Assembly (NCBI RefSeq): GCF_013394795.1
Contig: NZ_JABXYU010000001.1
Span: 868,001 to 932,000 of the forward strand
Length of the DNA: 64,000 nt
Direction of reading: 5' to 3'
DNA from: Leptotrichia sp. oral taxon 223
GTDB lineage: Bacteria; Fusobacteriota; Fusobacteriia; Fusobacteriales; Leptotrichiaceae
Below the pieces are notes generated by a model. The model was not told the DNA's origin, did not search any database, and saw only the letters and a list, made by a program, of their open reading frames with translations. Shown here piece by piece: positions 1-64,000 of this stretch. The translations under genes and the position numbers were made by a program. How positions within the stretch are numbered: position 1 is the first letter of the stretch; each line of letters opens with the position of its first letter.

Positions 1-7
1 GGATTTT

Positions 8-808
8 TTGAATCCGAGGAGAGATACGGATTTTTTGAATAAAAAAAACTTTGACAAGTCGCTTATTACTGATGAGCAGTTTATTGACAAATACCAAGTC
101 TTGACGGTTTTTTCAGAAGAAAGTCATAGCAGGCATATTATTTTCCTGCATGGTGGCGCTTATGTCATGCGTGCCGTCAGGGCTCATAAAAATATTATTG
201 AAAAGTTAGTAAAAAAATTTCATTTGAAAGTTACATTCATTGACTACCCGCTTGCTCCCGAGAATACTGTTGATAAAGCACACAACACAGTAATGGACGC
301 CTATAAGCAGATAACCGGCAAATACAAAACTGATGAATTTTATTTGTTTGGGGATTCTTCTGGCGGAGGACTTGCTCTTGCATTTTTACAAATATTGAAA
401 AATGAGAAAGACTTGCCATTCCCAAAGAAAACTGTTCTAATGTCCCCTTGGACAGATGTTTCGATGACAAATGAGGAAATAGAGGAATTTGCAGAAAAAG
501 ATCCTCTTTTGCCGTTAAATGGGCTAATTGTAACAGGAAAACAGTTTGCAGGGGAACTGGACGTGAAAAATCCTATGATTTCACCAATTTATGGAAATAT
601 GGACAATCTTGGGGAAATTTTTCTAATTTTTGGGACAAATGAAATTTTGTATCCAGATTGCCTAAAATTAAGCGATATGCTGGAAGTTGCAGTTGGTACA
701 AGCGTAAAAATAAAAATTGGGGAAAATTTGTGTCATGACTGGATTTTAGCCCCGCTCAAGGAATCAGAGGAAACTATTGATGAAATTGGAAAATTTTTTC
801 TGAAATAA
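8..808 (+). CDS. alpha/beta-hydrolase esterase, 5' end cut by window
   Basis: Esterase/lipase of the hormone-sensitive-lipase-like alpha/beta-hydrolase group, expected to cleave short acyl esters; the natural substrate cannot be told. Numbering from the TTG at position 8, the oxyanion-hole motif HGGAY is at 48-52, the nucleophile elbow GDSSGG at 115-120 (Ser117), and the likely acid and base are Asp217 (YPD) and His243 (CHDW). The frame is open to the first base of the window, so the true start is upstream and the N-terminus is probably missing. The C-terminus is complete. It lies 31 nt ahead of the DNA glycosylase gene on the same strand, so the two may be co-transcribed. Confidence 0.85.
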   Translation: MNPRRDTDFLNKKNFDKSLITDEQFIDKYQVLTVFSEESHSRHIIFLHGGAYVMRAVRAHKNIIEKLVKKFHLKVTFIDYPLAPENTVDKAHNTVMDAYKQITGKYKTDEFYLFGDSSGGGLALAFLQILKNEKDLPFPKKTVLMSPWTDVSMTNEEIEEFAEKDPLLPLNGLIVTGKQFAGELDVKNPMISPIYGNMDNLGEIFLIFGTNEILYPDCLKLSDMLEVAVGTSVKIKIGENLCHDWILAPLKESEETIDEIGKFFLK

Positions 809-839
809 AAGAATATTAATAAAATAAGGAATTTTAACT

Positions 840-1541
840 ATGTCTGAAAAAAACAAAAAAAAGAATATTGAAAATAATGAAATCAATGAAAAAATTAACA
901 AGGAAAAACATGATGAAATCTTGAAAATTCACAAAGAAATAAAAAAGGGAATTGAAAAAGCAATAAAAGGTTACAAAAAGGCGTGGGAAGGTACGGAAAA
1001 AGAAGTATTTGCAGAAATGGCATTTTGTATCCTGACACCTCAGTCAAAAGCAAAAAATGCGTGGCAAGCTATTTCAAATTTAGTGGAAAATGGGCTGCTT
1101 TACGAAGGAGAACCCGAAGAAATCGTTGACTTTTTAAACATTGTCAGATTTAAGAATAACAAATCCCGGTATCTGGTAGAATTACGGGAATTAATGACAA
1201 AAGATGGAAAATTGCAGCCAAAGAAAATTTTATCAGAAATTGGAGATACTTTTGAAAAAAGAAAATGGATTTTAAAAAATATTAAAGGAATGGGATTAAA
1301 AGAGGCAAATCACGTGTTGCGAAATCTTGGATTTGGAGAAAATATTGCAATTTTAGACAGACATGTTCTAAGGAATCTCAAAGCACTTAATGTAATTGAT
1401 GAAATCCCTAAAACAGTAACAGAAAAAAAATACTATGAAATCGAGGAAAAAATACGGGAATATTCAGAATTTTCAAAAATAAAAATGGACGAGCTGGACT
1501 TAGTTTTATGGTATAAGGAAGCGGGAGAAATTTTTAAATAA
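840..1541 (+). CDS. ogg: N-glycosylase/DNA lyase (Ogg2-type 8-oxoguanine DNA glycosylase)
   Basis: Bifunctional base-excision repair enzyme expected to remove 8-oxoguanine and nick the abasic site. The 233-residue protein has a lysine-rich N-terminal 50 residues, then a HhH-GPD fold. The helix-hairpin-helix motif GMGLKEA sits at 150-156, with Lys154 in the place of the catalytic lysine. The motif AILDRHVLR at 170-178 supplies the conserved Asp173. The FAEMAFCILTPQSKA stretch around 57-71 is also characteristic of the Ogg2 family. An AAGGA-like ribosome-binding site precedes the ATG. The N-terminal charged extension may be longer than in typical members. Confidence 0.85.
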   Translation: MSEKNKKKNIENNEINEKINKEKHDEILKIHKEIKKGIEKAIKGYKKAWEGTEKEVFAEMAFCILTPQSKAKNAWQAISNLVENGLLYEGEPEEIVDFLNIVRFKNNKSRYLVELRELMTKDGKLQPKKILSEIGDTFEKRKWILKNIKGMGLKEANHVLRNLGFGENIAILDRHVLRNLKALNVIDEIPKTVTEKKYYEIEEKIREYSEFSKIKMDELDLVLWYKEAGEIFK

Positions 1542-1699
1542 ATTTGTAAATTTATAGTGATATTCTAATAAAAATGTGGTAAAATAGTATAGGAAAATTA
1601 TCGTAGAACTTAATTTTATTTAAATTTTTTCAAAGGAAAATAAGAAATAATTCAAATAAAACAATTTTTAAAAGATATATTGAAGGGAGATAGATAATT

Positions 1700-4654
1700 A
1701 TGACTTCTAATTTAAAAAAATTTAATGAAGATATAAAAAAAGGAACTAAAAAATATAACTTCACTAAAAAATCAATCCTTATCGCATTATCCGCTTTATT
1801 AATCAGTTGCGGTGGCGGTGGCGGTGGTGGAGGTGGTTCTGCATCAACAACACCAACCCCTACGCCATCACCATCACCTGATACAGGTACAAAACCTACA
1901 GCGCCGGTAACAACTAAACCAACTGTAACTGCAACAAGTTCAGTAGTAGCATGGAATGACACCACTCTTTCGTACAACAAAGATAATCCGCACAATAATT
2001 CAAATTCAACACTTACAGGTTCTGGTGTCAAAGTAGGAATTATTGATGTAGGATACCAGAATTCAGCATTTGATGGGGATTTAACAGCAAAATTTGGAAC
2101 CCGTCTGACAAAACTTACAGTTTCTGACTTCACAGCCGAATCTACTGCAAATGACGATCATGGTGTAGTCGTAGCCGATCTTGCAGCAGGTTCTTCTGAG
2201 GGAATCGCAAAAGGTGCAACTGTTTATGCCATTGATTCAGGTAAACGTGGTGATAAGGGAACATACCCTAAAGTAACGCTGGCAATGTATCAAGCATTGA
2301 AAGATCACGGAGTTACTATTTACAATCAGTCATTTGGAATTGACGGGGTGGTAACAGATTTTAACAGCGACTCAACTTCAAGCCACTATTATGGATATCA
2401 AATAGGAAGCGATATGCTCAATTTCTATAAAAGCGAAGTAAATAACGGTTCATTATTTGTATGGGCAGCCGGAAATGATTCTTCTGACAAGCAGTCTACA
2501 CTTGAAGGGGCATTGCCTTATTTTGAAACTGAACTTGAAAAAGGATGGATAAATGTAGTTGCGTTGACTTCAAAGGAAGAATCAAAATTAGGAGATACAA
2601 GCTGGGGCAACTTGACGCCACTTTCGCCTGCAGGAGTTGCAAAAAACTGGACTGTAACCGCAGTCGGAGATCAGACATTCTCAATAAACGGAAAAAATTA
2701 TGTCGGTGGAGGTTCTTCATTTGCAGCACCACTTGTAACAGGAACAGCAGCATTGCTTAAAGAAAAGTACCCTTGGATGGATGCAAGCCTAATCCGTCAA
2801 ACTATTTTATCAACAGCAACTGACATTGGAGCTTCGGGAGTTGACGATGTCTACGGATGGGGACTTTTGAATATTGACAAAGCTCTTAAAGGGCCTGCGT
2901 TATTTAGTAAACAGCTTGCGCTTGGAGATAACGTTACTATTAACATTCCAAATGGAACTTATACTTTCTCGAATGATATTTCAGGAGATGCAGGTGTAAT
3001 TAAAGATGGAGCCGGAGATTTAATTTTATCTGGAAATTCTACATTTACAGGGCCTACAACAGTAAATGCCGGAAGATTGCAAGTAAATGGTGTCTACACT
3101 TCATCCATCAGCGTAAGAAGACAAGCTACTCTTTCTACAAATAATGCTGTAATAAAAAATGATATTACAAATAATGGAACTCTGGAAAACTCTGGTTCAA
3201 CACAAATTAGTGGAAATTATCAGGCTTTGGAAAATTCAAGAGTTGTATCAGATTTAAATTCTAATATTCACGTAAAAGGAAAAGTTAATTTAAATAATTC
3301 AAGACTTGAAATAAAGCCAGAAGAAAATGGAGAAAGAAAATATGTGACAGCTAACGGAACTACACAAAATGTAATTACATCAGACAGTAAAATCGAAGGA
3401 AACTTTGAAAATGTAAACACTGATGAAATGTTAAATGCTAAAATCAACCAAAACGAAAATGCTGTTTCTGCAAAAGTAAGCAGAAAAAATGTATTAGACT
3501 ATGTAGAAAAAATTGCAGAATCTGACGAAATGCAAAAAAATACTGCCGAAAACTTGGAAACTGCATTCCAAAAATTAGATCAAAACATTGAAAATGGAAC
3601 GGCTGGAAATGTAGCCCAATTTGAAAGAAAAGCCGCAAAACTTCAAGCACTTACTTCTTCAAACAGGGCAGCAGTTTTAGACAGTCTATCTGGACAAATT
3701 TACGCTTCTGCACAGGCACTTACATTCCAACATTCACATACTGTAAACAAGGACTTGTCAAACAGATTGGTTATGCTGGGAACACTTGACAACGTTGGAG
3801 ATAATTTCGGATTGTGGATTTCTGGATTTGGTGCCAATGGTAAGTTAAAACAGGATGGATATGGTAAGGGAGATACTAAAGTTGCTGGTGGACAAGTCGG
3901 AGTTGATAAGCAGTTTGGTGAAAACTTGATTTTAGGTACTGCATTATCATACTCAAAAGCTGACGTTAAATTTGACAGATACGGTGGAAAATCTGATGCA
4001 AACAACTTTGGCGTTTCACTATATGGAAGATTAGGCAACAAAAATGTTCCGTTCTACTTGCAAGGACGTTTCGGAATAGGATTTGTTGACAGTGATGTTG
4101 AAAGAGATATTATTTTAAGTAACAATGACTTTACAAGAGCAAAAATTAATCATAATGACAAAGTATATTCTGGATATTTGGAAACAGGATACGACATTAA
4201 GAACAGTAATGGCGACTTTGTTGTAACACCATTTGTGGGATTAACTCACGATACAGTTGTAAGAGGTTCATTCTCAGAAGAAAAGAGCCAGTTTGGATTG
4301 ACTGCTGATAAGAAGAACTACAATCAGACAGCGGCATTACTTGGGCTTAGAGTTGGAAAAGCTGTAAACTGGAACGGTGGAAGCAAGACTACATTCCAAG
4401 GTTACGTAACACATCAGAGAGCCTTCAATGATCAGGACCTAAGCTTTGATGCAAGATATACTGGACTACCGGGAGCAACATTCAAGGTTAAAGGTATAGG
4501 ACTTTCTAAAAATAAAACTTGGGTAGGAGTTGGAGCATTGACAGAAGTAAATTCTGGATTTGGCTGGTATGTAAACTATGACGGCTCTATTGACAGCGGA
4601 AAAGGTAAAGGAAATAACAATGTGTTTACGACTGGAGTTAGATTTAACTTCTAG
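1700..4654 (+). CDS. subtilisin-family serine protease autotransporter with lipobox
   Basis: Type V secreted protein of 984 residues. A positively charged N-terminus and hydrophobic segment (about 22-36) end in LISC, a lipobox with Cys37, followed by nine glycines and a Thr/Pro/Ser-rich linker to about 80. The S8 peptidase domain (about 105-395) shows the triad Asp116 (GIIDVG), His154 (DDHG) and Ser340 (GGSSFAAP). An autotransporter-associated beta-strand repeat (SGNSTFTG...NAGRLQVNG) lies near 445-470, then a passenger stem with a helical stretch, and a C-terminal beta-barrel of about 270 residues ending in the usual aromatic VRFNF. The start is set by GGGAG about 12 nt upstream. The protease domain should be displayed outside the cell; its substrate is unknown. 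Confidence 0.93.
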   Translation: MTSNLKKFNEDIKKGTKKYNFTKKSILIALSALLISCGGGGGGGGGSASTTPTPTPSPSPDTGTKPTAPVTTKPTVTATSSVVAWNDTTLSYNKDNPHNNSNSTLTGSGVKVGIIDVGYQNSAFDGDLTAKFGTRLTKLTVSDFTAESTANDDHGVVVADLAAGSSEGIAKGATVYAIDSGKRGDKGTYPKVTLAMYQALKDHGVTIYNQSFGIDGVVTDFNSDSTSSHYYGYQIGSDMLNFYKSEVNNGSLFVWAAGNDSSDKQSTLEGALPYFETELEKGWINVVALTSKEESKLGDTSWGNLTPLSPAGVAKNWTVTAVGDQTFSINGKNYVGGGSSFAAPLVTGTAALLKEKYPWMDASLIRQTILSTATDIGASGVDDVYGWGLLNIDKALKGPALFSKQLALGDNVTINIPNGTYTFSNDISGDAGVIKDGAGDLILSGNSTFTGPTTVNAGRLQVNGVYTSSISVRRQATLSTNNAVIKNDITNNGTLENSGSTQISGNYQALENSRVVSDLNSNIHVKGKVNLNNSRLEIKPEENGERKYVTANGTTQNVITSDSKIEGNFENVNTDEMLNAKINQNENAVSAKVSRKNVLDYVEKIAESDEMQKNTAENLETAFQKLDQNIENGTAGNVAQFERKAAKLQALTSSNRAAVLDSLSGQIYASAQALTFQHSHTVNKDLSNRLVMLGTLDNVGDNFGLWISGFGANGKLKQDGYGKGDTKVAGGQVGVDKQFGENLILGTALSYSKADVKFDRYGGKSDANNFGVSLYGRLGNKNVPFYLQGRFGIGFVDSDVERDIILSNNDFTRAKINHNDKVYSGYLETGYDIKNSNGDFVVTPFVGLTHDTVVRGSFSEEKSQFGLTADKKNYNQTAALLGLRVGKAVNWNGGSKTTFQGYVTHQRAFNDQDLSFDARYTGLPGATFKVKGIGLSKNKTWVGVGALTEVNSGFGWYVNYDGSIDSGKGKGNNNVFTTGVRFNF

Positions 4655-4689
4655 TATAGTTTTACTGTAATTATTTTAAATAAATAAAA

Positions 4690-4736
4690 AATAAGAAGAG
4701 TTGTAGCTTTTAACTTTAGTTGCAACTTTTCTTATT
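4690..4736. terminator. bidirectional Rho-independent terminator
   Basis: An 18-bp imperfect stem, AATAAGAAGAGTTGTAGC against GTTGCAACTTTTCTTATT with G-T wobbles, lies between the convergent autotransporter and DUF441 genes. A/T-rich flanks on both sides let it serve either strand. Confidence 0.75.
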
Positions 4737-4765
4737 TATAAATTTTTTATTTTTAAAATCAAAAA

Positions 4766-5260
4766 TTATCTTTTAAAAACTAATTCAATAATTCTCAAAA
4801 TACAAAAAGTAATTCCGCTGGCAATGACAGGCCCTGCAGCAATTCCTTTGAAAAACACAACTCCCATTATTGTTCCAATTACTAGAGCGACTGTGATTTC
4901 AGGCTGTCCCGAAAGTAGTCCTACGCCTTTTGAGGAAAGGATGGAAACAGTAATTCCACTTATAATCGCAACCCATCCAATTGGAGATTTAAAAGCATTT
5001 AATAAGTGTGAAAATCCAATTTCCCCTGTGGCAATAGGAATTAAAATAGCGACTGTAATTATCAGAACACCCCAATTTATACCCTCTTTTCTAAATTGAG
5101 TCATAAAATTCTCAATGTCAATTCCCTTTAATTTGCAACTTTCTGTGATATTAAATAAAACTTTTAAAATTAGTACAAAAATTGTTGCATAAACTATGGA
5201 TTTATTCTGTGTAACTGCACCAACTAACAAAATTAATCCTAAAAAAATAAAACTTTCCAA
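4766..5260 (-). CDS. DUF441 (UPF0756, YeaL-type) inner-membrane protein
   Basis: A 164-residue, very hydrophobic protein with about four to five membrane spans, matching the UPF0756/DUF441 family in length and in conserved phrases such as GVGLLSGQPEIT near the middle and GIAAGPVIASGI near the C-terminus. The molecular function of the family is unknown. It starts 40 nt after the stop of the giant DUF4132 gene and is the last gene of that operon, ahead of the terminator at 4690-4736. Apart from gene order, nothing in the sequence ties it functionally to DUF4132. Confidence 0.85.
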   Translation of the reverse strand: MESFIFLGLILLVGAVTQNKSIVYATIFVLILKVLFNITESCKLKGIDIENFMTQFRKEGINWGVLIITVAILIPIATGEIGFSHLLNAFKSPIGWVAIISGITVSILSSKGVGLLSGQPEITVALVIGTIMGVVFFKGIAAGPVIASGITFCILRIIELVFKR

Positions 5261-5299
5261 AATTCTTCCTTTCTATTTTTTTCTTTTTTCCATTTTTTC

Positions 5300-8200
5300 C
5301 TATTTTATCTGTTCCAAAATAAACGGATCCTTTATTTTAGCGTCTTCCGCAAATAAAATAATTTTACTCATAATTTCGGCTGTTTTGGGATCTTCGTCAA
5401 CAAATGGCAGGAATATTCTTCCTCTTTGCTGAGAATGTACTGGAAGCACGTTTATTTCAGCTCCTGCTCTCTGATGAACCACTCCACTTCCCAAATGAAC
5501 TGTGTATTCTGCACGTTCGCCTTTTATTATAGCATGTTTTTCAGTAAATGTAATATTTTCAAGTTTGAATAATTTAAGATTGAACTCAACAATTGCTTTT
5601 CTCATTTCAATAGTCGAATGGCTGGCTTCAGGATCGACACCGCCAATGTGAGCCACACTTACAGCTAAATCCACATCCCGCATTACTTCCGTAAAGATTA
5701 AATCAGGAACATTGTCTATAAGTAAAGGCTTAAACGTTTTTCTGTCATAAAAGCAAACCCATTCAAGTGTTGGAGCTTCAATATCAGATGGAGAGAACCA
5801 GTCCGCCATTGCATAAATTTTGGCTATGATATTTTCCTTGTAGTAAACTTTTTGCAGCCCTTCCTCATAATCAGCAACCCATCTTCGATTTTTCAACACA
5901 GCAACAGTTTTATTCGGCTGAATCTGATGTCCAGCATATCTCAGTGAATTTTCCTTACCTTTTTCGTCCGCAGTTTTTACATAAATTTCTCTAAATACTT
6001 GCTTAAACGGCTGTTTTATCTGTTTTGTGAACAAATCCTGCTGATACTCGCTCCATTTTCCACTGTTATATAAATCAAGAGCATGAGCAATTTTTAACAC
6101 CTGATTTTCTTCAAGTTCAATAATATCGCCATTTACAGTTACAAGGCCGCCTTCGCTGTAATAACCAAGATTGTTTTCAGATTTGAAAACAAGAGTATCT
6201 AGCAGTGGTGAAATTACAGGATTTTCCATCAGATTTTTTATTTCATAGTTGTAAAATTCTGTGCCATCTTCCATTGCTTCTTCCAGCATTTTTTTAGAAC
6301 GTCTATACTGCTCCTTCAAATTCTTATTAACTTCCTTAATTTCTTCAATATACTTATTTTTCTTTAGTTTTGCCGGCATTGTTTTCAAAATTTTTCCATT
6401 TTTTTCAAAAACTGTTTTAGTTTGTCCAAATTCATCAATTTTTATAAACACCGAAATTTCATCAATTTTTTTTGGCTCAAAATATTTTTGCATTTCATTA
6501 ATTAAAGCTGTTTCCATACTCCAGATTAAACGGATTACATCTGAATATCCAGCATTTCTTGATAAATTTTCAAGAGATATTTCAAATGCCTTTGCCTCGC
6601 TTGCCCGACGCTGAGCCCCAAACTGCTTGCTTTCCTTCAGAAACTTCTGCAAAAATTTATATCTATGAAGCAAATCCTTGTCACGAGCTTTTTTAAGTGG
6701 AATTAAGGAATAACTGGCAACCAGGTCTTTATTTCTCTTATCTTGAATCTTTGTTTCCGTTTCCTTTAATTTCAGTTTCCCTTGCACAGCATCCGCAAAC
6801 ATTCTTGCCCGTGAGTGCTTTGCTCCATCTGATACATATTTTGCCGCCTCATAAAGCATCTCAAACCGTTTTTTCCCAAGCTCCTTATAAGCAGACTTGA
6901 ACCAGTCAATGTCAAAAGCTCCCACAGCCAAGTCTTCCACAGAAATAGGAGTATATTTGGCAAACAGGCTTTCCATATTTTTAGATACATCACTTATATG
7001 AGCGTGGAAATAGTAACAGGCACTTTCCATTCCCTTCCAGCCCAAATATTCCTGAATAAGCGGTATCCATCGTGGTGCATACATTGCCACTTCTATAAGC
7101 CGCTGCTGACTGATTTTGCTTCCTTTTATTTTTTTTGCAAAAAGTTCACTGGTGTCGTTTTTATCAGGCTGGCTATTTTTCAGAAGATGGCTCAAATTTG
7201 ATTTTTTGGAATCATCGCTGTAATAGTAGGAATAATAGCCTCCTCTTTCCAGCTTTTCATTCCCCAGTGCCATCAAAATCTTGATAAGATTGTCAACACC
7301 TTTTACAATCGGTATCTGATGAATCGTATTTGAATATTCCACAGGATTTTCCCCTCTTTTAAACTCAGCTTCCAAAATGTAGTCTATTATTTTTTGCCCT
7401 TCCACTTTAAAAAATTCCACAACTTTCTGTTCATCTTCACCCCTGTCAGAATCTTCATCACCATAAATAAAATTGCACAAAGTTCTTATATTGTCCTTCG
7501 CATTTCCACGATTAAGCACTTCGATGTAAAACTCATCTTTTGCGATAATTCCTTTTGTTACAGCGAAAGCAAATTCATAAAGCGAAATTAGTTTCCCGCT
7601 TAAATCACCATTTTTCTTTTTCACATAATTGTACATTTTTTTATAAATTTCATATTTTAAGATAAACTGCTCACAAAATTCCTTGTCATCTGAATAATAT
7701 TTCATATCATCTTTAGCAGCCTGAAAAATGAGATTACTTTCAAAGATACTTTGATATGTTTCTTTAGCGTTATTCCTGCTCCAGTAATTATTTTCCTGTT
7801 TTGTCAAAATTTTACTTTCATCTGAATGGTTATAGACATAAGAAAATATAACTTTTCCAAAATTGTAACGATATTCTTTGTTTTTGCTTTCATTCTTGTA
7901 TTCATTCACAAGTATACATATAATCTGGTTTATCTTTCCAATTGAATAATAATATCCGTTATTCATCTCAAAATATTTTAAATTATTATTTTTGCTTTTT
8001 TCAAGCATTATTTGTTCAATCAGATTATTTGCATCAAATCCAATCATTTCATTTGTATAGTCTAAATATTTCTTTGCTAAAAATTTTTCCTTCGTAAATA
8101 AATAAAGCTGATACAATGTTTCAAAATCTTTAATTTTTGTTTCATAAAATTTCCGCCATACTTCCTTAAGCGGATAATCCTCCAGTTTCTGATTTTTATA

Positions 8201-10315
8201 ATCATATTTTCTATCTGAAGAAAAAATAGGAGAAAATGCATTAGAAAGCACAGCTTCCTCGCCCCAGACCGTTTTATACTCATAATTTTCATATTTTACA
8301 TACAAGTCATTCAGTTTTTTTACAATTTCCAGAAGCTCATCCGCAGACTTTGTAAATACTTGTTTTACATCTAATTTTTCTTCCAAAAATTCTTTGTTTT
8401 CAAAACTTGGCTCATAATTAATGTTATATTCCAGTTCCTCATTAATGGCCTTTTTCTCTTCCCTGTTAATTTCACTGATTAGCACTATTTCACTTGAAGT
8501 AGGCTCTTTCACAAGTTTTACATACTTCTGCAATGTTTTCACGTCGTCCTTTTTCTCATTCTTAGCCTTCAAAATCAAGTCAAACGCAGCCAGCCGTCTA
8601 TTTACATCCTTTGTCTTTATAAGATTTTCAACAGTTTCATAAAATGCCGTCTTTTTCTGCAAGTAAAGCAAATTAATCAGATTTTTACGCACTTCTGGAG
8701 TTTTTAACCTTAACATTCCTTCCATTTCTTTAGAATATTTTTGGACTAAATTATGTTTTTTGGCTATTTCAAAGGCTTTATTAGTTATTGCAGAATCCTT
8801 TAGTCCTTCAACTATAAATTTTTCATGATTTTCATTTTCAAATTTTTCAGAAACCAGCTGTAAAATATCCTCTTTTGTATAATAATTAAGAAATTTTGCA
8901 TAATCCAAAATTTTATCAATATATTCGCCCTTCAAAAATAGTGCAATTATAGCCATTTTATCAGCAATCGCCACTTTATACAGCGTAACTGAATACCACG
9001 GGAAAATACAAGGAGAAAAATCCTTTCTGACTTTTGTCATTTGTTTAATCAAATTTTCAAGTATTCCAAAAAATTCCTTTGCCTCATTTTCATCCACAAA
9101 ATAATCTGTCAGCTTAACTTTACCACTATTTATTCTCTGAAAAATCTGATAAGTGTTTACATTTCCCACAAAATTACCTGAATAGCAAGCATAAATTTCC
9201 AAGTCATCTGGATTTTGCCGAATAACTTTTTTTGCAATTTTTTGAGATAATTCTGGATTTTGGATAATGTCAAGATAATATGAAGCAAGCAGAATAGTGT
9301 GGCGTTTCCCGATATTTATAAGTTTTTCAATTGCTTTTACAGCTACCGAAACATCTTCTCTTCCCTTTTGCCAAAGCCCTAGCAGCACCTCCACATTGTC
9401 ATCACTTTCCAAAAGTTCATCAGCATATCCTGAATTTTCCACAAGTTTATTAATAACCTCAATTTCCTTTTTACTAACCCTGTCAGCATACATTTCCCCA
9501 ATGCCAGTCCACGTTGCCAATGCCCTTTTTACCGATGAAAAACGTAACAAGTCATTCTCATGTATAATTTTAAACATATAGTTAAAGTTTTCCACAGTTC
9601 CGCCGTCCATCGTTTCACAGATAGCCTGCCGCAGCCCCTCCTGAAGCTTTGCAGCCAACAGCAATTTCCCCACTAATTCTACAAGTTCACGATTGTTTGA
9701 AGCAAAAATTGCCCTAAATGTTGTATAATCCAATACAAATGTATTATTTTCACTTAAAATTAAATCTTTCAGAAACTCTATAACCTCTTCATTCCCCCTG
9801 TCAATTTCAGCCGAGAGGTAATGCTCCGCACAAGCATAAACATTTGAATACTGTTTCGTGTCGTATTCCCTTTTCAAAATTTTCATAATATCCAAGTCCA
9901 AAATGTGAAATTTCACAAAATGTGTCAATGTATTCCACATATCCTGCAAATGATCCCTATAATTTGAGCTTAGTATCATCTTTCTATAATATCCTTTTGT
10001 ATAAGGAGTTAATACGGTTTTTTCACAAATTTCAATAAAAAGTTCCCTAAAACGCTTTCCAATCATCACATCAAAGGCAGGATAGATTTCTTTTGGAAAA
10101 ATATCCTCAAGCCTAACATTTTCAATATCTTTAATTTTCTTTTTTATTTCTGCAATCGCAAAAATTTCATGCTCATACTTTCCAGTTTTGACAGTCCCTT
10201 CCAGCACATTTTCAATAAATTTTCGGCTTTCTGGATTTAATTTTTCCTTTTCCTTTGACAATTTTTCTCTGTAGCTCTTTTTCAATTCGTCAGGAATACT
10301 GTAATCTAGTACCAT
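5300..10315 (-). CDS. giant DUF4132-domain protein
   Basis: A 1671-residue soluble protein with no signal peptide or membrane spans. The N-terminal two-thirds is rich in charged helices and looks like alpha-helical repeat scaffolding. The C-terminal third matches the DUF4132 region and its conserved tail, including RYAGHQIQPN, ADWFSPSDIEAP, an MRDVDLAVSVAHIGGVDPEASH segment (conserved Asp and His residues) and a VHLGSGVVHQRAG motif near the end. DUF4132 proteins (MolR/YehI relatives) have no settled biochemical role. A good ribosome-binding site (GGAGA) precedes the ATG. The gene starts 39 nt after a small partner gene and precedes a DUF441 gene, suggesting one operon. Confidence 0.88.
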   Translation of the reverse strand: MVLDYSIPDELKKSYREKLSKEKEKLNPESRKFIENVLEGTVKTGKYEHEIFAIAEIKKKIKDIENVRLEDIFPKEIYPAFDVMIGKRFRELFIEICEKTVLTPYTKGYYRKMILSSNYRDHLQDMWNTLTHFVKFHILDLDIMKILKREYDTKQYSNVYACAEHYLSAEIDRGNEEVIEFLKDLILSENNTFVLDYTTFRAIFASNNRELVELVGKLLLAAKLQEGLRQAICETMDGGTVENFNYMFKIIHENDLLRFSSVKRALATWTGIGEMYADRVSKKEIEVINKLVENSGYADELLESDDNVEVLLGLWQKGREDVSVAVKAIEKLINIGKRHTILLASYYLDIIQNPELSQKIAKKVIRQNPDDLEIYACYSGNFVGNVNTYQIFQRINSGKVKLTDYFVDENEAKEFFGILENLIKQMTKVRKDFSPCIFPWYSVTLYKVAIADKMAIIALFLKGEYIDKILDYAKFLNYYTKEDILQLVSEKFENENHEKFIVEGLKDSAITNKAFEIAKKHNLVQKYSKEMEGMLRLKTPEVRKNLINLLYLQKKTAFYETVENLIKTKDVNRRLAAFDLILKAKNEKKDDVKTLQKYVKLVKEPTSSEIVLISEINREEKKAINEELEYNINYEPSFENKEFLEEKLDVKQVFTKSADELLEIVKKLNDLYVKYENYEYKTVWGEEAVLSNAFSPIFSSDRKYDYKNQKLEDYPLKEVWRKFYETKIKDFETLYQLYLFTKEKFLAKKYLDYTNEMIGFDANNLIEQIMLEKSKNNNLKYFEMNNGYYYSIGKINQIICILVNEYKNESKNKEYRYNFGKVIFSYVYNHSDESKILTKQENNYWSRNNAKETYQSIFESNLIFQAAKDDMKYYSDDKEFCEQFILKYEIYKKMYNYVKKKNGDLSGKLISLYEFAFAVTKGIIAKDEFYIEVLNRGNAKDNIRTLCNFIYGDEDSDRGEDEQKVVEFFKVEGQKIIDYILEAEFKRGENPVEYSNTIHQIPIVKGVDNLIKILMALGNEKLERGGYYSYYYSDDSKKSNLSHLLKNSQPDKNDTSELFAKKIKGSKISQQRLIEVAMYAPRWIPLIQEYLGWKGMESACYYFHAHISDVSKNMESLFAKYTPISVEDLAVGAFDIDWFKSAYKELGKKRFEMLYEAAKYVSDGAKHSRARMFADAVQGKLKLKETETKIQDKRNKDLVASYSLIPLKKARDKDLLHRYKFLQKFLKESKQFGAQRRASEAKAFEISLENLSRNAGYSDVIRLIWSMETALINEMQKYFEPKKIDEISVFIKIDEFGQTKTVFEKNGKILKTMPAKLKKNKYIEEIKEVNKNLKEQYRRSKKMLEEAMEDGTEFYNYEIKNLMENPVISPLLDTLVFKSENNLGYYSEGGLVTVNGDIIELEENQVLKIAHALDLYNSGKWSEYQQDLFTKQIKQPFKQVFREIYVKTADEKGKENSLRYAGHQIQPNKTVAVLKNRRWVADYEEGLQKVYYKENIIAKIYAMADWFSPSDIEAPTLEWVCFYDRKTFKPLLIDNVPDLIFTEVMRDVDLAVSVAHIGGVDPEASHSTIEMRKAIVEFNLKLFKLENITFTEKHAIIKGERAEYTVHLGSGVVHQRAGAEINVLPVHSQQRGRIFLPFVDEDPKTAEIMSKIILFAEDAKIKDPFILEQIK

Positions 10316-10354
10316 AATAATATCTCCTTATAAATTATTTTTTAAATTTGTTAA

Positions 10355-10774
10355 TTACCACATTCTCCCAGCCAACATTGTAAGCCTGACAAACGTCAGC
10401 TCATCATTCTCTTTTAAAGTCGCCTTGTCATTTATTTTCCCCAGCTCCTCATCATTCACAAAAACCCTGTAAATTCCATCTTCATAACTTTGCAGTGCAT
10501 TTTCAATCGCCTTTTCCAAATCCTGCTTTTGTCCATTATAATCCACCCCAAATGAAATCTTCCCAGCATCGGACAAATCACTAATTTTTTCATCAGTCAA
10601 ATATGGAACAACATCTTCTTCTATAAGCCCTTCATTAAATTTTTTCACATTTATCGTAACAAATTCTCTCAAAAGTTCCTTTACAGTCTTTATTTCCCCG
10701 CTAATTTTATATTCCTTCCTATCAATTTTATTTTTTTTCTTCCCAATTTGTTTTACATTCACATAAACTTTCAT
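10355..10774 (-). CDS. small beta-grasp-like protein, operon partner of DUF4132
   Basis: A 139-residue soluble protein I do not recognise as a named family. Its pattern resembles a ubiquitin-like beta-grasp fold: a strand KVYVNVKQIG at 2-11, a second strand followed by a helix TVKELLREF at about 30-38, and C-terminal strands RVFVNDEELG and LKENDELTFV, the last resembling the ThiS/MoaD 'NDE' turn. It ends LTMLAGRMW, not the Gly-Gly tail used for conjugation. It is the first gene of the operon, 39 nt upstream of DUF4132, so it may be a binding partner or regulator. The fold assignment is by eye. Confidence 0.7.
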   Translation of the reverse strand: MKVYVNVKQIGKKKNKIDRKEYKISGEIKTVKELLREFVTINVKKFNEGLIEEDVVPYLTDEKISDLSDAGKISFGVDYNGQKQDLEKAIENALQSYEDGIYRVFVNDEELGKINDKATLKENDELTFVRLTMLAGRMW

Positions 10775-10851
10775 TTTTCCTCATTCACTTTCATTAATTT
10801 TTTATATTTTATCATATATTTCTGTTATTTTACAGTATGAAAAGTTTTAAA

Positions 10852-10977
10852 AAATTGAAAAATATTCAAAAAAACAAGATTTGACATAGAAAAAGTTAGG
10901 AAACACTAAAATAAAGGAAAAAATACAGAAAGAAAAAAATAACCGCTGTCTTTTACAACAACGATTATTTGAAAATT
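10852..10977 (+). repeat. mosaic remnant of rep gene plus dispersed repeat R1
   Basis: The intergenic stretch holds pieces that recur at 14.3-14.9 kb. ATATTCAAAAAAACA matches about 14316-14330, GATTTGACATAGAAAAAGTTA matches the end of the rep pseudogene at about 14431-14450, and from about 10934 the sequence through AACCGCTGTCTTTTACAACA and ACGATTATTTGAAAATT equals 14883-14927. The pieces are joined at short shared words, as if two internal deletions had occurred in a copy of the 14.3-14.9 kb locus. No gene is intact here. Confidence 0.65.
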
Positions 10978-11068
10978 TTATAAATTTAAATTCCACCTGT
11001 TTTTCCATTCTTTCCATTCTTTCGGAGTTACTGTTGCCAAGTCAAAAAATTTTCAGTATTTTCTACAT

Positions 11069-12313
11069 TTAATAAAATATTTTTTTTCTGGGAATTAAAT
11101 CAACATCTATATACTTGTCAGTCTTAAAATTTTTAAAATAAATATTGTTCTTATCTTTTGAATAATATTTATTAATTATTTCAAAGCTGTCTAAATCTAC
11201 TTGCGGTATTTTTTTATACATGTAATAAACATTTTCTTCATCTGTATAATAATAATTTGTAATTTTCTTAAATTTTCTACTATTTTTTACATTTATAAAA
11301 TGAACTCCTGCAAAATCTTCATATAAAATTGTGTTATTATCAAAAGAAAAAAAATAATCATCTATTTTTGTTAATTTGATATTACTATTTATTTTTATCT
11401 TTTTAAAATCTTCAACCAAAGTATCATTAAAAAAAACTCTTCTTAAATATAAATATTTATCATCTCTAAAAAAATGTCTATTATAAATTTCTAAATTTTT
11501 GATAGAATAATTCAAAAAAATATTTTCTTCATAATATATATTATTTTTATCTCTTGAATATCCATAAGATAAGATTTCAAAGCTCTTTAAATCTACATCT
11601 TTTATTTTTTCTCCATGATAGTAAATATTATTTTTATCTCTTGAAAAATTTTCATCTAATATTTTAAAACTATTTTTATCCACATTTTCAATAATATTAT
11701 TTGCATAATATATATTATTTTTATCAGAAATATAATTTTTTCCTAATACTTTCATTGTTGAAATATCAATCTTCACTTCTCTTAATGTATTAAAATTAAT
11801 TTCTAAAATTCTAGCTTTCTCCTCAAAAAAAAGAACATAAACTTTATCATTAATAAGAAAAAAATTTTCTCCTAAAATTTTAAATTTTTCTATATTTTCT
11901 AAAATCTTTTCTCCTTCAAAATATAAATTATTCTTATCTTTTGAAAAACCATAAGGTAAAATTTCAAAACTTTTTAAATCTACATCTTTTATTTTTTCCC
12001 CACAATAATAAATATTATTTTTTGAAAAAAAGTATTCTTTTATTATTTTAATTGGAATATCATCTATCTCAAAAATTTCCTCCAAATCTTTCTCACCAAT
12101 TATTAATTTATTTACATCTGAAATATCAGCTAATAAAACCTTTTTTTTAGTTCCATAATAATTATGAGAGTCCTTTAAATAATAGCTATTTATTTTATTA
12201 AATCTATTTTTTTGAGTTTTAAAATCTTTATCACTGGCATAAAGCATATTTAAAATTATTAAAAAAATCAAACATTTTATGATTAGAGTTTTTATAAATA
12301 TTTTTTTTATCAT
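11069..12313 (-). CDS. exported DKNYY-repeat protein
   Basis: A protein of 414 residues when started at the ATG at 12313, which lies 12 nt after GGGGAG. An upstream ATG at 12328 overlaps that ribosome-binding site and is less likely. A hydrophobic N-terminal segment ending near MLYASD looks like a signal peptide. The rest is built of tandem units of about 30-40 residues containing DKNNIYY or close variants, separated by DVDLKSFEIL-like phrases: the DKNYY family. The function of the family is unknown. Because it lies in a toxin/immunity island it could be an immunity or surface protein; this is inference from context. Confidence 0.75.
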   Translation of the reverse strand: MIKKIFIKTLIIKCLIFLIILNMLYASDKDFKTQKNRFNKINSYYLKDSHNYYGTKKKVLLADISDVNKLIIGEKDLEEIFEIDDIPIKIIKEYFFSKNNIYYCGEKIKDVDLKSFEILPYGFSKDKNNLYFEGEKILENIEKFKILGENFFLINDKVYVLFFEEKARILEINFNTLREVKIDISTMKVLGKNYISDKNNIYYANNIIENVDKNSFKILDENFSRDKNNIYYHGEKIKDVDLKSFEILSYGYSRDKNNIYYEENIFLNYSIKNLEIYNRHFFRDDKYLYLRRVFFNDTLVEDFKKIKINSNIKLTKIDDYFFSFDNNTILYEDFAGVHFINVKNSRKFKKITNYYYTDEENVYYMYKKIPQVDLDSFEIINKYYSKDKNNIYFKNFKTDKYIDVDLIPRKKIFY

Positions 12314-12338
12314 TCTTTTTCTCCCCATTTTTTCATTC
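12311..12338 (-). repeat. shared 5' block (also at 20141-20166)
   Basis: The block CATTCTTTTTCTCCCCATTT plus TTTCAT (plus-strand reading) spans the start codon and ribosome-binding site of the DKNYY gene and recurs unchanged at the start of the secreted-protein gene at 20143. Two otherwise unrelated genes thus share a translation-initiation cassette, pointing to cassette shuffling within the island. Confidence 0.6.
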
Positions 12339-12529
12339 TAATAGTAAATTATATTCTATTTCTTTGATATATCTCTCTAAACTCTTTATCCCATTTAAAT
12401 ATTTCTTCTAAAATATTCATTTTTTTTAATGTATCTACAAGAAATCATAAATTTGTACCTCAATAGAAAACTTATTTTTTCAATAATGACTGATTTAAAG
12501 GATAACTTGGATTCTGCTTATTCCAATCT

Positions 12530-13036
12530 CTATTCCTTATTCCAAGATTTCGGATATATTTTAAATTTAATTAACATTAAAATAATAGGAGTAAAAAGCA
12601 AAGTTTTTATAAATTTAGCAGCTAACATTTCATCAAAGATATTAAATTCATCTTTACCATATTTATTTATATATTTTTTAGATTTTTCCAATTTAATTTT
12701 TTGAGAAAAAATTTTTTCTATCTCTTCTTTTGTTAAATTAAATTTCTTTTTATTATTATCTGAATAATTAATATAAAAATATTGGTTATTTCCCATTTTT
12801 CCTATTAAATAATCTTTATTTTGATTTGAAATTTCTTCTACAACAAAACAATCTAAATTACCTTTTGACTCACATATGTTTACTGAATAAAAAGGACTGG
12901 GTCCACTTTCAAGATAATAGTATTCATTTATATCCATAGAAGTTTTTTGTATAATTTCTCCTTTAAAATAACTTTCAAAACAAAAAATAACTAGCAGTAC
13001 TACAAATAGTTTAACAAAAATCTCAAATTTTTTCAT
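12530..13036 (-). CDS. putative membrane protein of toxin/immunity island
   Basis: A 168-residue protein from the ATG at 13036 (MKKFEIF), which has GGGAG 9 nt upstream. It has an N-terminal membrane segment (about 6-22), an exported-looking middle with three cysteines, and a second hydrophobic segment near the C-terminus (about 137-155). I do not recognise a family. After the stop a second frame continues with NRDWNKQNPSYPLNQSLLKK to about 12486, so the C-terminus may have been cut by a small frameshift. Two-span membrane proteins of this size are common immunity proteins in such islands, but this is only a suggestion. Confidence 0.6.
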   Translation of the reverse strand: MKKFEIFVKLFVVLLVIFCFESYFKGEIIQKTSMDINEYYYLESGPSPFYSVNICESKGNLDCFVVEEISNQNKDYLIGKMGNNQYFYINYSDNNKKKFNLTKEEIEKIFSQKIKLEKSKKYINKYGKDEFNIFDEMLAAKFIKTLLFTPIILMLIKFKIYPKSWNKE

Positions 13037-13220
13037 TTTAATCTCCCTAACTGTCACAGTTTACTTTTTTTGATAAAATATACATACACTCTTTTGTAAT
13101 ATTTTTACATCAAATTCAAGATGATTTGTATTTAGAATTCTTCCTGTTGACTCATAGCTGTTACCTTTAATAAAAGTTAAGCCATTTTTAGAAATTCATA
13201 ATTTCATCATCGATTGTCTT

Positions 13221-13484
13221 TTATTTGTCCTTATAATGAGAGCCACATTGAACGATTTTTATAAATCCATCTTCAATTTTATAAATAATCCTGTTTCCAG
13301 CGTCTATTCTTCTGCTCCAATAACCACTCAAATCATATTTCAGAGCTTCTGGCTTACCAATTCCTGTATATCCATTTCTATCAATATCTTTTATGAGTTC
13401 TAATATTCTCTTAAAAATCCTCTTATCATTTTTTGCCCAATATTCAAATTCTTCCCATGCTTCATCAGTCCATGATTTAATCAT
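13221..13484 (-). CDS. yoeB: YoeB/Txe-family mRNA interferase toxin
   Basis: Toxin of a type II toxin-antitoxin pair: a ribosome-dependent endoribonuclease of the RelE superfamily. From the ATG at 13484 it is 87 residues, the usual length of YoeB. It carries IKSWTDEAWEEFEYW at the N-terminus, the conserved GKPEALKYDLSGYWSRRI core (Glu and Arg of the active site) and a C-terminal SHYKDK with the catalytic-type His-Tyr. The ATG lies inside the last codons of the antitoxin gene (8-nt overlap), supporting this start over the longer in-frame extension and implying translational coupling. The complex normally represses its own promoter. Confidence 0.9.
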   Translation of the reverse strand: MIKSWTDEAWEEFEYWAKNDKRIFKRILELIKDIDRNGYTGIGKPEALKYDLSGYWSRRIDAGNRIIYKIEDGFIKIVQCGSHYKDK

Positions 13485-13731
13485 AGTCAACTTCATGAAC
13501 AGTTCCACCAGTTTTTTCCATCTGCTCAATAGATTTTTTTAATCTTTCAATGTTTTCTTTGCTGTAAAAAGGATCTGAATCTAACTCAAATGGTATTCTT
13601 CTTTCACGAACCAATTTTTTTGCAAAAATATTAAATGCTGTCCCTATAGAAATTCCTATATCTTCACAAATTTCTTCCATTTCTTTCTTAGTAGTCTTAT
13701 CCATTCTGAAATTAACAACTGCTTTTTCCAT
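13477..13731 (-). CDS. RelB/DinJ-family antitoxin
   Basis: An 84-residue antitoxin with an N-terminal ribbon-helix-helix DNA-binding region (KAVVNFRMDKTTKKEM, residues 3-18) and the DinJ/RelB phrase ISIGTAFNIFAKKL. The acidic, flexible C-terminal 30 residues should wrap the toxin. It precedes and overlaps the YoeB gene by 8 nt. Pairing a RelB/DinJ-type antitoxin with a YoeB-type toxin is a mix seen in several phyla. The region upstream (13740-13800) is AT-rich and probably carries the autoregulated promoter. Confidence 0.88.
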   Translation of the reverse strand: MEKAVVNFRMDKTTKKEMEEICEDIGISIGTAFNIFAKKLVRERRIPFELDSDPFYSKENIERLKKSIEQMEKTGGTVHEVDYD

Positions 13732-13960
13732 ATTACATCAATTCCTTTCATTTAATATAATAATTATATCATTTCAAAATGTTTTGTCAATGTTTTTAGG
13801 ATTAATTATTAATTATTGACTTTTAAAATTTTTTATTTAAAATATTTTTTTTAGTTCCTTTTTATTATACCATTTTTATATTTATATCTTTTACATACTC
13901 TGTAACCCTTATGAATACTAGCTTTGAATATTATTAAAAATAAATTTTACATTTTACAAT

Positions 13961-14709
13961 CAGAATAAAATAATCCAATTTGCCTTATTCAAGTCTTTTG
14001 TAATTGATACGGGTCTTCAGACTTTGGAAGTTTCCGTCAATGATGAATTCTTGTTTTTGTTAAATGAATTGACTTCCAATTTTACGAGATTTGAATTAGA
14101 TGAGTTTGTAAACTTTAAATCAACCTATACAAAAGAATTTTATCGAAGAATAAAGCAATTTAGGCACACTGGAGTCTGGAAAATTTCCATAGATGAGTTT
14201 AACAGACTTCTAGGGATTTCTGAAAGCTATAAAATATCAGATATTGACAAAAGGATTTTTCAGCCTATTTTAAGTGAACTTGGAGAAAAATACAATTTAA
14301 AAATAATAAAAAAATATTCAAAAAAACAGGACGTGGAAGAAGCAGTGTCAGTGGATTTGAATTGCATTTAAAAAAAGAAAGTAGACAAGTTGCTGAACAG
14401 GAAAATCTTAAAGGGATTAAACAGGCAGGATTTGACATAGAAAAAGTTAAGGAGCATAAAATAAAAGAAAAAATACAGAAGGAAGAAAAAAATAGGATAA
14501 ATAAGGTATCTGATTTTTATTTGTACAGAAAAGTTAAAATGTACGACAGTTTTTATGAACAGTACAACTATCTTGAAATTCTGGCATTCAATCAAAAGAA
14601 TGATAAACTGAATGTAAAAATCAAAAATGTAGATGATGGCTATGTTCAGGACTTTACTTTTGACAGTTTCAAAAATTTTGAAAACTGGTTTAGAAAATAT
14701 GCTATCTAA
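13961..14709 (+). pseudogene. Rep_3-family plasmid replication initiator, truncated and frameshifted
   Basis: Remains of a plasmid replication initiator (Rep_3, winged-helix). From about 13961 the frame reads FALFKSFVIDTGLQTLEV, then a typical Rep core (FTRFELDEFVNFKSTYTKEF, SYKISDIDKRIFQPIL). After a run of seven A followed by C near 14320-14327 the frame changes by -1 and continues GRGRSSVSGFELHLKKE, the usual Rep tail, then a coiled C-terminal stretch to the stop at 14709. The N-terminal wing is absent and no start codon is visible. Decay is the simplest reading, although AAAAAAAC could also be slippery. It suggests a past plasmid integration into this island. Confidence 0.75.
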
Positions 14710-14876
14710 CCTATTCAAAAATATCATTTAAAAATCCCATATAATGCCCATAAAGCTTAAAAAATCAATTTTTGGTAATAAAACTATGCCTCAAATGAAA
14801 ATTTTGGCTTATAGGGGTTATATGGGCGAATTTGATATAACTAAAATTTTTGTATTAATTATTTGGATGTATAAAA

Positions 14877-14929
14877 ATGAGAGAAAAAATAACCGCTGTC
14901 TTTTACAACAACGATTATTTGAAAATTGG
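14877..14929 (+). pseudogene. 5' fragment of an unknown gene cut by an IS, contains repeat R2
   Basis: ATG at 14877 opens MREKITAVFYNNDYLKI, which then runs straight into the end of an IS3-family element (GTGTCC) and stops. The last 45 bases recur at 10934-10977 (R1) and 31 of them at 17849-17880 (R3), always on the plus strand. It looks like the beginning of a real gene whose body was lost when the insertion sequence arrived. Confidence 0.55.
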
Positions 14930-15331
14930 AGTGTCCCCCAAAATTTAGACTATTTTTAAGCAATTTCTTTGTTTCCTTTCTTCATGCTTTCTTCGTATTC
15001 ATCCGGACTTGTAAATCCTATTTTACTGTGTATTCTGCTGTTATTATACCATATTTCTATATACTCGTACATTCCGCTTCTTAAACTTTCTAGATTTTCA
15101 AAGTTTTCATTATGTACATATTCTTTTTTCAATGTTGCATGGAATGATTCTATACAGGCATTGTCATAAGGATTTCCTTTTCTGCTGTAAGATATGCTTA
15201 TGCCTTTTTTTGCACAAAATTTACGATATTCTTTACTCATATACTGGCTTCCTCTATCTGTTGTAACTTGTTTAGATTTTATTTGTTTATCGTTTAGTTC
15301 ATATTTAGTTTACACAAAATTCTGGACACTC
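14929..15331 (-). mobile_element. IS3-family (IS150-like) insertion sequence remnant
   Basis: Both ends begin GAGTGTCC on their own strand (GTGTCCCCCAAAATTTAGAC on the left; GTGTCCAGAATTTTGTGTAA on the right), as expected for terminal inverted repeats of this group. Between them is only about 400 bp: OrfA and most of OrfB are gone. The 3' part of OrfB remains at 14956-15240. The DNA between the right inverted repeat and OrfB (about 15262-15305) is not transposase but matches the toxin remnant at 16378-16425. Confidence 0.8.
14956..15240 (-). pseudogene. IS3-family transposase OrfB, C-terminal fragment
   Basis: About 95 residues of the integrase core remain, including YSRKGNPYDNACIESFHATL with the third catalytic residue (Glu) and the C-terminal WYNNSRIHSKIGFTSPDEY signature. 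Upstream, in the same frame, TTDRGSQYMS supplies the second catalytic Asp. The first Asp and all of OrfA are missing, so it cannot be active. The frame runs upstream into YELNDKQIKSKQVT, which belongs to a toxin C-terminus. Confidence 0.85.
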
Positions 15332-15403
15332 TCATTTTAAATAAAGCTGCTACTTTACTAAATATTTTTTTACTTCATAGATGGAAATTTTGAGACTTTA
15401 TTA

Positions 15404-16297
15404 TCATTTTTTTATTACTGAAATTGTATTCAAAATCGCCGCTTTTATATCCAAATTATCCTCCCCTTTTAATTGCTCTTCCAAATCAGGCAACGCTTCA
15501 AAAAGCCCTTTTATTCCCAAAAATCTAATTAAATTTGCTTTATCATATATATTATTCGTCAATTTTATATATTTTAAAATAATAGGCACTATTATTCTAT
15601 CTTTTTCCGTCATATGAATTAATTCATAAACTGTTTTTAAATTATAATTTACATTTTTCAATTCTTCCAACATTTGATCTTCAAATTCCATTTCGGTATC
15701 ATAATTTCTTTTAGCAGAAATTTTTTTACCATTTATTACTACAAGATCTAATTTTTGTTCCACAATTTCTCTTCTCTCAAACATTATTTCTATAAATTTT
15801 AAAACTTCTTCTTCAAAAAGTTTCTTTGAGATATAATAAACACCTTTTCTGTTTTTAAATTCTTTATCACTTTCCCATGTAATTTCAATTTTGTTTCCTG
15901 TTACAGAAAAAAAAACTCTTGGATATATTTCTCCACTCGCTTGAGGTAATTGATGATTGTATGCCCACTCGTACAAAAGCCAAAATTCCGTGCTATCTAA
16001 ATTAAACGCTACATCTTTATAAAGTTCATTAGCTTTCTTTACTAATTCGATTGCAGTATCTTTTCTGTCCTTTTTTATTTTCAATTCTTTATCTGGAAAA
16101 GGCTCATTTAAGATTTTATCCAGTTTATCTTTAAGTAAATATGCTGTGAAATATATATCTCCCAATTTATCATATTTATATTTTTCATTTTTTAATTCAC
16201 ATAAATCTTTCCCATCTACATAAAATTTCAAAATATAACTTTCATACGAAATCTCTGGGAAGTATTCAAAATCAAAATAAAATTTTATATTTTTCAT
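15404..16297 (-). CDS. putative immunity protein with C-terminal HEAT-like repeats
   Basis: A 297-residue soluble protein from the ATG at 16297 (MKNIKF), chosen because AGGAG lies 9 nt upstream; an earlier ATG at 16321 overlaps the toxin stop. The N-terminal two-thirds is an unrecognised alpha/beta domain. The last 80 residues (DRIIVPIILKYIKL, DKANLIRFLGIKGL, DLEEQLKGEDNLDIKAAIL) resemble HEAT-type helical repeats. It follows directly after a polymorphic toxin C-terminus, the normal place for the cognate immunity gene. The gene is intact while the toxin upstream is broken, as expected for an orphan kept for protection. Confidence 0.65.
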   Translation of the reverse strand: MKNIKFYFDFEYFPEISYESYILKFYVDGKDLCELKNEKYKYDKLGDIYFTAYLLKDKLDKILNEPFPDKELKIKKDRKDTAIELVKKANELYKDVAFNLDSTEFWLLYEWAYNHQLPQASGEIYPRVFFSVTGNKIEITWESDKEFKNRKGVYYISKKLFEEEVLKFIEIMFERREIVEQKLDLVVINGKKISAKRNYDTEMEFEDQMLEELKNVNYNLKTVYELIHMTEKDRIIVPIILKYIKLTNNIYDKANLIRFLGIKGLFEALPDLEEQLKGEDNLDIKAAILNTISVIKK

Positions 16298-16311
16298 TTT
16301 TAAACTCTCCT

Positions 16312-17829
16312 TTAATGCCATTTATTATATTGTGCTTTTGTTATAACACCATCTTTTAGCATTTGTTTTAATACATCTAGTGTAACTTGTTGACTTTTTA
16401 TTTGTTTATCCGTTAGTTCATACGCGTGCCATTCATTATTAGTGCCAGTTGGTTGAAATTTTATCATTTTCCCTTTATATATAGCAAACCTCTGTTTTTT
16501 GGTCGCCGAATTATAAGAATGATTTTTTAATAAATCATTACCTGTTTTAATATCAGGAATTGAATCGGGACTTGCATTTGGAGGCATTTTAGGTCCTTTA
16601 TGTTTTGGGGATGGTTTATATTCTCCATTAAAGTGCCCTCTTCTTACAATCATTTCTGTTGAAGGTTTAGAAGAATTCCCTTTATTTTTAATTTTAGCTT
16701 CTTTAGCCTGTTTTTCAAATTTAGTAACTTCATCTAAATTCAACATTATCTCAGTACCATCTGCTAGCACTACTTGTTTTTTGCCTGCAATTTTAAATAT
16801 TTTTATAAGTTTTTTTGTCCCTTTAAAGCCGGTCTTGCTATTGGAATAATACTTAAAATTCTTGTTAAAAGATTAAGGTCTTCCCCTGTTAGTATATCCT
16901 TTCCAATTATTCCTTCTATTCCACCTTTTATTGTTCCTGCTGGAGAAAGGTCTAAAAAGAAGCTTGTTATAGGCAATATTTTTTTTCTATCAACTTTTTT
17001 ATAATCATCCATAAATTTTTTGTTACGTGCCAAACAATCTTGTAATAATTTTCCACCTAAACAAGCTCCTCCTGTGTCCCCCACATTCTCCCCAAAATCA
17101 ACATTGGAATAATCCTTCCCGTCCGAATGGATACTAATAGGTGTATTGTCATCCTTGTATTTCTCAGCAAGTATTCATTTGAAGCTCTTCTTGTGCTTTC
17201 TAGTCCTTTCTCATCAGTTCCAGTCTTTCTCTGTCTGCCTTCAACTTTTCCTATTACATGGCTTCCTTCTTTAACTATTGTTCCAATAAGTCCAGCCTTT
17301 GTTGCATTTTTTGAATCTTGTGCATTGATTATTATTGTTTTAACTCCATAATCATCAACATATGCTGTTCCTGTTTTTGGCTTTCCTTTCTCATCTAATA
17401 ATTGCGGAGAATTTTTAGGATCTGAAAATATGATGTTTATGTCATATCCTAAATTCTTGTAGGCATCCTTAAAAACACCTGCTATTTCAGTATCTACTGT
17501 CTTACCTATCAATCTTTGACTTGTTATGTTATCAATACTTCTGATAGCTGCCCAAAGAAAATTCTATTGTCATCTCCTAGATCATGAATTGAATTATCAA
17601 GTGCCTTTGTAACATCCTTTATTTCATCTTTAGCCTTACTCAAATCTTCTTTTAACTTACCAAGATTAGTAAGATATTCAATAGTCTGGCTCTCAACATC
17701 TCCAGCTACGTGAAAATTATTGCTATTTTTAGAAACAGAGTATCCTGCACTTACTCCGATGTTGGCGTAGAAGTTGCTGTTTGCCATACTGATATTTCTT
17801 TCTTTTTTTATTATTTTAACATTAATCAT
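16312..17829 (-). pseudogene. C-terminal part of a CdiA/FhaB-like polymorphic toxin, three frameshifts
   Basis: Four reading-frame pieces form one protein of about 505 residues if three missing bases are restored. Piece 1 (17829 to about 17563) has ANIGVSAGYSVSKNSNNFHV and a coiled stretch. Piece 2 continues SIDNITSQRLIGKTVDTEIA and KAGLIGTIVKEGSHVIGKVE. Piece 3 (from about 17170) has AEKYKDDNTPISIHSDGKDY, then a pre-toxin TG-like segment, KGGIEGIIGKDILTGEDLNL. Piece 4 (from about 16826) is KIFKIAGKKQVVLADGTEIM, then a toxin domain ending TNNEWHAYELTDKQIK and KAQYNKWH. Family knowledge: such tips are delivered into neighbouring cells by two-partner secretion or contact-dependent inhibition. 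The large N-terminal filament gene is absent, so this is an orphan cassette. The toxic activity is not identifiable by eye. Confidence 0.75.
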
Positions 17830-17848
17830 ATATAAATGTAAATACCAA

Positions 17849-17880
17849 TGTCTTTTACAACAACGATTATTTGAAAATTT
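17849..17880 (+). repeat. dispersed repeat R3
   Basis: TGTCTTTTACAACAACGATT plus ATTTGAAAATT, identical to parts of R1 (10949-10977) and R2 (14899-14927) and in the same orientation. It sits immediately upstream of the toxin remnant. The three copies bracket the toxin/immunity segments of the island. Confidence 0.75.
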
Positions 17881-18022
17881 AATTTGCTATTAAAACGAGT
17901 TTGAAATTTTTGTTTTATTTGAGATAAAACTTTTAAAAATTAGTATATTGATTATTCATATATAGTATTTTTCTAAAAAGGAATAAATTTAACAAATCAT
18001 ATTTTCTTGTGAAGGTATTTCT

Positions 18023-18576
18023 TTATTTCCAAAAAAAACTATCAATTTTATTTTTTATTTCTATAATACTTTTAATTTCATCAACGATATAATTATTAGG
18101 TAATATATCTTCATAAGGTAAACTTATCATTATACCATCAACAATTTTTTTATTTCTATATTTTTGAAAAAATATATCAATACTTTCATTATCAAATAAA
18201 TATCTCCCTGTATATTTATCTTCAGAATATTTAAAATCTGATTTTTTTTGGTATTTTTTTAAAAATTTTTTTATTTTTGGAATTACAGTTTTTATTTCAT
18301 CACCTATTTTTATGCTATCATCATTTAAGTGTACATATTTTACATCAAAATATAATGTTTGATATTCAGGCTTTTCGATATTTTCTGAAAAAAAATACAA
18401 TATATAATTGACTTCTAATCCATCATAAATAAACTTTATATTTATTGATTTTTTTTATTAGAAAACTTTATATTTACTTCATTTGGAAATGAAAATACTT
18501 CTATTATCTTTTTTAATGATATTCTCGTTATTCCATTTATTCCATAAGTTTCATTTATAAAAGTTTCTGTCATCAT
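18023..18576 (-). pseudogene. unknown island gene broken at an A8 run
   Basis: The gene starts at 18576 or 18573 (ATGATGACAG) behind a perfect AGGAGG. It reads MTETFINETYGINGITRISL and on to IKFSNKK, then hits a run of eight A (18449-18456, T on the plus strand) and stops. One base fewer lets it continue SINIKFIYDGLEVNYILYFF and through 125 further residues to the stop at 18023. The whole protein would be about 184 residues, soluble, of unknown family. Its place among toxin/immunity genes suggests an immunity protein. The frameshift is at a homopolymer, so it could be decay or reversible. Confidence 0.6.
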
Positions 18577-18638
18577 CTTTTTTTATTCCCTCCTCCTCTA
18601 TTTTCTTTTTTATAAATAATTTTTGGAATGTATACACT

Positions 18639-19364
18639 CTATTTGTATTTATTCCTTTTATTAAACTTTATCTTTTTTGCAATCATATAAAGTATTAGTT
18701 CTATTAATAATGCTAATAGTGTAATCAATATCAATATACATTTTCTTTTTTTAAAAATTTTCAATAATTGTTCATCAGTAAAATTGTACCCCTTTAAAAC
18801 ATAATTATATTGTTTTTTCAAATATTCATATGTAAAATCACTTTGGTTGCCATACTGCTGTAATAATTTATTTGGATTTTTAAAAATAATTCTTGGAACT
18901 TTAACGTAATGTATTACTTCTTTATAAGTTAAATTAAATTTTTCAATATTTTCTCCAATTACAAAATATCCACCATAATTTTCTAAAAATTCCTCGTGAT
19001 TTTTCTTTCCAACTTCTCCTAAATAAAAAAGTTCTCTTCCTAAATAGTCTTTTTCAATAATTTTTTCATATGGTGCTAATTTTCCAACCCAAAAACCATT
19101 TATTTTTACAAGAGTTTCTATATCTCCATAATAATCAAGTGTTGCTTTATTTATATCTTTTTCTTCATAAAAAGTTATACTGTATTCTGGTCCAATTAAT
19201 AAATATTCTATTTGCTCATCAAAATTATACCCTTCATATTTGGTTATACGATAATTTTTATTTAAATTTAACTGCTTATTTTCTTTTATTTTTTTTGTAC
19301 TTATGAATACTAGAAAAAGGAATGTAATACAAAATACAATATAAAATATTTTTATTTTGTTCAT
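18639..19364 (-). CDS. two-span membrane protein, candidate immunity protein
   Basis: A 241-residue protein with an N-terminal membrane segment (about 5-22), a polar exported domain of about 180 residues containing YEGYNFDEQIEYLLIGPEYS and GGYFVIGENIEKFNLTYKEV, and a C-terminal membrane segment (about 209-228) followed by a basic tail. No family recognised. The start at 19364 overlaps the stop of a toxin C-terminal remnant (19366-19368), the arrangement of a toxin followed by its immunity protein. Confidence 0.65.
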   Translation of the reverse strand: MNKIKIFYIVFCITFLFLVFISTKKIKENKQLNLNKNYRITKYEGYNFDEQIEYLLIGPEYSITFYEEKDINKATLDYYGDIETLVKINGFWVGKLAPYEKIIEKDYLGRELFYLGEVGKKNHEEFLENYGGYFVIGENIEKFNLTYKEVIHYVKVPRIIFKNPNKLLQQYGNQSDFTYEYLKKQYNYVLKGYNFTDEQLLKIFKKRKCILILITLLALLIELILYMIAKKIKFNKRNKYK

Positions 19365-19365
19365 T

Positions 19366-19650
19366 ATTTCAAACTCCTTATATAATTATGATATTCAGGT
19401 TCATGTTTAAATTGTCTGATATTAATGTTTTTAACATATCTTTTTTTCTTAGATTTTGTTGGTTGTCTTAATCCTTATTACAGTTTTCATTTCATTAACC
19501 GTTCTTCTTTCAGGATCTCCAATATTACTGCTTTTTCTTCCATTCACAGCAGTTTCTATGAACTTTAATGCAGTTTCTCCTTTAGCTTTTCCTTCAAGTA
19601 TTGCTACTTCCAAATCTTCCTTGAACTTGGATGAATCCAGAATGTATCGT
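19366..19650 (-). pseudogene. second polymorphic-toxin C-terminal remnant
   Basis: On the minus strand the region reads DSSKFKEDLEVAILEGKAKG, ETALKFIETAVNGRKSS and RRTVNEMKTVIR. After a frameshift near 19470 it continues LRQPTKSKKKRYVKNINIRQ and FKHEPEYHNYIRSLK to a stop at 19366-19368. The lysine-rich end and the abutting immunity-like gene fit the tip of a large secreted toxin. Only about 95 codons survive and no start is present. Confidence 0.5.
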
Positions 19651-19663
19651 GCAATAAAAAATA

Positions 19664-20143
19664 TTATTCAATTACAACTAAATTATATAATGGAATATTT
19701 TCAGTAAGTGTCATAATTTTATTTTTAATTAACTTATACTTACCATTTTTTCTTGAAAATAAATAAACTTTATTATCAAGAATTGGTTCTGCTATAAATT
19801 GAATAAAAGTTGCATCTTCATTTTTTTCATCTGAATATGAAATTAGTAAACTAAACTCATTGTTTCTTTTAGAAAAGTATCTTCCACTTTCATATCCGAT
19901 CTTTTCATTATCTAAAAAACATTGCATTATAGAATTATCTCTTAATTTCCATTCTCCATAAGGCTTGCCAAATTCATCTAAATGTCCTATAAAATTTACT
20001 CCTTCAAATTTTATAATTTTTTTATCTGGATTACATTCAAATTTTTCATTTTCAGTAATAATTTTTATTACTTCCTTTATTGTATAATTTTTTGAAAAAG
20101 ATAAAATACTAAAAACTGAAAATATTAATATTTTTTTTATCAT
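19664..20143 (-). CDS. small secreted protein of toxin island
   Basis: A 159-residue protein from the ATG at 20143 (MIKKILIF), 12 nt after GGGGAG; the ATG at 20158 overlaps that site. A classic signal peptide (about 1-16, ending ILSFSKNY) precedes a beta-rich domain with GVNFIGHLDEFGKPYGEWKL, which resembles MORN-like 'GxWxL' phrasing, and IGYESGRYFSKRN. No family assigned. Its initiation region is identical to that of the DKNYY gene at 12313. Confidence 0.6.
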   Translation of the reverse strand: MIKKILIFSVFSILSFSKNYTIKEVIKIITENEKFECNPDKKIIKFEGVNFIGHLDEFGKPYGEWKLRDNSIMQCFLDNEKIGYESGRYFSKRNNEFSLLISYSDEKNEDATFIQFIAEPILDNKVYLFSRKNGKYKLIKNKIMTLTENIPLYNLVVIE

Positions 20144-20158
20144 TCTTTTTCTCCCCAT

Positions 20159-20423
20159 TTTTTCATCATTTCTTTATAAATTCTTTTCTTTATCCATTTT
20201 TTCTCTATCTTTTTTATCTGTTTCATCATTATTATCTTTTGTTACTTTTTCATACATATTCAATCGCTTAAACTAAGTTTTTTTATTATATCATCTATTA
20301 AATAATAAATCAATAAAAATACCATATTTTTTAATGTATAGTTAATTTATTAATTATTTTTTAAATTATAATTGTTTTTTAAAAAATATATGATATTTTT
20401 AAATAAAATAAAAATGAAAAAAA
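20159..20423. other. AT-rich spacer, no supported gene
   Basis: Mostly A/T. The minus strand carries one tiny frame, MYEKVTKDNNDETDKK plus 11 residues, ending near 20184, which may be the tail of a lost gene. No RNA gene or clear promoter was recognised. Confidence 0.4.
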
Positions 20424-20447
20424 ATCAGCCTCTATACAAAGACTGAT
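20424..20447 (-). terminator. Rho-independent terminator of the metal transport operon
   Basis: On the minus strand, ATCAGTCT and AGGCTGAT form an 8-bp stem (one G-T) around an 8-nt loop, followed by TTTTTTTT. It lies just after the stop of the last permease gene. Confidence 0.85.
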
Positions 20448-20456
20448 AATTAATTA

Positions 20457-21557
20457 TTAACTATTATTTAACTGCAAATATTTTTCTCCCTTTTCAGAAA
20501 GTTTGTAAACACTGCTGTCCACATAGATATACTTTTCCTTTTTAGCTTTTTTAATAACTTTATTCAAAAATCCTTTATTCCAACGTAAGTGATTGTCAAT
20601 GGTGTCAATTCCACATTCATCTTTTTCCTGCTTAGTATTTATGTGGTTTGATAAATGGATTAGCAAAATTCTGACTGAAAATACCATTTTTTGAGTTCTT
20701 TTTCGGTTTATTGTGAAAATTAGCCCTTTCCTTGGAGAGAATATCAATGTTAAAAGAAAAATTATACCAATTGCAACTGCGATACTTCCTGCGATTGAAA
20801 TGTCAAAAAGCCTTGCAAAATGAAATCCAGCCACACTTGCTACAGCTCCTAGAACAATGCTTAATCCAATCATTACTTTTAGCTTATCTGTCAATAAATA
20901 CGCTGTAATTGGAGGCCCAATCATAAAGGCAACCACCAGTATTGAACCAACCGCTTCAAACGATGCCACTGCTGTCATTGATACAAGCGACATTAGCATA
21001 TAGTGAATTAATACTGGCTTCATTCCAAGTGTTATTGCAAGAGCCTTGTCAAATACTGATATTTTTAACTCCTTGAAAAAAACAGTAACAAAAGATACAT
21101 TTATTAAAAATATTACAAAAGTTGTAACTAGCCCTTTTGCAACACTGAAGCCAAATATCTGTACCCGATTAAATGGTGCGAATGCCAGTTCTCCCAACAA
21201 TACTGAATCAACGTCCAAATGTACATTTCCAGCATACATTGAAATTAAAATTACAGCAATACTGAATAACAGCGGGAAAACCACTCCAATTGCAGAATCT
21301 TCCTTGACAAGCCTTGTCGAATTAAGAAGTTCCACAAGGTAAACGGTTAAAACACCAACTATTCCCGCACCAATGATTAGCAAAGGGGAGTTCAAATCAT
21401 GAACTGCAAAAAATGCTATTACAATTCCAAGCAAAATAGTATGTGTTATCGCATCTGAAACCATCGCCATACTTTTTAAAACCAGAAATGTTCCCAAAAT
21501 TGAGCAGGCACTTGCCACCATTATTGCAATTAACTGTATTTCAAATGAAAAATCCAT
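20457..21557 (-). CDS. metal ABC transporter permease with C-terminal winged-helix extension
   Basis: Inner-membrane permease of the Mn/Zn/Fe (ABC-3, TroCD/MntB/ZnuB) type, 366 residues. Residues 1 to about 285 give eight or nine membrane spans with the family phrases DAITHTILLGIV and GPPITAYLLTDKL. The remaining 80 residues (NTKQEKDECGIDTIDNHLRW, VYKLSEKGEKYLQL) look like a winged-helix or FeoC-like DNA-binding fold, as in DtxR-family tails. It is the last gene of the operon, 3 nt after the companion permease. The extension could sense metal or DNA, but this is inference; permease fusions of this kind are known in some anaerobes. Confidence 0.85.
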   Translation of the reverse strand: MDFSFEIQLIAIMVASACSILGTFLVLKSMAMVSDAITHTILLGIVIAFFAVHDLNSPLLIIGAGIVGVLTVYLVELLNSTRLVKEDSAIGVVFPLLFSIAVILISMYAGNVHLDVDSVLLGELAFAPFNRVQIFGFSVAKGLVTTFVIFLINVSFVTVFFKELKISVFDKALAITLGMKPVLIHYMLMSLVSMTAVASFEAVGSILVVAFMIGPPITAYLLTDKLKVMIGLSIVLGAVASVAGFHFARLFDISIAGSIAVAIGIIFLLTLIFSPRKGLIFTINRKRTQKMVFSVRILLIHLSNHINTKQEKDECGIDTIDNHLRWNKGFLNKVIKKAKKEKYIYVDSSVYKLSEKGEKYLQLNNS

Positions 21558-21560
21558 AAT

Positions 21561-22517
21561 TTATTTCCCCCTTTCCAAATTATTTATTTTAAAATTATTT
21601 AATCCAGCTTTTTTATTTTCAAGCTTTTCCCTAAATTCTTTTTTTCTTTTCTGATTCCTTATAATTTTAAATACAATCCCTCTTTTATTTGAAAAAAGAA
21701 TACTAATAATCACGATTATGCTTATAATTATAACGATAACAGGCCCAGTAGGCAAATTGCTTTCACTTATACTTATCAAAGTTCCAAGCAGACCTGATAT
21801 TCCTCCAAAAAATGCTGCCAAAATTACCATGATTGAAAGTTTGTCTGTCCATTGCCGTGCAGCAACTGCTGGAGAAATAAGCATTGCACTTATTAAAATT
21901 ACTCCTGCCGCCTGAATACCGATTATTACAGTAGTTACAATCAATATGGAAATCAATATTTCAATTTTTTTACTTGGAAATCCCAATGTCTTGGCAAAAT
22001 CAGAGTCAAATGAAACAATTTTAAATTCCTTCCAGAAAAGAATAATTATAATTAGGAGAACAATCCCGGTAATCAGGATAATATTTACATCTCTTTTAAT
22101 AAATGTTGACGCCTGCCCAAAAATAAATTTATTTAATCCCGATTTATTCGCACCTGGCAATTTATTCAAATAAGAAAGTAAAACGAGACCAAACCCAAAA
22201 AATACCGATAAAATCAATGCCAAAGCGCTGTCAAATTTTATTTTTGTATAATTTTGAATTAACTGGATCAAACCGATACATACAATTCCTGTTATTAAGG
22301 CACCTAGCAGCAAAACTTCTGTATTTTTCACGTTTGTAAATAAAAAAGCCAAGCAAACTCCAGGAAGTGAAGCGTGAGAAACCGCATCTCCCAATAAACT
22401 TTGCTTTCGTAAAACTGCAAAGCAGCCAAGTATTCCAGAAACCATTCCAAGCAGCGAGCAGCCAAGTGCAACTGTCCTAAAAGTATGATCAGAAATAAGA
22501 AGATTTAATATGTTCAT
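21561..22517 (-). CDS. metal ABC transporter permease
   Basis: Second permease of the ABC-3 family, 318 residues with about eight membrane spans. Characteristic segments include LLGDAVSHASLPGVCLAFL near 38-56, the EAA-like region FKIVSFDSDFAKTLG near 165-180 and AAGVILISAMLISPAVAARQ near 204-223. The C-terminus is a lysine-rich cytoplasmic tail. It follows the ATPase gene by 1 nt and precedes the second permease by 3 nt, so translation is probably coupled. Confidence 0.9.
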   Translation of the reverse strand: MNILNLLISDHTFRTVALGCSLLGMVSGILGCFAVLRKQSLLGDAVSHASLPGVCLAFLFTNVKNTEVLLLGALITGIVCIGLIQLIQNYTKIKFDSALALILSVFFGFGLVLLSYLNKLPGANKSGLNKFIFGQASTFIKRDVNIILITGIVLLIIIILFWKEFKIVSFDSDFAKTLGFPSKKIEILISILIVTTVIIGIQAAGVILISAMLISPAVAARQWTDKLSIMVILAAFFGGISGLLGTLISISESNLPTGPVIVIIISIIVIISILFSNKRGIVFKIIRNQKRKKEFREKLENKKAGLNNFKINNLERGK

Positions 22518-22518
22518 T

Positions 22519-23295
22519 TTAATCCCTCTTTTCGATTTCAGACTGATTTTTATTATTTTGAGTTAATTTTTTACTTTTGTATGTTTTTTCAATATTTTCA
22601 GGAGTAAAAATTTTCTCCACAGGCCCAGAAGCTATAACAGAAACATTTATAAATGTCACATAGTCAAAATAATCCTTTACTGTCTGTAAATCGTGATGAA
22701 CAACAATTACAGTTTTTTTCTCATCCCGTAATTTTTTTAAAATATTTACAATAGATTTTTCAGTTTTGCTGTCAACGCCTTGAAAAGGCTCATCCATAAA
22801 GTATATCTCTGCATCCTGCACCAATGCCCGTGCCAAAAACACCCTCTGCTGCTGCCCACCAGATAACTGGCTTATCTGTCTATCTGAGAACTCATCCATT
22901 TCCACTTTGTGAATAGCTTCCTTTGTTTTTTCCTTATCAATTTTTCTAACTTTCTTTAACCATCCAACTTTTCCATAACGTCCCATTTCCACAACATCAA
23001 ACACAGTAGTCGGAAAATCCCAGTCAACACTTCCTCTCTGAGGTACATAAGCAATCTTATCCCTTACTTTACCGTATTTTTCATTATAAAATTTCACCTC
23101 GCCAGTGACAGGATTTATCAAATCAAGCATCGCCTTAATCAAAGTAGATTTCCCAGCTCCATTCGGCCCCACTATCGCCATAAGAATACCTTTTTTGATA
23201 CCCAGCTCAACATCCCATAAAACAGGTTTATCTTCATATGCTATTGTTAAATCTTCAACTTTTATAATAACATCATCAGAAACATTTTGATTCAT
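22519..23295 (-). CDS. metal ABC transporter ATP-binding protein
   Basis: Cytoplasmic ATPase of the Mn/Zn/Fe importer, 258 residues. It has Walker A GPNGAGKST at 43-51, the signature LSGGQQQR near 143-150, Walker B AEIYFMDEP and a switch histidine in VIVVHHDL. AGGAGAG precedes the ATG. The gene lies 157 bp after the binding-protein gene; that gap holds a long inverted repeat (23325-23407). The ion cannot be fixed from the ATPase; linkage to a DtxR-family regulator favours manganese or iron. Confidence 0.93.
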   Translation of the reverse strand: MNQNVSDDVIIKVEDLTIAYEDKPVLWDVELGIKKGILMAIVGPNGAGKSTLIKAMLDLINPVTGEVKFYNEKYGKVRDKIAYVPQRGSVDWDFPTTVFDVVEMGRYGKVGWLKKVRKIDKEKTKEAIHKVEMDEFSDRQISQLSGGQQQRVFLARALVQDAEIYFMDEPFQGVDSKTEKSIVNILKKLRDEKKTVIVVHHDLQTVKDYFDYVTFINVSVIASGPVEKIFTPENIEKTYKSKKLTQNNKNQSEIEKRD

Positions 23296-23324
23296 TTTAC
23301 TTCTCTCCTAAATTTAAAAATTAT

Positions 23325-23407
23325 AACATAGCAAAACAACTTTAAGGAATTTTTTTATGTTTTACATAATAAAAGGGGAGTGATAATTAAAGTTATTCTG
23401 CTATGTT
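23325..23407. repeat. long inverted repeat inside the metal transport operon
   Basis: AACATAGCAAAACAACTTTAA at 23325-23345 pairs with the near-perfect inverse copy at 23387-23407 (19 of 21), giving a long hairpin with a 41-nt loop in the transcript between the binding-protein and ATPase genes. On the minus strand it is followed by ATAATTTTT. It could be an attenuator, a processing site or a 3' end stabiliser. Confidence 0.65.
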
Positions 23408-23452
23408 TTTTTGAATTATTTTATATATAATTAATAAAAATAATTACCGATT

Positions 23453-24388
23453 TTATTTTAATGCATTTACAATTGTATCTGCATTTGCCTTAACTGTTTT
23501 AATATAAGTTTCAGTGTTATGTGCTTCATCCCCCAATGAATCTGAGTACAATTCTCCACCTATTTTAACTTCTTTTCCTCTAGCCTTTACAGCTTCCTGC
23601 AATGCTTCTATGCTTTTTTTCGGAACAGAAGATTCTACAAATATTGCTTTTATATTTTTTTCCACAATGAAATTAGCCAAATCACTTATATTTTTTGTAC
23701 CAGTTTCAGAATCTGTAGATACACCCTGTATAGCTTTTACTTCCAATCCAAATTGTTCCCCAAAGTAGTTGAATGCGTCGTGAGCAGTTACAAGAACTCT
23801 GCTTTTTTCAGGAATTTCATTAATTCTTGTTTTTACATAAGTAGTAAGTTCATTTAGTTCAGCTTTATATTTTTTTAGGTTTTCTTTGTAGTAGCCGCTA
23901 TTTTTAGGATCAAATTTGCTTAATTCAGCTTCCACTGCTTCAGCTTCCTTTTCCCATAATTCTGTATTGAACCATACATGCGGATCAGGAGTATTTGCTT
24001 CGACTAAATGAATTTTACTTTTATCCAGTTTATCCCCAACATTTAATATATTTTTGTTTTGAGAAGTTAATTTTTCAAAAATTTCTGTCATTTTACCTTC
24101 CAAATGCAATCCACCATACACTATAATGTCAGCATTTCCAAGTTTTTCAATATCACCTGCACTGGCACTGTATAGATGCGGATCTACTCCTTCTCCCATA
24201 AGTCCTGTAACTTCAACTTTATCTCCACCAATTGTCTTTACAAGATCAGTAAGCATTGTCGTAGTTGTTGTAACTTTTATCTTTTTCCCTGATGCAGCTC
24301 CACCTTTTCCACAAGATATTAACAACATCATTGCCACACATACCGCAATTACCAAATTCAATTTTTTAAGTACATTATTTTTACTCAT
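23453..24388 (-). CDS. metal ABC transporter substrate-binding lipoprotein (ZnuA/TroA/PsaA family)
   Basis: A 311-residue cluster 9 metal-binding lipoprotein. From the ATG at 24388 the signal peptide ends in LLISCGKG, giving a lipidated Cys. Conserved metal-site context is present: GVDPHLYSA (His), DPHVWF (His), a third ligand region around VTAHDAFNYF, and SDSLGDEAH near the C-terminus for the Asp. There is no long His-rich loop of the zinc-specific type, which mildly favours manganese. The ATG overlaps the last codons of the regulator gene by 8 nt, so the two are translationally coupled. Confidence 0.92.
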   Translation of the reverse strand: MSKNNVLKKLNLVIAVCVAMMLLISCGKGGAASGKKIKVTTTTTMLTDLVKTIGGDKVEVTGLMGEGVDPHLYSASAGDIEKLGNADIIVYGGLHLEGKMTEIFEKLTSQNKNILNVGDKLDKSKIHLVEANTPDPHVWFNTELWEKEAEAVEAELSKFDPKNSGYYKENLKKYKAELNELTTYVKTRINEIPEKSRVLVTAHDAFNYFGEQFGLEVKAIQGVSTDSETGTKNISDLANFIVEKNIKAIFVESSVPKKSIEALQEAVKARGKEVKIGGELYSDSLGDEAHNTETYIKTVKANADTIVNALK

Positions 24389-25055
24389 AATCTGTTTCCT
24401 CCATATCTTCATTTTTTTTATAAACTTTAATCATAGTTGCTGCATTGAAAGCTACTACTTTTTCATTATTTGCTTTACTTTTTAAATATATCGGTCCATC
24501 AAACGGATCCTTTTTTTCCACAATATATTCTTCCTTTAAATTTATATTCAAATCCCGCAGATAATCATATAATTCAATATTGTCCTCTACACTTAGTATA
24601 ACAATTTCGTCATCTTCCTCAGCTTCAGACAATTTTATAATATTTTCCTCATTGAAGTTTTTTACATCATAGAAAATTGGGCTGCCATGTGGACATTCCT
24701 TAGGATAAAACAGGAATTTTTCCAGCTTTTGAAGTAACTTGTCACTTGTTACATGCTCCAGAATTTCCGCTTCTTTATGCACTTCTTCCTTATCATATCC
24801 CAACTTTTCAAATAAAAAAACTTCCCAAACCCTATGTTTACGTATAATGTCAAGTGCAAATCCATTCCCTTTTTCAGTAAGTTTTACTGTTTTTTTGTCA
24901 ATAGTTAAATAATCGTCATTTACCAGCTTTTTTATCATTTCGCTGACTGAGGCTGGAGAGATATTTAAATATTCCGCAAGTTTTTTATTGGAATATTCCT
25001 TCTTTTTTTTTAAAGTATATATTCCCTTTAAATAATCTTCTATACTTCTGCTCAT
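24381..25055 (-). CDS. DtxR/MntR-family metal-dependent repressor
   Basis: A 224-residue regulator. Residues 1 to about 65 form a winged helix-turn-helix (SIEDYLKGIYTL, NISPASVSEMIKKLV), followed by the dimerisation/metal-binding domain with EVHKEAEILEHVTSD and CPHGSPIF, and a C-terminal SH3/FeoA-like domain of about 75 residues. The three-domain length fits IdeR/TroR/MntR long forms. It is the first gene of the transporter operon and has two DtxR-type operators just upstream, so it should repress its own operon when the metal is plentiful. Mn versus Fe cannot be decided by eye. Confidence 0.9.
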   Translation of the reverse strand: MSRSIEDYLKGIYTLKKKKEYSNKKLAEYLNISPASVSEMIKKLVNDDYLTIDKKTVKLTEKGNGFALDIIRKHRVWEVFLFEKLGYDKEEVHKEAEILEHVTSDKLLQKLEKFLFYPKECPHGSPIFYDVKNFNEENIIKLSEAEEDDEIVILSVEDNIELYDYLRDLNINLKEEYIVEKKDPFDGPIYLKSKANNEKVVAFNAATMIKVYKKNEDMEETDYE

Positions 25056-25072
25056 CTCAACTCCTTCCTATT

Positions 25073-25147
25073 TTAGTTTAACCTAATTCAAAAATTAGGC
25101 TTACCTAACAACAATATTATATTACCACTAAATACTTTGATTGTCAA
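25073..25147 (-). promoter_or_regulatory. promoter with two DtxR/MntR operators
   Basis: On the minus strand: -35 TTGACA (25142-25147), 17-bp spacer, -10 TAATAT (25119-25124). Just downstream lie two boxes, TTAGGTAAGCCTAA (25095-25108) and TTAGGTTAAACTAA (25073-25086), 22 bp apart centre to centre, matching the DtxR-type consensus half TTAGGTTAGCCTAA. Both fall between the start of transcription and the regulator's ATG, so binding would block transcription. Confidence 0.85.
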
Positions 25148-25172
25148 GATACTTTTAATAATTTTTTAGTTT

Positions 25173-25311
25173 TAATAAGCCGACGGAGCTTTTACTTGTT
25201 CAGCTACGACTGCTTGACGACTAAAAGGAGAAGTTTCGGAGCCAGGCAGATAAAAGTCGTAGTCTAACCGTCTAACCATAGGTATTATGTAGCAATCTTG
25301 CCACAATTTTA
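25173..25311 (+). repeat. structured intergenic repeat, copy 1
   Basis: The right end, CCATAGGTATTATGTAGCAA plus TCTTGCCACAATTTTA at 25276-25311, recurs almost unchanged at 36873-36909. Before it, GTCGTAGTCTA parallels GTCATAGACTA of the second copy. An 8-bp inverted pair, CTACGACT (25204-25211) and AGTCGTAG (25255-25262), makes this copy able to fold. The middle differs in sequence between copies. Confidence 0.6.
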
Positions 25312-25363
25312 TAGTGAAACTTGTATAATATTTTTCAAAAAACTAGTGTAACTTTGGTTACAT

Positions 25364-25405
25364 AAAAAAACTCCCGCTTAAATTTTTTCTAAAAAACGGG
25401 AATTT
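25364..25405 (-). terminator. Rho-independent terminator of bioY
   Basis: The minus-strand transcript forms TTCCCG/CGGGA with an inner TTTTTT-AG-AAAAAA stem and ends in TTTTTTT, about 55 bp after the bioY stop codon. Confidence 0.8.
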
Positions 25406-25461
25406 ATAATACTCAAATATTTTTATTTTGGTTTTAACTTTTTAGATAACTCATAGATTAA

Positions 25462-26046
25462 TTATTTGTTATCATCTTTTCTTGGAATAAATTTCCATAA
25501 TGTTGGGACAAGTAATGTTACAGCAGTTGATTTTAACGCATCTCCTGGAAGGAAAGGCAGCACACCAACCATAAACGCATTTTTACCAGTTACAAATAAT
25601 GATAACTGCAATGCACCTAATGTCAAGATAATCGCACTAGAAAGCATTAATGAAAGGATTGTCTTCACATAAGATTTTGTAACTCCCTTATCAGCTAAAT
25701 ATCCTAAAAGAATTGTAGAAACAATGTATCCTAAGATATATCCTCCTGTCGCTGAAAATAAAGAACCTGCTTTAGCACCAGCAAAAATTGGAGCACCTAA
25801 GCTACCTGCTGCAACATACGAAAGTATAGTAGCAGTTCCTAATTTTCTGCCATATAGTAATGCCATTAATGCAACTCCAAATGTTCCAAGTGTTATTGGT
25901 ACCGGAGTATAAGGTAATGGAATCATAACTTGAGCCATTAAACTTAGAAATACTACTCCACCTAATACTAAGAGAACATTTTTCAAAATCTCCTTTTCTT
26001 TTGTTTCAATTTTAACAATATTGTTAATTAAAGCATTCTGTTTCAT
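25462..26046 (-). CDS. bioY: BioY, biotin transporter S-component
   Basis: A 194-residue membrane protein with six spans and the BioY hallmarks: QVMIPLPYTPVPITLGTFGV near 39-58, GSLGAPIFAG near 82-91 and TGGYILGYI near 100-108, plus a conserved PFLPGDALKS near the end. It is the substrate-binding unit of an ECF-type biotin importer; the energising EcfA/EcfT genes are not nearby, so it either uses a shared module or works alone. It is transcribed singly, with its own promoter and terminator. Confidence 0.93.
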   Translation of the reverse strand: MKQNALINNIVKIETKEKEILKNVLLVLGGVVFLSLMAQVMIPLPYTPVPITLGTFGVALMALLYGRKLGTATILSYVAAGSLGAPIFAGAKAGSLFSATGGYILGYIVSTILLGYLADKGVTKSYVKTILSLMLSSAIILTLGALQLSLFVTGKNAFMVGVLPFLPGDALKSTAVTLLVPTLWKFIPRKDDNK

Positions 26047-26075
26047 AAGAAAACCTCCATCTTTTTATTTATATT

Positions 26076-26104
26076 ATTGTAACACTTGGAGTATAAAAAG
26101 TCAA
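26076..26104 (-). promoter_or_regulatory. bioY promoter
   Basis: Minus strand: -35 TTGACT (26099-26104), 17-bp spacer, -10 TACAAT (26076-26081), giving a short leader before the ATG at 26046 with GGAGG as ribosome-binding site. No convincing BirA-type operator was seen. Confidence 0.7.
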
Positions 26105-26167
26105 TAAAGTGATTTTTCATAATTTCAAGTAAAATTAAATTACTGTGAATTCTGATTATTACTATAC

Positions 26168-26201
26168 AAAAAAAATACTCCAATCAGTTAAGATTAAAGT
26201 A
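26168..26201 (-). terminator. Rho-independent terminator of dnaJ
   Basis: Minus strand: TACTTTAATC and GATTGGAGTA form a 10-bp stem with two G-T pairs, a TTAACT loop and then TTTTTTTT. It lies 113 bp after the dnaJ stop. Confidence 0.8.
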
Positions 26202-26313
26202 CTCTTTTCACATTTTTTTGTTTAACTTGAATATTCCATTTTTTTATTTACACAATAAATATAATATAAATTATTATTTTTTCAACTCAAGATTTTAATT
26301 TAAAAAAACTTTT

Positions 26314-27501
26314 TCAATTTTCAAATTTACTAAAAAATCTTTTTATTTTGTCTTTAAAAGTATTTGCCTTTTTAAAATTTTTCTTATTGTCTAACGAGCC
26401 GTCAAATTCACGTAGGATTTCTTTTTGCTTATCAGTAAGATTTGTTGGCGTTTCCACTTTTATTTCGACAATTTCATCGCCTCTGTTCTCACTTCGGCTG
26501 TACTTAATTCCCTCATTTCTCAATCTGAATATTTTTCCATTTTGAGTTCCTTCAGGAATTACTATCTTTTTCTTGCCGCTAAGTGTAGGCACTTCCACTT
26601 CTCCGCCTAAAATAGCTGTTGTCATCTTTACAGGTACTTCACAATGAATATCGTATTCGCTTATTCTTTCAAAAATATCATGTTTTTCAACTGTTATATA
26701 CACGTATAAGTCCCCAAAGATTCCACCATTTTCTCCAGCGTTTCCACCTTCCCTTACAACAAGTCTTTGTCCAGTTTCAATACCCGACGGGAATCTTACT
26801 TTTCTTGTGCATGTTTCTTTTTCAAGGCCTGTTCCATGACAACTATGGCATTCCTTTTCAGGTATTTTTCCAGTTCCATGACACTTGTCACATTCCTGTA
26901 TTCCACTTGTCATGCCAAACAATGTTCTTTGCTGCACTCTTACATGTCCTGATCCGTTACATTTATCACATGTTTTCATATGATGTCCAGGTTCTGCACC
27001 ACTTCCATGACAAGTTTTACATTGTCCTTCTCTTTTATATTTTATTTCTTTTTCTGTACCAAAAGCCACATCTTCCAACGTCAATTTCAAGTTATATCTC
27101 AAGTCAGATCCCTGATGTACTCTTGGCCCTTGACTACGACTTCTTCCATCAAAAAAACTTCCAAAACTTCCGAAAATATCTCCCAGATCCTCAAATCCAA
27201 AGCCACCTGTGCTGCTTCTAAAGCCTCCAAAGCCTTGTTCACCAAAGCCGCCTGCGCCAGCACCAGCTCCTCCATTTTCAAACGCCGCATGTCCATACTG
27301 ATCATAAGCTGCCCTTTTTTGCGGATCGCTTAATACTTCATGTGCTTCCTGTACTTCCTTAAATTTGGCTTCAGCTTCAGGATTATCCTTGTTTCTATCT
27401 GGATGATATTTTTTTGCCATACTCCTATACGCCTTTTTTATATCCTGTTCCGAAGCGTTTTTGGGTACGCCAAGCACTTCATAATAATCTTTTTTTGCCA
27501 T
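26314..27501 (-). CDS. dnaJ: DnaJ, Hsp40 co-chaperone
   Basis: A 395-residue type I J-protein that delivers unfolded clients to DnaK and stimulates its ATPase. The J domain (1-70) has YHPDRN; a Gly/Phe-rich linker follows (about 76-125). The zinc-finger region has four CxxCxGxG units ([32 protein letters not shown]). Substrate-binding beta domains and a short lysine/phenylalanine-rich tail complete it. It is separated from dnaK by the epimerase and mazEF genes and has a 469-bp gap upstream with no CIRCE seen, so it may be regulated separately from hrcA-grpE-dnaK. Confidence 0.96.
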
Positions 27502-27970
27502 TTCCTATTTCTATCCTTTCCACTTCTGCAAATTTTTATTTCTCTAATTTTTCTTATTTTCACAAATTATAGTAAAATCACTCTAAAATACAACTCAAAA
27601 ACTATAATAATTCTACTAAAATTTTATATTATTTAATCTTATGGTTAAATCACAAATTATTGTATTTTAAAACTTAAATACTTCTAAGCAGGCTTATTAA
27701 ACTAAATAATAACAACATTCCAAACGATACTGAACCTACAAAAATTATAAATTTTTCAAATTATTTTTTAGTACGTCCAACATTTTCACTTCCTTCTATT
27801 ATAATTCCATAAAAATATTTTCAACTAATGGAATTTATAATTTTTTAGTTTACATTAAACCTTAAATATCATACTAAAAATATAATCATTTAATAATCAG
27901 TTTTAAAAATTAATTGAGTATATTATAACCTAAATTTTCAATAAAACCAATATAAATTTGAAATTTTTCG
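27502..27970. other. 469-bp AT-rich gap with a possible broken micro-gene
   Basis: Mostly A/T without clear repeats. On the minus strand near 27784 an ATG behind AAGGAAG begins MLDVLKNN and stops; with one base added it would continue EKFIIFVGSVSFGMLLLFSL ISLLRSI to about 27676, a 36-residue single-span peptide. I give this little weight. No tRNA or other RNA gene was recognised. Confidence 0.3.
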
Positions 27971-28852
27971 TTATTTTTTTCCTTCCACAACTAATTTTGC
28001 AAAAAATTCTTCTCCATCTTTCAATTTCAAAATTCCAATTTTTTCTTCCAATTTCCCGCTCGCACTTTCAAAGTCAGAAATTCCATACCAAGGCTCTATA
28101 CACACATAAGGAGCTTTCGGCTTGCTCCAGAATGCAATATAAGGAAACCCTTTATACTCAACACTAAGCTCTTTAGAATTTTTACTATTTTTTATCGTAA
28201 CTTTCTCTGATTTCAAATCATCAAATACTATTGCATCATCATCAAACACTGTTTCAGTTATCTGCAATTTATTCTCATTATTCAAGCAATCAACTTTTTC
28301 ATCAAAAACTAACCCATTATCAGTAAGTTTATATTTCTGCGAAGTTTCATTTTTCTCAAATTCCAAATAATAATCACTCAATTTTATATCATCATTTACA
28401 TCAAGTGCAAATGCAGGATGTGTCCCAAGCGAAAAATACATATCAGAATTATTTTTATTAACAACATTATACCCAATTTCCAAAGTATTTCCAACAATTG
28501 TATAAGTTATAAACAATTCAAACTCAAACGGATACTTCTGTAAGGTTTCTTTATTAGAAGAAAATCTAAACTTCAAAGAAGTTTCATTTTTCTCAACCAG
28601 TTCAAAATCCTCAGTTCGAGCAAATCCATGCCGTGTAGAAATTTTATATTCTTTTCCGTTGTAACTATAAGCCCCATTTTTTATAGTCCCAACAAACGGA
28701 AACAGCACAGGTGAACTGGCAGCCCAAAACTCAGGCTTTCTGTCCCACATAAACTCTTCTCCATTCACTTTATAACTTCGTAATTCCGCTCCTCTATCCG
28801 CAACTGCAATTTCAACATTCCCATATTTTAAAGTATTTATTGTACTTTCCAT
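27971..28852 (-). CDS. aldose 1-epimerase family protein
   Basis: A 293-residue protein from the ATG at 28852 (MESTINTLKYG), chosen because GAGGATG precedes it and a longer start would overlap the mazF gene. It belongs to the galactose-mutarotase/hexose-6-phosphate epimerase-like superfamily: WAASSPVLFPFVGTIKNG near 60-77, a conserved RHGFAR near 90-95 and THPAF near 155-159 provide the catalytic-type His residues, and an acidic residue follows in CIEPWYG near 268. It probably interconverts alpha and beta anomers of a sugar or sugar phosphate; the substrate is unknown. Confidence 0.85.
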   Translation of the reverse strand: MESTINTLKYGNVEIAVADRGAELRSYKVNGEEFMWDRKPEFWAASSPVLFPFVGTIKNGAYSYNGKEYKISTRHGFARTEDFELVEKNETSLKFRFSSNKETLQKYPFEFELFITYTIVGNTLEIGYNVVNKNNSDMYFSLGTHPAFALDVNDDIKLSDYYLEFEKNETSQKYKLTDNGLVFDEKVDCLNNENKLQITETVFDDDAIVFDDLKSEKVTIKNSKNSKELSVEYKGFPYIAFWSKPKAPYVCIEPWYGISDFESASGKLEEKIGILKLKDGEEFFAKLVVEGKK

Positions 28853-28883
28853 CTTTAACACATCCTCTATAAAGAATTTATTT

Positions 28884-29213
28884 CTATACAACCTCAATCT
28901 CAAACCCAATAACTTCAGATACCTTTTTTAACAGATCTTTTGGTAATTTTTCTATATATTTGTATCCTCTTTCATAAATATCCATTGCACGAACATGTTC
29001 ACAGAGTATTACACCAGTTATATCTACTCTTTCATCTAATTCTACATGTAGTGGAAATTCTTTCGATGTGTTAGTTATTGGACAAACAATTGCCATTTTA
29101 GTTTGATTATTATATGTGTTGTTACTAATAACTAAAGCTGGTCTATATCCTGCCTGCTCATGCCCTTTATTTGGATTAAAGTTTATTTTTATTATATCCC
29201 CTTGTTTTACCAT
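28884..29213 (-). CDS. mazF: MazF/PemK-family mRNA interferase toxin
   Basis: A 109-residue ribonuclease toxin. It has the MazF start VKQGDIIKINFNPNKGHEQAGYRPALVIS (described here as the GD...GxEQxGxRP signature at about 5-24), CPITNTSKEFPLHVEL and the conserved VILCEHVRAMD. Catalytic-type Arg (in YRPALV) and Thr (in CPITN) are present. Its ATG overlaps the antitoxin gene by 7 nt. When the labile antitoxin is lost it should cleave single-stranded mRNA at a short specific word, which cannot be predicted from sequence. Confidence 0.92.
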   Translation of the reverse strand: MVKQGDIIKINFNPNKGHEQAGYRPALVISNNTYNNQTKMAIVCPITNTSKEFPLHVELDERVDITGVILCEHVRAMDIYERGYKYIEKLPKDLLKKVSEVIGFEIEVV

Positions 29214-29455
29214 ATTTCTTTACCAACCTCATTATCCCAGTCTAAATCTATTTTTTCATATTCACCATCATAATTTAAAAATAATTTCTCAATATTGCTC
29301 AATTTTTCTTCTACTTTTTTTATTTTCAAGCAATTTTCCCCTTCTTCAATTGAAATACTGTCATTTACTTTTAAATCTAACATTTCTAACATTTTTTTAG
29401 GTATTCTGATACCTTGACTATTTCCCCATTTTTTTATTTTTGAAACCTCTGTCAT
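29207..29455 (-). CDS. mazE: MazE-family antitoxin (AbrB-type)
   Basis: An 82-residue antitoxin with an N-terminal swapped-hairpin AbrB domain, KKWGNSQGIRIPKKMLEML (residues 8-26), followed by an acidic C-terminal tail that should occupy the MazF active site. It precedes mazF with a 7-nt overlap. A 10-bp inverted repeat 17 bp upstream of the ATG is a good candidate for the self-regulatory operator. Confidence 0.92.
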   Translation of the reverse strand: MTEVSKIKKWGNSQGIRIPKKMLEMLDLKVNDSISIEEGENCLKIKKVEEKLSNIEKLFLNYDGEYEKIDLDWDNEVGKEIW

Positions 29456-29472
29456 AACAATTTCTCCTTTTC

Positions 29473-29499
29473 AAAAGTATATCCATAGTATATACTTTT
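29473..29499. promoter_or_regulatory. mazEF operator palindrome
   Basis: AAAAGTATAT at 29473-29482 and ATATACTTTT at 29490-29499 form a perfect 10-bp inverted repeat with a 7-nt centre, placed between the mazE ATG and the upstream terminator. It includes TATACT, which could serve as the -10 box, so MazE binding would occlude the promoter. Confidence 0.65.
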
Positions 29500-29530
29500 T
29501 TCGTAAAAAAAACAATTATTTTTTACAAAA

Positions 29531-29552
29531 GAAGGAGAACTAATTCCCCTTC
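29531..29552 (-). terminator. Rho-independent terminator of the hrcA-grpE-dnaK operon
   Basis: Minus strand: GAAGGGGAA and TTCTCCTTC form a 9-bp stem (one G-T) with a TTAG loop, then TTTTG. It follows the dnaK stop by 44 bp. Confidence 0.75.
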
Positions 29553-29595
29553 CTCCACAATATTTTCTTTTACTTCAATTTTTTATATTTCTTAA

Positions 29596-31440
<1,845 letters not shown>

Positions 31441-31500
31441 TTATCAAATATTTTATTATAATTTTTTTCAAATTTATTTATTTTTAAATTTCATTTTTTA

Positions 31501-32085
31501 CTATTTCTTATTAACTGTTACCATCGCAGGCCTTACAACCTTCCCTTTCATCTTGTACCCTTTCTGGAAAACTTGCACAACCATGTTGTCATCCAGTTCT
31601 TCTTTGTTTTCAGTAATCATTGCTTTATGTTCGTAAGGATTGTACTCTTTTCCAGCCGCTTCAATTTCTTCCACGCCTTCTTCAGTCAATAAATGCTTCA
31701 AATTATTCAAAATCATATTAACTCCTTCGATTAATGAATCAAAGTTTTGACTTTCCTTCGAGGCGTCAACCGCTCTTTCCAGATTATCTATATTGTCCAG
31801 CAATTTAACGACAATTTCTTCAGAAGCGTATTTTCTCATTTCAGCAACTTCATTTTCTTTCCTTTTTGCAAAGTTTTGAAATTCAGCTAACTTTCTTGTG
31901 TATGAATTTTTCCATTCCTGAAGTTCAGCTTCCAATTTTTTTACCTTATTGCCACAATCATCAGAAGTTTCCTCCATACTTTTTTCAGCGGCTTTATTTT
32001 CTGCATTTTCATTTTGTTCCTCAACCGCCTCATTTTGTACAGCTTCACCTTCCAAATTTTCCTTTTCCAAATCTTTTTCCGACAT
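31501..32085 (-). CDS. grpE: GrpE, nucleotide exchange factor of DnaK
   Basis: A 194-residue protein with a long acidic N-terminus (1-45), a coiled-coil helix (KKLEAELQEWKNSYTRKLAE), the conserved FQNFAKRKENE and LLDNIDNLERA segments, and the C-terminal beta-domain with QVFQKGYKMKGKVVRPAMVTV. It releases ADP from DnaK. It lies between hrcA (21 nt upstream) and dnaK (78 nt downstream). Confidence 0.96.
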   Translation of the reverse strand: MSEKDLEKENLEGEAVQNEAVEEQNENAENKAAEKSMEETSDDCGNKVKKLEAELQEWKNSYTRKLAEFQNFAKRKENEVAEMRKYASEEIVVKLLDNIDNLERAVDASKESQNFDSLIEGVNMILNNLKHLLTEEGVEEIEAAGKEYNPYEHKAMITENKEELDDNMVVQVFQKGYKMKGKVVRPAMVTVNKK

Positions 32086-32106
32086 TTAAAAAACCCACTC
32101 TCCTTC

Positions 32107-33117
32107 TTATTTATTTTTTTGATTTAATAACTGATTTACTTCTTCTGCCACATATTCAACGAGTCCAACCGTCTTTGAATATTCCATCCTCTTTGGCCCA
32201 ATCACACCAATAATCCCCTTCGCATTATTAAGTGTGTAAACCGAAAACACAAACGAAAAATCCTCAAGTCCTGCGATTTTCAAATCTTCTCCAAAAATCA
32301 CATTCACTTCTCCATCCTTAAATTCCTCCATCTGCAAAAACTGTGAAAACACATTCCGCAAATCATTCGGATTATTAAACAGTTTTACTCGGTTTATAAG
32401 GTTCATTACATCGGATGCGTTATTTTCAATTAAATTCGTTCCCCCTTCAAAAAATAATTTTCCTTCATCGGAAATTCCATTATCCTCGAAATCGCTTTGC
32501 AAAAATAAACTTGTATTTGTGAAAAAATCCTTCAAGTCAGACAATGTAAAATACTGACTATTTGCAATTTTCTCATTCAAAAAACTATTTATTGCTTCCA
32601 CTTCATTTTCAGTTACAGGTTTTTCCAGAAAAATATTCAGATTTTTTGTAAGGAAAGAATTCATTACAACTACGGCAAGTACAGTCGTTTCATTAATATG
32701 CACCAGTTTTACTTTTTTTACACCTTCCTGCGTAAACGCCGGCTCTAATACAACTCCGGCATATTGACTAATTTTTGACAATAACCTGGATGTTTCCTCA
32801 AATATCATATCAATCTGATTCATCCGTCTATTGTACGCCTGCATGACTTTCGCCTTTTCCTCCTGAGAAATATCCCTGATTTTCAAAAGCTCATCGACAT
32901 ACAGCTTATATCCTTCACTTGTCGGAATACGCCCAGAAGATGTATGTGTTTTTGCAATCAGGCCCTTATCTTCCAAATCTGCCATTGTATTTCGAATAGT
33001 CGCCGAAGACACTCCAATATTATACTTCTTCTCAAGTGTCCGTGATCCCACACTCTCACCAAATTCCAGATAATGCTTGATAATAGCCTTTAAAATCAAT
33101 TGCTCCCTATCATTCAT
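32107..33117 (-). CDS. hrcA: HrcA, heat-shock repressor
   Basis: A 336-residue repressor with an N-terminal winged helix (REQLILKAIIKHYLEFGE, SSATIRNTMADLEDKGL, HTSSGRIPTSEGYKLYVD) and a GAF-like dimerisation domain ending in FSVYTLNNAKGIIGVIGPKR. It binds CIRCE when folded by chaperonin and loses activity at high temperature. It is the first gene of its operon; a slightly degenerate CIRCE element lies 22 bp upstream of its start. Confidence 0.96.
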   Translation of the reverse strand: MNDREQLILKAIIKHYLEFGESVGSRTLEKKYNIGVSSATIRNTMADLEDKGLIAKTHTSSGRIPTSEGYKLYVDELLKIRDISQEEKAKVMQAYNRRMNQIDMIFEETSRLLSKISQYAGVVLEPAFTQEGVKKVKLVHINETTVLAVVVMNSFLTKNLNIFLEKPVTENEVEAINSFLNEKIANSQYFTLSDLKDFFTNTSLFLQSDFEDNGISDEGKLFFEGGTNLIENNASDVMNLINRVKLFNNPNDLRNVFSQFLQMEEFKDGEVNVIFGEDLKIAGLEDFSFVFSVYTLNNAKGIIGVIGPKRMEYSKTVGLVEYVAEEVNQLLNQKNK

Positions 33118-33139
33118 CTCGGCACCTTCCTTTTTCTTG

Positions 33140-33166
33140 TTAGCACTCTCTGTGTTAGGTTGCTAA
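33140..33166. promoter_or_regulatory. CIRCE operator of the heat-shock operon
   Basis: TTAGCACTC (33140-33148), a 9-nt spacer and GGTTGCTAA (33158-33166) match the CIRCE consensus TTAGCACTC-N9-GAGTGCTAA with two mismatches in the distal arm. It lies directly upstream of hrcA, the normal place. Confidence 0.88.
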
Positions 33167-33313
33167 CTATAGATATATAATATTACATTTTTTAAAATTT
33201 GTCAACACTTTTTTTAAAATTTTTTCATTTTTTCAGAAAATTTTTTATGATATTAAAGGAAGTGCTATAAATACTGAACTTTTTTAAGTTTATTTTTTAA
33301 ATTTTTTTATTAC

Positions 33314-33343
33314 AAAAAAATAAGGCTGTCAAAAAACAACCTT
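33314..33343 (-). terminator. Rho-independent terminator after the 33.4-kb secreted-protein gene
   Basis: Minus strand: AAGGTTGT and ACAGCCTT form an 8-bp stem (one G-T) around TTTTTG, then ATTTTTTTG. Confidence 0.8.
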
Positions 33344-33351
33344 TTTTAATT

Positions 33352-33864
33352 TCAATTATATAATCTTTCATTTAATTTATCTGGAAAATCATAAGTATTG
33401 ACATAACCTGCTCCATCTACATACCAATTACCATCTATATTTACCATTTTTACATAAGTATTGTGAACATTTCGAGATCTCAACAATACATATCCTGTAT
33501 CTTCATCATAATATATTGCTTTATACCCACCATTTGTATCTGGAGCTTGTCCAGTTAATACCCAGTCGGCATCCATAGGTACTCCTAAATAATCCTCTGG
33601 TATTCCTTCACTCCAATCAGCATTATTATTATATTCAACCAACTGTCCATAAATATCTCTAAAATCTTCCGTAATATTTTGATTTTTCAAAACCCAATTA
33701 TCTTTATTTTTATTTTCACTTCTAACAGCATAGCCATTAATAAAATTTTCTGCCACTTTTTGTGGTGTATTACTATTACTTGACACTTTCTTTTTTGTAG
33801 CACTATAACTTACTACATTTATTGTTAAAATTAATGTAATTATCATTAAAATTAGTTTTTTCAT
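33352..33864 (-). CDS. secreted protein of unknown function
   Basis: A 170-residue protein with a clear signal peptide (1 to about 20, ending SYSATKKK) and a periplasmic domain with KVAENFINGYAVR near the mature N-terminus and ITEDFRDIYGQLVEYN, VDGNWYVDGAGYVNTYDFP later. The pattern of a helix followed by a beta-sheet with a final 'GxWYVD' is reminiscent of DUF3828/NTF2-like secreted domains, but I cannot assign it firmly. Its signal peptide is nearly the same as that of the chimeric amidase gene at 35.3 kb. Last gene of a three-gene minus-strand set with the LprI-like gene and the small exported protein. Confidence 0.7.
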   Translation of the reverse strand: MKKLILMIITLILTINVVSYSATKKKVSSNSNTPQKVAENFINGYAVRSENKNKDNWVLKNQNITEDFRDIYGQLVEYNNNADWSEGIPEDYLGVPMDADWVLTGQAPDTNGGYKAIYYDEDTGYVLLRSRNVHNTYVKMVNIDGNWYVDGAGYVNTYDFPDKLNERLYN

Positions 33865-33917
33865 AATTTAATTCCTCCTAAAATTTATTTATTATTCTAT
33901 AATTTTTAATAATTTAC

Positions 33918-34529
33918 TTAATTATGTAAACTATCATACATTCTTGCAAGTTCTATAGTCCGAGCTTTTACCATATCTATTTTTGTTCCAATTTTTCTTA
34001 ACTGAACTATACTTCCACATCCATTTTCTCCTTCTTCTCCACATTCTTCATATATTATTTTTTTGGTTTTATTAACCATTCCTTTTAACCAAGCTCTTTC
34101 CTCGTTTCGTAATTTTGTTTTTTGACTGTCTGGCAACTCTGACATAAGAAGTTTATAAACTTTATTCAATTCTTTATCCCATGCTTGATACGCCGCTTCA
34201 GCTTGATAATACATTTGACTATCAGAACCATCGAATCCTGTATCTTGAACTGAACTCATTCTATTCATCAATTCAGCTTCATAATTTGTCCTTTTTTTAG
34301 CAATTACTGATGCAGATGTTTCTTGTGAAGTTGTTACTTGTGCCATTTGTTGCTGTTCATTTTGATTTTTTATCATTTCCTGTTTTGTCTTTTCTTGCTC
34401 TAGTTTCACCTTTGCCTGCAGTTCTTGAGTTTTTATGTAAGAGCTGTACATCAAAAAAGCTCCTCCTAGAAAAAATGTAAATATTACAACACTTGCTATA
34501 ATAACTATTATAGTAATTTTTTTATTCAT
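33918..34529 (-). CDS. LprI/DUF1311-family protein with N-terminal membrane anchor
   Basis: A 203-residue protein: a membrane anchor (about 6-27), a Gln/Glu/Lys-rich coiled linker (about 32-70), and a DUF1311 (lysozyme-inhibitor LprI-type) domain with AYQAWDKELNKVYKLLMSEL and KTKLRNEERAWLKG, which is the family signature. Two cysteine-containing loops (ECGEEGENGCGS) follow. It should sit on the outer face of the inner membrane, or in the periplasm, and may protect against lysozyme-like enzymes. A paralogue of the same layout is at 35649-36266. Confidence 0.82.
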   Translation of the reverse strand: MNKKITIIVIIASVVIFTFFLGGAFLMYSSYIKTQELQAKVKLEQEKTKQEMIKNQNEQQQMAQVTTSQETSASVIAKKRTNYEAELMNRMSSVQDTGFDGSDSQMYYQAEAAYQAWDKELNKVYKLLMSELPDSQKTKLRNEERAWLKGMVNKTKKIIYEECGEEGENGCGSIVQLRKIGTKIDMVKARTIELARMYDSLHN

Positions 34530-34573
34530 AATTATTTTCCTTTCATTATTTTTATATTTTGGATAAAATAGAT

Positions 34574-34822
34574 TTAGTCATATAAATTATATAAATATGT
34601 TGCTCCTGTAAAATATAAATTTCTGTAACCATTTCCTTCAAAATACACTCTGTAAACACTTCCATATGAAATGTCTTCAAAAACATAATTACTAAAATTA
34701 AACCTTTTCCCTGATTGTAAACTTATGCAAGTATCATCTTCTATTACTTTACATTCTTCAACATATCTTGAAAAACCAAGAACACCAAATAATAACAACA
34801 TTCCTAATATTAGTTTTTTCAT
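34574..34822 (-). CDS. small exported protein (RYVEEC family), paralogue of 40.2-kb gene
   Basis: An 82-residue protein with signal peptide MKKLILGMLLLFGVLGFSRY and a mature domain of about 60 residues with two cysteines (CKVIEDDTC) and the conserved SGKRFNFSNY, VYRVYFEGNGYRNLYFTG. The gene at 40172-40408 encodes a close relative. I do not recognise a family. The promoter region about 140 bp upstream carries a G9 tract next to the -10 box. Confidence 0.7.
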   Translation of the reverse strand: MKKLILGMLLLFGVLGFSRYVEECKVIEDDTCISLQSGKRFNFSNYVFEDISYGSVYRVYFEGNGYRNLYFTGATYLYNLYD

Positions 34823-34939
34823 AAATTAATCATTCCTTTATAAATTTTATTACATTTTGAAAACAAATCATCTCATAATTTTAATTTTATGTCTAATTTT
34901 TCCTAAATAACAAAATCAGCAAATTTTTTTCCAAATTTT

Positions 34940-35020
34940 CAATATATGAAAACTAAGCCTTTTATATTATACCCCCCCCCGTTTGATTTTAATTTCAAAA
35001 ACATTAAATAAAAATTAATT
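34940..35020 (-). promoter_or_regulatory. promoter module P1 with G9 tract abutting -10
   Basis: Minus strand: TTGAAA (34993-34998), 21 bp including nine G (34972-34980), then TATAAT (34966-34971) and AAAAGGCTTAGTTTT. The same module, without the G run, occurs at 36490-36560 (GGAGAGGGTATACT) and 40520-40590 (AGCAGGGTATAAT). The conserved G-rich edge, TATAAT and CTTAGTTT mark it as a shared promoter. Confidence 0.65.
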
Positions 35021-35172
35021 TAAAAAGAAAATCAATGTTTTTTTACATTTTTTCATATATTTTAAAACAAAATTCTAAATAAAATCACATTTTATCATAA
35101 CTTTAAGTATCTTTTAAAATAAAAATACCTTAAATCTAAAGTCAAATCTTATATTTTCTAATTATTTTTCTC

Positions 35173-35210
35173 AAAAAAAAGACTATTTTAGCCTAATCAC
35201 TAAAACAGTC
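35173..35210 (-). terminator. Rho-independent terminator after the chimeric amidase gene
   Basis: Minus strand: GACTGTTTTAG and CTAAAATAGTC form an 11-bp stem (one G-T), followed by TTTTTTTT. It is 62 bp past the stop codon at 35272. Confidence 0.85.
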
Positions 35211-35271
35211 CTTATCTTTACATATTATTAACTTTAATTTTTTTCTCTTATAAAATTCAGAATTTTTTATT

Positions 35272-35640
35272 CTATCTTTCTCTGAAATACTTATCAATTC
35301 CATTCACAATTCCTTTTACCATTACATTTTGAAATTCTGGAGAAGCGATTTTTCTATCTTCTTCAGGATTTGTCATAAATCTCATTTCTAGTAATGTATT
35401 TGTAACTGTTGACCAATTTGTGCCTATTAAATCATCTCTATAGGAAACTCCTCTGTTTTTAAATCCTGTTGATTTTGTGTATTCTAATAAAATTGTTCTT
35501 AAAAATCTGTCGTTTGATTTCTGCACTTTTTTCAGTGTATTATTATCGCTTACTGATTTCTTTTTTGTAGTACCATAACTTATCACGTTTAGTGTTAAAA
35601 TAAATATAATTAACATTAAAATTAATTTTTTTATTTTTAT
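35272..35640 (-). pseudogene. chimeric, truncated N-acetylmuramoyl-L-alanine amidase
   Basis: The 3' two-thirds (KKVQKSNDRF, GVSYRDDLIGTNWSTVTNTL, FMTNPEED, GIDKYFRER) is nearly identical to the last 80 residues of the intact amidase at 39337-40023. The 5' part encodes a signal peptide (KKLILMLIIFILTLNVISYG) like that of the 33.4-kb secreted protein. The ATG expected before KKLIL has become ATA, so the first start left is an internal ATG at 35616. The zinc-binding His and Glu residues of the N-terminal half are missing; only the C-terminal catalytic-type Glu (LLEM) remains. It cannot be an active amidase. Confidence 0.75.
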
Positions 35641-35648
35641 ATCTAAAT

Positions 35649-36266
35649 TTAATTACCATGCAATTCATCATACATCTTAGCAAGTTCTATTGTCCGAGCT
35701 TTTACCATATCCAGTTTTGTTCCAATTTCAATTAATGTAGCCAATGTTCCACATGCCATTCGTGTTCCATTTTCATCTAATCCGCAAGAATCATCTAATT
35801 CTCTTTCCACTGTATCAATCATTTTTTTCAACCAAGCTCTTTCCTCATTTTGTAATCTTGTTTTTTGACTGGCTGGCAACTCTGACATAAAAAGCCTATA
35901 AATTTTATTTAATTCCTTATCCCAAGCTTTATATGCTCGGTTTGCCTGTGCGCCCATTTCTCCATTAGTCCCATCAAAACCTATATCCTGAACTGAACTC
36001 ATTCTATCCATCAATTCAGCCTCATAATTTGTTCTTTTTCTAGCAGCCGCTGATGTTGAGGTTTTCTGTAAAGTTGTTACTTGTGCCATTTGCTGCTGTT
36101 CATTTTGATTTTTTATCATTTCCTGTTTTGTCTTTTCTTGCTCCAACTTTACTTTTGTCTGTAATTCCTGTGTTTTTATACCAGAACTATATGCCAAAAA
36201 AGCCCCTCCTAGAAAAAATACAAATATTGCAATACAAACTAAAGTTATTGCTTTTTTTCTATCCAT
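35649..36266 (-). CDS. LprI/DUF1311-family protein, second copy
   Basis: A 205-residue paralogue of the protein at 33918-34529, sharing the membrane anchor, the KTQELQTKVKLEQEKTKQEM linker and the domain phrases AYKAWDKELNKIYRLFMSEL and KTRLQNEERAWLKK. The C-terminal cysteine loop differs (DDSCGLDENGTRMACG), so the two may have distinct partners. It sits in the duplicated segment upstream of the chimeric amidase gene, with promoter module P2 about 230 bp upstream. Confidence 0.82.
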   Translation of the reverse strand: MDRKKAITLVCIAIFVFFLGGAFLAYSSGIKTQELQTKVKLEQEKTKQEMIKNQNEQQQMAQVTTLQKTSTSAAARKRTNYEAELMDRMSSVQDIGFDGTNGEMGAQANRAYKAWDKELNKIYRLFMSELPASQKTRLQNEERAWLKKMIDTVERELDDSCGLDENGTRMACGTLATLIEIGTKLDMVKARTIELAKMYDELHGN

Positions 36267-37094
36267 ATTTTCTTTCCTTTCTACTTTCCACTATCTTTAA
36301 AATAAACTTCCATTTATCCAAATTAATCTTGGATTATCTGTACTTTCTTTCCACAGTAATAATTTTTTCTTAATTCAATTTCTCCTTTATAAATTTCATC
36401 ATTTTTTCCAATCAAAATATTTATTATATTTAATTTTTAGATTCATTTTTACCAAAAAATCAAAAAAAAATATTTTTCAAAATTTTGAACAAAAAAACTA
36501 AGCCTTTTATATTATATAGTATACCCTCTCCATGTTTGATTTTGGTTTCAATATAATTAAATAAAAATTGAATTATTATTATGCTTTTTTTATTTTTTGA
36601 AACAAAATTCTAGATAAAGTCATATTTTTTTATAATTTTAAATATCCTTTAGACTAAAAAAATCTTATACTAAACTCCATTTAAATAACGAATTTATTAC
36701 AAACTTTTCTAGCAAAGGATAAAAACCTAATATTTTCAAATAATTAAAATATAATTTTTACTTTTTAAACAGAGTCTAGTATAAACTAATCTGTCAGAGC
36801 ATTTTTTTGTGCTGACAAAACTTTTTGAGCATAACGAGTTTTTTGTCAGTGCATAAAAATGTCATAGACTAGCCATAGGTTATTGCGTAGCAATCTTGCC
36901 ACAATTTTAATTATTAGGACAAACCTTTACTGCAAGATAAGGTTTTGCGACAATGAGCAATCCTACAAAAATAAAAAAGAAAAAAGTCGAATGATTATGA
37001 AATAGCTATTAAGTAACCCTGTTATAAAAATTTATTCCTATTTTCAAAAGGGGTTAGTATTAACTTATAAAATCACATCCTAACTAATTTTTCT
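36267..37094. other. 828-bp intergenic region: promoter P2 and structured repeat
   Basis: Holds promoter module P2 (36490-36560), a stretch to about 36700 that resembles 35000-35140 (evidence of segmental duplication), and structured repeat copy 2 (36771-36909). Beyond about 36910 to 37090 I see no gene or clear signal. Confidence 0.5.
36771..36909 (+). repeat. structured intergenic repeat, copy 2
   Basis: Its right end, CCATAGGTTATTGCGTAGCA plus ATCTTGCCACAATTTTA at 36873-36909, matches copy 1 at 25276-25311. A 9-bp hairpin, CTGACAAAA (36812-36820) with TTTTGTCAG (36841-36849), lies in the otherwise different middle. Same orientation as copy 1. Confidence 0.6.
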
Positions 37095-37131
37095 AAAAAA
37101 AGACTGCCTTAGTTATAAAACACTAAAACAG
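37095..37131 (-). terminator. Rho-independent terminator after the vanW-like gene
   Basis: Minus strand: CTGTTTTAG and CTAAGGCAG form a 9-bp stem with two G-T pairs, followed by TCTTTTTTT. Confidence 0.75.
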
Positions 37132-37226
37132 CTCTTATTTTAACATATATTTAATTATAACACTTTTAATTTAATTTTTTTGAAATATACACAAGTATAT
37201 TAGATTTATTCGACAAAACTAGAATT

Positions 37227-38063
37227 CTAATCTCTTATCAGTTCTTTCGGAATTAAATTGTAATCATACATAACCATTGAATTATTATCCCAAATAAGCT
37301 CTTTGCTTAACAAATTTTCTGTTGACTTTTCAATAGCGTTTCTATAAATTTTAGAACTTCTATAATATTTATCGCCTTTTTTTCTAAAATGATGATTTTC
37401 TTCAACTAATTCATATTTCAAAGGGAATTCAGCTTCGCTCCTCAATTCCGCTTTTAATTTACCAGCTTCACACCAAACAAATAATTGAATATTCTGATTG
37501 GAATTATTTTTAAATCTATAGTCAATATAGTTATAAGAAACTGATGTCCCTGAACTAAACGGTATTCGGTTTTTTTCTGCACTTGGATCTAGTGCATCCG
37601 AATGAGTATGAAGTTCTACTATTTCTAATGGACTATGCAGAACTAACCAATTTATTGTATTTCCTAAATTGCAAAGTCCTCCACCAATTCCAGGCTTCAG
37701 TTTGTTTTTAGATATTACACGTCCAGCTTTGTACCCTTTTTTCTTTGTAGCTTTTCCTACTGTTTTCCAAAAAGAAAATACTTCGCCTGGACGGATCAGT
37801 ATTCCATTAATCCTGTTGCTGGCTAATTCTAAATTTATCGCTTTATTTTCTTGAAGTTTTGGATCTATTCCTTTTCCTTTTCTTATTATGTTGGAACTAT
37901 GACTTGAGACAAGATTAGGTAATTTTTCTTTGCTCCTAGTTTTAGCAAATTTTTCTTTTGAAAAAAAGTCCTTTAAATTACGTTTTATAATTTCCTTATG
38001 TAAAGAAATGCTATAAAAAAGTGGATTAATATCACAAAAATTTCTCCTTTTTCGCTTTGACAT
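37227..38063 (-). CDS. VanW-family protein
   Basis: A 278-residue protein matching the VanW family: FSFWKTVGKATKKKGYKAGR, then the signature PGIGGGLCNLGNTINWLVL, HTHSDALDP and FSSGTSVSYNYIDYRFKN. VanW is an accessory of some vancomycin-resistance clusters, but most homologues are unlinked to resistance and their role is unknown; nothing here suggests resistance. It ends 2 nt before the YqeG-like gene start side (38066), so the HAD, VanW pair is probably co-transcribed. Confidence 0.85.
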   Translation of the reverse strand: MSKRKRRNFCDINPLFYSISLHKEIIKRNLKDFFSKEKFAKTRSKEKLPNLVSSHSSNIIRKGKGIDPKLQENKAINLELASNRINGILIRPGEVFSFWKTVGKATKKKGYKAGRVISKNKLKPGIGGGLCNLGNTINWLVLHSPLEIVELHTHSDALDPSAEKNRIPFSSGTSVSYNYIDYRFKNNSNQNIQLFVWCEAGKLKAELRSEAEFPLKYELVEENHHFRKKGDKYYRSSKIYRNAIEKSTENLLSKELIWDNNSMVMYDYNLIPKELIRD

Positions 38064-38065
38064 AC

Positions 38066-38602
38066 TTAAACCTCCTCTTTCACGATATTTCCAATTCTAT
38101 GTTGACATGCCTTATTTCTTTTATAAAACATAAGAATTATTTTTTCAATCTGCCTTTTTTTACCTATTTTAGTTTCATTTTCCTTACGTAGATATTCTAC
38201 AAGTATGCTTGGTATTCCGCTTTTATTTGCTCCCCATATATCTGTAAAAATCTGATCTCCTATAACTGCCGCTTCTTCTTTTTTTAATCCCAATTTTTCT
38301 ATAGCTTTTAAATAATTAAGCGTAGCAGGCTTTTTTGCATCATATATATAAAGTGAATTAATGTTTTTAAGAAATCTTTTAACTCTCTCTTCACTGTTAT
38401 TTGATAATATAATCGTTTTAAAACCTATTTGCTGTATGTATTTAAACAGCTCATCCACTTCATCTGTTGAATCATCTCCATGATGCACTAATGTATTATC
38501 TATATCAAATATTAAACCTCTATACCCTTTACCGTATAATTTATCATAGTCAATGGAAAAAACATTTTTAACATATTCATATGGATAAAAAATTTTGAAC
38601 AT
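38066..38602 (-). CDS. YqeG-family HAD phosphatase (subfamily IIIA)
   Basis: A 178-residue haloacid-dehalogenase-fold phosphatase. Motif I is FDIDNTLVHH (about 31-40), motif II is ILSNNSEERV (about 65-74), motif III lies in the KKPA region (about 93-96), and motif IV is GDQIFTDIWGAN (about 114-125). This fits the YqeG subfamily of DxDxT phosphatases. The substrate is unknown. The gene lies between the TIM-barrel gene (26 nt upstream) and vanW (2 nt downstream). Confidence 0.88.
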   Translation of the reverse strand: MFKIFYPYEYVKNVFSIDYDKLYGKGYRGLIFDIDNTLVHHGDDSTDEVDELFKYIQQIGFKTIILSNNSEERVKRFLKNINSLYIYDAKKPATLNYLKAIEKLGLKKEEAAVIGDQIFTDIWGANKSGIPSILVEYLRKENETKIGKKRQIEKIILMFYKRNKACQHRIGNIVKEEV

Positions 38603-38627
38603 TTACTTCTCCCTAAAAACTCATTTT

Positions 38628-39296
38628 TTAATTTCTTATGTATCTGCACACTTTATTAATTTGCTCTTCAAAGGTTCCGTCAAACTTATTTTCAAAGAAA
38701 GCGCTTCCAATTGTAAATGCCCATGGATTAGCATTTTTCAATTCATCAAGCCTTTCATAGCCGTTTATGCTTCCAGCTATGCACACTGGAGCCTTTATTT
38801 CCAAAACAAAAGTTTCATTAAGCTTTTGTGCATTCCCAGTATATCTGTATCCTAAAAGATCAAATCCATAAACACCCTTTTTGAGATATTCGCCGGCTTC
38901 CTTAATAATCTCTTCTATTTCTCCTTCCAAAATTGACGGACGCTCTGTAACTTTTCCGACAAATGGCATGTATTTTAAATTATTTTCCTTACAAAATTTA
39001 TTAATAGAATCAAAAAATACAGTTCCCATAAGAACGTTACAACCACATTCCACTGCAATCCTGGCTCCTTCAAGCCCTCCTTTTTCTGTATATTCTACAA
39101 CTTCCAAAAACGTAATTTTACCGCATTCCTTCATATATTTATATAAATTTTTCATTTTATCTAACGAAAGGGACTTTTCTTTAAGTCCCCAAAATTTCGC
39201 TTCTGAATTTTTACACTGTTCAAAAATTTCATGAGCATTGTCCACTGTTTCATCATTATAGGTGAGCATCACAATTAAATTTAATTTATTACTCAT
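38628..39296 (-). CDS. putative TIM-barrel protein
   Basis: A 222-residue soluble protein with an alternating strand/helix pattern typical of a TIM barrel: LIVMLTYND at the first strand, KITFLEVVE, CNVLMGTVFF, YMPFVGKV, GVYGFDLLGY, PVCIAGSING and FTIGSAFFE. The last two resemble the phosphate-binding loops of HisA/KDPG-aldolase-like enzymes. It is not a member of a family I can name. It is the first gene ahead of the HAD phosphatase, so a sugar-phosphate role is possible but unproven. Confidence 0.6.
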   Translation of the reverse strand: MSNKLNLIVMLTYNDETVDNAHEIFEQCKNSEAKFWGLKEKSLSLDKMKNLYKYMKECGKITFLEVVEYTEKGGLEGARIAVECGCNVLMGTVFFDSINKFCKENNLKYMPFVGKVTERPSILEGEIEEIIKEAGEYLKKGVYGFDLLGYRYTGNAQKLNETFVLEIKAPVCIAGSINGYERLDELKNANPWAFTIGSAFFENKFDGTFEEQINKVCRYIRN

Positions 39297-39336
39297 ATAA
39301 TTCCTTTCATACTTGCCTTGTTACTTCAAAATTTAA

Positions 39337-40023
39337 TTATCTTTCCCTAAAATATTTTTCAATCCCGTTTACAATTCCTTTTACCATCACATTTTGAAAA
39401 TCAGAAGAAGCCATTTTTCTATCTTCTTCAGGATTTGTCATGAATCCCATTTCTAGCAATGTATTAGTTACTGTTGACCAGTTTGTTCCTGTCAAATCAT
39501 CTCTATAGGAAACTCCTCTGCTTTTAAATCCTGTTGCTTTTGTGTATTCTGATAAAACTGCTCTTGAAAATCTGTCGCTTGATTTCTGCACTTTTTTTGT
39601 ATGTGGATTATTAGGTGATGATGTGAGTACACTTGCTCCTCTTGTGCTGCTTCCTGCCGCATCTGCATGCAATCTTATATAAACCGAGCATCCTGCCTTA
39701 TTTGTCATCAATGCTCTTTCCTTGTTGCTTATATTTACATTATTCGTTTCTCTTACCATAAATACCGAGTACCCTTTAGCTTTCAAGGCATCCCTCAATT
39801 TCAATCCTACTTCCAGAGTCAGCTGGTATTCTGTCTTTTTCGTAGCAACTCCTTTTGTCCCGTAAGCCACTTTGGGTTTTCTCTTTTTTGAACCAGGCGC
39901 TATTTCTTCTGTCTGCATATTCCCTTTCGCCTGATGCCCCGGATCAATGCACACTTTTTCAGCCGCATTCATCAATCCTGCTATACTGCTTAATAAAATT
40001 GCCGCTTTAAATAACAGTTTCAT
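39337..40023 (-). CDS. N-acetylmuramoyl-L-alanine amidase (Amidase_3)
   Basis: A 228-residue cell-wall hydrolase that should cut the bond between MurNAc and the L-Ala of the stem peptide. A signal peptide (1 to about 20, ending LMNAAEK) sends it to the periplasm. Zinc ligands of the family are visible: His in CIDPGHQ (about 25-31), Glu in TKKTEYQLTLEVG, His in VYIRLHADA, and the catalytic Glu in NTLLEMGFMTNPEED. The domain is complete, with no separate wall-binding module. A C-terminal copy of it is found in the chimeric pseudogene at 35.3 kb. It lies in the third of the related secreted-protein operons. Confidence 0.92.
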   Translation of the reverse strand: MKLLFKAAILLSSIAGLMNAAEKVCIDPGHQAKGNMQTEEIAPGSKKRKPKVAYGTKGVATKKTEYQLTLEVGLKLRDALKAKGYSVFMVRETNNVNISNKERALMTNKAGCSVYIRLHADAAGSSTRGASVLTSSPNNPHTKKVQKSSDRFSRAVLSEYTKATGFKSRGVSYRDDLTGTNWSTVTNTLLEMGFMTNPEEDRKMASSDFQNVMVKGIVNGIEKYFRER

Positions 40024-40171
40024 AATTATCTCCTCTTTTCCAATATTTTATTATATTTGTTTTTCCAAATTTCTTAAACATCTCAATTTATCACAATAAT
40101 TTAATTTTTTTGTCTGGCAAAATTGCTAAAAATTATCTAATTTTTTTATACAATTAAATTATAAAACTTTT

Positions 40172-40408
40172 TTAATAAAGGTAAGATGATCCTGTGAAGT
40201 ATAGATTTCTGTATCCATTCCCTTCAAAGTATACTCTATAGACATCTCCAATTCTAAATCCTGAAAATGGGTATCCTCTAAAATTAAATCTTTTTCCAGA
40301 TTCAAGGCTCACGCAAGTATCCCCCGATACTATTCTGCAACGTTCCACATATCTTGAAAATCCAAGTACACCAAATAATAAAAATATTCCTAATATCAAT
40401 TTTTTCAT
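40172..40408 (-). CDS. small exported protein (RYVEEC family)
   Basis: A 78-residue protein with signal peptide MKKLILGIFLLFGVLGFSRY and a mature part with two cysteines (CRIVSGDTC) and SGKRFNFRGY, VYRVYFEGNGYRNLYFTG. About two-thirds of residues match the paralogue at 34574-34822. It is followed by the amidase gene after about 150 bp and preceded by promoter module P3 (40520-40590). Confidence 0.7.
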   Translation of the reverse strand: MKKLILGIFLLFGVLGFSRYVERCRIVSGDTCVSLESGKRFNFRGYPFSGFRIGDVYRVYFEGNGYRNLYFTGSSYLY

Positions 40409-40654
40409 AATTAATCACTCCTCTATAAGTTTTTTTGAAATGCAAAATTGAGATGCTTAAATCTATTTTATGATTGACTTTTGCCAAACATTCCAATCAT
40501 AAAATTTTATCAAAATTTTCGATAAACGAAAACTAAGTTATTATAAATTATACCCTGCTATTATTTGATTTTCTTTTAAATTAAATTAAATAAAGTTTAA
40601 GCAAAAAATGATATTTAAGTATTCTTAAAGTTTTAATAGGACAACCATAATTCA

Positions 40655-41122
40655 TTACACCATATATCTCATCAAATACCGTTCAACATTATCTCCGTAC
40701 TCATTATCCAAAGTTCCCACAATTTCAAATCCCAGTTCTTCATAAATTCTTTTCGCAGTAAAATTATCCATATCGACAGTAAGCTCTATTCTTCTTATTC
40801 CCATTTCTTTCAAAGTTTCCATTACATACTGAAGCAATATTCTCGCATATCCATTTCTTTCAAACTTCGGCACAGTCGAAACCCCGTAAACATAAGCCAC
40901 TTCCTTGTCAAAGCTGCTCAAAACCTCAATAACCGACATCAATTCCTCATTTTCATCATTACTCAGCATCGCAAAAACTTTTCCATACTTCGTAAATGGC
41001 TTAATATTCCAGTTCCCAACTGTCGCCTCTCCAAAAACCTCATTTTCATGCTTAACAATCCTAAACAGCAAGTCCGAATCCTTTTTCGCATCCAATATCC
41101 TAATTTTATAATTCTTTTCCAT
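40655..41122 (-). CDS. GNAT-family N-acetyltransferase
   Basis: A 155-residue acetyltransferase. It shows the acetyl-CoA-binding core: a central strand AYVYGVSTVPKFERNGYARILL (the V-x-P-x-x-R-x-x-G-x-A pattern of motif A at about 78-99), then ELTVDMDNFTAKRIYEELGFE, the motif B helix. The acceptor substrate is unknown. It is monocistronic, upstream of the amidase region, with a ribosome-binding site AAGGAGA. Confidence 0.88.
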   Translation of the reverse strand: MEKNYKIRILDAKKDSDLLFRIVKHENEVFGEATVGNWNIKPFTKYGKVFAMLSNDENEELMSVIEVLSSFDKEVAYVYGVSTVPKFERNGYARILLQYVMETLKEMGIRRIELTVDMDNFTAKRIYEELGFEIVGTLDNEYGDNVERYLMRYMV

Positions 41123-41291
41123 AAAAATTCTCCTTTCACATATCTAATATAAATTTTTTTAAATAAAACCTAAAATTATATTAAATAATTTGTAATTTAT
41201 AATAATTTAATAATTTAAAGCCTATAACTTTTTGCTACCTATCTAAACTTCTACCAGATCAATAAGTTTATACATATTATTTTCAATTTTA

Positions 41292-42044
41292 CTAATAATT
41301 TACCTTATACAAGTACAGCCCTTCCGAAGCCGCCAAAATTTTCTTGCCGTCAGCATTGGGATTTGCCAATTTTTTCCTAATGCAGTCTTTTCCTTCATTG
41401 CCAAAATAAACCGCAAGTGCCGAGCCAATCATAATTCTAACCATCGTTTTTAAAAACCCGTTTCCACAGATTTCCACATTCACCTGCTTTTCTCCAAATT
41501 TTTCATCATAATAGCATTTTATATAAAAAATTTCTCTCACGGGATTCCTGTAAGCCTTATCCTTTTTCATAAAACTGCTAAAATCATATTTCCCTACAAA
41601 ATCATTCATTATTTCTTGAAACTTTTCTGCATCCACATTTTTTCTCAAGCCAGTAACATAATTCACCTCAAATGGCGTAATATCTTCTTCAGTTCTCATA
41701 ATATACAAATAAGTCCGACTTTTTGCATCAAACCGTGCATTAAACTTTCCATCTGCCTCCTCAATGCCTAAAACTTTGACTTCCCCTTTCAAACATTTAT
41801 TAATCTGCCTTTTTATCGCCTCAAGCGGAATATTCTTGTCAATCAGAAAATTAGAAACCTGTTCCATCGCATGAACTCCCTTGTCAGTCCTCCCCGACGA
41901 AATCATATTTATCTTTTGCGAAAATGTCCTGAAAATAACTTTCTCAATCTCCCCCTGTACCGTTTTCATTGTGTTTTGCCTCTGAAATCCGCAAAATTTA
42001 CTCCCGTCATACTGATAAATCATCTTCACATTCCTTTTTTCCAT
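41292..42044 (-). CDS. truA: TruA, tRNA pseudouridine(38-40) synthase
   Basis: A 250-residue enzyme that converts U38-U40 in the tRNA anticodon stem to pseudouridine. It has YDGSKFCGFQRQ near 11-22, the catalytic SGRTDKGVHAMEQV (Asp54) at about 51-64, FNARFDAKSRTYLY, and GNGFLKTMVRIMIG at about 202-215. All segments of the family are present and the length is normal. It is the last chromosomal gene before the prophage. Confidence 0.95.
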   Translation of the reverse strand: MEKRNVKMIYQYDGSKFCGFQRQNTMKTVQGEIEKVIFRTFSQKINMISSGRTDKGVHAMEQVSNFLIDKNIPLEAIKRQINKCLKGEVKVLGIEEADGKFNARFDAKSRTYLYIMRTEEDITPFEVNYVTGLRKNVDAEKFQEIMNDFVGKYDFSSFMKKDKAYRNPVREIFYIKCYYDEKFGEKQVNVEICGNGFLKTMVRIMIGSALAVYFGNEGKDCIRKKLANPNADGKKILAASEGLYLYKVNY

Positions 42045-42221
42045 TTTTCCCTCTTTTTTCTTTATTTAATACCATTTCCCACTTAACACTTGAAATAATG
42101 AATTTATAAGAAATTCTTTTCAGCAAAAAATCAGAACTCCTTGTCATCAAATAATTTACTGTCTAAATGGGTTTAGTCCAATAACTTATTTTAAGATACA
42201 CATACATTTGCAATCTAAATT

Positions 42222-42374
42222 ATAAAAAAAAGAGCAACTTATGCTCTTGTATCTATCGGTAATTTTTATTCTCAAATGGTGCGAAAGTACGCACTAATCT
42301 TAACCACACACTTTTAGAGCGATATTTAATTAACTTCCCTGTACCATTTTATCATAGATAACTTGAAAATACAA
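42222..42374 (-). ncRNA. candidate small RNA at prophage edge
   Basis: Minus strand: -35 TTGTAT (42369-42374), 17-bp spacer, -10 TAAAAT (42346-42351), about 115 transcribed bases without a usable open frame, an internal hairpin GTGCG-TACTTT-CGCAC (42279-42294), and a terminator AGAGCA-TAAGT-TGCTCT with TTTTTTTT (42222-42247). A promoter and terminator this close without a gene suggest a non-coding transcript. Confidence 0.5.
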
Positions 42375-42385
42375 TGGAGTCGTAA

Positions 42386-42535
42386 ATGAAAAATTTAAAA
42401 ATCAAAAACTTAGATGAAAAAGATATTGAGAATCTAGAACAAATTAAAATTATAGAGCTGGAAGAGATGAAAATTCAGGATTTAAAGATTTTGAAGATTA
42501 AGATTGAAACAGCTATTAAGAATATAGAAAAATAA
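42386..42535 (+). CDS. 49-residue coiled-coil protein on the plus strand
   Basis: ATG at 42386 with GGAG 9 nt upstream opens a 49-codon gene: MKNLKIKNLDEKDIENLEQI, then KIIELEEMKIQDLKILKIKI and a short tail. It is almost entirely charged helix with a heptad-like Leu/Ile pattern, so probably a short coiled coil. Its own terminator starts at the stop codon. It is the only plus-strand gene at this end of the prophage and is divergent from the candidate small RNA. Function unknown. Confidence 0.6.
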   Translation: MKNLKIKNLDEKDIENLEQIKIIELEEMKIQDLKILKIKIETAIKNIEK

Positions 42536-42558
42536 GAGCCATATTAGGCTCTTTTTTA
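42534..42558 (+). terminator. Rho-independent terminator of the 49-codon gene
   Basis: AAGAGCC-ATATTA-GGCTCTT, a perfect 7-bp stem, followed by TTTTT. It also faces the convergent gene ending at 42575. Confidence 0.85.
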
Positions 42559-42574
42559 AAATACAATACCAAGA

Positions 42575-43519
42575 TTATAGAATCCCATTTTTTATTTCTG
42601 CTTCTACTATTTTTAAAACTTCTGTAAAATTTGTCACTTTAAATTTTTTACAAATAGTGCCTTGAGAAGGGAGTGTTTTTATTTCCTTCAAATTTTTCAG
42701 AGTTAATTTTCCATTTCTTTTTTTATACTCTTTAATTAAAGTTTCAAGTACTCCTTCCTTTGTCCATTTTTCTTCCCTTTTTTTAAATTCATATCCGCAA
42801 ATTTCTCTTAAATTATTGATACTGCCAAATCTTAACTCAAAACATCCTCGATTATAAATGCAATTGTCGTTTATGTCTCTTGCAGTTGCTCCTTTTACAT
42901 CTTTGTCCAAATCTCTTGATAATTCTTTATAAATATCAATCAGTTCTTCGTTAGTTACATCAACTTCCGCTTTAAAATGTAAATCTAACTTCATTTCTTT
43001 AGCCATTTGTCGCCAAGTTATATTTCCAAAAATTTTCTTTAGTCTTTTATACGAATAATCATATTTGTTTAAATCATAAATTGTTCTTATAATTCCTTCT
43101 GCTACTAATTTTTGAATATCTTTAGTTATTTCTTCTTTTGTTTTTTCTGACAAAAACAGATGTTCTGTTTCTTTTTCTCTGCTAATTTTTTTGAAAACTT
43201 CTTTCATACTTTTACAATCTAATCTTGCCAAAATTCTTTCACGAGATAAAACTTTTTCCACTTCCATAATTCCTTTTATCCCTGAATCTACTATTTCTTG
43301 TAATTCTTTTATTATTTCTGATTCTGTTTTTACATTAATATGTTCTAAATCTCTATCAACCACTTTTAATATCTCACTCCAACTTGGAGCTATATAAGTT
43401 CTTAAAGTATTATAAAAACTTCCTCCCAAATCACTTGTATTTTTCACTTTGCCGCTATCAATTAAATCTTGCAGTTTAATTATCAGTTCCTCTCGTTGAT
43501 ATTTCTTTTTTCCCGCCAT
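42575..43519 (-). CDS. homing-endonuclease-associated-repeat (HNH_repeat) protein
   Basis: A 314-residue soluble protein made of about five helical units of 50-60 residues, each of the form 'hydrophobic helix - spacer - S/T..I...F/W..I/L', for example EELIIKLQDLIDSGKVKNTS, EGVLETLIKEYKKRNGKLTL followed by LPSQGTICKKFKVTNF. This matches the repeat that often accompanies HNH homing endonucleases and is thought to bind DNA. No HNH or other nuclease motif is visible, so it may be a stand-alone DNA-binding protein. It is the last gene on the minus strand of the prophage. Confidence 0.6.
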   Translation of the reverse strand: MAGKKKYQREELIIKLQDLIDSGKVKNTSDLGGSFYNTLRTYIAPSWSEILKVVDRDLEHINVKTESEIIKELQEIVDSGIKGIMEVEKVLSRERILARLDCKSMKEVFKKISREKETEHLFLSEKTKEEITKDIQKLVAEGIIRTIYDLNKYDYSYKRLKKIFGNITWRQMAKEMKLDLHFKAEVDVTNEELIDIYKELSRDLDKDVKGATARDINDNCIYNRGCFELRFGSINNLREICGYEFKKREEKWTKEGVLETLIKEYKKRNGKLTLKNLKEIKTLPSQGTICKKFKVTNFTEVLKIVEAEIKNGIL

Positions 43520-43605
43520 TTTATTCCCCTTGAAAATATATTTATTATAAATATTTAATATAGTGTATCATTTTTTTATGTTTTGTCAATGCTTTTTTTT
43601 GAATT

Positions 43606-43634
43606 ATAAAAAGAGCAGATTTTAAAATCTGCTC
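43606..43634 (-). terminator. Rho-independent terminator, perfect palindrome
   Basis: GAGCAGATTTTAAAATCTGC TC is an 11-bp perfect inverted repeat (43613-43634), followed on the minus strand by TTTTT. It terminates just after the 18-codon micro-gene. Confidence 0.88.
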
Positions 43635-43642
43635 TCTCTTTG

Positions 43643-43699
43643 TTAATAATCTGATTTAGACGCATATTCTTTTACATTCCAGTAGTTTAATTTTTTCAT
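43643..43699 (-). CDS. 18-residue micro-protein with strong ribosome-binding site
   Basis: ATG at 43699 lies 6 nt after AGGAGG and encodes MKKLNYWNVKEYASKSDY, then TAA, directly before the terminator. The frame is short, but the perfect ribosome-binding site and its position at the end of a transcript suggest translation. The peptide is mildly basic and aromatic, not a membrane span. It follows the 175-codon gene by 46 bp. No homologue is known to me. Confidence 0.5.
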   Translation of the reverse strand: MKKLNYWNVKEYASKSDY

Positions 43700-43744
43700 T
43701 CCTTTTCCTCCTGATTTTTAATACCTCACCCCCCTTCGATTTGA

Positions 43745-44272
43745 TTAATCTTTTTTGCAAGCTAGTTTTACATCTGCTATTGCGTCTGCTACTGCTGCAA
43801 AACTATTTTCTCTCAGATAATTGTGTATTAGTGAAGTATCTTTTAATAATTCTTGCTTTTCTGATTCTGTTTTGTTTTCTAGATTTCTGTATTCTCTTTT
43901 TGCAAATTCATAGATAACAAAACTTAGTTCTTCAAATCTTTCTTGTATTTGCAAGTTGTTGTGCTTATCTATTACATAATTTCTTCCTTCGATGTCATTT
44001 TCATAGAACCATTTTATTTGCTTTTCTTTTTTTTGAAAAGCATTTTTTATTTCTTCAAACTTTTCTTCTGTAAAATCTTTTTCTGCAATTTTGTTTAATA
44101 CTTTTTCAAACATTTTAATATATTTTAATGTTAATTCGTTCATTTTGAATTTTTCAAAAAACTTAAATATGTTTAATTTGTTTTCAAAATATTCATCTTT
44201 CAAATCGTCTAAATCTTCTCTTAAAATTGTATTTCTCACATCTTCTATTATTTTGTTTTCTAATGTTCTCAT
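43745..44272 (-). CDS. hypothetical helical prophage protein
   Basis: A 175-residue soluble protein rich in Lys, Glu, Phe and Asn, predicted almost wholly helical (IIEDVRNTILREDLDDLKDE, FEKVLNKIAEKDFTEEKFEE, ENSFAAVADAIADVKLACKK). No motif or family recognised. It has AGGAAAAA as a weak ribosome-binding site. It lies between the antisense RNA/41-codon locus and the micro-protein, in the non-structural left end of the prophage, where accessory or regulatory genes are typical. Confidence 0.6.
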   Translation of the reverse strand: MRTLENKIIEDVRNTILREDLDDLKDEYFENKLNIFKFFEKFKMNELTLKYIKMFEKVLNKIAEKDFTEEKFEEIKNAFQKKEKQIKWFYENDIEGRNYVIDKHNNLQIQERFEELSFVIYEFAKREYRNLENKTESEKQELLKDTSLIHNYLRENSFAAVADAIADVKLACKKD

Positions 44273-44297
44273 TTTTTTCCTCCATTTTTTATTCCCC

Positions 44298-44416
44298 TTG
44301 CCATTTTTTTAAATTTTTGCTATAATTTACATACAGAGAGCCGACAAGGTGGCTCAACTGCATATAATTTAGGTTTAAGCTCTATTTGTCTGTATCAAGT
44401 AGAGCTTTTAGTTTTT
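44298..44416 (+). ncRNA. candidate antisense small RNA in prophage
   Basis: Plus strand: -35 TTGCCA (44298-44303), exactly 17 bp, -10 TATAAT (44321-44326). The expected RNA (from about 44333) has a hairpin GAGCC-GACAAGGT-GGCTC (44338-44355) and ends in AAGCTCTA/TAGAGCTT (44377-44384 with 44400-44407) followed by TTAGTTTTT. It would be about 84 nt and its 3' half is complementary to the end of the 41-codon gene on the other strand. The layout resembles type I antitoxin RNAs. Confidence 0.6.
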
Positions 44417-44507
44417 CTACTGCTTCTGCTTTATCTTTACTTGTTTCAACAAGATTGATAATTAGCTTTATCAGTATTTCATTTTCTTTAGCTGTCATTT
44501 CGCTCAT
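44382..44507 (-). CDS. 41-residue prophage protein facing an antisense RNA
   Basis: ATG at 44507 with AAGGAG about 9 nt upstream encodes MSEMTAKENEILIKLIINLV, then ETSKDKAEAVEKLKALLDTD and K. It is an amphipathic helix pair with one moderately hydrophobic stretch (ILIKLIINLV), not a classic membrane toxin. Its stop codon lies inside the terminator stem of the opposite small RNA. Its promoter (44562-44590) is nearly identical to that at 45298-45326 and carries the same operator. Function unknown. Confidence 0.6.
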   Translation of the reverse strand: MSEMTAKENEILIKLIINLVETSKDKAEAVEKLKALLDTDK

Positions 44508-44561
44508 CTCTTTCTCCTTTCTGTTCCTTGTCTTTTAACAATCTCCCCCTTTCTTGATATT

Positions 44562-44606
44562 ATTATACTATACTTTTTATCAAAAGTCAACACCTTTAGA
44601 TAAAAA
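44562..44606 (-). promoter_or_regulatory. prophage promoter with inverted-repeat operator, copy 1
   Basis: Minus strand: -35 TTGACT (44585-44590), 17 bp, -10 TATAAT (44562-44567). Over the -35 box lies TTTTTATCAAAAG (44574-44586) with CTTTAGATAAAAA (44594-44606), an inverted repeat with one mismatch and a 7-nt centre. It drives the 41-codon gene. Confidence 0.8.
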
Positions 44607-44612
44607 TATTTG

Positions 44613-44828
44613 TTATTTTTTTAAATAAATTTCTAGTATATTTTTTATAAGTTTATTTCTAGAAATCTCTTGTTTTTCTGCTCGTTCTGTTAGTTCTTCC
44701 CACATCTTTTCAGGAAGCGCAACAGAAACTTTTTTTATCTTCATTCCTGGGTCAGCTTTTTTGCGTCCGCTTGTTGCTGGTTTTGGACGTCCTTTTTTTG
44801 CTCCCCGAGTTTCTTTTTTTGTTTCCAT
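44613..44828 (-). CDS. ribbon-helix-helix DNA-binding protein
   Basis: A 71-residue protein with a basic N-terminal tail (KKETRGAKKGRPKPATSGRK) and a ribbon-helix-helix domain: strand MKIKKVSVALP (29-39), helix EKMWEELTERAEKQ, turn and helix ISRNKLIKNILEIYLKK. It is of the Arc/CopG/MetJ type that binds inverted repeats as dimers. It is co-transcribed with the upstream 140-codon gene from a promoter with a 13-bp inverted repeat, and the next promoter downstream has the same repeat. It is the obvious candidate to bind both. A GGAGGAG site precedes the ATG. Confidence 0.85.
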   Translation of the reverse strand: METKKETRGAKKGRPKPATSGRKKADPGMKIKKVSVALPEKMWEELTERAEKQEISRNKLIKNILEIYLKK

Positions 44829-44838
44829 TTTCTCCTCC

Positions 44839-45261
44839 TTATATTCTTTTTACAGTTATTTCGCAATAACCAACTTCTTCAAAAGCGCTGTCATCTGCTA
44901 CGCTTATGATTTCAAATTTTGTACCTGCTGGAACTAACACTTCTTTTTCATAATAACTATCTTCATCAGTCCCCAATACTTCATAATATTCTTCTGCATA
45001 TTTTTCATCTTCTTCTGTTTCAGCTTCACTTAGTAAATCATAGTTTACTTCGTGAACATCAACTTCATTTATACAGTTAAGAAAATATTCATATTTTCTA
45101 GTTGTTTCAACAATAAATTCTCCACCGTTTGTCCAGCTTTCGGCTTTTTCAGCTGTTAATATTTGCCCAACTTTGAACTCAGCTTTATAATCTAAAGCTA
45201 TTGTTCTTCCTATCCCTTTAACTGTTTTATTTATATTTTTAGCTATTTCATTTTTTGTCAT
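44839..45261 (-). CDS. hypothetical acidic prophage protein
   Basis: A 140-residue protein from the ATG at 45261 (MTKNEIAKNI), which lies 8 nt after GAGGAG. The N-terminus is helical, a middle beta-like section (FKVGQILTAEKAESWTNGGE) follows, then a very acidic stretch (SEAETEEDEKYAEEYYEVLG) and a final beta section (PAGTKFEIISVADDSAFEEV). It resembles small anti-restriction or DNA-mimic proteins only in its acidity; no family is recognised. First gene after the copy-2 operator promoter and 10 nt upstream of the ribbon-helix-helix gene. Confidence 0.6.
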   Translation of the reverse strand: MTKNEIAKNINKTVKGIGRTIALDYKAEFKVGQILTAEKAESWTNGGEFIVETTRKYEYFLNCINEVDVHEVNYDLLSEAETEEDEKYAEEYYEVLGTDEDSYYEKEVLVPAGTKFEIISVADDSAFEEVGYCEITVKRI

Positions 45262-45297
45262 TTTAATCACTCCTCATTCATCCTTTATCTTGATATT

Positions 45298-45342
45298 ATT
45301 ATACTACACTTTTTATCAAAAGTCAACACCTTTTGATAAAAA
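45298..45342 (-). promoter_or_regulatory. prophage promoter with inverted-repeat operator, copy 2
   Basis: Minus strand: -35 TTGACT (45321-45326), 17 bp, -10 TATAAT (45298-45303). TTTTTATCAAAAG (45310-45322) and CTTTTGATAAAAA (45330-45342) are a perfect 13-bp inverted repeat with a 7-nt centre. The whole module repeats copy 1 at 44562-44606 almost base for base. Confidence 0.85.
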
Positions 45343-45384
45343 TATTTAAATTTATTTACAAAAAAAGATAGCCATTTCTGACTA

Positions 45385-45942
45385 TCAATTTATAATCGAT
45401 TTTATTTTAGCAACAAGTTCGTTTTCAATCGATTCCATATGTGTCTCCACAATCCTTGCAGCTTTTCCATACAAATCTTTTTCCTTAACCCCTTCCTTTT
45501 TCAAATCGTCCAAGATATGCAGCAATATCTCTTTTGTCTGCTCAAACTCATCTTTTATCATTTTAGATAATAGTTTATAAGTTGTTTCCTCGATAATATC
45601 GTGCATTTCGTTTTCAAAATTAATCATTTTAGAATCAAAGAAAGTTTTGATTTCCTTGCTGATAACATCCCAGTTTTCTTCTAAATGATTATTTTTTATA
45701 TACTTCAATATACGTTTTTGAACTGCCCAACGCATATCCTGAATTTTTAATATCAAAGCTATTTCCAGCCCTTTGCCTTTTAGAAAATCATTGTTTAATT
45801 GATTTTCTAATTTAGCTAAAACTGTTATAGTTTTCTCTTGCTGTTCAAAAAGTTTTTTTTGTTGAGTAATATAAGTATAGCTTATGACACCCATTATCCC
45901 CAACTCCACTATAGCTTTTACTTCTTCAAAATTTATCCCCAC
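45385..45942 (-). CDS. holin-like (BhlA/UviB-type) membrane-anchored coiled-coil protein
   Basis: A 185-residue protein from a GTG at 45942 with GAGGA upstream. A single N-terminal membrane segment (AIVELGIMGVISYTYI, about 9-25) is followed by QQKKLFEQQEKTITVLAKLE and a long coiled coil to the C-terminus. The short N-terminal anchor followed by a charged helix is as in BhlA/UviB holin-like proteins, but the helical tail is much longer than in those 70-90-residue proteins. Placement just after the endolysin segment supports a role in lysis. Confidence 0.55.
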   Translation of the reverse strand: MGINFEEVKAIVELGIMGVISYTYITQQKKLFEQQEKTITVLAKLENQLNNDFLKGKGLEIALILKIQDMRWAVQKRILKYIKNNHLEENWDVISKEIKTFFDSKMINFENEMHDIIEETTYKLLSKMIKDEFEQTKEILLHILDDLKKEGVKEKDLYGKAARIVETHMESIENELVAKIKSIIN

Positions 45943-45962
45943 AATTTGTCCTCTTTTCGCTG

Positions 45963-46286
45963 CTACAATATGTTTTTGTTACCTTTTTTCTCAAAATCAA
46001 AAATTTGTTGAATAAATTCAGACGGAACGAGCTTAGTTTTCAATTCCTTTATGCAAGCTAGAACTGTATCCTCTCCAATTTCTTCGATAAAATTCGGGAT
46101 CCACTTTCTGTCAATTTCTTTTTCTTTTAAAACATAGCTTTCCAATTTTTCCCAAAATCCATTTGCGATTGCGTCAAATTTTTCTGCTCCTGTTTTTGCC
46201 TTATTTACAATTTCATTTTTGTAAATTTTACCTTTTACCATTTCAACTGCCTTGTTAATTATCCAAATTTTTACCATTTTATCCAT
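45963..46286 (-). CDS. hypothetical prophage lysis-module protein
   Basis: A 107-residue protein from the ATG at 46286 (MDKMVKIWIINKAVEMVKGK), which has AAGGAGAG upstream; a longer start at 46373 would overlap the 5' hairpin of its own message. It is helical and soluble, with WIPNFIEEIGEDTVLACIKE and KLVPSEFIQQIFDFEKKG near the C-terminus. No family recognised. Its neighbours, endolysin upstream and holin-like downstream, place it in the lysis module. Confidence 0.55.
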   Translation of the reverse strand: MDKMVKIWIINKAVEMVKGKIYKNEIVNKAKTGAEKFDAIANGFWEKLESYVLKEKEIDRKWIPNFIEEIGEDTVLACIKELKTKLVPSEFIQQIFDFEKKGNKNIL

Positions 46287-46334
46287 TTTTATCTCTCCTT
46301 TTTCCTTATTTTTGTTAATATCAGTTTTAACGTA

Positions 46335-46405
46335 GCTAACAAGCCGTTTAATCAATTTTACCTTGCTAGCCAACCATTTATACCAAAATTATTTTTAGCG
46401 TTCAA
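46335..46405 (-). promoter_or_regulatory. lysis-module promoter with leader hairpin
   Basis: Minus strand: -35 TTGAAC (46400-46405), 17 bp, -10 TATAAA (46377-46382). The message would begin with GGCTAGCAAG and can fold GCTAGCAAG (46362-46370) with CTTGTTAGC (46335-46343), a 9-bp stem, right at its 5' end. Confidence 0.6.
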
Positions 46406-46433
46406 ATACAGCTTCTATTGAAGTATTTTTTCA

Positions 46434-47417
46434 TTACTTTAGTTCAAAATGTGGCGTATCGTGCATTTTCCAGTTTCCGCCCCATTCTACGTTAATGTTT
46501 TTGGATTTTGCAACTGCCAAGATATGATTTGCAATTAATCTTAATTTCTTGTCGTCATATCCTTCGTTTGATGTAAATTTTCTGTATACTCCATTTTCGA
46601 TAACTCCGCAAGGAAATATGTCAACTGCATGTCCATATCCGTCAGCTTTGATTTGATGGTTTGATTTTGCTCTTTTGCCGTCACAATTTGTTACAATTCT
46701 GCCTGGCTTGCTTCTTCCGATTTGGTATAAAGCAAACTGCTCCTCTGCTGTTCTAGCACCATCAGTGATTCTGAAATCAAATGGGCTGTTTTCGATTGCC
46801 ACTTTCATAACTTCAACAAGTCTCGGATGTATTTTTTTCATTTTATCCAGACTTGATTGGGCAAAATAATATTTTCTATTTTCTGTATTTTCCTTATCCC
46901 AATCTCTTAAATATTTTTCCTTGCTTTCAATTCTATTCATCCAGCCTAAGAAAAATTTCTCTTGCGTGTTATCAGCCTCAACCAAGCCTTTGTAATAAAT
47001 CCGTTGCAAATTATGATAAACTTCCAAAAATTTTTCAGGATCCACCGAATTTAATGCTTCCAATGTTTTGTTTCCGATTATTCCGTCAACATCGAGATTT
47101 GCGTTTGTCAATTGATTTATAGCAATTTGTGCGTTTTTTGTTCCATTTCTGCCGCTGTTTACAGCCCAGTCGCATATAGATAAAGCCACTTTGTCGTTTA
47201 CAACTTTATCTAATTTATTCCCAAGATAGTATTTTTTTAGATATATGTTTTTTGCAAAATCAATTGTTAAATCTTGCATATCTCCCTTATATCCAAAATC
47301 TCTCGCTTCTTCTTCAATTATTCCATATTTTGTTTTTCCACCTTTGTCGTGCTTGTCATCTGAATATCCGCCCTCAACTCTCAGCAGATAGTCAAATATT
47401 CTTTCAAATCTGTCCAT
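46434..47417 (-). CDS. bifunctional endolysin: glycosyl hydrolase 108 plus M15-type endopeptidase
   Basis: A 327-residue lytic enzyme. Residues 1 to about 90 form a GH108 muramidase with VEGGYSDDKHDKGGKTKYGI (catalytic Glu in VEGGY). Residues about 90-175 match PG_binding_3 (AQIAINQLTNANLDVDGIIG, FLGWMNRIESKEKYL). The C-terminal domain (about 185-327) is an L-alanyl-D-glutamate/VanY-type M15 peptidase with FRITDGARTAEEQFALYQIG, zinc ligands in SNHQIKADGYGHAVDI and the final DTPHFELK. It should cut both the glycan and the stem peptide. Such double domains are uncommon in this phage group. No signal peptide, so a holin is needed. Confidence 0.92.
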   Translation of the reverse strand: MDRFERIFDYLLRVEGGYSDDKHDKGGKTKYGIIEEEARDFGYKGDMQDLTIDFAKNIYLKKYYLGNKLDKVVNDKVALSICDWAVNSGRNGTKNAQIAINQLTNANLDVDGIIGNKTLEALNSVDPEKFLEVYHNLQRIYYKGLVEADNTQEKFFLGWMNRIESKEKYLRDWDKENTENRKYYFAQSSLDKMKKIHPRLVEVMKVAIENSPFDFRITDGARTAEEQFALYQIGRSKPGRIVTNCDGKRAKSNHQIKADGYGHAVDIFPCGVIENGVYRKFTSNEGYDDKKLRLIANHILAVAKSKNINVEWGGNWKMHDTPHFELK

Positions 47418-47433
47418 TTAAATCACTCCTTTT

Positions 47434-48168
47434 CTAATTTTGAAAAAAATCACTTACATTAAGCTCTAACATCTGATCAATAGTGTATCTTTCAAGTCCT
47501 GTAACAGCCATTTGCTCTGCTATGTCAGCAACTTCTATGATGTCCTGTATTTTTTTAGATAAAACTTTTAATTCCGTTCTATTTAGTTCTATAAATTCAA
47601 CAAGCCCTTTGTCATTTTGTGCTTTCACTTTTTCTATTTTGTCCTGTTCCAGCACCCACATTAATGAAATTTTTAGAGACAATCTATTTCTGTTTTTCTC
47701 ATTGTTCTCAAATGTATACTTTTTACCAGCTTTTTCAATTTCTATTGTCTGATTTAAGTAATTAGACTTTGCTTCTGCCAAGTCCTGCAAAAGCTTGTTT
47801 TTAAGTTCTTTTTTTCTTTCATTCATCAAAGTGTTATCCACTTTCCATTTTTTATTTTCTCTATCCCAGATACTCCAGTCATTTGGCTTTGCAATCCTTT
47901 TAACTGATTTAGACTTTTCATCTAAATACTCACCGTCCGCTAAAAAGAGTTTTCCAGCAACAATCTGTTCATATTCATTCATTTCCCTTAATTCGCCTGT
48001 TTCTGTATCAATAACAGGATTTACAAGGTATGATGTTGAGAAAACCATTGTTTCTGAATTCCAGTCTGGGAAAAACAAGTTAGGTTCTTCCTTAAATTTT
48101 TCGACACCAAGTGTCATCGGTTGAGCTATTAACTCTAAAGAGTTTTTGTCATAAATGTAAATTATCAT
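47434..48168 (-). CDS. tail fibre assembly-like protein (DUF4376-like)
   Basis: A 244-residue protein. The N-terminal half is a beta-rich 'IYIYDKNSLELIAQ...YLVNPVIDTETGELREM' region, as in tail-fibre-assembly and fibre-associated proteins, with a tryptophan-containing WSIWDRENKKWKVD link. The C-terminal half is a helical domain (LLQDLAEAKSNYLNQTIEIE, FIELNRTELKVLSKKIQDII) resembling DUF4376. It lies between the endolysin and the fibre, the usual position of a fibre chaperone. GGAGG precedes the ATG. Confidence 0.65.
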   Translation of the reverse strand: MIIYIYDKNSLELIAQPMTLGVEKFKEEPNLFFPDWNSETMVFSTSYLVNPVIDTETGELREMNEYEQIVAGKLFLADGEYLDEKSKSVKRIAKPNDWSIWDRENKKWKVDNTLMNERKKELKNKLLQDLAEAKSNYLNQTIEIEKAGKKYTFENNEKNRNRLSLKISLMWVLEQDKIEKVKAQNDKGLVEFIELNRTELKVLSKKIQDIIEVADIAEQMAVTGLERYTIDQMLELNVSDFFQN

Positions 48169-48204
48169 TTTTTTACCTCCTAATATTTTTTATTATTTAT
48201 TTAT

Positions 48205-48546
48205 TTGTTTCCAACTCTGTGCAAATTGGAAAATTTACACACAATGGGAAATAATTATATTGAATTTCCAGATGGTCTAATAATCCAGTGGGGAGAAAAC
48301 TATTTTGAAGGACTTTCAAGTACACCTGGGGCATCTATTACTAAAAATATTAATTTCCCAAAAACTTTTAAACAGAAATGTGTTAATGTCCAAATTTCAG
48401 GGATTTACAACTATTCAGATGAAAGTTTGGAAGTTACTTTTGTCTCGTCAAATATCACTAAAGAAAAATTCTTACTGCAAGTAATGCGACAACGTGGCGG
48501 CGGTGGCGAAAAAGCTGGATTTTTCTGGACTGCTATCGGGTATTAA
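48205..48546 (+). pseudogene. alternative tail-fibre tip stored in inverted orientation (gp53-like)
   Basis: On the strand opposite to every neighbour, the frame encodes MGNNYIEFPDGLIIQWGENY, then FEGLSSTPGASITKNINFPK TF, and ends FFWTAIGY: the gp53-like C-terminal fibre domain. It has no body of its own. Upstream of MGNN the frame is not fibre-like. GGAAATAAT at 48247-48255 also occurs inverted at 48784-48792 inside the fibre gene, and an inversion between these would attach this tip in frame. Confidence 0.75.
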
Positions 48547-48792
48547 CTAATAGCAAAAGGAAAGCTAAAGCTGAAACTATATTTAATATTTGCTGTTATA
48601 GTTCCATCTCCGACGACTTTGACTTCTCCGTTTTTATTGACTGAAAATCTTTCAGCACGAAGATTATTCTGAATGATTGCTGCCGTACCTTCGAATGCTG
48701 AAATTGGAGAAACAGGAAGTTTGCAAATTGTAGTATTTCCGTTTGAACTCACGGGGGAAACGTCGTGAAAATGGAACATAGCGATTATTTCC
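48247..48792. repeat. putative invertible segment for tail-fibre tip switching
   Basis: GGAAATAAT at 48247-48255 and its inverse ATTATTTCC at 48784-48792 bound a segment containing two converging tips whose stop codons overlap at 48543-48546. This is the plan of the Mu G-segment. Inverting the segment gives GYTIGNN-YIEFPDG in frame. No invertase gene is in the window. Confidence 0.55.
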
Positions 48793-49563
48793 TATAGTAT
48801 ACCCATTTGCATTTCCGTGATTCACGTTAGTTAAAGCTAAGTTCTTATATTCTGTAATTTTGAATAAATTTTCCACTCTATCTGAAAGTGGTTTGTTGGA
48901 GATAGCTCTGAATTTAGAACTTTCGTTATAAGTCAGGTTAGTATTTTCTATACACTCGTAATAAAATTTAGTCACACTATCAAAGTAAAATTTCCCTTTA
49001 ACTTTGTTACCAGTATCTTGAATATTCCCTCCAAATTCTATTCCCAGAATTTCGGCTAATCGGTTGCCTTCGAGAGCTGTACCCGCTGTTGTGCCATACA
49101 ATGTACTGTCTGATAAAACAAAAGAATTATTGCTATAATTTAATAAATATTCTTTTTTCTCTTTCAATACTCCTTTATCCAATTTTCTCGCTGAATTTTC
49201 TTTAACTCTGTAAATTGGATATTCTACACCACCCAATTTTAAAAATACATCATCGTATTGATTTTCTCTGTCTATTCTGATTAATAATTTTAATCCATCG
49301 AATACTCCAAATTCTTCGATTCCAACCAACATTACCTCATAAATATCTTTATTTGTACCTGATGTTCTTGTTGCGTTTAAAGTGTGTACCAGTCCTTTTT
49401 GTAAATCGTTCATAATTTGAGCCGTTAAAGTTGTACCGATTTGGCTCGCGGTCTCCTCGCCTTTCCAAATGTGTCTCACTAATCCTGCTCCAACATCACT
49501 TGCATTTTCAACTTTGTAAACATCTAAATTAGATCCTACCCAGTCCTTTATCTTTTTTAACAT
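48543..49563 (-). CDS. tail fibre protein, tip frameshifted
   Basis: The intact frame runs 299 codons from the ATG at 49563 to 48664. The body has MLKKIKDWVGSNLDVYKVEN, IRIDRENQYDDVFLKLGGVE, and NLALTNVNHGNANGYTIGNN before the tip. The tip then reads RYVPFSRRFP and goes out of frame at five C (48753-48757, G on the plus strand). With four C it would continue VSSNGNTTICKLPVSPISAF, EGTAAIIQNNLRAERFSVNK and end FSFSFPFAIS at 48543. As written, the receptor-binding end is missing. Its ATG is directly after the tail protein I stop. It should determine host binding. Confidence 0.75.
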
Positions 49564-50304
49564 CTATCTTACCCCTTCCTGCGTGATTACATTCATTCTA
49601 GCCAAATTACTTTCATAATTTTTTTGCTGCAAAATTTCATCATAAAAACTATCTTCAATATTTAGCATTCTTTTTACTCCTATAAGTGCTCCATTTGAAA
49701 TATAATTTGCTGTCTGCACTCTATATTTAAAATCAATTGTTATTTCAACTCCTTTCGCTCTTATTTCAAGTAAAATACTTAAAACGCTTTTTTTAACATA
49801 TGTTGGCAATCTTTTATTCAAAACTATATAAATGCTTCCTGCCTTTTCCTTGTAAAACTGTGTTTCAGATTTTCCTTTAAAACTTCCATTTTTTATATTA
49901 AAATCAATATCTTTACTAACGTTCTTTACAATTCCTTCTTTAAAAATAAATATATTTTGTTCATAATTTTCAATTATAATTTTTAATACGCTTATTATTG
50001 TTTCAAAAGTCGCATTTCTGCTTTTCCTTGAAATTTCAGCAAGTATTCTTTTCCTGTATTCCTCATCATTTTCTCTTGCGTTTCTTTTCATATTAAATGA
50101 CGTTCCGAATTTATCTAAAACATATCCAGTTGCTTTCATGATGTCCAGAGATTTTAGTAAATCGTATATTCCTCTGCTTACTTGCCTTATTTCTTCTAAA
50201 TAAAGCTCAAGCAAAAAATAATTATTGCTTTCTCTATCCCTTTTATACATATGTGGAAATTTATTGATTATTTCATCTGTATATTCTTTGCTATTTTTAT
50301 ACAT
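49564..50304 (-). CDS. tail protein I-like baseplate protein
   Basis: A 246-residue protein from the ATG at 50304 (MYKNSKEYTDEII), which overlaps the baseplate J stop by 8 nt. Key segments are FPHMYKRDRESNNYFLLELY, GYVLDKFGTSFNMKRNAREN and DEEYRKRILAEISRKSRNAT, the 'DEEYR.RI..' phrase of tail protein I/DUF2612-type proteins that link the baseplate to fibres. The C-terminal part has a short beta-rich domain. It is placed between baseplate J and the fibre, as in Mu- and P2-like phages. Confidence 0.75.
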   Translation of the reverse strand: MYKNSKEYTDEIINKFPHMYKRDRESNNYFLLELYLEEIRQVSRGIYDLLKSLDIMKATGYVLDKFGTSFNMKRNARENDEEYRKRILAEISRKSRNATFETIISVLKIIIENYEQNIFIFKEGIVKNVSKDIDFNIKNGSFKGKSETQFYKEKAGSIYIVLNKRLPTYVKKSVLSILLEIRAKGVEITIDFKYRVQTANYISNGALIGVKRMLNIEDSFYDEILQQKNYESNLARMNVITQEGVR

Positions 50305-51478
50305 AAAGCACCTCAATATTATTTTCATTTATCTGGAATTTTTGACCCACAGGAACATTAAAAACTTTATCAAAATTTTGAATTGCAACACTCGATTCTG
50401 TTAATCCCATTTTTAGATTAATTTTTCGTATATCATCAATTCCCAAAATTTCTGAATACGTTTTTAAATAGCTGATAGATTCCCCTGTTTTAAGATTATT
50501 TATATAGTTCAATATCTCTTGCTTTATTTGTTGTGTCCAACGGTTATCTTTTTCATCAGAGTTCTTCACTTCCAGAACTTCCACTTTAATTAATAATGTG
50601 CTGTATTTGATAATGTTATAGATTATTTTTCTCTCAAACACATCTCTTTTCAGTTTCTTTTCAAAAGTCTGTGCATTAGAATCCGCAAGCGTCAATATTC
50701 CGTCCGCCTTCAAATCTAATATAGTTTCAAAAATTTTGTCATCAGGAGTTCCTTCGAGAAATATTTTAATAGTTCCAGCTTCTGTTGCTGGCTCTGTTTC
50801 AGGATCTAGTATTAATACGTTTTTTACATTCTCCAACGCCATAAGTCCGTTATACAGTGCTGAATGTGTTGCAGTCTGTTCAATTGTTTGCTTTCTTTTT
50901 AACCTTGCTCTGTAAAGGCTATCACTTTCTTCATCTGCTCCACCAATTACATCAACATCATTTGTAATCTTAGCAACCCCACCGTATTCGGTTGTAAATG
51001 AAACATCACTTGTGATATTACTCTCGTCTCCAATTTCAACTGCCCGAATAAACCCTACTCCGTAATATTCGTTATTATCTAATTTATCCAATGTAACGTT
51101 AGATAATAATCTGTATTCTTTTTCAGCATATTTTATAATAGTTTGTGCTGGTATAACTCTATTCTTTTCTCCTGTTATTTTTACCTGTCCAGTTGCATAT
51201 GCCCCTGGGTTTCGTGGAGTTCTTAATAAAGTTCCAAAGTAATCCAAATATACACCTGTTGACGTATTTAAATTCGTTTGATTATTGAGTTCCAAAAGTT
51301 CTTCCCATAATTTTGATAACTCGAACCCTATCGCCTCTGAATGAATCCCCTCAGGAGTGTTAAAATCCAAAGTATACTCATTATCCTGCAATCTTGATTT
51401 GTACCGTTTTTCTATATCTTTCATAATATCTGAAAAACTTTTTAACACAAATCCTGTATTTGTTACTCCAAAATCCAT
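50297..51478 (-). CDS. baseplate J-like protein
   Basis: A 393-residue baseplate wedge protein. It shows NTGFVLKSFSDIMKDIEKRY at the N-terminus, YLDYFGTLLRTPRNPGAYAT, IGDESNITSDVSF, GADEESDSLYRARLKRKQTI (the strongest J-family phrase) and ATHSALYNGLMALENVKNVL. The C-terminal part (about 270-393) is the second domain, with YINNLKTGESISYLKTYSEI. It connects the central hub with the sheath base and drives contraction. Confidence 0.92.
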   Translation of the reverse strand: MDFGVTNTGFVLKSFSDIMKDIEKRYKSRLQDNEYTLDFNTPEGIHSEAIGFELSKLWEELLELNNQTNLNTSTGVYLDYFGTLLRTPRNPGAYATGQVKITGEKNRVIPAQTIIKYAEKEYRLLSNVTLDKLDNNEYYGVGFIRAVEIGDESNITSDVSFTTEYGGVAKITNDVDVIGGADEESDSLYRARLKRKQTIEQTATHSALYNGLMALENVKNVLILDPETEPATEAGTIKIFLEGTPDDKIFETILDLKADGILTLADSNAQTFEKKLKRDVFERKIIYNIIKYSTLLIKVEVLEVKNSDEKDNRWTQQIKQEILNYINNLKTGESISYLKTYSEILGIDDIRKINLKMGLTESSVAIQNFDKVFNVPVGQKFQINENNIEVLYV

Positions 51479-51491
51479 TGCTCCCCCTTTC

Positions 51492-51869
51492 CTAAATTGT
51501 CAAAGTTTTTCCATTTTTCAACAATATTTCTACATCGAAATTATAATTTCCAGTTCCATTTTTAAAATCACTTTCAAATTTTATTATTTCTGCCACATCT
51601 TCATCTGCCAAAATCGTTTCTTTTACTTGAGTTTCAATATTAAACTTTTCCAGTAAGTTTCCTATCTGCCCGTTATTCTCTTTTCTTTTAATCCAGTAAA
51701 TGCCTTCACTCCTATGTAAAAACCATTCATTGAAGAATAATCTTAACTTATTCTCAAGCCTTAGCCTTATTTTTTCTATTTCGGAACTTAATACTATGTT
51801 TTTGCCCATTACAACATCAATTTCTTTGTTGTCATCTTTTTCAGTTTGCCAACTTTGAATGCTTTTCAT
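51492..51869 (-). CDS. baseplate wedge protein (gp25/DUF2634-like)
   Basis: A 125-residue protein with VLSSEIEKIRLRLENKLRLF FNEWFLHRSEGIYW in the first half, then KFNIETQVKETILADEDVAE and a C-terminal beta strand pair (NYNFDVEILLKNGKTLTI). The pattern of an N-terminal strand, 'I..RL...L....GEW....S.GI.W', then a helix with ILADEDV fits gp25-like/DUF2634 wedge subunits. The gene sits between the spike and baseplate J, as is usual. Start supported by TAGGAGG upstream. Confidence 0.75.
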   Translation of the reverse strand: MKSIQSWQTEKDDNKEIDVVMGKNIVLSSEIEKIRLRLENKLRLFFNEWFLHRSEGIYWIKRKENNGQIGNLLEKFNIETQVKETILADEDVAEIIKFESDFKNGTGNYNFDVEILLKNGKTLTI

Positions 51870-51878
51870 TTTTACCTC

Positions 51879-52463
51879 CTAATCCAACGGCATTCCACCG
51901 TTAGTATGAGTCAAGAATGATTTACCGCCAATCGTAGCATCTCCGCTCACTTCCAAATCCCCTTCAATGCTTACTGCTCCGCTTATGTTTATAGAATTGC
52001 CTTTTATGGTAACTTCACTATCATTTATTGTTACAAGCGTTCCACCGTAAGCAATGTAGAAGTCATTAGATACATTCTTTTCTGCATCACTTGTTATCTG
52101 TCCGACTACGATAGCGTTATTTATGTCAAATTTAGCACTGGAGTTCGGCTCACAAGGTTCAGAAGCGTTACGAGCATTGAATGTATCATGCTGACAAAAT
52201 GCCACTAAAACTTTATCATTTGCAGACAACGGAGCATTTATTTTACATTTGCTACTCCAAAATATTGGAGCAACCGGCACATTTTCAATCACTTCAACTT
52301 CATCACGAGTTCCAAAAAGTTCAGGAATATCAAGCATTTGAATGCTGCAACTCATATTCGAGTTATCCATCTCTACAATTTTGGCTATTGCAAAAGTATT
52401 TAAATTATCAAAACTTCCGTTTATCATACTTTCGATATGATCACCTACTGTTTTTTTTCTCAT
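51879..52463 (-). CDS. baseplate spike protein (Gp138 N-terminal-like)
   Basis: A 194-residue protein from the ATG at 52463, which overlaps the stop of the hub gene (ATGA). The first half matches Gp138/gp45-type spike OB-folds: FAIAKIVEMDNSNMSCSIQM, VAPIFWSSKCKINAPLSAND, KVLVAFCQHD. The second half carries short beta repeats (VTIKGNSINISGAVSIEGDL, EVSGDATIGGKSFLTHTNGG), the needle and its apex. It should form the trimeric membrane-piercing tip under the tube. The length is normal. Confidence 0.82.
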   Translation of the reverse strand: MRKKTVGDHIESMINGSFDNLNTFAIAKIVEMDNSNMSCSIQMLDIPELFGTRDEVEVIENVPVAPIFWSSKCKINAPLSANDKVLVAFCQHDTFNARNASEPCEPNSSAKFDINNAIVVGQITSDAEKNVSNDFYIAYGGTLVTINDSEVTIKGNSINISGAVSIEGDLEVSGDATIGGKSFLTHTNGGMPLD

Positions 52464-53596
52464 TTGTTGCCTCCTACTCCATAAGTTCTTACAATTCCAT
52501 CCCAATCTTTTTCTTTTTTCTTTCCACCACTTTTTGTGCTAGTTTTCTTATTATTCTTTTTAGAATCTTTAGAGTTTTTTCCTTTTTCTTTTTTGTTTTT
52601 ATCATCTTTATCTTTCTTATCTTTTTTCTTAGATGATTTTTCATTTTTACCTTTTTTGCCTGTAACAATCTCAATTTCATTAGCTTTTTTAGTTTCTTCG
52701 TCATCAAATTTAGTTTTAATTTCCAATTCTGTGTACGCCTCTGTTTTAAAGTTCATCACGTGCTTGCCTTTTGTAATAAGATACTCCCCTTTAATTTCAA
52801 GCTGTTCAAAAGTCTTTTTCAAATCAAGGTTAATTTTGAATCCTTCCTGGAATCTATGGTCAAATATCGCTTTCAAAGTATAAGTTCCGTCATTTTCCTT
52901 GACATCTTGAAATCTGTTTGGATCGAACTCTAAAACACCTCTGTTTATCTTATCTCTTGGCTGAAACGTTACAACTCCGTTTGTTATAAAAAATACACTT
53001 TTTGTATCTTTTGCAAGTTCCTTGAAAATATGCTTGACATTGTTGTGTAAAGTTTTTCCGTCCTTATAATCAATATCTTTACCAAGTTCTATTGTTCCAG
53101 CCTTTAATTTATCCAGCTTTGATAAAATAAGTTTTATAATCGTGCTTGCCTTAGTTCCTTTTCCAGCCTTTAAATTAATTTTTGTGTCCTTGTATTCATC
53201 ATTATAAGTGTTGCAAATTATCTCAAATTTCTTGTCAGCATTGTTCCAGCTCCCTTTCAAACTTTCGATAATTCCTTTGTAAATAACTCCAATATCCTTG
53301 TTTTTTCCATCGTTCCAGTATCCTGCTTCAATAACTACTTCCACGCCTTTTTTTAGTTTCTTAATCATTTCATCTGTTAGGTTGTAGATAACTATTTTGG
53401 CAATATTCGTACTCTCGGTAATATCAAACTCTGTTTCTATCTCGAAGTCAGGCGATGAATCGATACCATTTTCAATCTGAAACCTTTCAAACTCAATTTC
53501 TTCTATTTCACTTCCGTTTTTCACTTTAAAAGTTACTTTTGCGTATCTATCCCATAAAATATAATAATTATTGTTATTTTGTGTATTTTCAGCCAT
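52460..53596 (-). CDS. baseplate hub protein with lysine-rich tail
   Basis: A 378-residue protein. The core (about 15-300) is beta-rich with FEIETEFDITESTNIAKIVI, EVVIEAGYWNDG, GVIYKGIIESLKG, FHL-type strands and KINLDLKKTFEQLEIKGEYL, in keeping with hub proteins of the XkdQ/gpD (gp44-like) group. The last 80 residues contain a very lysine-rich low-complexity stretch (KKDKKDKDDKNKKEKGKNSK, about 320-365), unusual for a baseplate protein, ending WDGIVRTYGVGGNK. It shares a 4-nt overlap with the spike gene. Identity as hub rests on gene order and strand pattern. Confidence 0.72.
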   Translation of the reverse strand: MAENTQNNNNYYILWDRYAKVTFKVKNGSEIEEIEFERFQIENGIDSSPDFEIETEFDITESTNIAKIVIYNLTDEMIKKLKKGVEVVIEAGYWNDGKNKDIGVIYKGIIESLKGSWNNADKKFEIICNTYNDEYKDTKINLKAGKGTKASTIIKLILSKLDKLKAGTIELGKDIDYKDGKTLHNNVKHIFKELAKDTKSVFFITNGVVTFQPRDKINRGVLEFDPNRFQDVKENDGTYTLKAIFDHRFQEGFKINLDLKKTFEQLEIKGEYLITKGKHVMNFKTEAYTELEIKTKFDDEETKKANEIEIVTGKKGKNEKSSKKKDKKDKDDKNKKEKGKNSKDSKKNNKKTSTKSGGKKKEKDWDGIVRTYGVGGNK

Positions 53597-53931
53597 TAAA
53601 CCACCACCATAATATCTTGCAACACTCCAGCCGTTTCCGTTGTAAACTCAACATCAAAGCCATTTAAATTGATTGGTAAGGCTATCATCTTAACATTTGG
53701 AAATTCCTTATATCTTCTCCTGCATATCAAAAACAAATCTTCATAAGTATTAATTCTCTGTCCAATATGCAAATCCTCGTTATCGCTCTTTATATCCAAA
53801 TACCAAAGCTCCCTGATGTTATAAATATCCAACGTTGCTACAAGCGTCTTTTCCCCATCATCAAGCAATATTTTATAACTGCTTTTGCCATTTTCTTTGT
53901 ACGTAATATCAAAGCTATATAATTTTTTCAT
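53596..53931 (-). CDS. baseplate plug-type protein (DUF6983-like)
   Basis: A 111-residue beta-rich protein: KLYSFDITYKENGKSSYKIL, ATLDIYNIRELWYLDIKSDN, GQRINTYEDLFLICRRRY, then IALPINLNGFDVEFTTETAG. The pattern of a small beta-barrel with 'LWYLDI...G..I' matches phage baseplate plug-family proteins (DUF6983). It overlaps the next gene by 1 nt and the upstream gene by 4 nt, so all are translated together. It should seal or stabilise the hub. Confidence 0.65.
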   Translation of the reverse strand: MKKLYSFDITYKENGKSSYKILLDDGEKTLVATLDIYNIRELWYLDIKSDNEDLHIGQRINTYEDLFLICRRRYKEFPNVKMIALPINLNGFDVEFTTETAGVLQDIMVVV

Positions 53932-54521
53932 TCTATAACATCTCCCGCTCTAGGATCAATTTCAAATTCATTTTGCATTGATTCATTCAAATTGACTTCC
54001 GTAACTTCCTTGTTCTGTGTACTTGTTTCAGGAACGTATGCTTCCGTTGTTGTTTTTCCGTCAGCTGTAGTAAATTTAAGCAAATTTATTTCTTTCAGAT
54101 TTATTGAAACCTTAATGTTTGTATAACTTTCGTAATTTTCTGAATAACTTACACTTGTGATTGCGAGCGGTGCGTAAATCTTGTCGAATTTAGTATACAT
54201 AAACATCGTATAATTTCTTTTCCTTGATTCCTTTACTAATTTTTCAAGTTCATCTTTCCATTCTTTGCCATGCAAAATAACTTCAATTTTCAAAGTATAT
54301 GGATTTATAAACATATTTTCATTGAAATTATCCTTTAAATAAGATTTATACCCTGTTATCTCATTATCTTGGCTATAATCAGTTGAAAGAACTAAAAGGG
54401 GTATAGTGCCTAAAAATCCATTAGGCTTAATACCAAAATATTTCAAATACAGTTTTTCAAGTTTATCTTTCTGAACTTCAAATTCAGCAAACTTTGTCTT
54501 CAAAAAATCTAATACTTGCAT
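53928..54521 (-). CDS. tail protein between tape measure and hub (DUF6046/Dit-like)
   Basis: A 197-residue protein with a helical N-terminus (LDFLKTKFAEFEVQKDKLEK) and a beta-rich middle (LGTIPLLVLSTDYSQDNEIT, YTLKIEVILHGKEWKDELEK, TMFMYTKFDKIYAPLAITSV SYSE, NIKVSINLKEINLL). A loop-rich C-terminus follows. This resembles distal-tail/DUF6046-type proteins located directly after the tape measure in contractile phages. It overlaps the plug gene by 4 nt. Confidence 0.62.
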   Translation of the reverse strand: MQVLDFLKTKFAEFEVQKDKLEKLYLKYFGIKPNGFLGTIPLLVLSTDYSQDNEITGYKSYLKDNFNENMFINPYTLKIEVILHGKEWKDELEKLVKESRKRNYTMFMYTKFDKIYAPLAITSVSYSENYESYTNIKVSINLKEINLLKFTTADGKTTTEAYVPETSTQNKEVTEVNLNESMQNEFEIDPRAGDVIE

Positions 54522-54532
54522 CCTATCCCCCT

Positions 54533-57500
54533 TTACACTATCCCTAATTTTTCAAGTTCACGTTTCAATTCCTGCAATGTTTCATCGGTTCCATTAACAT
54601 TGAATACAAAATGATTATTATTTGTAACGACTGTTCCTGTTTCTTTTGCACCGCCACGTGTATTTTTCTTGATGGATTTTAAATTGTTCAACATATCAAG
54701 AGTTGTAGTGTTTCTTGCAACCATACTTCCATTTGGCAACCAAATAGCTTCATCTCCGTGTTCATCAATAGTGGTCATTCCACCACCGCCTTGAGCCTGG
54801 AAGTTGTTAGTTCCAACCGCTTTGTGTTGCCCTGTTACAACACCTTTAACTCCGTTTACAAATTGTGCTCCGCCAGCTTTGATTCCGCCCCAATCTAATC
54901 TTCCTGCTGATTGAAAAGCGTTTATTAATCCGTGTACCGCAGAAATTGCTGCTTGAATCCTACTTATTATTGCAGATATAGCTGATGACACAGCTGATTT
55001 GATTGCGTTCCAAGCAGCATTTATTATATTTCTTGCCGTTTGATTATGAGTATATAAACTTACTAATGCTCCGATAAACATTCCAAATGGTCCACCAACT
55101 ATCATTCCAATAACAGCTGGAATTACTACACCTATAGCATTCCAAGCAGCTGTTACAATTGCACGAAATGTTGAATTTGTGTTATAAAGATTTACTATCC
55201 CATTAACAAGAATTGATACAACATTAACAATTGCCATTACAATACCGCTAATTATCGCTCCAACTAATTGAAATACCGAGGCTATAAAATTCCAAACGGT
55301 AGTCACGAATTGCCTAAATGTCTCATTTTGTGTCCATAATTGCAATAAGCCTCCGATTATTGCTCCGACAACCCCTCCAAAAATAAAACCTACTATAGCC
55401 CAACATTGACTGATTGTGTTCCAAATAGACATCATCGCATTTCTAAAACCTTCATTTGTATCCCAAAAATATTTAACGACTGCCACTACTGCTATTATCG
55501 CTGCAATTATAGCTGCCGCAATTAAAACATACGGATTCAACGCTGCCACTGCATTAAACGCAGATTGTGCTGTAACCAATGCCCACAAAATTCCAACTCC
55601 TGCAGCTAAAACTAAAAATACTGTTCCAAATAATCTTATTTTTTCTTTGTTTTCTTCTACCCATCTTCTCATTTCTTGAAGCTTTATAGTTAAGTCAAAA
55701 ATATTTTTTTGAAAATCTTTTAATTTCCTTGCAACTTCTTCGGCAGTCATTCCCATAAATTTAGTTTTATCCGCTGCATCCTGTTGTCTTGTATTAAATC
55801 CAAATAAAGCACCTAGAATTGACATTATTACATCACCTAAAGCACTTAGGGCATAAGTTAAATTTAATAGCACACCTTCCCACTCTTTACTGACTGCTTC
55901 ATTTTCCTGCAAATAATCCTGCCATTGCTTAAACAGATTAAATATCACAACTAATCCAACTGCCAGCAATCCATATAGAACTAATTTAAATAAACTTACT
56001 TTCGCAATTGCTTCTTTTATTCCAGTTATAAACGGTCCAATGCTCGCTTTCAGCTTCTGAAAAACTAATTCTCCAACAACCAAAGCTCCTAAAACAGAAA
56101 CTAATTGTAATAACCAAGGAGCTTTTTCAGCAACTTGTCCTATCGCCTCAGCAATTCCCATAAATAGTCCTGCAACTGGGACTAATAAAGGCTCTAATGA
56201 ATCAAATACCGACGCAAACGTACTTGACATTGTTCCCATTAAAGTTTCAACTGCTCCAGCACTTCCTTGCATCATAAACTTGCTTAATTTTTCAGCCGCT
56301 CCACTACTATTTTTTATTTCGTTTTGAAGTTTTTTTAAGTCTTCGATGCTTCCATTTAATAAAGTGTTTACTGCTCTTCCACCTTGTACTCCAAAAATAG
56401 ATTTTAAAACTCCAGCTTTGTCAGCGTTTCCCATTTTGTCAGTTACACCTTTTAGCCTTTCCAGAATAGAAGTCATATCCTGTAAATTTCCTTTTTCATC
56501 AGTAACTTTACCAATTAAACCTTCCAGTTTTCCACGCTTTTTAAAATCTTTCATACTTTCAAACATTTGATTCAATCCTGTTCCAGCTGTAGAACCCAAC
56601 AACCCGTTATCATTCATTTTACCAAGCATTGCATAAACTGTTTCCATTGGGACTCCTAATGCTTTTCCAGAAGCCCCAACATATTTAAACCCTTCGGCAA
56701 GTCTTGGCAAATCTGCGGCAGTATTTTTAGATGTAACAGCTATCATGTCAGTTACTTTCTGTGCCTCTTTTGCGGATAATTGATAAGAATTCATGTGCAT
56801 TTTTACCATTTCGAGTGCTGGCGTGATGTCTGAATTAAATGCTTGTGCCAAATTTGAAGCAGCGGGGATAATTTCTTTCATTTCATCTTTTTTTATCCCT
56901 AAAGTTGCCCCTGCATTTATAGCTTGTGCAACATCCAGATTATTAAATTTGGTTGCTCCACCAACTTGCTTTGCAAGTTTTCTGTACTCTTTTAAGTCAG
57001 TTCCATACCCACCTGTTTTGGCAGAAGCCCCACGTAACTCATAATCAGTCTGTCCATATTCCTGTAACGCTTCCATTCCAGCCTGTGTAATAAAACTCCC
57101 AGCCTTATACAATGCTCCATCACGAACTTTATTCAAAAGCCCTTTAACTCTTTTCATTGCATTGTCAGCACCTTTTGCAACATTTTTTAAAGGATCTTTG
57201 ACTGATTTTCCGACAGCTTCCTTTGCCTTGTTCAATTCATCCATTTTCTTTTTAGCCGCCTGTGTATCTTTTTTGACGTTATCCAGTCCACTTTTTATAT
57301 TTTTACCTGTTCCAAGAGACTTCATCATTTCTTGTGCCATTTTAAGTTGTGATTTTAATTGATTCCCTTGAGATTGTAAATGTTTCTGCATGTGCTGAAT
57401 CTGTTTGTTAAAATTATTTAAAGTAACTTTATCTAATGCTTTGGCTAACCTTTCGGCTTCTTTTCGCATAGATTCTATCCAACGTTTTGCATTCTTGTCT

Positions 57501-57547
57501 TTTATGACAAACTCTAACTCGTATGTAACTCCTACTCCGCTAGCCAT
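54533..57547 (-). CDS. tail tape measure protein (TP901 core)
   Basis: A 1004-residue protein that sets tail length. The N-terminal coiled coil (about 10-110) is followed by the TP901 core, with AAKTGGYGTDLKEYRKLAKQ, AINAGATLGIKKDEMKEIIP, LAEGFKYVGASGKALGVPME and TVYAMLGKMNDNGLLGSTAG. Two strongly hydrophobic areas (about 450-545 and 640-830) hold several spans with repeated W-N-x-I phrases (SIWNTISQCW, TVWNFIASVF, AAWNAIGVVI, AAWNAIKSAV). The C-terminus returns to a soluble domain (QAQGGGGMTTIDEHGDEAIW). About 1 kb of codons per 100 nm is not calibrated here, so tail length is not estimated. Confidence 0.93.
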   Translation of the reverse strand: MASGVGVTYELEFVIKDKNAKRWIESMRKEAERLAKALDKVTLNNFNKQIQHMQKHLQSQGNQLKSQLKMAQEMMKSLGTGKNIKSGLDNVKKDTQAAKKKMDELNKAKEAVGKSVKDPLKNVAKGADNAMKRVKGLLNKVRDGALYKAGSFITQAGMEALQEYGQTDYELRGASAKTGGYGTDLKEYRKLAKQVGGATKFNNLDVAQAINAGATLGIKKDEMKEIIPAASNLAQAFNSDITPALEMVKMHMNSYQLSAKEAQKVTDMIAVTSKNTAADLPRLAEGFKYVGASGKALGVPMETVYAMLGKMNDNGLLGSTAGTGLNQMFESMKDFKKRGKLEGLIGKVTDEKGNLQDMTSILERLKGVTDKMGNADKAGVLKSIFGVQGGRAVNTLLNGSIEDLKKLQNEIKNSSGAAEKLSKFMMQGSAGAVETLMGTMSSTFASVFDSLEPLLVPVAGLFMGIAEAIGQVAEKAPWLLQLVSVLGALVVGELVFQKLKASIGPFITGIKEAIAKVSLFKLVLYGLLAVGLVVIFNLFKQWQDYLQENEAVSKEWEGVLLNLTYALSALGDVIMSILGALFGFNTRQQDAADKTKFMGMTAEEVARKLKDFQKNIFDLTIKLQEMRRWVEENKEKIRLFGTVFLVLAAGVGILWALVTAQSAFNAVAALNPYVLIAAAIIAAIIAVVAVVKYFWDTNEGFRNAMMSIWNTISQCWAIVGFIFGGVVGAIIGGLLQLWTQNETFRQFVTTVWNFIASVFQLVGAIISGIVMAIVNVVSILVNGIVNLYNTNSTFRAIVTAAWNAIGVVIPAVIGMIVGGPFGMFIGALVSLYTHNQTARNIINAAWNAIKSAVSSAISAIISRIQAAISAVHGLINAFQSAGRLDWGGIKAGGAQFVNGVKGVVTGQHKAVGTNNFQAQGGGGMTTIDEHGDEAIWLPNGSMVARNTTTLDMLNNLKSIKKNTRGGAKETGTVVTNNNHFVFNVNGTDETLQELKRELEKLGIV

Positions 57548-57548
57548 T

Positions 57549-57829
57549 TTATCTTCCTTTCCTCATTTTCTTCTGTTCTCGCTCTTTTATTTTCTGTATT
57601 TCCGTATCGTAGAAACACATTTTTAAAAATGTTTCAAATTCCTTTTCAGGAATATCATTTTTGTTATATCTTTCTAAAAATTCAAATGAATTAAAACTTT
57701 TAAAGTTATCATTTAATTCAAGCTGAAATGCCAAGTTTTCGATTTCTGTTATATTTCTTAGCATTTCATCTTTGTTAATATACAACTTACCTTCGTAAAA
57801 AAAAGCTGGACTTTTATTTAAAGAAGGGA
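57549..57829 (-). CDS. tail assembly chaperone, downstream part reached by +1 frameshift
   Basis: As a stand-alone gene the first start codon is a TTG at 57785, giving 78 residues (MYINKDEMLRNITEIENLAF). The frame is open further upstream to 57829, encoding SLNKSPAFFYEGKLYINKDE, and overlaps the end of the preceding chaperone gene. No ribosome-binding site is seen for the TTG. This fits the second half of a G/GT-type pair, made only as an extension of the first by +1 slippage at CCC-T (about 57820-57826). The C-terminal KIKEREQKKMRKGR is basic. Confidence 0.65.
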
Positions 57830-58329
57830 TTTCTTACCACTTCCGATAGGAAAGCAGCTAATTCTGCAATTTCACTCGAAGGAAAATCTTCAATTTCAAA
57901 TTTTGGAAGTAATTCATCATTATAAAAATCGTTGACTACATCAGCAAATAAAAATACTCCTTTACCAGTTCCTGGATCAAGTTCCATTTTAGAATATTTC
58001 GATGCTTTTTTTGTTGTCGGATATTTACAAATCACTTCTTGGGTTTTCCTGTCCCAGTTAATCAAAGTATAACTAAATAATTGGTTAGGTCTTAATCCGC
58101 CTTGCTGTTTAAGTCTATTTCTTTCAGCTTCATTTTTTCTTTCTTTTATTTCCTCCACCGTTTCTTCTGTTGTGATAGCTTCAACCGCTTTCATTTCATT
58201 CTTAACTTCTTTATTTTGAACTGTTATATTCTCATTTTCTTGTGCGATAGGCGGCAACCCAGCCATTTCCCTTGACATATTAATCGCCTCTAGCTCTTCT
58301 TCTGTATATTTTCTTTTTTCTAAATTCAT
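57814..58329 (-). CDS. tail assembly chaperone (G-like)
   Basis: A 171-residue protein from the ATG at 58329. The N-terminus is a charged coil (NLEKRKYTEEELEAINMSRE, EEIKERKNEAERNRLKQQGG), followed by a compact domain with FSYTLINWDRKTQEVICKYP, DPGTGKGVFLFADVVNDFYN and SSEIAELAAFLSEVVRNPFF K. Located between the tube and tape measure genes, as expected for the chaperone that coats the tape measure during assembly. It ends in a frame that overlaps the next one; see the frameshift entry. Confidence 0.75.
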   Translation of the reverse strand: MNLEKRKYTEEELEAINMSREMAGLPPIAQENENITVQNKEVKNEMKAVEAITTEETVEEIKERKNEAERNRLKQQGGLRPNQLFSYTLINWDRKTQEVICKYPTTKKASKYSKMELDPGTGKGVFLFADVVNDFYNDELLPKFEIEDFPSSEIAELAAFLSEVVRNPFFK

Positions 58330-58405
58330 TTTATTTTCTCCTTGTCTTTTGATATATCAATTTAATAACTGTGATAGTTTTTTACCACAGTTATTTTTGT
58401 TTTAA

Positions 58406-58837
58406 TTATCCTACAAATTCTCTACTCTCTGCCTCAAATTCCCAAGCTCTGGCTTCAGTACCGCTCTCATTTGCATACTTCAATCCAGCCTTTTTCTTGA
58501 ATGAAACACTGTTATAAATGTAAGTTTCGTTTGTATTTGTGTCACTAATTACCATAAACATCGGAAACAACCCTTTATTCGCTTTCCAAAGTTTGTGCAG
58601 TCTTTCCATTGTTTTGTGTTCATCACTTCCATAAAGCAAACTCAACGTAATAGAGACGCTTTCGTCTACTGATACATTTACTACTTTCTGCCCACAGCTC
58701 GCAATCGTAGAGCTTGAACTTTCTGTATTCGGATCATCTTCAAAACCATCTTCGTGTCTGCAAGTAATCGCATAAGGAATTCCTGCTGCAGTTAGTATGA
58801 TTTTGACATTATCTACATTGTATTGTTTCGTTGCCAT
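58406..58837 (-). CDS. tail tube protein
   Basis: A 143-residue protein matching the small tail-tube class: MATKQYNVDNVKIILTAAGI, HEDGFEDDPNTESSSSTIAS CGQ, VDESVSITLSLLYGSDEHKT, and a C-terminal AWEFEAESREFVG. The alternation of strands, an acidic loop and one helix (MERLHKLWKAN) fits the tube fold of Myo-type phages. It follows the sheath gene by 15 nt, a conserved order, and should line the inside of the contracting sheath. Confidence 0.85.
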   Translation of the reverse strand: MATKQYNVDNVKIILTAAGIPYAITCRHEDGFEDDPNTESSSSTIASCGQKVVNVSVDESVSITLSLLYGSDEHKTMERLHKLWKANKGLFPMFMVISDTNTNETYIYNSVSFKKKAGLKYANESGTEARAWEFEAESREFVG

Positions 58838-58851
58838 ATTTCTTTACCTCC

Positions 58852-60000
58852 TTATTTATTAAAAATAATTTCTCCATCTGTTGTAACGGCTCCAGTCAAA
58901 TTCACTTTTCTGGCACCATTTAAATAAGTGACTCTTAAATCGAAATCAAATTTTCCTTCTATAAGTGATTCTTGGGTAAAATCGCTCACTGTTAAATGTC
59001 CCAAACTAATCTCTAGTTCGTTGCCGTTTTTATCCTTTTGCGTTATCGTTCCAAAATAGCTTCCAGCACTATCTACCATGAACATTCCAGCACTAGCACC
59101 TTGTCTGCAACGTTCCTTAATGATTGAGTAAACCATCATTTTCCCTGTATCGTTTCCTGGTATTTTGTCTTTTCTCACTTGGAAAATTGTCAAATCTTTC
59201 TTTAATCCGTCTCTTAACCAAATTTCGATTAATTTCAATTCAATGAATTTTTTATTATCTGAATTAATCCCGTTCACAATATGATAATATCCTCTTGTTG
59301 GTTTAGATAAATAATTCAATCCAGCGTCCCAAAATGCCTTTTGTTCCGTCTTTGTGAAATTCTCTTGCACAAATCCATTAATCTGTGTAGAATGCACAAT
59401 ATAACTCCCTAAACCCTTGTAACCTATCGTTCCACCAGCTAATGCCCCAGTAAGCCAGTTTCCTTTTGCCAAGTTCTTAGCCCCTTCAATAACAAACGCT
59501 ACATTATCAATATTATTATCCGTCTGTAGTGCTACGGCTTTGGCTGAATTTCCTAATTTTTCATAATTTACAGCTATAAAGAACTGTTTATCCTTATCAG
59601 TTTTTGCATAAGTTATAATGCTGTCTATATAATTTTTCTCTGCAACTATATCCATATTAGTAATCCAGTTAGTAACCTCGAAAGCATCCTCATGATCCAC
59701 GTAAGTTTTCATAAGTTCTGTAAATGTAGTTGCCGTGTTATTTCCATACACTACAACGTTTAATGGAGTGTATGATTGTGAATAAGCACTTGCGATTAAC
59801 TTATAAAAAATATGATTTTCATCTAGTCCACTCACATTCAGCTCCAATAAATCCTGTGGCTCTGTAATATAAGTTGGCGATATTGCGAAGTCTTTTGTAA
59901 AAAACATTAAACTTCTGACATCGGCATAAAATGCTCTGTTATTTTCTGACTTAATTTGTACATTATTCAAAGTATTTAAATCATTTCTCTGTATTGCCAT
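58852..60000 (-). CDS. tail sheath protein (DUF3383-like)
   Basis: A 382-residue protein. The N-terminal part has NVQIKSENNRAFYADVRSLM and LNVVVYGNNTATTFTELMKT; the middle has QFFIAVNYEKLGNSAKAVAL and GNWLTGALAGGTIGYKGLGS; then RGYYHIVNGINSDNKKFIEL KLIEIWLRDGL, and a C-terminal beta-rich domain, VSDFTQESLIEGKFDFDLRV. This layout is that of the DUF3383 sheath proteins of contractile phages. The sheath shortens to drive the tube through the envelope. Its ATG overlaps the stop of a short upstream frame. Confidence 0.85.
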   Translation of the reverse strand: MAIQRNDLNTLNNVQIKSENNRAFYADVRSLMFFTKDFAISPTYITEPQDLLELNVSGLDENHIFYKLIASAYSQSYTPLNVVVYGNNTATTFTELMKTYVDHEDAFEVTNWITNMDIVAEKNYIDSIITYAKTDKDKQFFIAVNYEKLGNSAKAVALQTDNNIDNVAFVIEGAKNLAKGNWLTGALAGGTIGYKGLGSYIVHSTQINGFVQENFTKTEQKAFWDAGLNYLSKPTRGYYHIVNGINSDNKKFIELKLIEIWLRDGLKKDLTIFQVRKDKIPGNDTGKMMVYSIIKERCRQGASAGMFMVDSAGSYFGTITQKDKNGNELEISLGHLTVSDFTQESLIEGKFDFDLRVTYLNGARKVNLTGAVTTDGEIIFNK

Positions 60001-60148
60001 TATTCCTCCTTAATTTTTTTGTATAAACTTATTTGTCTTAACAATTCCTTTTTTATCTTTAATCTATTATTCGTATTTATTTTATACTGTGCGTCAATGT
60101 TTTTTTTGTTTGCTCCTTTGCGCCTGTAAATCTTAGAAAGTGAATTTT
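60000..60148 (-). CDS. possible 48-codon gene without a normal start
   Basis: A frame from about 60148 to the TAA at 60000-60002 encodes NFIKNSLSKIYRRKGANKKN, IDAQYKINTNNRLKIKKELL and RQISLYKKIKEE. It has no ATG, GTG or TTG, but its stop overlaps the sheath ATG (TAATG), a common sign of translational coupling, and the first codons overlap the end of the DUF4406 gene. It is basic and helical. Either an unusual start (ATT) or a frameshift from the upstream gene could make it; it may also be noncoding. Confidence 0.3.
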
Positions 60149-60445
60149 TTATAAAATTTTTACCGCCAATCCATACTTAACAGCACATTCATATTCAATT
60201 TTACACCCTCTAGCATATTCATAGCCTTGTGCAAAAACTACTATATCTGCATTGCACATTAATTCCAGCGACTTTGCTAAATATCGTAAAGAAATATTTC
60301 TTTTATTTGCTATTACCGGAAAAACTGAGTCTATAATCTCTATTTCCCCATATTCTTCTTTCAAACGGCTAACTATCTCTTCTCTTTCCTGCTCTATGTT
60401 AGCGTGGCTCTTATTTCTCATTGGTTGGCTTATAAATATTTTCAT
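60149..60445 (-). CDS. DUF4406 (nucleoside 2-deoxyribosyltransferase-like) protein
   Basis: A 98-residue Rossmann-like protein: MKIFISQPMRNKSHANIEQE, then SLRYLAKSLELMCNADIVVF AQ and YEYARGCKIEYECAVKYGLA. This is the DUF4406 pattern (ISQPM...ADxVVF...GC..E), related to nucleoside 2-deoxyribosyltransferases. In phages it may act on nucleotide pools; the activity is not proven. Inserted among head-tail genes, it overlaps the next upstream gene by 1 nt. Confidence 0.85.
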   Translation of the reverse strand: MKIFISQPMRNKSHANIEQEREEIVSRLKEEYGEIEIIDSVFPVIANKRNISLRYLAKSLELMCNADIVVFAQGYEYARGCKIEYECAVKYGLAVKIL

Positions 60446-60909
60446 TATTCCTCCCTAAAATCTTTATTTATATAATGCTCTGCAAAATAGCTAAATTGCA
60501 GAACTTGTTTGTAATATTTTCTGCCCATAAAATTAAAAGGCGTTTCCTGTATCTTGTATACTTTCCGTATCTTCCTTTGATGTTTTCTGTCATCAAAGTA
60601 ATCATTTGTTGCGTTTGTATTTGCCAAAAACATATAAAGCATATCAAAATCATTATGTTTCTCTCGTGATTCCAAAGTCAAAAGTGCCTGTATTTCCTCA
60701 TCATAACAATATTTATCGTTTCCAAAAGGAATAGGACTTCCCGCATCTTCAATATACAGATTATAGAAAACAAGTGGAAATTTAAGTTTTTCATACTGTT
60801 CAGCCGAAATTTCATCACGTTTTTCTTCATTGATAACTTGATTTATGCCAAACTTTTTACAAAATTCTTTAATATCATTCACGACTTCTTTTCTAATTTC
60901 GCTTGTCAT
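60445..60909 (-). CDS. head-tail completion protein (LIC_12616-like)
   Basis: A 154-residue protein with IKEFCKKFGINQVINEEKRD, KLKFPLVFYNLYIEDAGSPI, EEIQALLTLESREKHNDFDM and PFNFMGRKYYKQVLQFSYFA EHYINK. The last phrase and the order (after neck proteins, before the sheath) match the small tail-completion/tail-terminator group. It should cap the tail end that joins the head. Start overlaps the previous gene by 17 nt. Confidence 0.68.
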   Translation of the reverse strand: MTSEIRKEVVNDIKEFCKKFGINQVINEEKRDEISAEQYEKLKFPLVFYNLYIEDAGSPIPFGNDKYCYDEEIQALLTLESREKHNDFDMLYMFLANTNATNDYFDDRKHQRKIRKVYKIQETPFNFMGRKYYKQVLQFSYFAEHYINKDFREE

Positions 60910-61273
60910 CTATATTCAGCTCCATTCTTAAAAACTCTCCATAATTTTCTTCAATATTGACTATTCTATAAATCACGCCGTTGTGTTTCAGTTTCATATT
61001 TTCCGAAATTTTGAAGCCGTCTGTATCATTCAGAATATAGTATCCTTCTTTTTTATCTGATAAAAAACTTCCGTCCATACTTTGTGGAAACGATGAATTA
61101 TGTTTTGGTGTTAATACAGCCATTTTTATAGTCTTTTCTATTTTGTTTTGAATTGGATTTCCTAAATCATCAAATTCAGCTTCAGAATCTTCCAAATACA
61201 CAGTTACATCATCGGAAAACTTCCTTATAACTTTCAAAACTTTTCTAATAGCTACCTGAACTTTTCTATCCAC
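60893..61273 (-). CDS. head closure (stopper) protein
   Basis: A 126-residue beta-rich protein: VTVYLEDSEAEFDDLGNPIQ, KTIKMAVLTPKHNSSFPQSM DGSFLSDKK, EGYYILNDTDGFKISENMKL KHNGVIYRIVNIEENYGEFL. The SH3-like barrel pattern 'I...G..L...G..Y.V......G....'  is that of head-closure/head-tail joining proteins. It is placed between the gp10-like and completion genes. It starts exactly at the stop of the upstream gene (1-nt overlap). Confidence 0.7.
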   Translation of the reverse strand: MDRKVQVAIRKVLKVIRKFSDDVTVYLEDSEAEFDDLGNPIQNKIEKTIKMAVLTPKHNSSFPQSMDGSFLSDKKEGYYILNDTDGFKISENMKLKHNGVIYRIVNIEENYGEFLRMELNIDDKRN

Positions 61274-61704
61274 TATCCACCACCTCTCCCGACAATTCTT
61301 CCTTTATTAATTTTGGCAGCAATATTGCTTTTAAAATGTCCAGTTTCAATCATTGGATTATCAAATCCTTTTTTCTTGATTGTTGCAGGGCTATTCGCAG
61401 GGCTTTTAATTTTTTCAATCATTTCTTTGTATTCCGTACTCGCTTCAATTCCAATTTTATTTATCATAGCGTCAATTGTAAGATTCCCATTTATTATCCC
61501 TGATATTCCTTGCAAAAATTTTTTCTTCGTTTTTCTTTTGGCTTTTTTAAAAGCTTTATCATTATATTTCCATCCTGGAATCTTTGATTCTTTATCTTTT
61601 CCTGCGTTTGCTCCAAATTCTAGTACATTTGATAATTCGTTAGCATCAAATTCGCCTTTAATGCCATAATTAGTTACTGTCCCCACTTCTATCTTCTGTG
61701 GATT
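61273..61704 (-). CDS. HK97 gp10-like/neck protein
   Basis: A 143-residue protein if started at the ATG at 61704 (MNPQKIEVGTVTNYGIKGEF); an earlier GTG at 61779 is possible but would overlap the upstream gene by 110 nt and yields a poor N-terminus. It has VLEFGANAGKDKESKIPGWK, KKKFLQGISGIINGNLTIDA and the family phrase NSPATIKKKGFDNPMIETGH FKSNIAAKI, which is clear for gp10-like/virion-morphogenesis proteins. It acts at the neck between head and tail. Confidence 0.75.
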   Translation of the reverse strand, partial: NPQKIEVGTVTNYGIKGEFDANELSNVLEFGANAGKDKESKIPGWKYNDKAFKKAKRKTKKKFLQGISGIINGNLTIDAMINKIGIEASTEYKEMIEKIKSPANSPATIKKKGFDNPMIETGHFKSNIAAKINKGRIVGRGGG

Positions 61705-61945
61705 CATTGCTAGTACTGTCTCTAGATTTTTTGTCTTTGGTTTTTGTTTTATCGTCAACTTGCACGGCATTTTCATCACCTAATTCTATAATTTCAATAT
61801 TAAGTTTTCTTTTCTCAATTTCCTCTTTTGCAATATTCAGCCTTCGAGGCGTCAAATCTAATTCATTATCGCCTTCTTTAAGCAATATATGATTTAATTC
61901 AACAAGCAGGATCTTTCCCTTTTCCTTGTTTTTTAAAATAACCAT
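61670..61945 (-). CDS. small head-tail region protein with acidic tail
   Basis: A 91-residue protein. The first 60 residues form a mixed domain (VILKNKEKGKILLVELNHIL, DLTPRRLNIAKEEIEKRKLN IE) resembling small capsid-region proteins of the FluMu N-terminal type; the tail is low-complexity and acidic (DDKTKTKDKKSRDSTSNEST). It overlaps the start region of the gp10-like gene. AGGGAGG precedes the ATG. Function unknown. Confidence 0.6.
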   Translation of the reverse strand: MVILKNKEKGKILLVELNHILLKEGDNELDLTPRRLNIAKEEIEKRKLNIEIIELGDENAVQVDDKTKTKDKKSRDSTSNESTEDRSGDSN

Positions 61946-61955
61946 TACTTCCTCC

Positions 61956-62264
61956 CTAAATTATTGATACAGTTGTTTCATTCTCATCAATTCCAAATGC
62001 TTTTAACAATTGTTTATACATCATTAAATACTGATTATTCCCACCTGTTTCTTCGATTACAATATTAGATACTTGAACTTTCGTAAAATCAAAATCATCT
62101 AATGAAGTGAGTAAATATCCAAAAAGATATATTTTGAGCAATTTTTCTTTTTCGCTGCTATGTTTTTCTTCAGCGACTTTATAAAACTGCTCAACAACCT
62201 CTACATCAAAATCTGAAGTTTCAGGAATATATTTTTTCAGTTCTTCCAAAGTTTCATCCGTCAT
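61956..62264 (-). CDS. head-tail connector-like protein
   Basis: A 102-residue helical protein: MTDETLEELKKYIPETSDFD, VEVVEQFYKVAEEKHSSEKE, KLLKIYLFGYLLTSLDDFDF, and a final YLMMYKQLLKAFGIDENE. It resembles DUF4054/gp6-type connector subunits in size, helical character and position after the major capsid. Its ATG overlaps the stop of the 57-codon gene (TAATG). The assignment depends on context. Confidence 0.62.
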   Translation of the reverse strand: MTDETLEELKKYIPETSDFDVEVVEQFYKVAEEKHSSEKEKLLKIYLFGYLLTSLDDFDFTKVQVSNIVIEETGGNNQYLMMYKQLLKAFGIDENETTVSII

Positions 62265-62437
62265 TACTCATCAACTCTTTCGCCGACAAGTTTATTTTCT
62301 GACAAAACTTCAAATTCTTCCTCAGTTAATTCCAGCTTATCGCCAATTTCATATCTAACATCGTTGTGTCTCAAAGGCGTTAAAGCTACTGCTTCAACAA
62401 TAGCTTTCACCTCTTCCTTTTTATTCTCTTTTGCCAT
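62264..62437 (-). CDS. 57-residue capsid-region protein (FluMu N-terminal-like)
   Basis: ATG at 62437 encodes MAKENKKEEVKAIVEAVALT, PLRHNDVRYEIGDKLELTEE and EFEVLSENKLVGERVDE. The 'R..G..Y..GD.L.LTEEE...L...KLV' pattern matches the small DUF7210/FluMu-N-terminal domain found between capsid and connector genes of Mu-like phages. Its stop overlaps the ATG of the next gene, so the two are coupled. The gene is short enough to be missed easily but is well supported. Confidence 0.72.
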   Translation of the reverse strand: MAKENKKEEVKAIVEAVALTPLRHNDVRYEIGDKLELTEEEFEVLSENKLVGERVDE

Positions 62438-62446
62438 TCAATTCAC

Positions 62447-63502
62447 CTACCCAACTGTCGCTATGAACATACTGTTTATTATTGATGGATTTGGAGCAAC
62501 TAAATCCTCGATTACAACGTTTACATTATTCACAACTCCCGCTGATTTTGATTCAGGCACAACTTCCACAGTTGCAAATGTTCCTGCTATATCTACAACT
62601 TCTCTATCTCCTAAATATCCAAGTAATTCATCAGTTTTGGTTGGAGTTGGCCCATATTCCATTGTTCCTAATTGTCCATTCGGAATTAGTGTAACAACAT
62701 TATCTGGAAATACATTTTTAGTCGTTTTTCCAGCTTTTATTTTTTCATCCCAGATCAATATTGTCATTCCGATTACGTCTTCAATAGTAGATTTAATAAG
62801 TGCTGGAGTAACCGTAACAATGATATTCTTAAACAATGCTTTTACAGTATCGTGTTTTTTTAGCGTATTATATGTGGATTTTGACATTAAAGCTATTTCT
62901 ACGTTTCCACCACCTTCTTCAACGGTTTCTTTCCATCTTTCTAAATCTTCAAGCGGTTTTGCTGTTGCGGTACTCCAAATATTAGTTCCCGCTAACGTTT
63001 CTTTATATTTATCAGCAAGTTTATAATTAATTGTCTGTCCTCCGCCATTTTCATCGACAAACGTTACCTTGGCTGTTGACAAAAATTGTGAAGCTGTATA
63101 AGCTGCAATTGCTCTTGCACTTCCTAAAAAACCGTTTTTCCCTGCGAATTTATTAAAAATATTTTCTGAATAACTAGCAATTATTGACTGATTATTTGTA
63201 TTCAAAATTTCTAGTAATTCTTTTCTACGTTTTTCATCAAGCTTCATACCTTCCCTAAAAAATTGTTTATCCCCTTTTGTTGTTGTTTTCAAATCCCAGT
63301 CTCTAAACATTACATCCGCATCCAGTTGGCTGCTTTGTAATACCTCAACTGCTCCACCGTCTAGACTTCCAAATGTATTTATGTCAAACGTGTTTGAAAA
63401 TACAGCTGGAAACATTGCTTCTACTAACGTAGTTCCTTTTACTCCTGCATAATACTTATTTAAACTCTTTGCATTTAATAAATCTGTTAAATTCATTGGC
63501 AT
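62447..63502 (-). CDS. major capsid protein (gpE superfamily)
   Basis: A 351-residue major head protein. It has the gpE-type start FLNAKSLNKYY-like LTDLLNAKSLNKYYAGVKGT, LDADVMFRDWDLKTTTKGDK QFFREGMKLDEKRRKELLEI, QFLSTAKVTFVDENGGGQTI, an ITVTPALIKSTIEDVIGMTI middle and TLIPNGQLGTMEYGPTPTKT near the end. These match the capsid protein E family with the HK97 fold. It should form the icosahedral shell. The gene follows the decoration protein by 11 nt and has TAGGAGG upstream. Confidence 0.88.
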   Translation of the reverse strand: MPMNLTDLLNAKSLNKYYAGVKGTTLVEAMFPAVFSNTFDINTFGSLDGGAVEVLQSSQLDADVMFRDWDLKTTTKGDKQFFREGMKLDEKRRKELLEILNTNNQSIIASYSENIFNKFAGKNGFLGSARAIAAYTASQFLSTAKVTFVDENGGGQTINYKLADKYKETLAGTNIWSTATAKPLEDLERWKETVEEGGGNVEIALMSKSTYNTLKKHDTVKALFKNIIVTVTPALIKSTIEDVIGMTILIWDEKIKAGKTTKNVFPDNVVTLIPNGQLGTMEYGPTPTKTDELLGYLGDREVVDIAGTFATVEVVPESKSAGVVNNVNVVIEDLVAPNPSIINSMFIATVG

Positions 63503-63513
63503 TTCTTAACCTC

Positions 63514-63906
63514 CTATTTTCTATCCTTATAAATGTAAGTTATCCCTGCTGGTAACTCCGCTTTTGTAACTGTAATTGGTGTAGGATGTTCTTTCCCTAC
63601 TGCAATTAATTTATCTAAATATGCAACTCCTTCAAGTGAGACTGTTGCTTGTTCGTTGTCGTTATAATATTTAAACTCAACGTCATGCAACAATACAGCT
63701 TCCGCCTGTGTTCCTGTCCCTATTGGAGTTACAAATGCTCCTGTTTCTCTTAAATCTTCTCCATTTTTTGCTTTAACCAGCGTTCCGGCTAACAAATACT
63801 CTTTATTGGTATTTTTGTCTTTGTAAATGTAATTAGCAAAATCTGATTTTAATATTTTCACTTGCACATTTAGTTTTTCTTTGTGCATTACTGTTCTTTT
63901 TAACAT
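63514..63906 (-). CDS. head decoration/stabilisation protein
   Basis: A 130-residue protein with LNVQVKILKSDFANYIYKDK, NKEYLLAGTLVKAKNGEDLR, AVLLHDVEFKYYNDNEQATV and a C-terminal TVTKAELPAGITYIYKDRK. 'LLAGT', followed by an '(A/V)LLHDV' and 'V...G' strand, is the pattern of gpD/HeadD-like decoration proteins, and the gene lies directly ahead of the capsid gene. It should stiffen the mature shell at the threefold sites. An alternative start at the seventh codon (MHKEKL) cannot be excluded. Confidence 0.78.
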   Translation of the reverse strand: MLKRTVMHKEKLNVQVKILKSDFANYIYKDKNTNKEYLLAGTLVKAKNGEDLRETGAFVTPIGTGTQAEAVLLHDVEFKYYNDNEQATVSLEGVAYLDKLIAVGKEHPTPITVTKAELPAGITYIYKDRK

Positions 63907-63915
63907 TTCAACCTC

Positions 63916-64000
63916 CTAAAATTTTGTAAGATCTGTTTCGTTGTTTTTGTTTTTCTCAATCATTCTGTCAACAAAATCTTTTTCATCTTTCTTTTTATCC
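63916..64000 (-). CDS. 3' end of a head-maturation/scaffold-like gene (partial)
   Basis: The last 27 codons of a gene that runs off the window: KKKDEKDFVDRMIEKNKNNE, then TDLTKF and TAG at 63916-63918, followed by TAGGAGG for the decoration gene. The charged coiled C-terminus fits a scaffold or capsid-assembly protease, which often lies here. The start and most of the gene are outside, so the assignment is weak. Confidence 0.45.
   Translation of the reverse strand, partial: DKKKDEKDFVDRMIEKNKNNETDLTKF

Follow-up and report, generated by a model that had tools for sequence, protein, structure and literature searches.

A nine-guanine run against the -10 box of a Leptotrichia promoter as a probable length-variable spacer with counterparts across the Leptotrichiaceae

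Can the length of a guanine run that adjoins a -10 box set the expression of the genes behind it? The question is raised by a minus-strand homopolymer of nine guanines (G9, 34972..34980) in the window, the 64,000-nucleotide stretch of the Leptotrichia sp. oral taxon 223 genome analysed here. The run is followed on its 3′ side, without a gap, by the -10 box TATAAT (34966..34971, minus strand). A sequence-only reading of this locus had set out minus-strand TTGAAA (34993..34998), a 21-bp spacer ending in G9 (34972-34992) and TATAAT, and these elements were found exactly as described. The same reading had called nine G remarkable in so AT-rich a genome; indeed, this is the sole G-run of at least eight in 2.58 Mb, and the genome holds four G-runs of at least seven in total.

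The G9 promoter heads a unit of three co-directional genes that stand between two intrinsic terminators, all on the minus strand. The upstream terminator (35178..35213, terminator prediction) insulates the unit and the other (33322..33343) closes it. The first gene (34574..34822) encodes an 82-aa exported protein and the third (33352..33864) a 170-aa exported protein, both with a signal-peptide-like start and without a known family, while the second (33918..34529) encodes a 203-aa LprI-domain protein (PF07007, E 3.3e-12). The small exported protein and the LprI-like gene had already been recognised downstream of the run, and the third gene is added here; judged by the signal-peptide-like starts, the unit behind G9 contains genes of the surface or exported type. 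Because the upstream terminator lies at 35213-35178 and the first gene starts at 34822, a promoter is expected between 35178 and 34822, and the TATAAT after G9 is the sole exact -10 consensus in this interval. Transcription would start at approximately 34958. We regard the G9 site as a genuine poly-G spacer promoter that probably functions.

Related promoters with a long G-run were found in three other Leptotrichia genomes: G004 (G8, with LprI downstream), G005 (G8, with a 170-aa gene homologue and hrcA behind it, like the window) and G007 (G9 followed by TACAAT, with an LprI-like protein downstream, so called from similarity to the LprI protein of the window and not from a domain scan). While homopolymers are error-prone, the occurrence of G8-G9 at the same place in these three genomes makes it extremely improbable that the exact length G9 is an artefact of sequencing or assembly, and a miscount by one or two bases would still leave a long run.

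The same comparison bears on the upstream half of the promoter. TTGAAA, which agrees with the consensus TTGACA at five of six positions, had been taken as the -35. The hexamer at this offset is TCGAAA in G004 and ATAAAA in both G005 and G007; since these three related G-run promoters lack TTGAAA, its assignment as the -35 was rejected as unproven, and the -35 at the window locus is left unsettled. A switch acting through TTGAAA at its 21-bp distance, which would be ON at about G5, appears unlikely for the same reason, and also because, with few exceptions, TTGACA stands just 6-9 nt away from the run in Streptobacillus and in a pair of poly-G promoters from G008 and G010. TTAAAA (34987..34992, minus strand; 15-bp spacer with G9) occupies the same position relative to the run as TTGACA in the G008/G010 pair and is an alternative, weak candidate for the -35. 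A conserved AAATCAAAC block (34981..34989, minus strand), defined by promoter comparison, adjoins the G-run upstream, and AAATCAAA(C/T) is found in most promoters compared, whether the G-run is present or absent. Farther upstream, an AT-rich block (34999..35035, minus strand) is conserved in sequence with G004 and could act as an UP element.

We consider it likely that G9 supplies the variable length in a promoter of the sigma-70 type, that slippage steps the expression of the three-gene unit, and that this promoter is one of a family-wide set. In such a model, slipped-strand mispairing within a population would add G's to the tract or remove them, and a change in G number would shift the -10 box, in distance and in rotation, relative to the contacts upstream of it; these may be the conserved AAATCAAA block, a weak -35 or both. 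Owing to the altered spacing and rotation, expression of the unit encoding the 82-aa exported, LprI and 170-aa exported proteins would differ from cell to cell, stepping between levels. The genome encodes a MutS domain, so that any slippage would happen with mismatch repair possibly intact, which may slow it. The earlier proposal of a phase-variable promoter is thereby kept in respect of a slippage-prone G-run spacer at the -10 box, with lengths that differ among relatives, but not in respect of TTGAAA as the -35. Action through a G-quadruplex was dismissed on general grounds, as a single G-run cannot form an intramolecular quadruplex.

Among the points against the switch, the -35 at this locus is weak and unsettled, unlike that of Streptobacillus, and two paralogous promoters in the window lack a long G-run. 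The first of these (36511..36545, minus strand; GGAGAGGG-TATACT-ATATAAT) precedes a second LprI gene (35649-36266), and the other (40547..40573, minus strand; GCAGGG-TATAAT) precedes the gene for a 78-aa exported protein (40172-40408). The sequence-only reading had described both as the same promoter with other letters in place of the run; the sister promoters do exist, but the former has an extra -10-like TATACT and the latter lacks TTGAAA. A 23-bp block that includes TATAAT (34949-34971) is identical at 36494-36516 in the first paralogous promoter (family D14). Adjoining the second LprI gene is a 114-aa amidase_3 fragment (PF01520, 35272-35616), which looks like a shortened copy of the amidase encoded at 39337-40023.

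In addition to these two at 36.5 kb and 40.5 kb, G011 and G012 also have promoters of this type that lack a long run. Their existence raises the alternative that the G-run is a fixed functional element, either an extended GGG before TATAAT or a regulator site, whose length is no switch. GGG without a long run in the two window sisters and in one G011 promoter (GAGAGGG, GCAGGG, GGTGGG) would fit such an element, as would the identical G6 of G001 and G007. However, a fixed element would not be expected to range from G6 to G14 among flank-matched promoters, and same-type promoters in G011 and G012 have no G triplet, which makes this alternative rather improbable. Two further candidates were discarded. 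ATCAAAC...TATAAT was rejected as a genome-wide regulon, since in many genomes it was about as frequent as its reversed-pattern control and its sites were mostly unrelated, which leaves the block by itself without value as a signature, and scattered matches to positions 170-216 of the promoter query were set aside as just a ribosome-binding site and the start of a signal peptide.

Is the position of the run more than chance would give? The TTGAAA-to-TATAAT pair alone is within chance, with four observed in the window against an expectation of 1.8, and with four also reached in 11 of 100 shuffles. The G8 pattern is expected 0.26 times in the window, and its two matches are two registers of the single G9 run. 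The position of the run is beyond chance. All 70 G-runs of at least seven in 13 Leptotrichia genomes were read, and runs of at least eight abut TATAAT (nine) or TACAAT (one) in 10 of 16 cases, a fraction that becomes 8 of 11 for runs of at least nine. By comparison, 2 of the 54 G7 runs in these genomes stand directly before a -10 box, and runs of three to four G stand directly before TATAAT in 11 of 2306 cases among the fetched Leptotrichia loci, a count which, if anything, is raised by its inclusion of loci fetched for carrying the motif. On these counts, chance was rejected as the origin of the run's position. A reversed G7TATAAT control gave no match in the 13 Leptotrichia genomes, and the poly-C equivalent, C7TATAAT, gave none in the 33 genomes of the family. 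The looser pattern G6-N(0-2)-TATAAT is present in 11 of the 13 Leptotrichia genomes, some of its matches being other kinds of site, such as GGGGGGATATAAT before CCCC in G006, G008 and G009.

Run lengths differ between related promoters of sibling species. Across 13 promoter pairs from different genomes whose flanks agree by 79% or more, within-genome pairs excluded and those of the trio L314/L326/L343 not being independent of one another, the G number differs in ten and is the same in three; with one genome per species, the comparison is one between sibling species. Most of the differences are of one G, which between draft assemblies could be sequencing error, while two pairs (G14/G11 and G9/G6) differ by three. 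The G9/G6 pair consists of the flank-matched promoters G009:1159606 and G012:1537684. In the other, G008:2017870 (G14) and G010:C5:57126 (G11) share the layout TTGACA-AAATA(C/T)-Gn-TATAAT with spacers of 20 and 17, and these promoters (L092, L080) precede short peptides that start MKI.ELNE.ELMTIDGG, which we take to resemble double-glycine leaders. The combination of poly-G promoter and leader peptide could represent a phase-variable bacteriocin. Two other poly-G promoters, G009:785830 (G11) and G004:C5:1086391 (G9), lie upstream of genes for 365- and 394-aa proteins with similar starts. At G009:1260020 (L150), a G10 run lies within a reading frame of approximately 228 aa and is possibly a coding-sequence contingency locus.

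The arrangement extends to other members of the family. G7TATAAT is present in 16 of 98 genomes of the phylum, 14 among the 33 of the Leptotrichiaceae and 2 among the 65 outside it, and the reversed pattern gave one match across all 98. In the four genomes of the genus that contains Streptobacillus moniliformis (g11), G7+TATAAT sites number 19, 19, 11 and 2. Exact TTGACA is present in 49 of the 50 promoters listed for these genomes, and 48 of the 49 have the layout TTGACA-(6 to 9 nt)-Gn-TATAAT. Among the 49 TTGACA promoters, no significant compensation was seen between the G number and the remaining spacer (Spearman -0.17, p 0.24), which counts against the switch. One of the 51 sites, G095:C92:36293, was left out of the g11 list because it matches its S. 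moniliformis counterpart exactly in both context and run length (G10); it was counted as a 'same' pair in the length comparison.

In S. moniliformis itself (G094), the bacterium of rat-bite fever, 39 of the 40 runs of at least eight G were read (G094:C1:1637639 being left out), and 35 of the 39 lie at most 22 nt after TTGAC and are followed by a -10-like sequence; in a control segment, TTGAC was found in 2 of 39. Exact TATAAT follows 19 of the 35 runs. Total spacers range from 15 to 22, with 19 the commonest (15 of 35), in a count that admitted TATACT, TACAAT and other -10-like sequences, picked after the contexts had been viewed. By a simple text classification with informal family names, the first long reading frames behind the 35 promoters comprise 11 with YadA-like repeats, nine of a GPRYR exported family, four autotransporter-like, three of a FadA-sized family, three of an AEYYV family and five unclassified. 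Pfam analysis of ten of the downstream proteins identified YadA domains (head, stalk or anchor) in three and an autotransporter domain in one, with no family in six. The poly-G promoter loci of this species are L305-L323 and L392-L411. On contig C1 of G094, the 22 G8+ runs below 630 kb are without exception on the plus strand and the 18 above 900 kb without exception on the minus strand, so that every run points along the apparent leading strand.

These distributions bear on a further alternative, in which the G-run would be a neutral homopolymer and expression would be insensitive to its length. Drift in length is the default behaviour of homopolymers. It selects neither position nor gene class, and the explanation is therefore disfavoured by the 10 of 16 genus runs and the 35 of 39 S. 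moniliformis runs that abut a -10 or -10-like sequence, and by the placement of the S. moniliformis sites mostly before surface or exported proteins; we judge it very unlikely. Phase variation by poly-G spacer length, the reading we prefer, has good support as a class and probably applies at the window locus, to judge by its sequence.

Phase variation through poly-G in promoter spacers is textbook knowledge in Neisseria and Treponema. As described in the part of the source available to us, porA of Neisseria meningitidis has poly-G between its -10 and -35, the length of which sets the expression level, in work that tested length variants and antibody escape (PMC3639595). The window promoter resembles porA in having poly-G between promoter boxes, there before an outer-membrane protein gene whose expression follows the length; it differs in that this fusobacterial locus has a weak -35 and is known from sequence alone, whereas the porA length variants were tested. 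According to the available text of a second source, tp0126 of Treponema pallidum has poly-G between -35 and -10 and is transcribed best at a 17-nt distance (PMC7864442). The layout before an exported protein is the same, and tp0126 offers a direct model for how length could act; its optimum of 17 contrasts with the commonest spacer of 19 in S. moniliformis, and the -35 of the Leptotrichia locus is not consensus. For tprE/G/J of the same species, that text places the poly-G within the promoter, with eight or fewer G's permissive (PMC7864442). There too, poly-G length gates transcription of surface proteins, but the run is described as lying within the promoter and is not placed between boxes, whereas the window run abuts the -10 box upstream.

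A literature search, with subscription papers mostly outside it, found no report of poly-G spacer phase variation in Leptotrichia or Streptobacillus. In the accessible text of three Streptobacillus papers, 'phase variant' refers to L-forms (PMC4529157, PMC11609424, PMC3035246), and, by a term search, the names Fusobacteria, Streptobacillus and Leptotrichia are all absent from the text of a 2025 phase-variation review (PMC11868660). While the kind of switch is known, its family-wide scale in the Leptotrichiaceae appears unreported. On balance, we favour a contingency system of the form TTGACA-Nx-Gn-(-10) across this family, in which approximately 35 S. moniliformis promoters, most of them standing before genes for YadA-like adhesins, autotransporters or exported paralogues, would each switch on their own and so give a population a combinatorial surface. 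Leptotrichia would hold a reduced set of one to three per genome where present, which has also come to stand before an LprI unit and a double-glycine-leader peptide, and poly-G spacers may prefer 18-19 bp over 17. If this is true, one switch readable from sequence would set the surface of both an oral commensal genus and the agent of rat-bite fever, surface-protein expression could be scored from genome reads alone, and dozens of natural variants could show how sigma-70 promoters respond to spacer length.

Similar arrangements were observed beyond the family. Among the GTDB-wide matches listed, 44 of 119 G8+TATAAT sites from many phyla have TTGACA at most 22 nt upstream, against none in the control segment; this set (L162-L280) is without the Streptobacillus record L230 and three sites that had fewer than 80 bases upstream or were otherwise excluded. 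The spacers of these 44 listed sites cluster at 16 and at 18-19, with 17 in two of the 44. Poly-G spacer promoters may be widespread across phyla. Also among the matches listed, G8+TATAAT occurs on four contigs of the uncultured Bacilli bin Lapin-001 bin74 (L179, L206, L226, L261), which is perhaps another lineage rich in poly-G switches.

Follow-up and report, generated by a model that had tools for sequence, protein, structure and literature searches.

A probable tyrosine-recombinase switch of tail-fibre tips in a Leptotrichia prophage

A prophage of Leptotrichia sp. oral taxon 223 very probably carries a two-tip receptor-binding switch driven by a tyrosine recombinase. It lies in a 64,000-nt stretch of the main contig, here called the window, to which coordinates refer unless a contig or locus is named. 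The best candidate enzyme is a XerC/D-like recombinase encoded in another prophage of the same genome (G000:C1:167549-168490), which would act in trans on the window copy. It would catalyse site-specific recombination between inverted copies of a site of ~14 bp, AAATTnGAnAATTT. Flipping of the 0.65-kb cassette in this way would place either tip A (gp53-like) or tip B at the end of a constant fibre body. As assembled, both cassette orientations exist within the same genome. Direct evidence for flipping is provided by relatives and by comparison between loci rather than by the window copy itself.

The fibre gene and its two facing tips

The tail-fibre open reading frame (ORF) as now read occupies 48664-49563 on the reverse strand and has PHROG tail-fibre matches. 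It consists of the constant body (~48876-49563) and tip B, which ends out of frame. Homologues of the ORF are present in 23 of 60 related genomes, and many end near the ENL site described below. The character of the sequence changes near a run of five C (48753-48757, reverse strand). Past this run, the GC content at third codon positions (GC3) is 0.52 in the annotated frame and 0.21-0.24 in another frame, compared with 0.26 in the fibre body. The fibre's final ~29 codons therefore look out of frame (0.52 against 0.24 in the other frame). To judge from GC3, the C-terminal part of tip B was probably once read in the frame at 48543-48779 on the same strand, which is open up to a stop overlapping that of tip A. 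An earlier note on this DNA had placed the loss of the tip at the C run; both GC3 and the second open frame support this, with the position of the shift being approximate. Tip B is in the same broken state in all three cassette copies of the genome. No intact relative was found among the 60 related genomes searched, so relatives give no verdict on whether the frameshift is real. Unless it is a sequencing error, the two states of the switch now offer an intact tip A or a tip B that appears to be broken.

The facing ORF (48205-48546, forward strand) encodes in its C-terminal ~97 residues a gp53-like receptor-binding tip, tip A (48241-48546), which is stored upside down. This tip matches PF21882 (E=3.6e-15) and, weakly, an H-type lectin domain (E=9e-4). 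The two stop codons overlap by two bases (48544-48546 for the facing ORF and 48543-48545 for the probable tip B frame). The earlier note's description of a gp53-like tip on the opposite strand with overlapping stops is confirmed by the domain match and the two-base overlap. In the window the gp53-like tip A is off, and tip B is the one that appears frameshifted. The next tail-region gene, with no assigned function, lies at 47434-48168 on the reverse strand; in loci of the L038 type, described below, the corresponding position is separated from the cassette by a tyrosine recombinase gene.

Cassette copies and the crossover site

The invertible tip cassette spans 48223-48875 (653 bp including the sites), as delimited by identical copies elsewhere in the genome with differing flanks. 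The gp53-like tip is encoded three times in the genome at 100% protein identity. The copy on contig C4 (locus L037, 9665-10317) is identical to the window copy over all 653 bp and has the opposite orientation, while the other copy on contig C1 (168.5-169.2 kb, locus L038) is 99.6% identical over 667 bp and has the same orientation. In all three pairs the identity is bounded at either end by the crossover site. The additional 14 bases of the L038 alignment contain three mismatches and encode related body sequence. A short stretch of flank shared by the window and C4 aligns in direct orientation whereas the cassette aligns inverted, and the C4 cassette is therefore truly inverted relative to its surroundings. 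The remaining flanks of the three copies are those of different prophages. In C4, tip A is fused in frame to a different fibre body, forming a protein of 331 aa (L037 9994-10989, reverse strand; ...AKKLENLHTMGNNYIEFPDG...) with an N-terminus that matches PHROG tail fibres. The invertible tip cassette proposed in the earlier note is thus present in both orientations, although at different loci. That note would have been contradicted by a single orientation everywhere together with the lack of any invertase; instead, both orientations were seen and a tyrosine recombinase is linked to the cassette.

The true inverted repeat was located by comparing the cassette copies. The repeat TGGAAAATTTA occurs at 48227-48237 (forward) and 48865-48875 (reverse), exactly twice in the window versus 0.41 occurrences expected. 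The distal crossover site, AAATTGGAAAATTTA (48223-48237, forward), where the identity between copies begins, is intact at both cassette ends in L037, L038, and L048. It encodes K-L-E-N-L inside the fibre, and this motif is found in frame before the tips at both ends of the cassette. Its inverted partner in the window, the body-proximal site AGAGTGGAAAATTT (48866-48879, reverse), lies within the codons for VENL and has a degenerate outer half-site (AGAGT in place of AAATT). Imperfect half-sites (AAAGT, AGAAT, ATATT) also occur at cassettes that differ in orientation in genome G005 and in Cetobacterium, so this degeneracy alone does not settle whether the window copy is frozen or active. The consensus given above is joint with the Cetobacterium site and is likewise read in frame as K-L-E-N-L; cleavage presumably takes place within it.

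The earlier note had proposed GGAAATAAT as the recombination site. This sequence does occur at 48247-48255 and, inverted, at 48784-48792. Two copies are what chance predicts (shuffled windows contained a mean of 2.43, and 75 of 100 had at least two), and the breakpoint of the inverted copy is elsewhere, so it was rejected as the crossover site. The note also expected a flip to join GYTIGNN to YIEFPDG. The inverted C4 copy joins in frame at KLENL followed by HTMGNNYIEFPDG, which places the flip at K-L-E-N-L and not at GYTIGNN.

Recombinases, related genomes and alternative explanations

The gene adjoining the L038 copy encodes a 314-aa tyrosine recombinase (PF00589, E=4e-22). Its XerA/XerC/XerD-like matches fall below curated cut-offs, and the best solved relative is XerA. 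The start codon is ~40 bp from the cassette end. The catalytic residues R165, K190, H257, R260, H282, and Y292 are invariant in 14 recombinase sequences. There is only one close copy of this gene in the genome; other PF00589 genes exist, and assigning the enzyme to the window copy hence draws on its linkage to cassettes here and elsewhere. No recombinase gene adjoins the window copy or the C4 copy. The genome has only three serine recombinase (PF00239) genes, encoding 451 aa (C1:957845) and 205 and 207 aa (both on the 26-kb contig C2), none of them beside a cassette copy. The first of these (C1:957845-958282) is ~26 kb beyond the right edge of the window, and its product is possibly the integrase of the window's prophage.

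Orthologues of the L038 recombinase with at least 69% identity were found at eight loci (G009, G003, G017, G010, two in G005, G007, and one IMG/VR contig). At all eight the neighbouring fibre gene ends in an ENL-type tip junction, and a facing tip lies behind an ENL motif of its own. The off tip of G009 (SKVQQAKLYV...) belongs to the family of the on tip in G003. The IMG/VR contig (L097) is the same as G009 and in the same orientation, and so adds no further evidence. In G005, a 557-bp cassette is present in opposite orientations at two loci with 99.5% identity, the on tip of one being the off tip of the other. Each of these loci has its own recombinase gene, in direct orientation. The cassettes differ at 3 of 557 positions versus 56 of 972 in the neighbouring recombinase stretch (Fisher P=1.7e-8). 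Near-identity continues beyond the site for ~386 bp, reaching into the recombinase gene, so exchange bounded by the sites is not a general rule and is not claimed for G005. Another genome, G003, has two near-identical prophage stretches (L006 on C2 and L027 on C1, 99.2% over 3.6 kb); one of them is on a 31-kb contig, and a stop codon is reported inside the L006 fibre match.

Searches of viral contigs with the fibre fusion protein and of genome contigs with the single recombinase gave no match. A search with a recombinase alignment detected Cetobacterium sp. 2A, with a 48% identical enzyme. Apart from inverted segments, three contigs of this strain match each other at 100% over 8.9 kb. Upstream of the recombinase gene the inversions reach 2277 bp and end at KLENL sites; downstream of it, one 168-bp segment is inverted. 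Seven tips carry the LENL site, with the sequence AAATTAGAGAATTT, and the three contigs have three different on tips after ...GKLENL (LKIETLNY, VGSNGNIQ, and LKSKEVYT). Taken as assembled, the contigs are direct evidence of switching within one strain. Other distant relatives have several tips on both strands with LQN, LKN, or TVEN junctions. The Vagococcus recombinase (L139, 37% identity) precedes a large ORF and is not beside fibre tips, and L058 and L059 also lack tips; the wider recombinase family is therefore not always linked to tips. In G012, a 33-residue recombinase remnant with a stop codon (C1:588176-588274) is ~200 bp from a single-tip fibre gene, which suggests decay of a switch.

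A second segment of ~150-190 bp, apparently non-coding and with inverted-repeat arms of 10-17 bp that differ from the KLENL site, separates the recombinase gene from the following tail gene (L137/L138 4948-5115; also downstream of the recombinase in L048, L051, L052, L104, L116, and L117). Two Cetobacterium contigs carry it in opposite orientations at 100% identity, and its orientation also differs between several other prophages. This segment may be an invertible regulatory element.

The main rival to an active switch is a frozen relic: the window cassette would have come by exchange from another prophage and would flip no more, the enzyme being absent from its prophage and the half-site decayed. 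The lack of a recombinase gene next to the copies in the window and on C4, the degenerate proximal half-site, and the break in tip B in all three copies are consistent with this, and the G012 remnant beside its single-tip fibre indicates that such systems do decay. Against it, the same genome encodes a recombinase that is full-length and has its catalytic residues intact, and similarly imperfect sites are found where cassettes differ in orientation in G005 and Cetobacterium. A relic is a real possibility, although an unlikely one. Homologous recombination or gene conversion between tail-fibre genes, moving and inverting the segment with no site-specific enzyme, is considerably less probable. 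Fibre genes often recombine, and the near-identical tract reaching into the G005 recombinase gene is what a conversion tract would look like. In the present genome, however, identity stops on both sides at a site of 11-15 bp with unrelated flanks, the inversions within the otherwise identical Cetobacterium contigs use several KLENL sites, and a specific recombinase family accompanies the cassettes.

Two further explanations have very little probability. In a switch of the Mu/P1 type, to which the earlier note likened the locus, a serine invertase would flip the segment at GGAAATAAT. Mu G and P1 C do have this layout of a constant body followed by facing tips, but the breakpoint is elsewhere in every inverted pair, the repeat is no more frequent than chance predicts, and no copy has a serine recombinase alongside; the linked enzyme is of the tyrosine family PF00589 and is encoded beside another prophage's copy. 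Equally improbable is an assembly artefact in which the three identical 0.65-kb repeats were misplaced or misoriented. Assemblers can be confused by identical repeats, and the copies were compared in the assembly; against this, the copies have unique flanks, the assembly consists of 4 contigs, one of 2.1 Mb, and another genome (G005) also has an inverted pair, with a breakpoint of the same kind. The tyrosine-recombinase switch is thus preferred. The earlier note's reading as a host-range switch is largely upheld, with an invertible tip cassette in a prophage, while its breakpoints and enzyme class have been replaced. A change of tip would be expected to alter host range, the role of the tips being deduced from family resemblance.

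Tentatively, the prophages in one cell may share a pool of fibre tips, with the recombinase of one prophage both flipping and exchanging the cassettes of others through KLENL sites, across lineages. Such exchange would explain why three prophages have the same site-bordered cassette while only one has the enzyme. The alternative is independent acquisition of the cassette from a common donor. The shared identical cassette suggests that resident prophages trade receptor-binding tips through the switch's own sites, which bears on the evolution of phage host range.

Comparison with known systems

Invertible fibre tips are known from Mu G, P1 C, and p15B Min, in which serine invertases (Gin and Cin in the first two) act on their own sites. 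The constant fibre half and the inverted alternative tips behind crossover sites are shared with the present locus, and in Mu G and P1 C the tips likewise face each other behind a constant body (PMC6109161). The small serine recombinase adjacent to the Gin, Cin, and Hin systems has no counterpart here, as none of the three PF00239 genes is beside a cassette.

In the R64-type pilus shufflon, the tyrosine recombinase Rci shuffles alternative C-termini of a plasmid pilus tip protein through short repeats. The enzyme class and the short repeats are similar, and the seven-tip array of Cetobacterium resembles this system, but the target there is a plasmid pilus tip protein and not a phage fibre.

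The Fusobacterium phages Funu1 (KR131710) and phiRTG5 (OR492272) have the same order of fibre, small reversed ORFs, and recombinase, the latter 45-46% identical to that of L038. The recombinase genes (4968-5942 in Funu1, L102; 5004-5972 in phiRTG5, L103) adjoin the reversed small ORFs, which have tip-like junctions. Both records are annotated with an integrase and hypothetical proteins and with no inversion system; to judge from gene order and similarity, the 'integrase' annotation may be wrong. Tyrosine-recombinase switching appears widespread in Fusobacteriota prophages, including named Fusobacterium phages, with several states seen in one strain, and this bears on how annotations as 'integrase' are read in phages of Fusobacteria from the mouth and gut.

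By analogy, the closest known system is the Rin shufflon. In Bifidobacterium prophages it has a tyrosine recombinase and 11-bp crossover sites (PMC6109161), and it is also present in Eggerthella lenta prophages (PMC8778435). Rin and the present system share a constant N-terminal body with alternative C-terminal tips and a short crossover repeat before each tip, here AAATTGGAAAATTTA encoding KLENL. Different arrangements with breakpoints in the repeat were found in the present genome, in G005, and in Cetobacterium sp. 2A. The enzymes are XerD-like, and the Eggerthella Rin tips are of the H-type lectin kind. A tyrosine recombinase beside the receptor-binding gene is found at the L038 copy and the eight orthologous loci, not at the window or C4 copies. 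The differences are the host phylum and the site, which is TGGAAAATTTA rather than the rix site TTCCCTAACCC and, within the fibre, is read as KLENL. Two facing tips are the usual arrangement here, and only more distant relatives have multi-tip arrays; in addition, one identical cassette is common to three prophages, two of them without an adjacent enzyme. No Bifidobacterium phage was among the phage matches listed for the recombinase. Because the site differs, the system is said to work like Rin and is not filed as Rin itself. A literature search confined to open-access journal papers turned up no description of fibre inversion in prophages of Leptotrichia or Fusobacterium. Host-range switching by a tyrosine recombinase is already known from a few actinobacterial prophages; new are its order-wide version in Fusobacteriota and a single cassette common to three prophages with one candidate enzyme.
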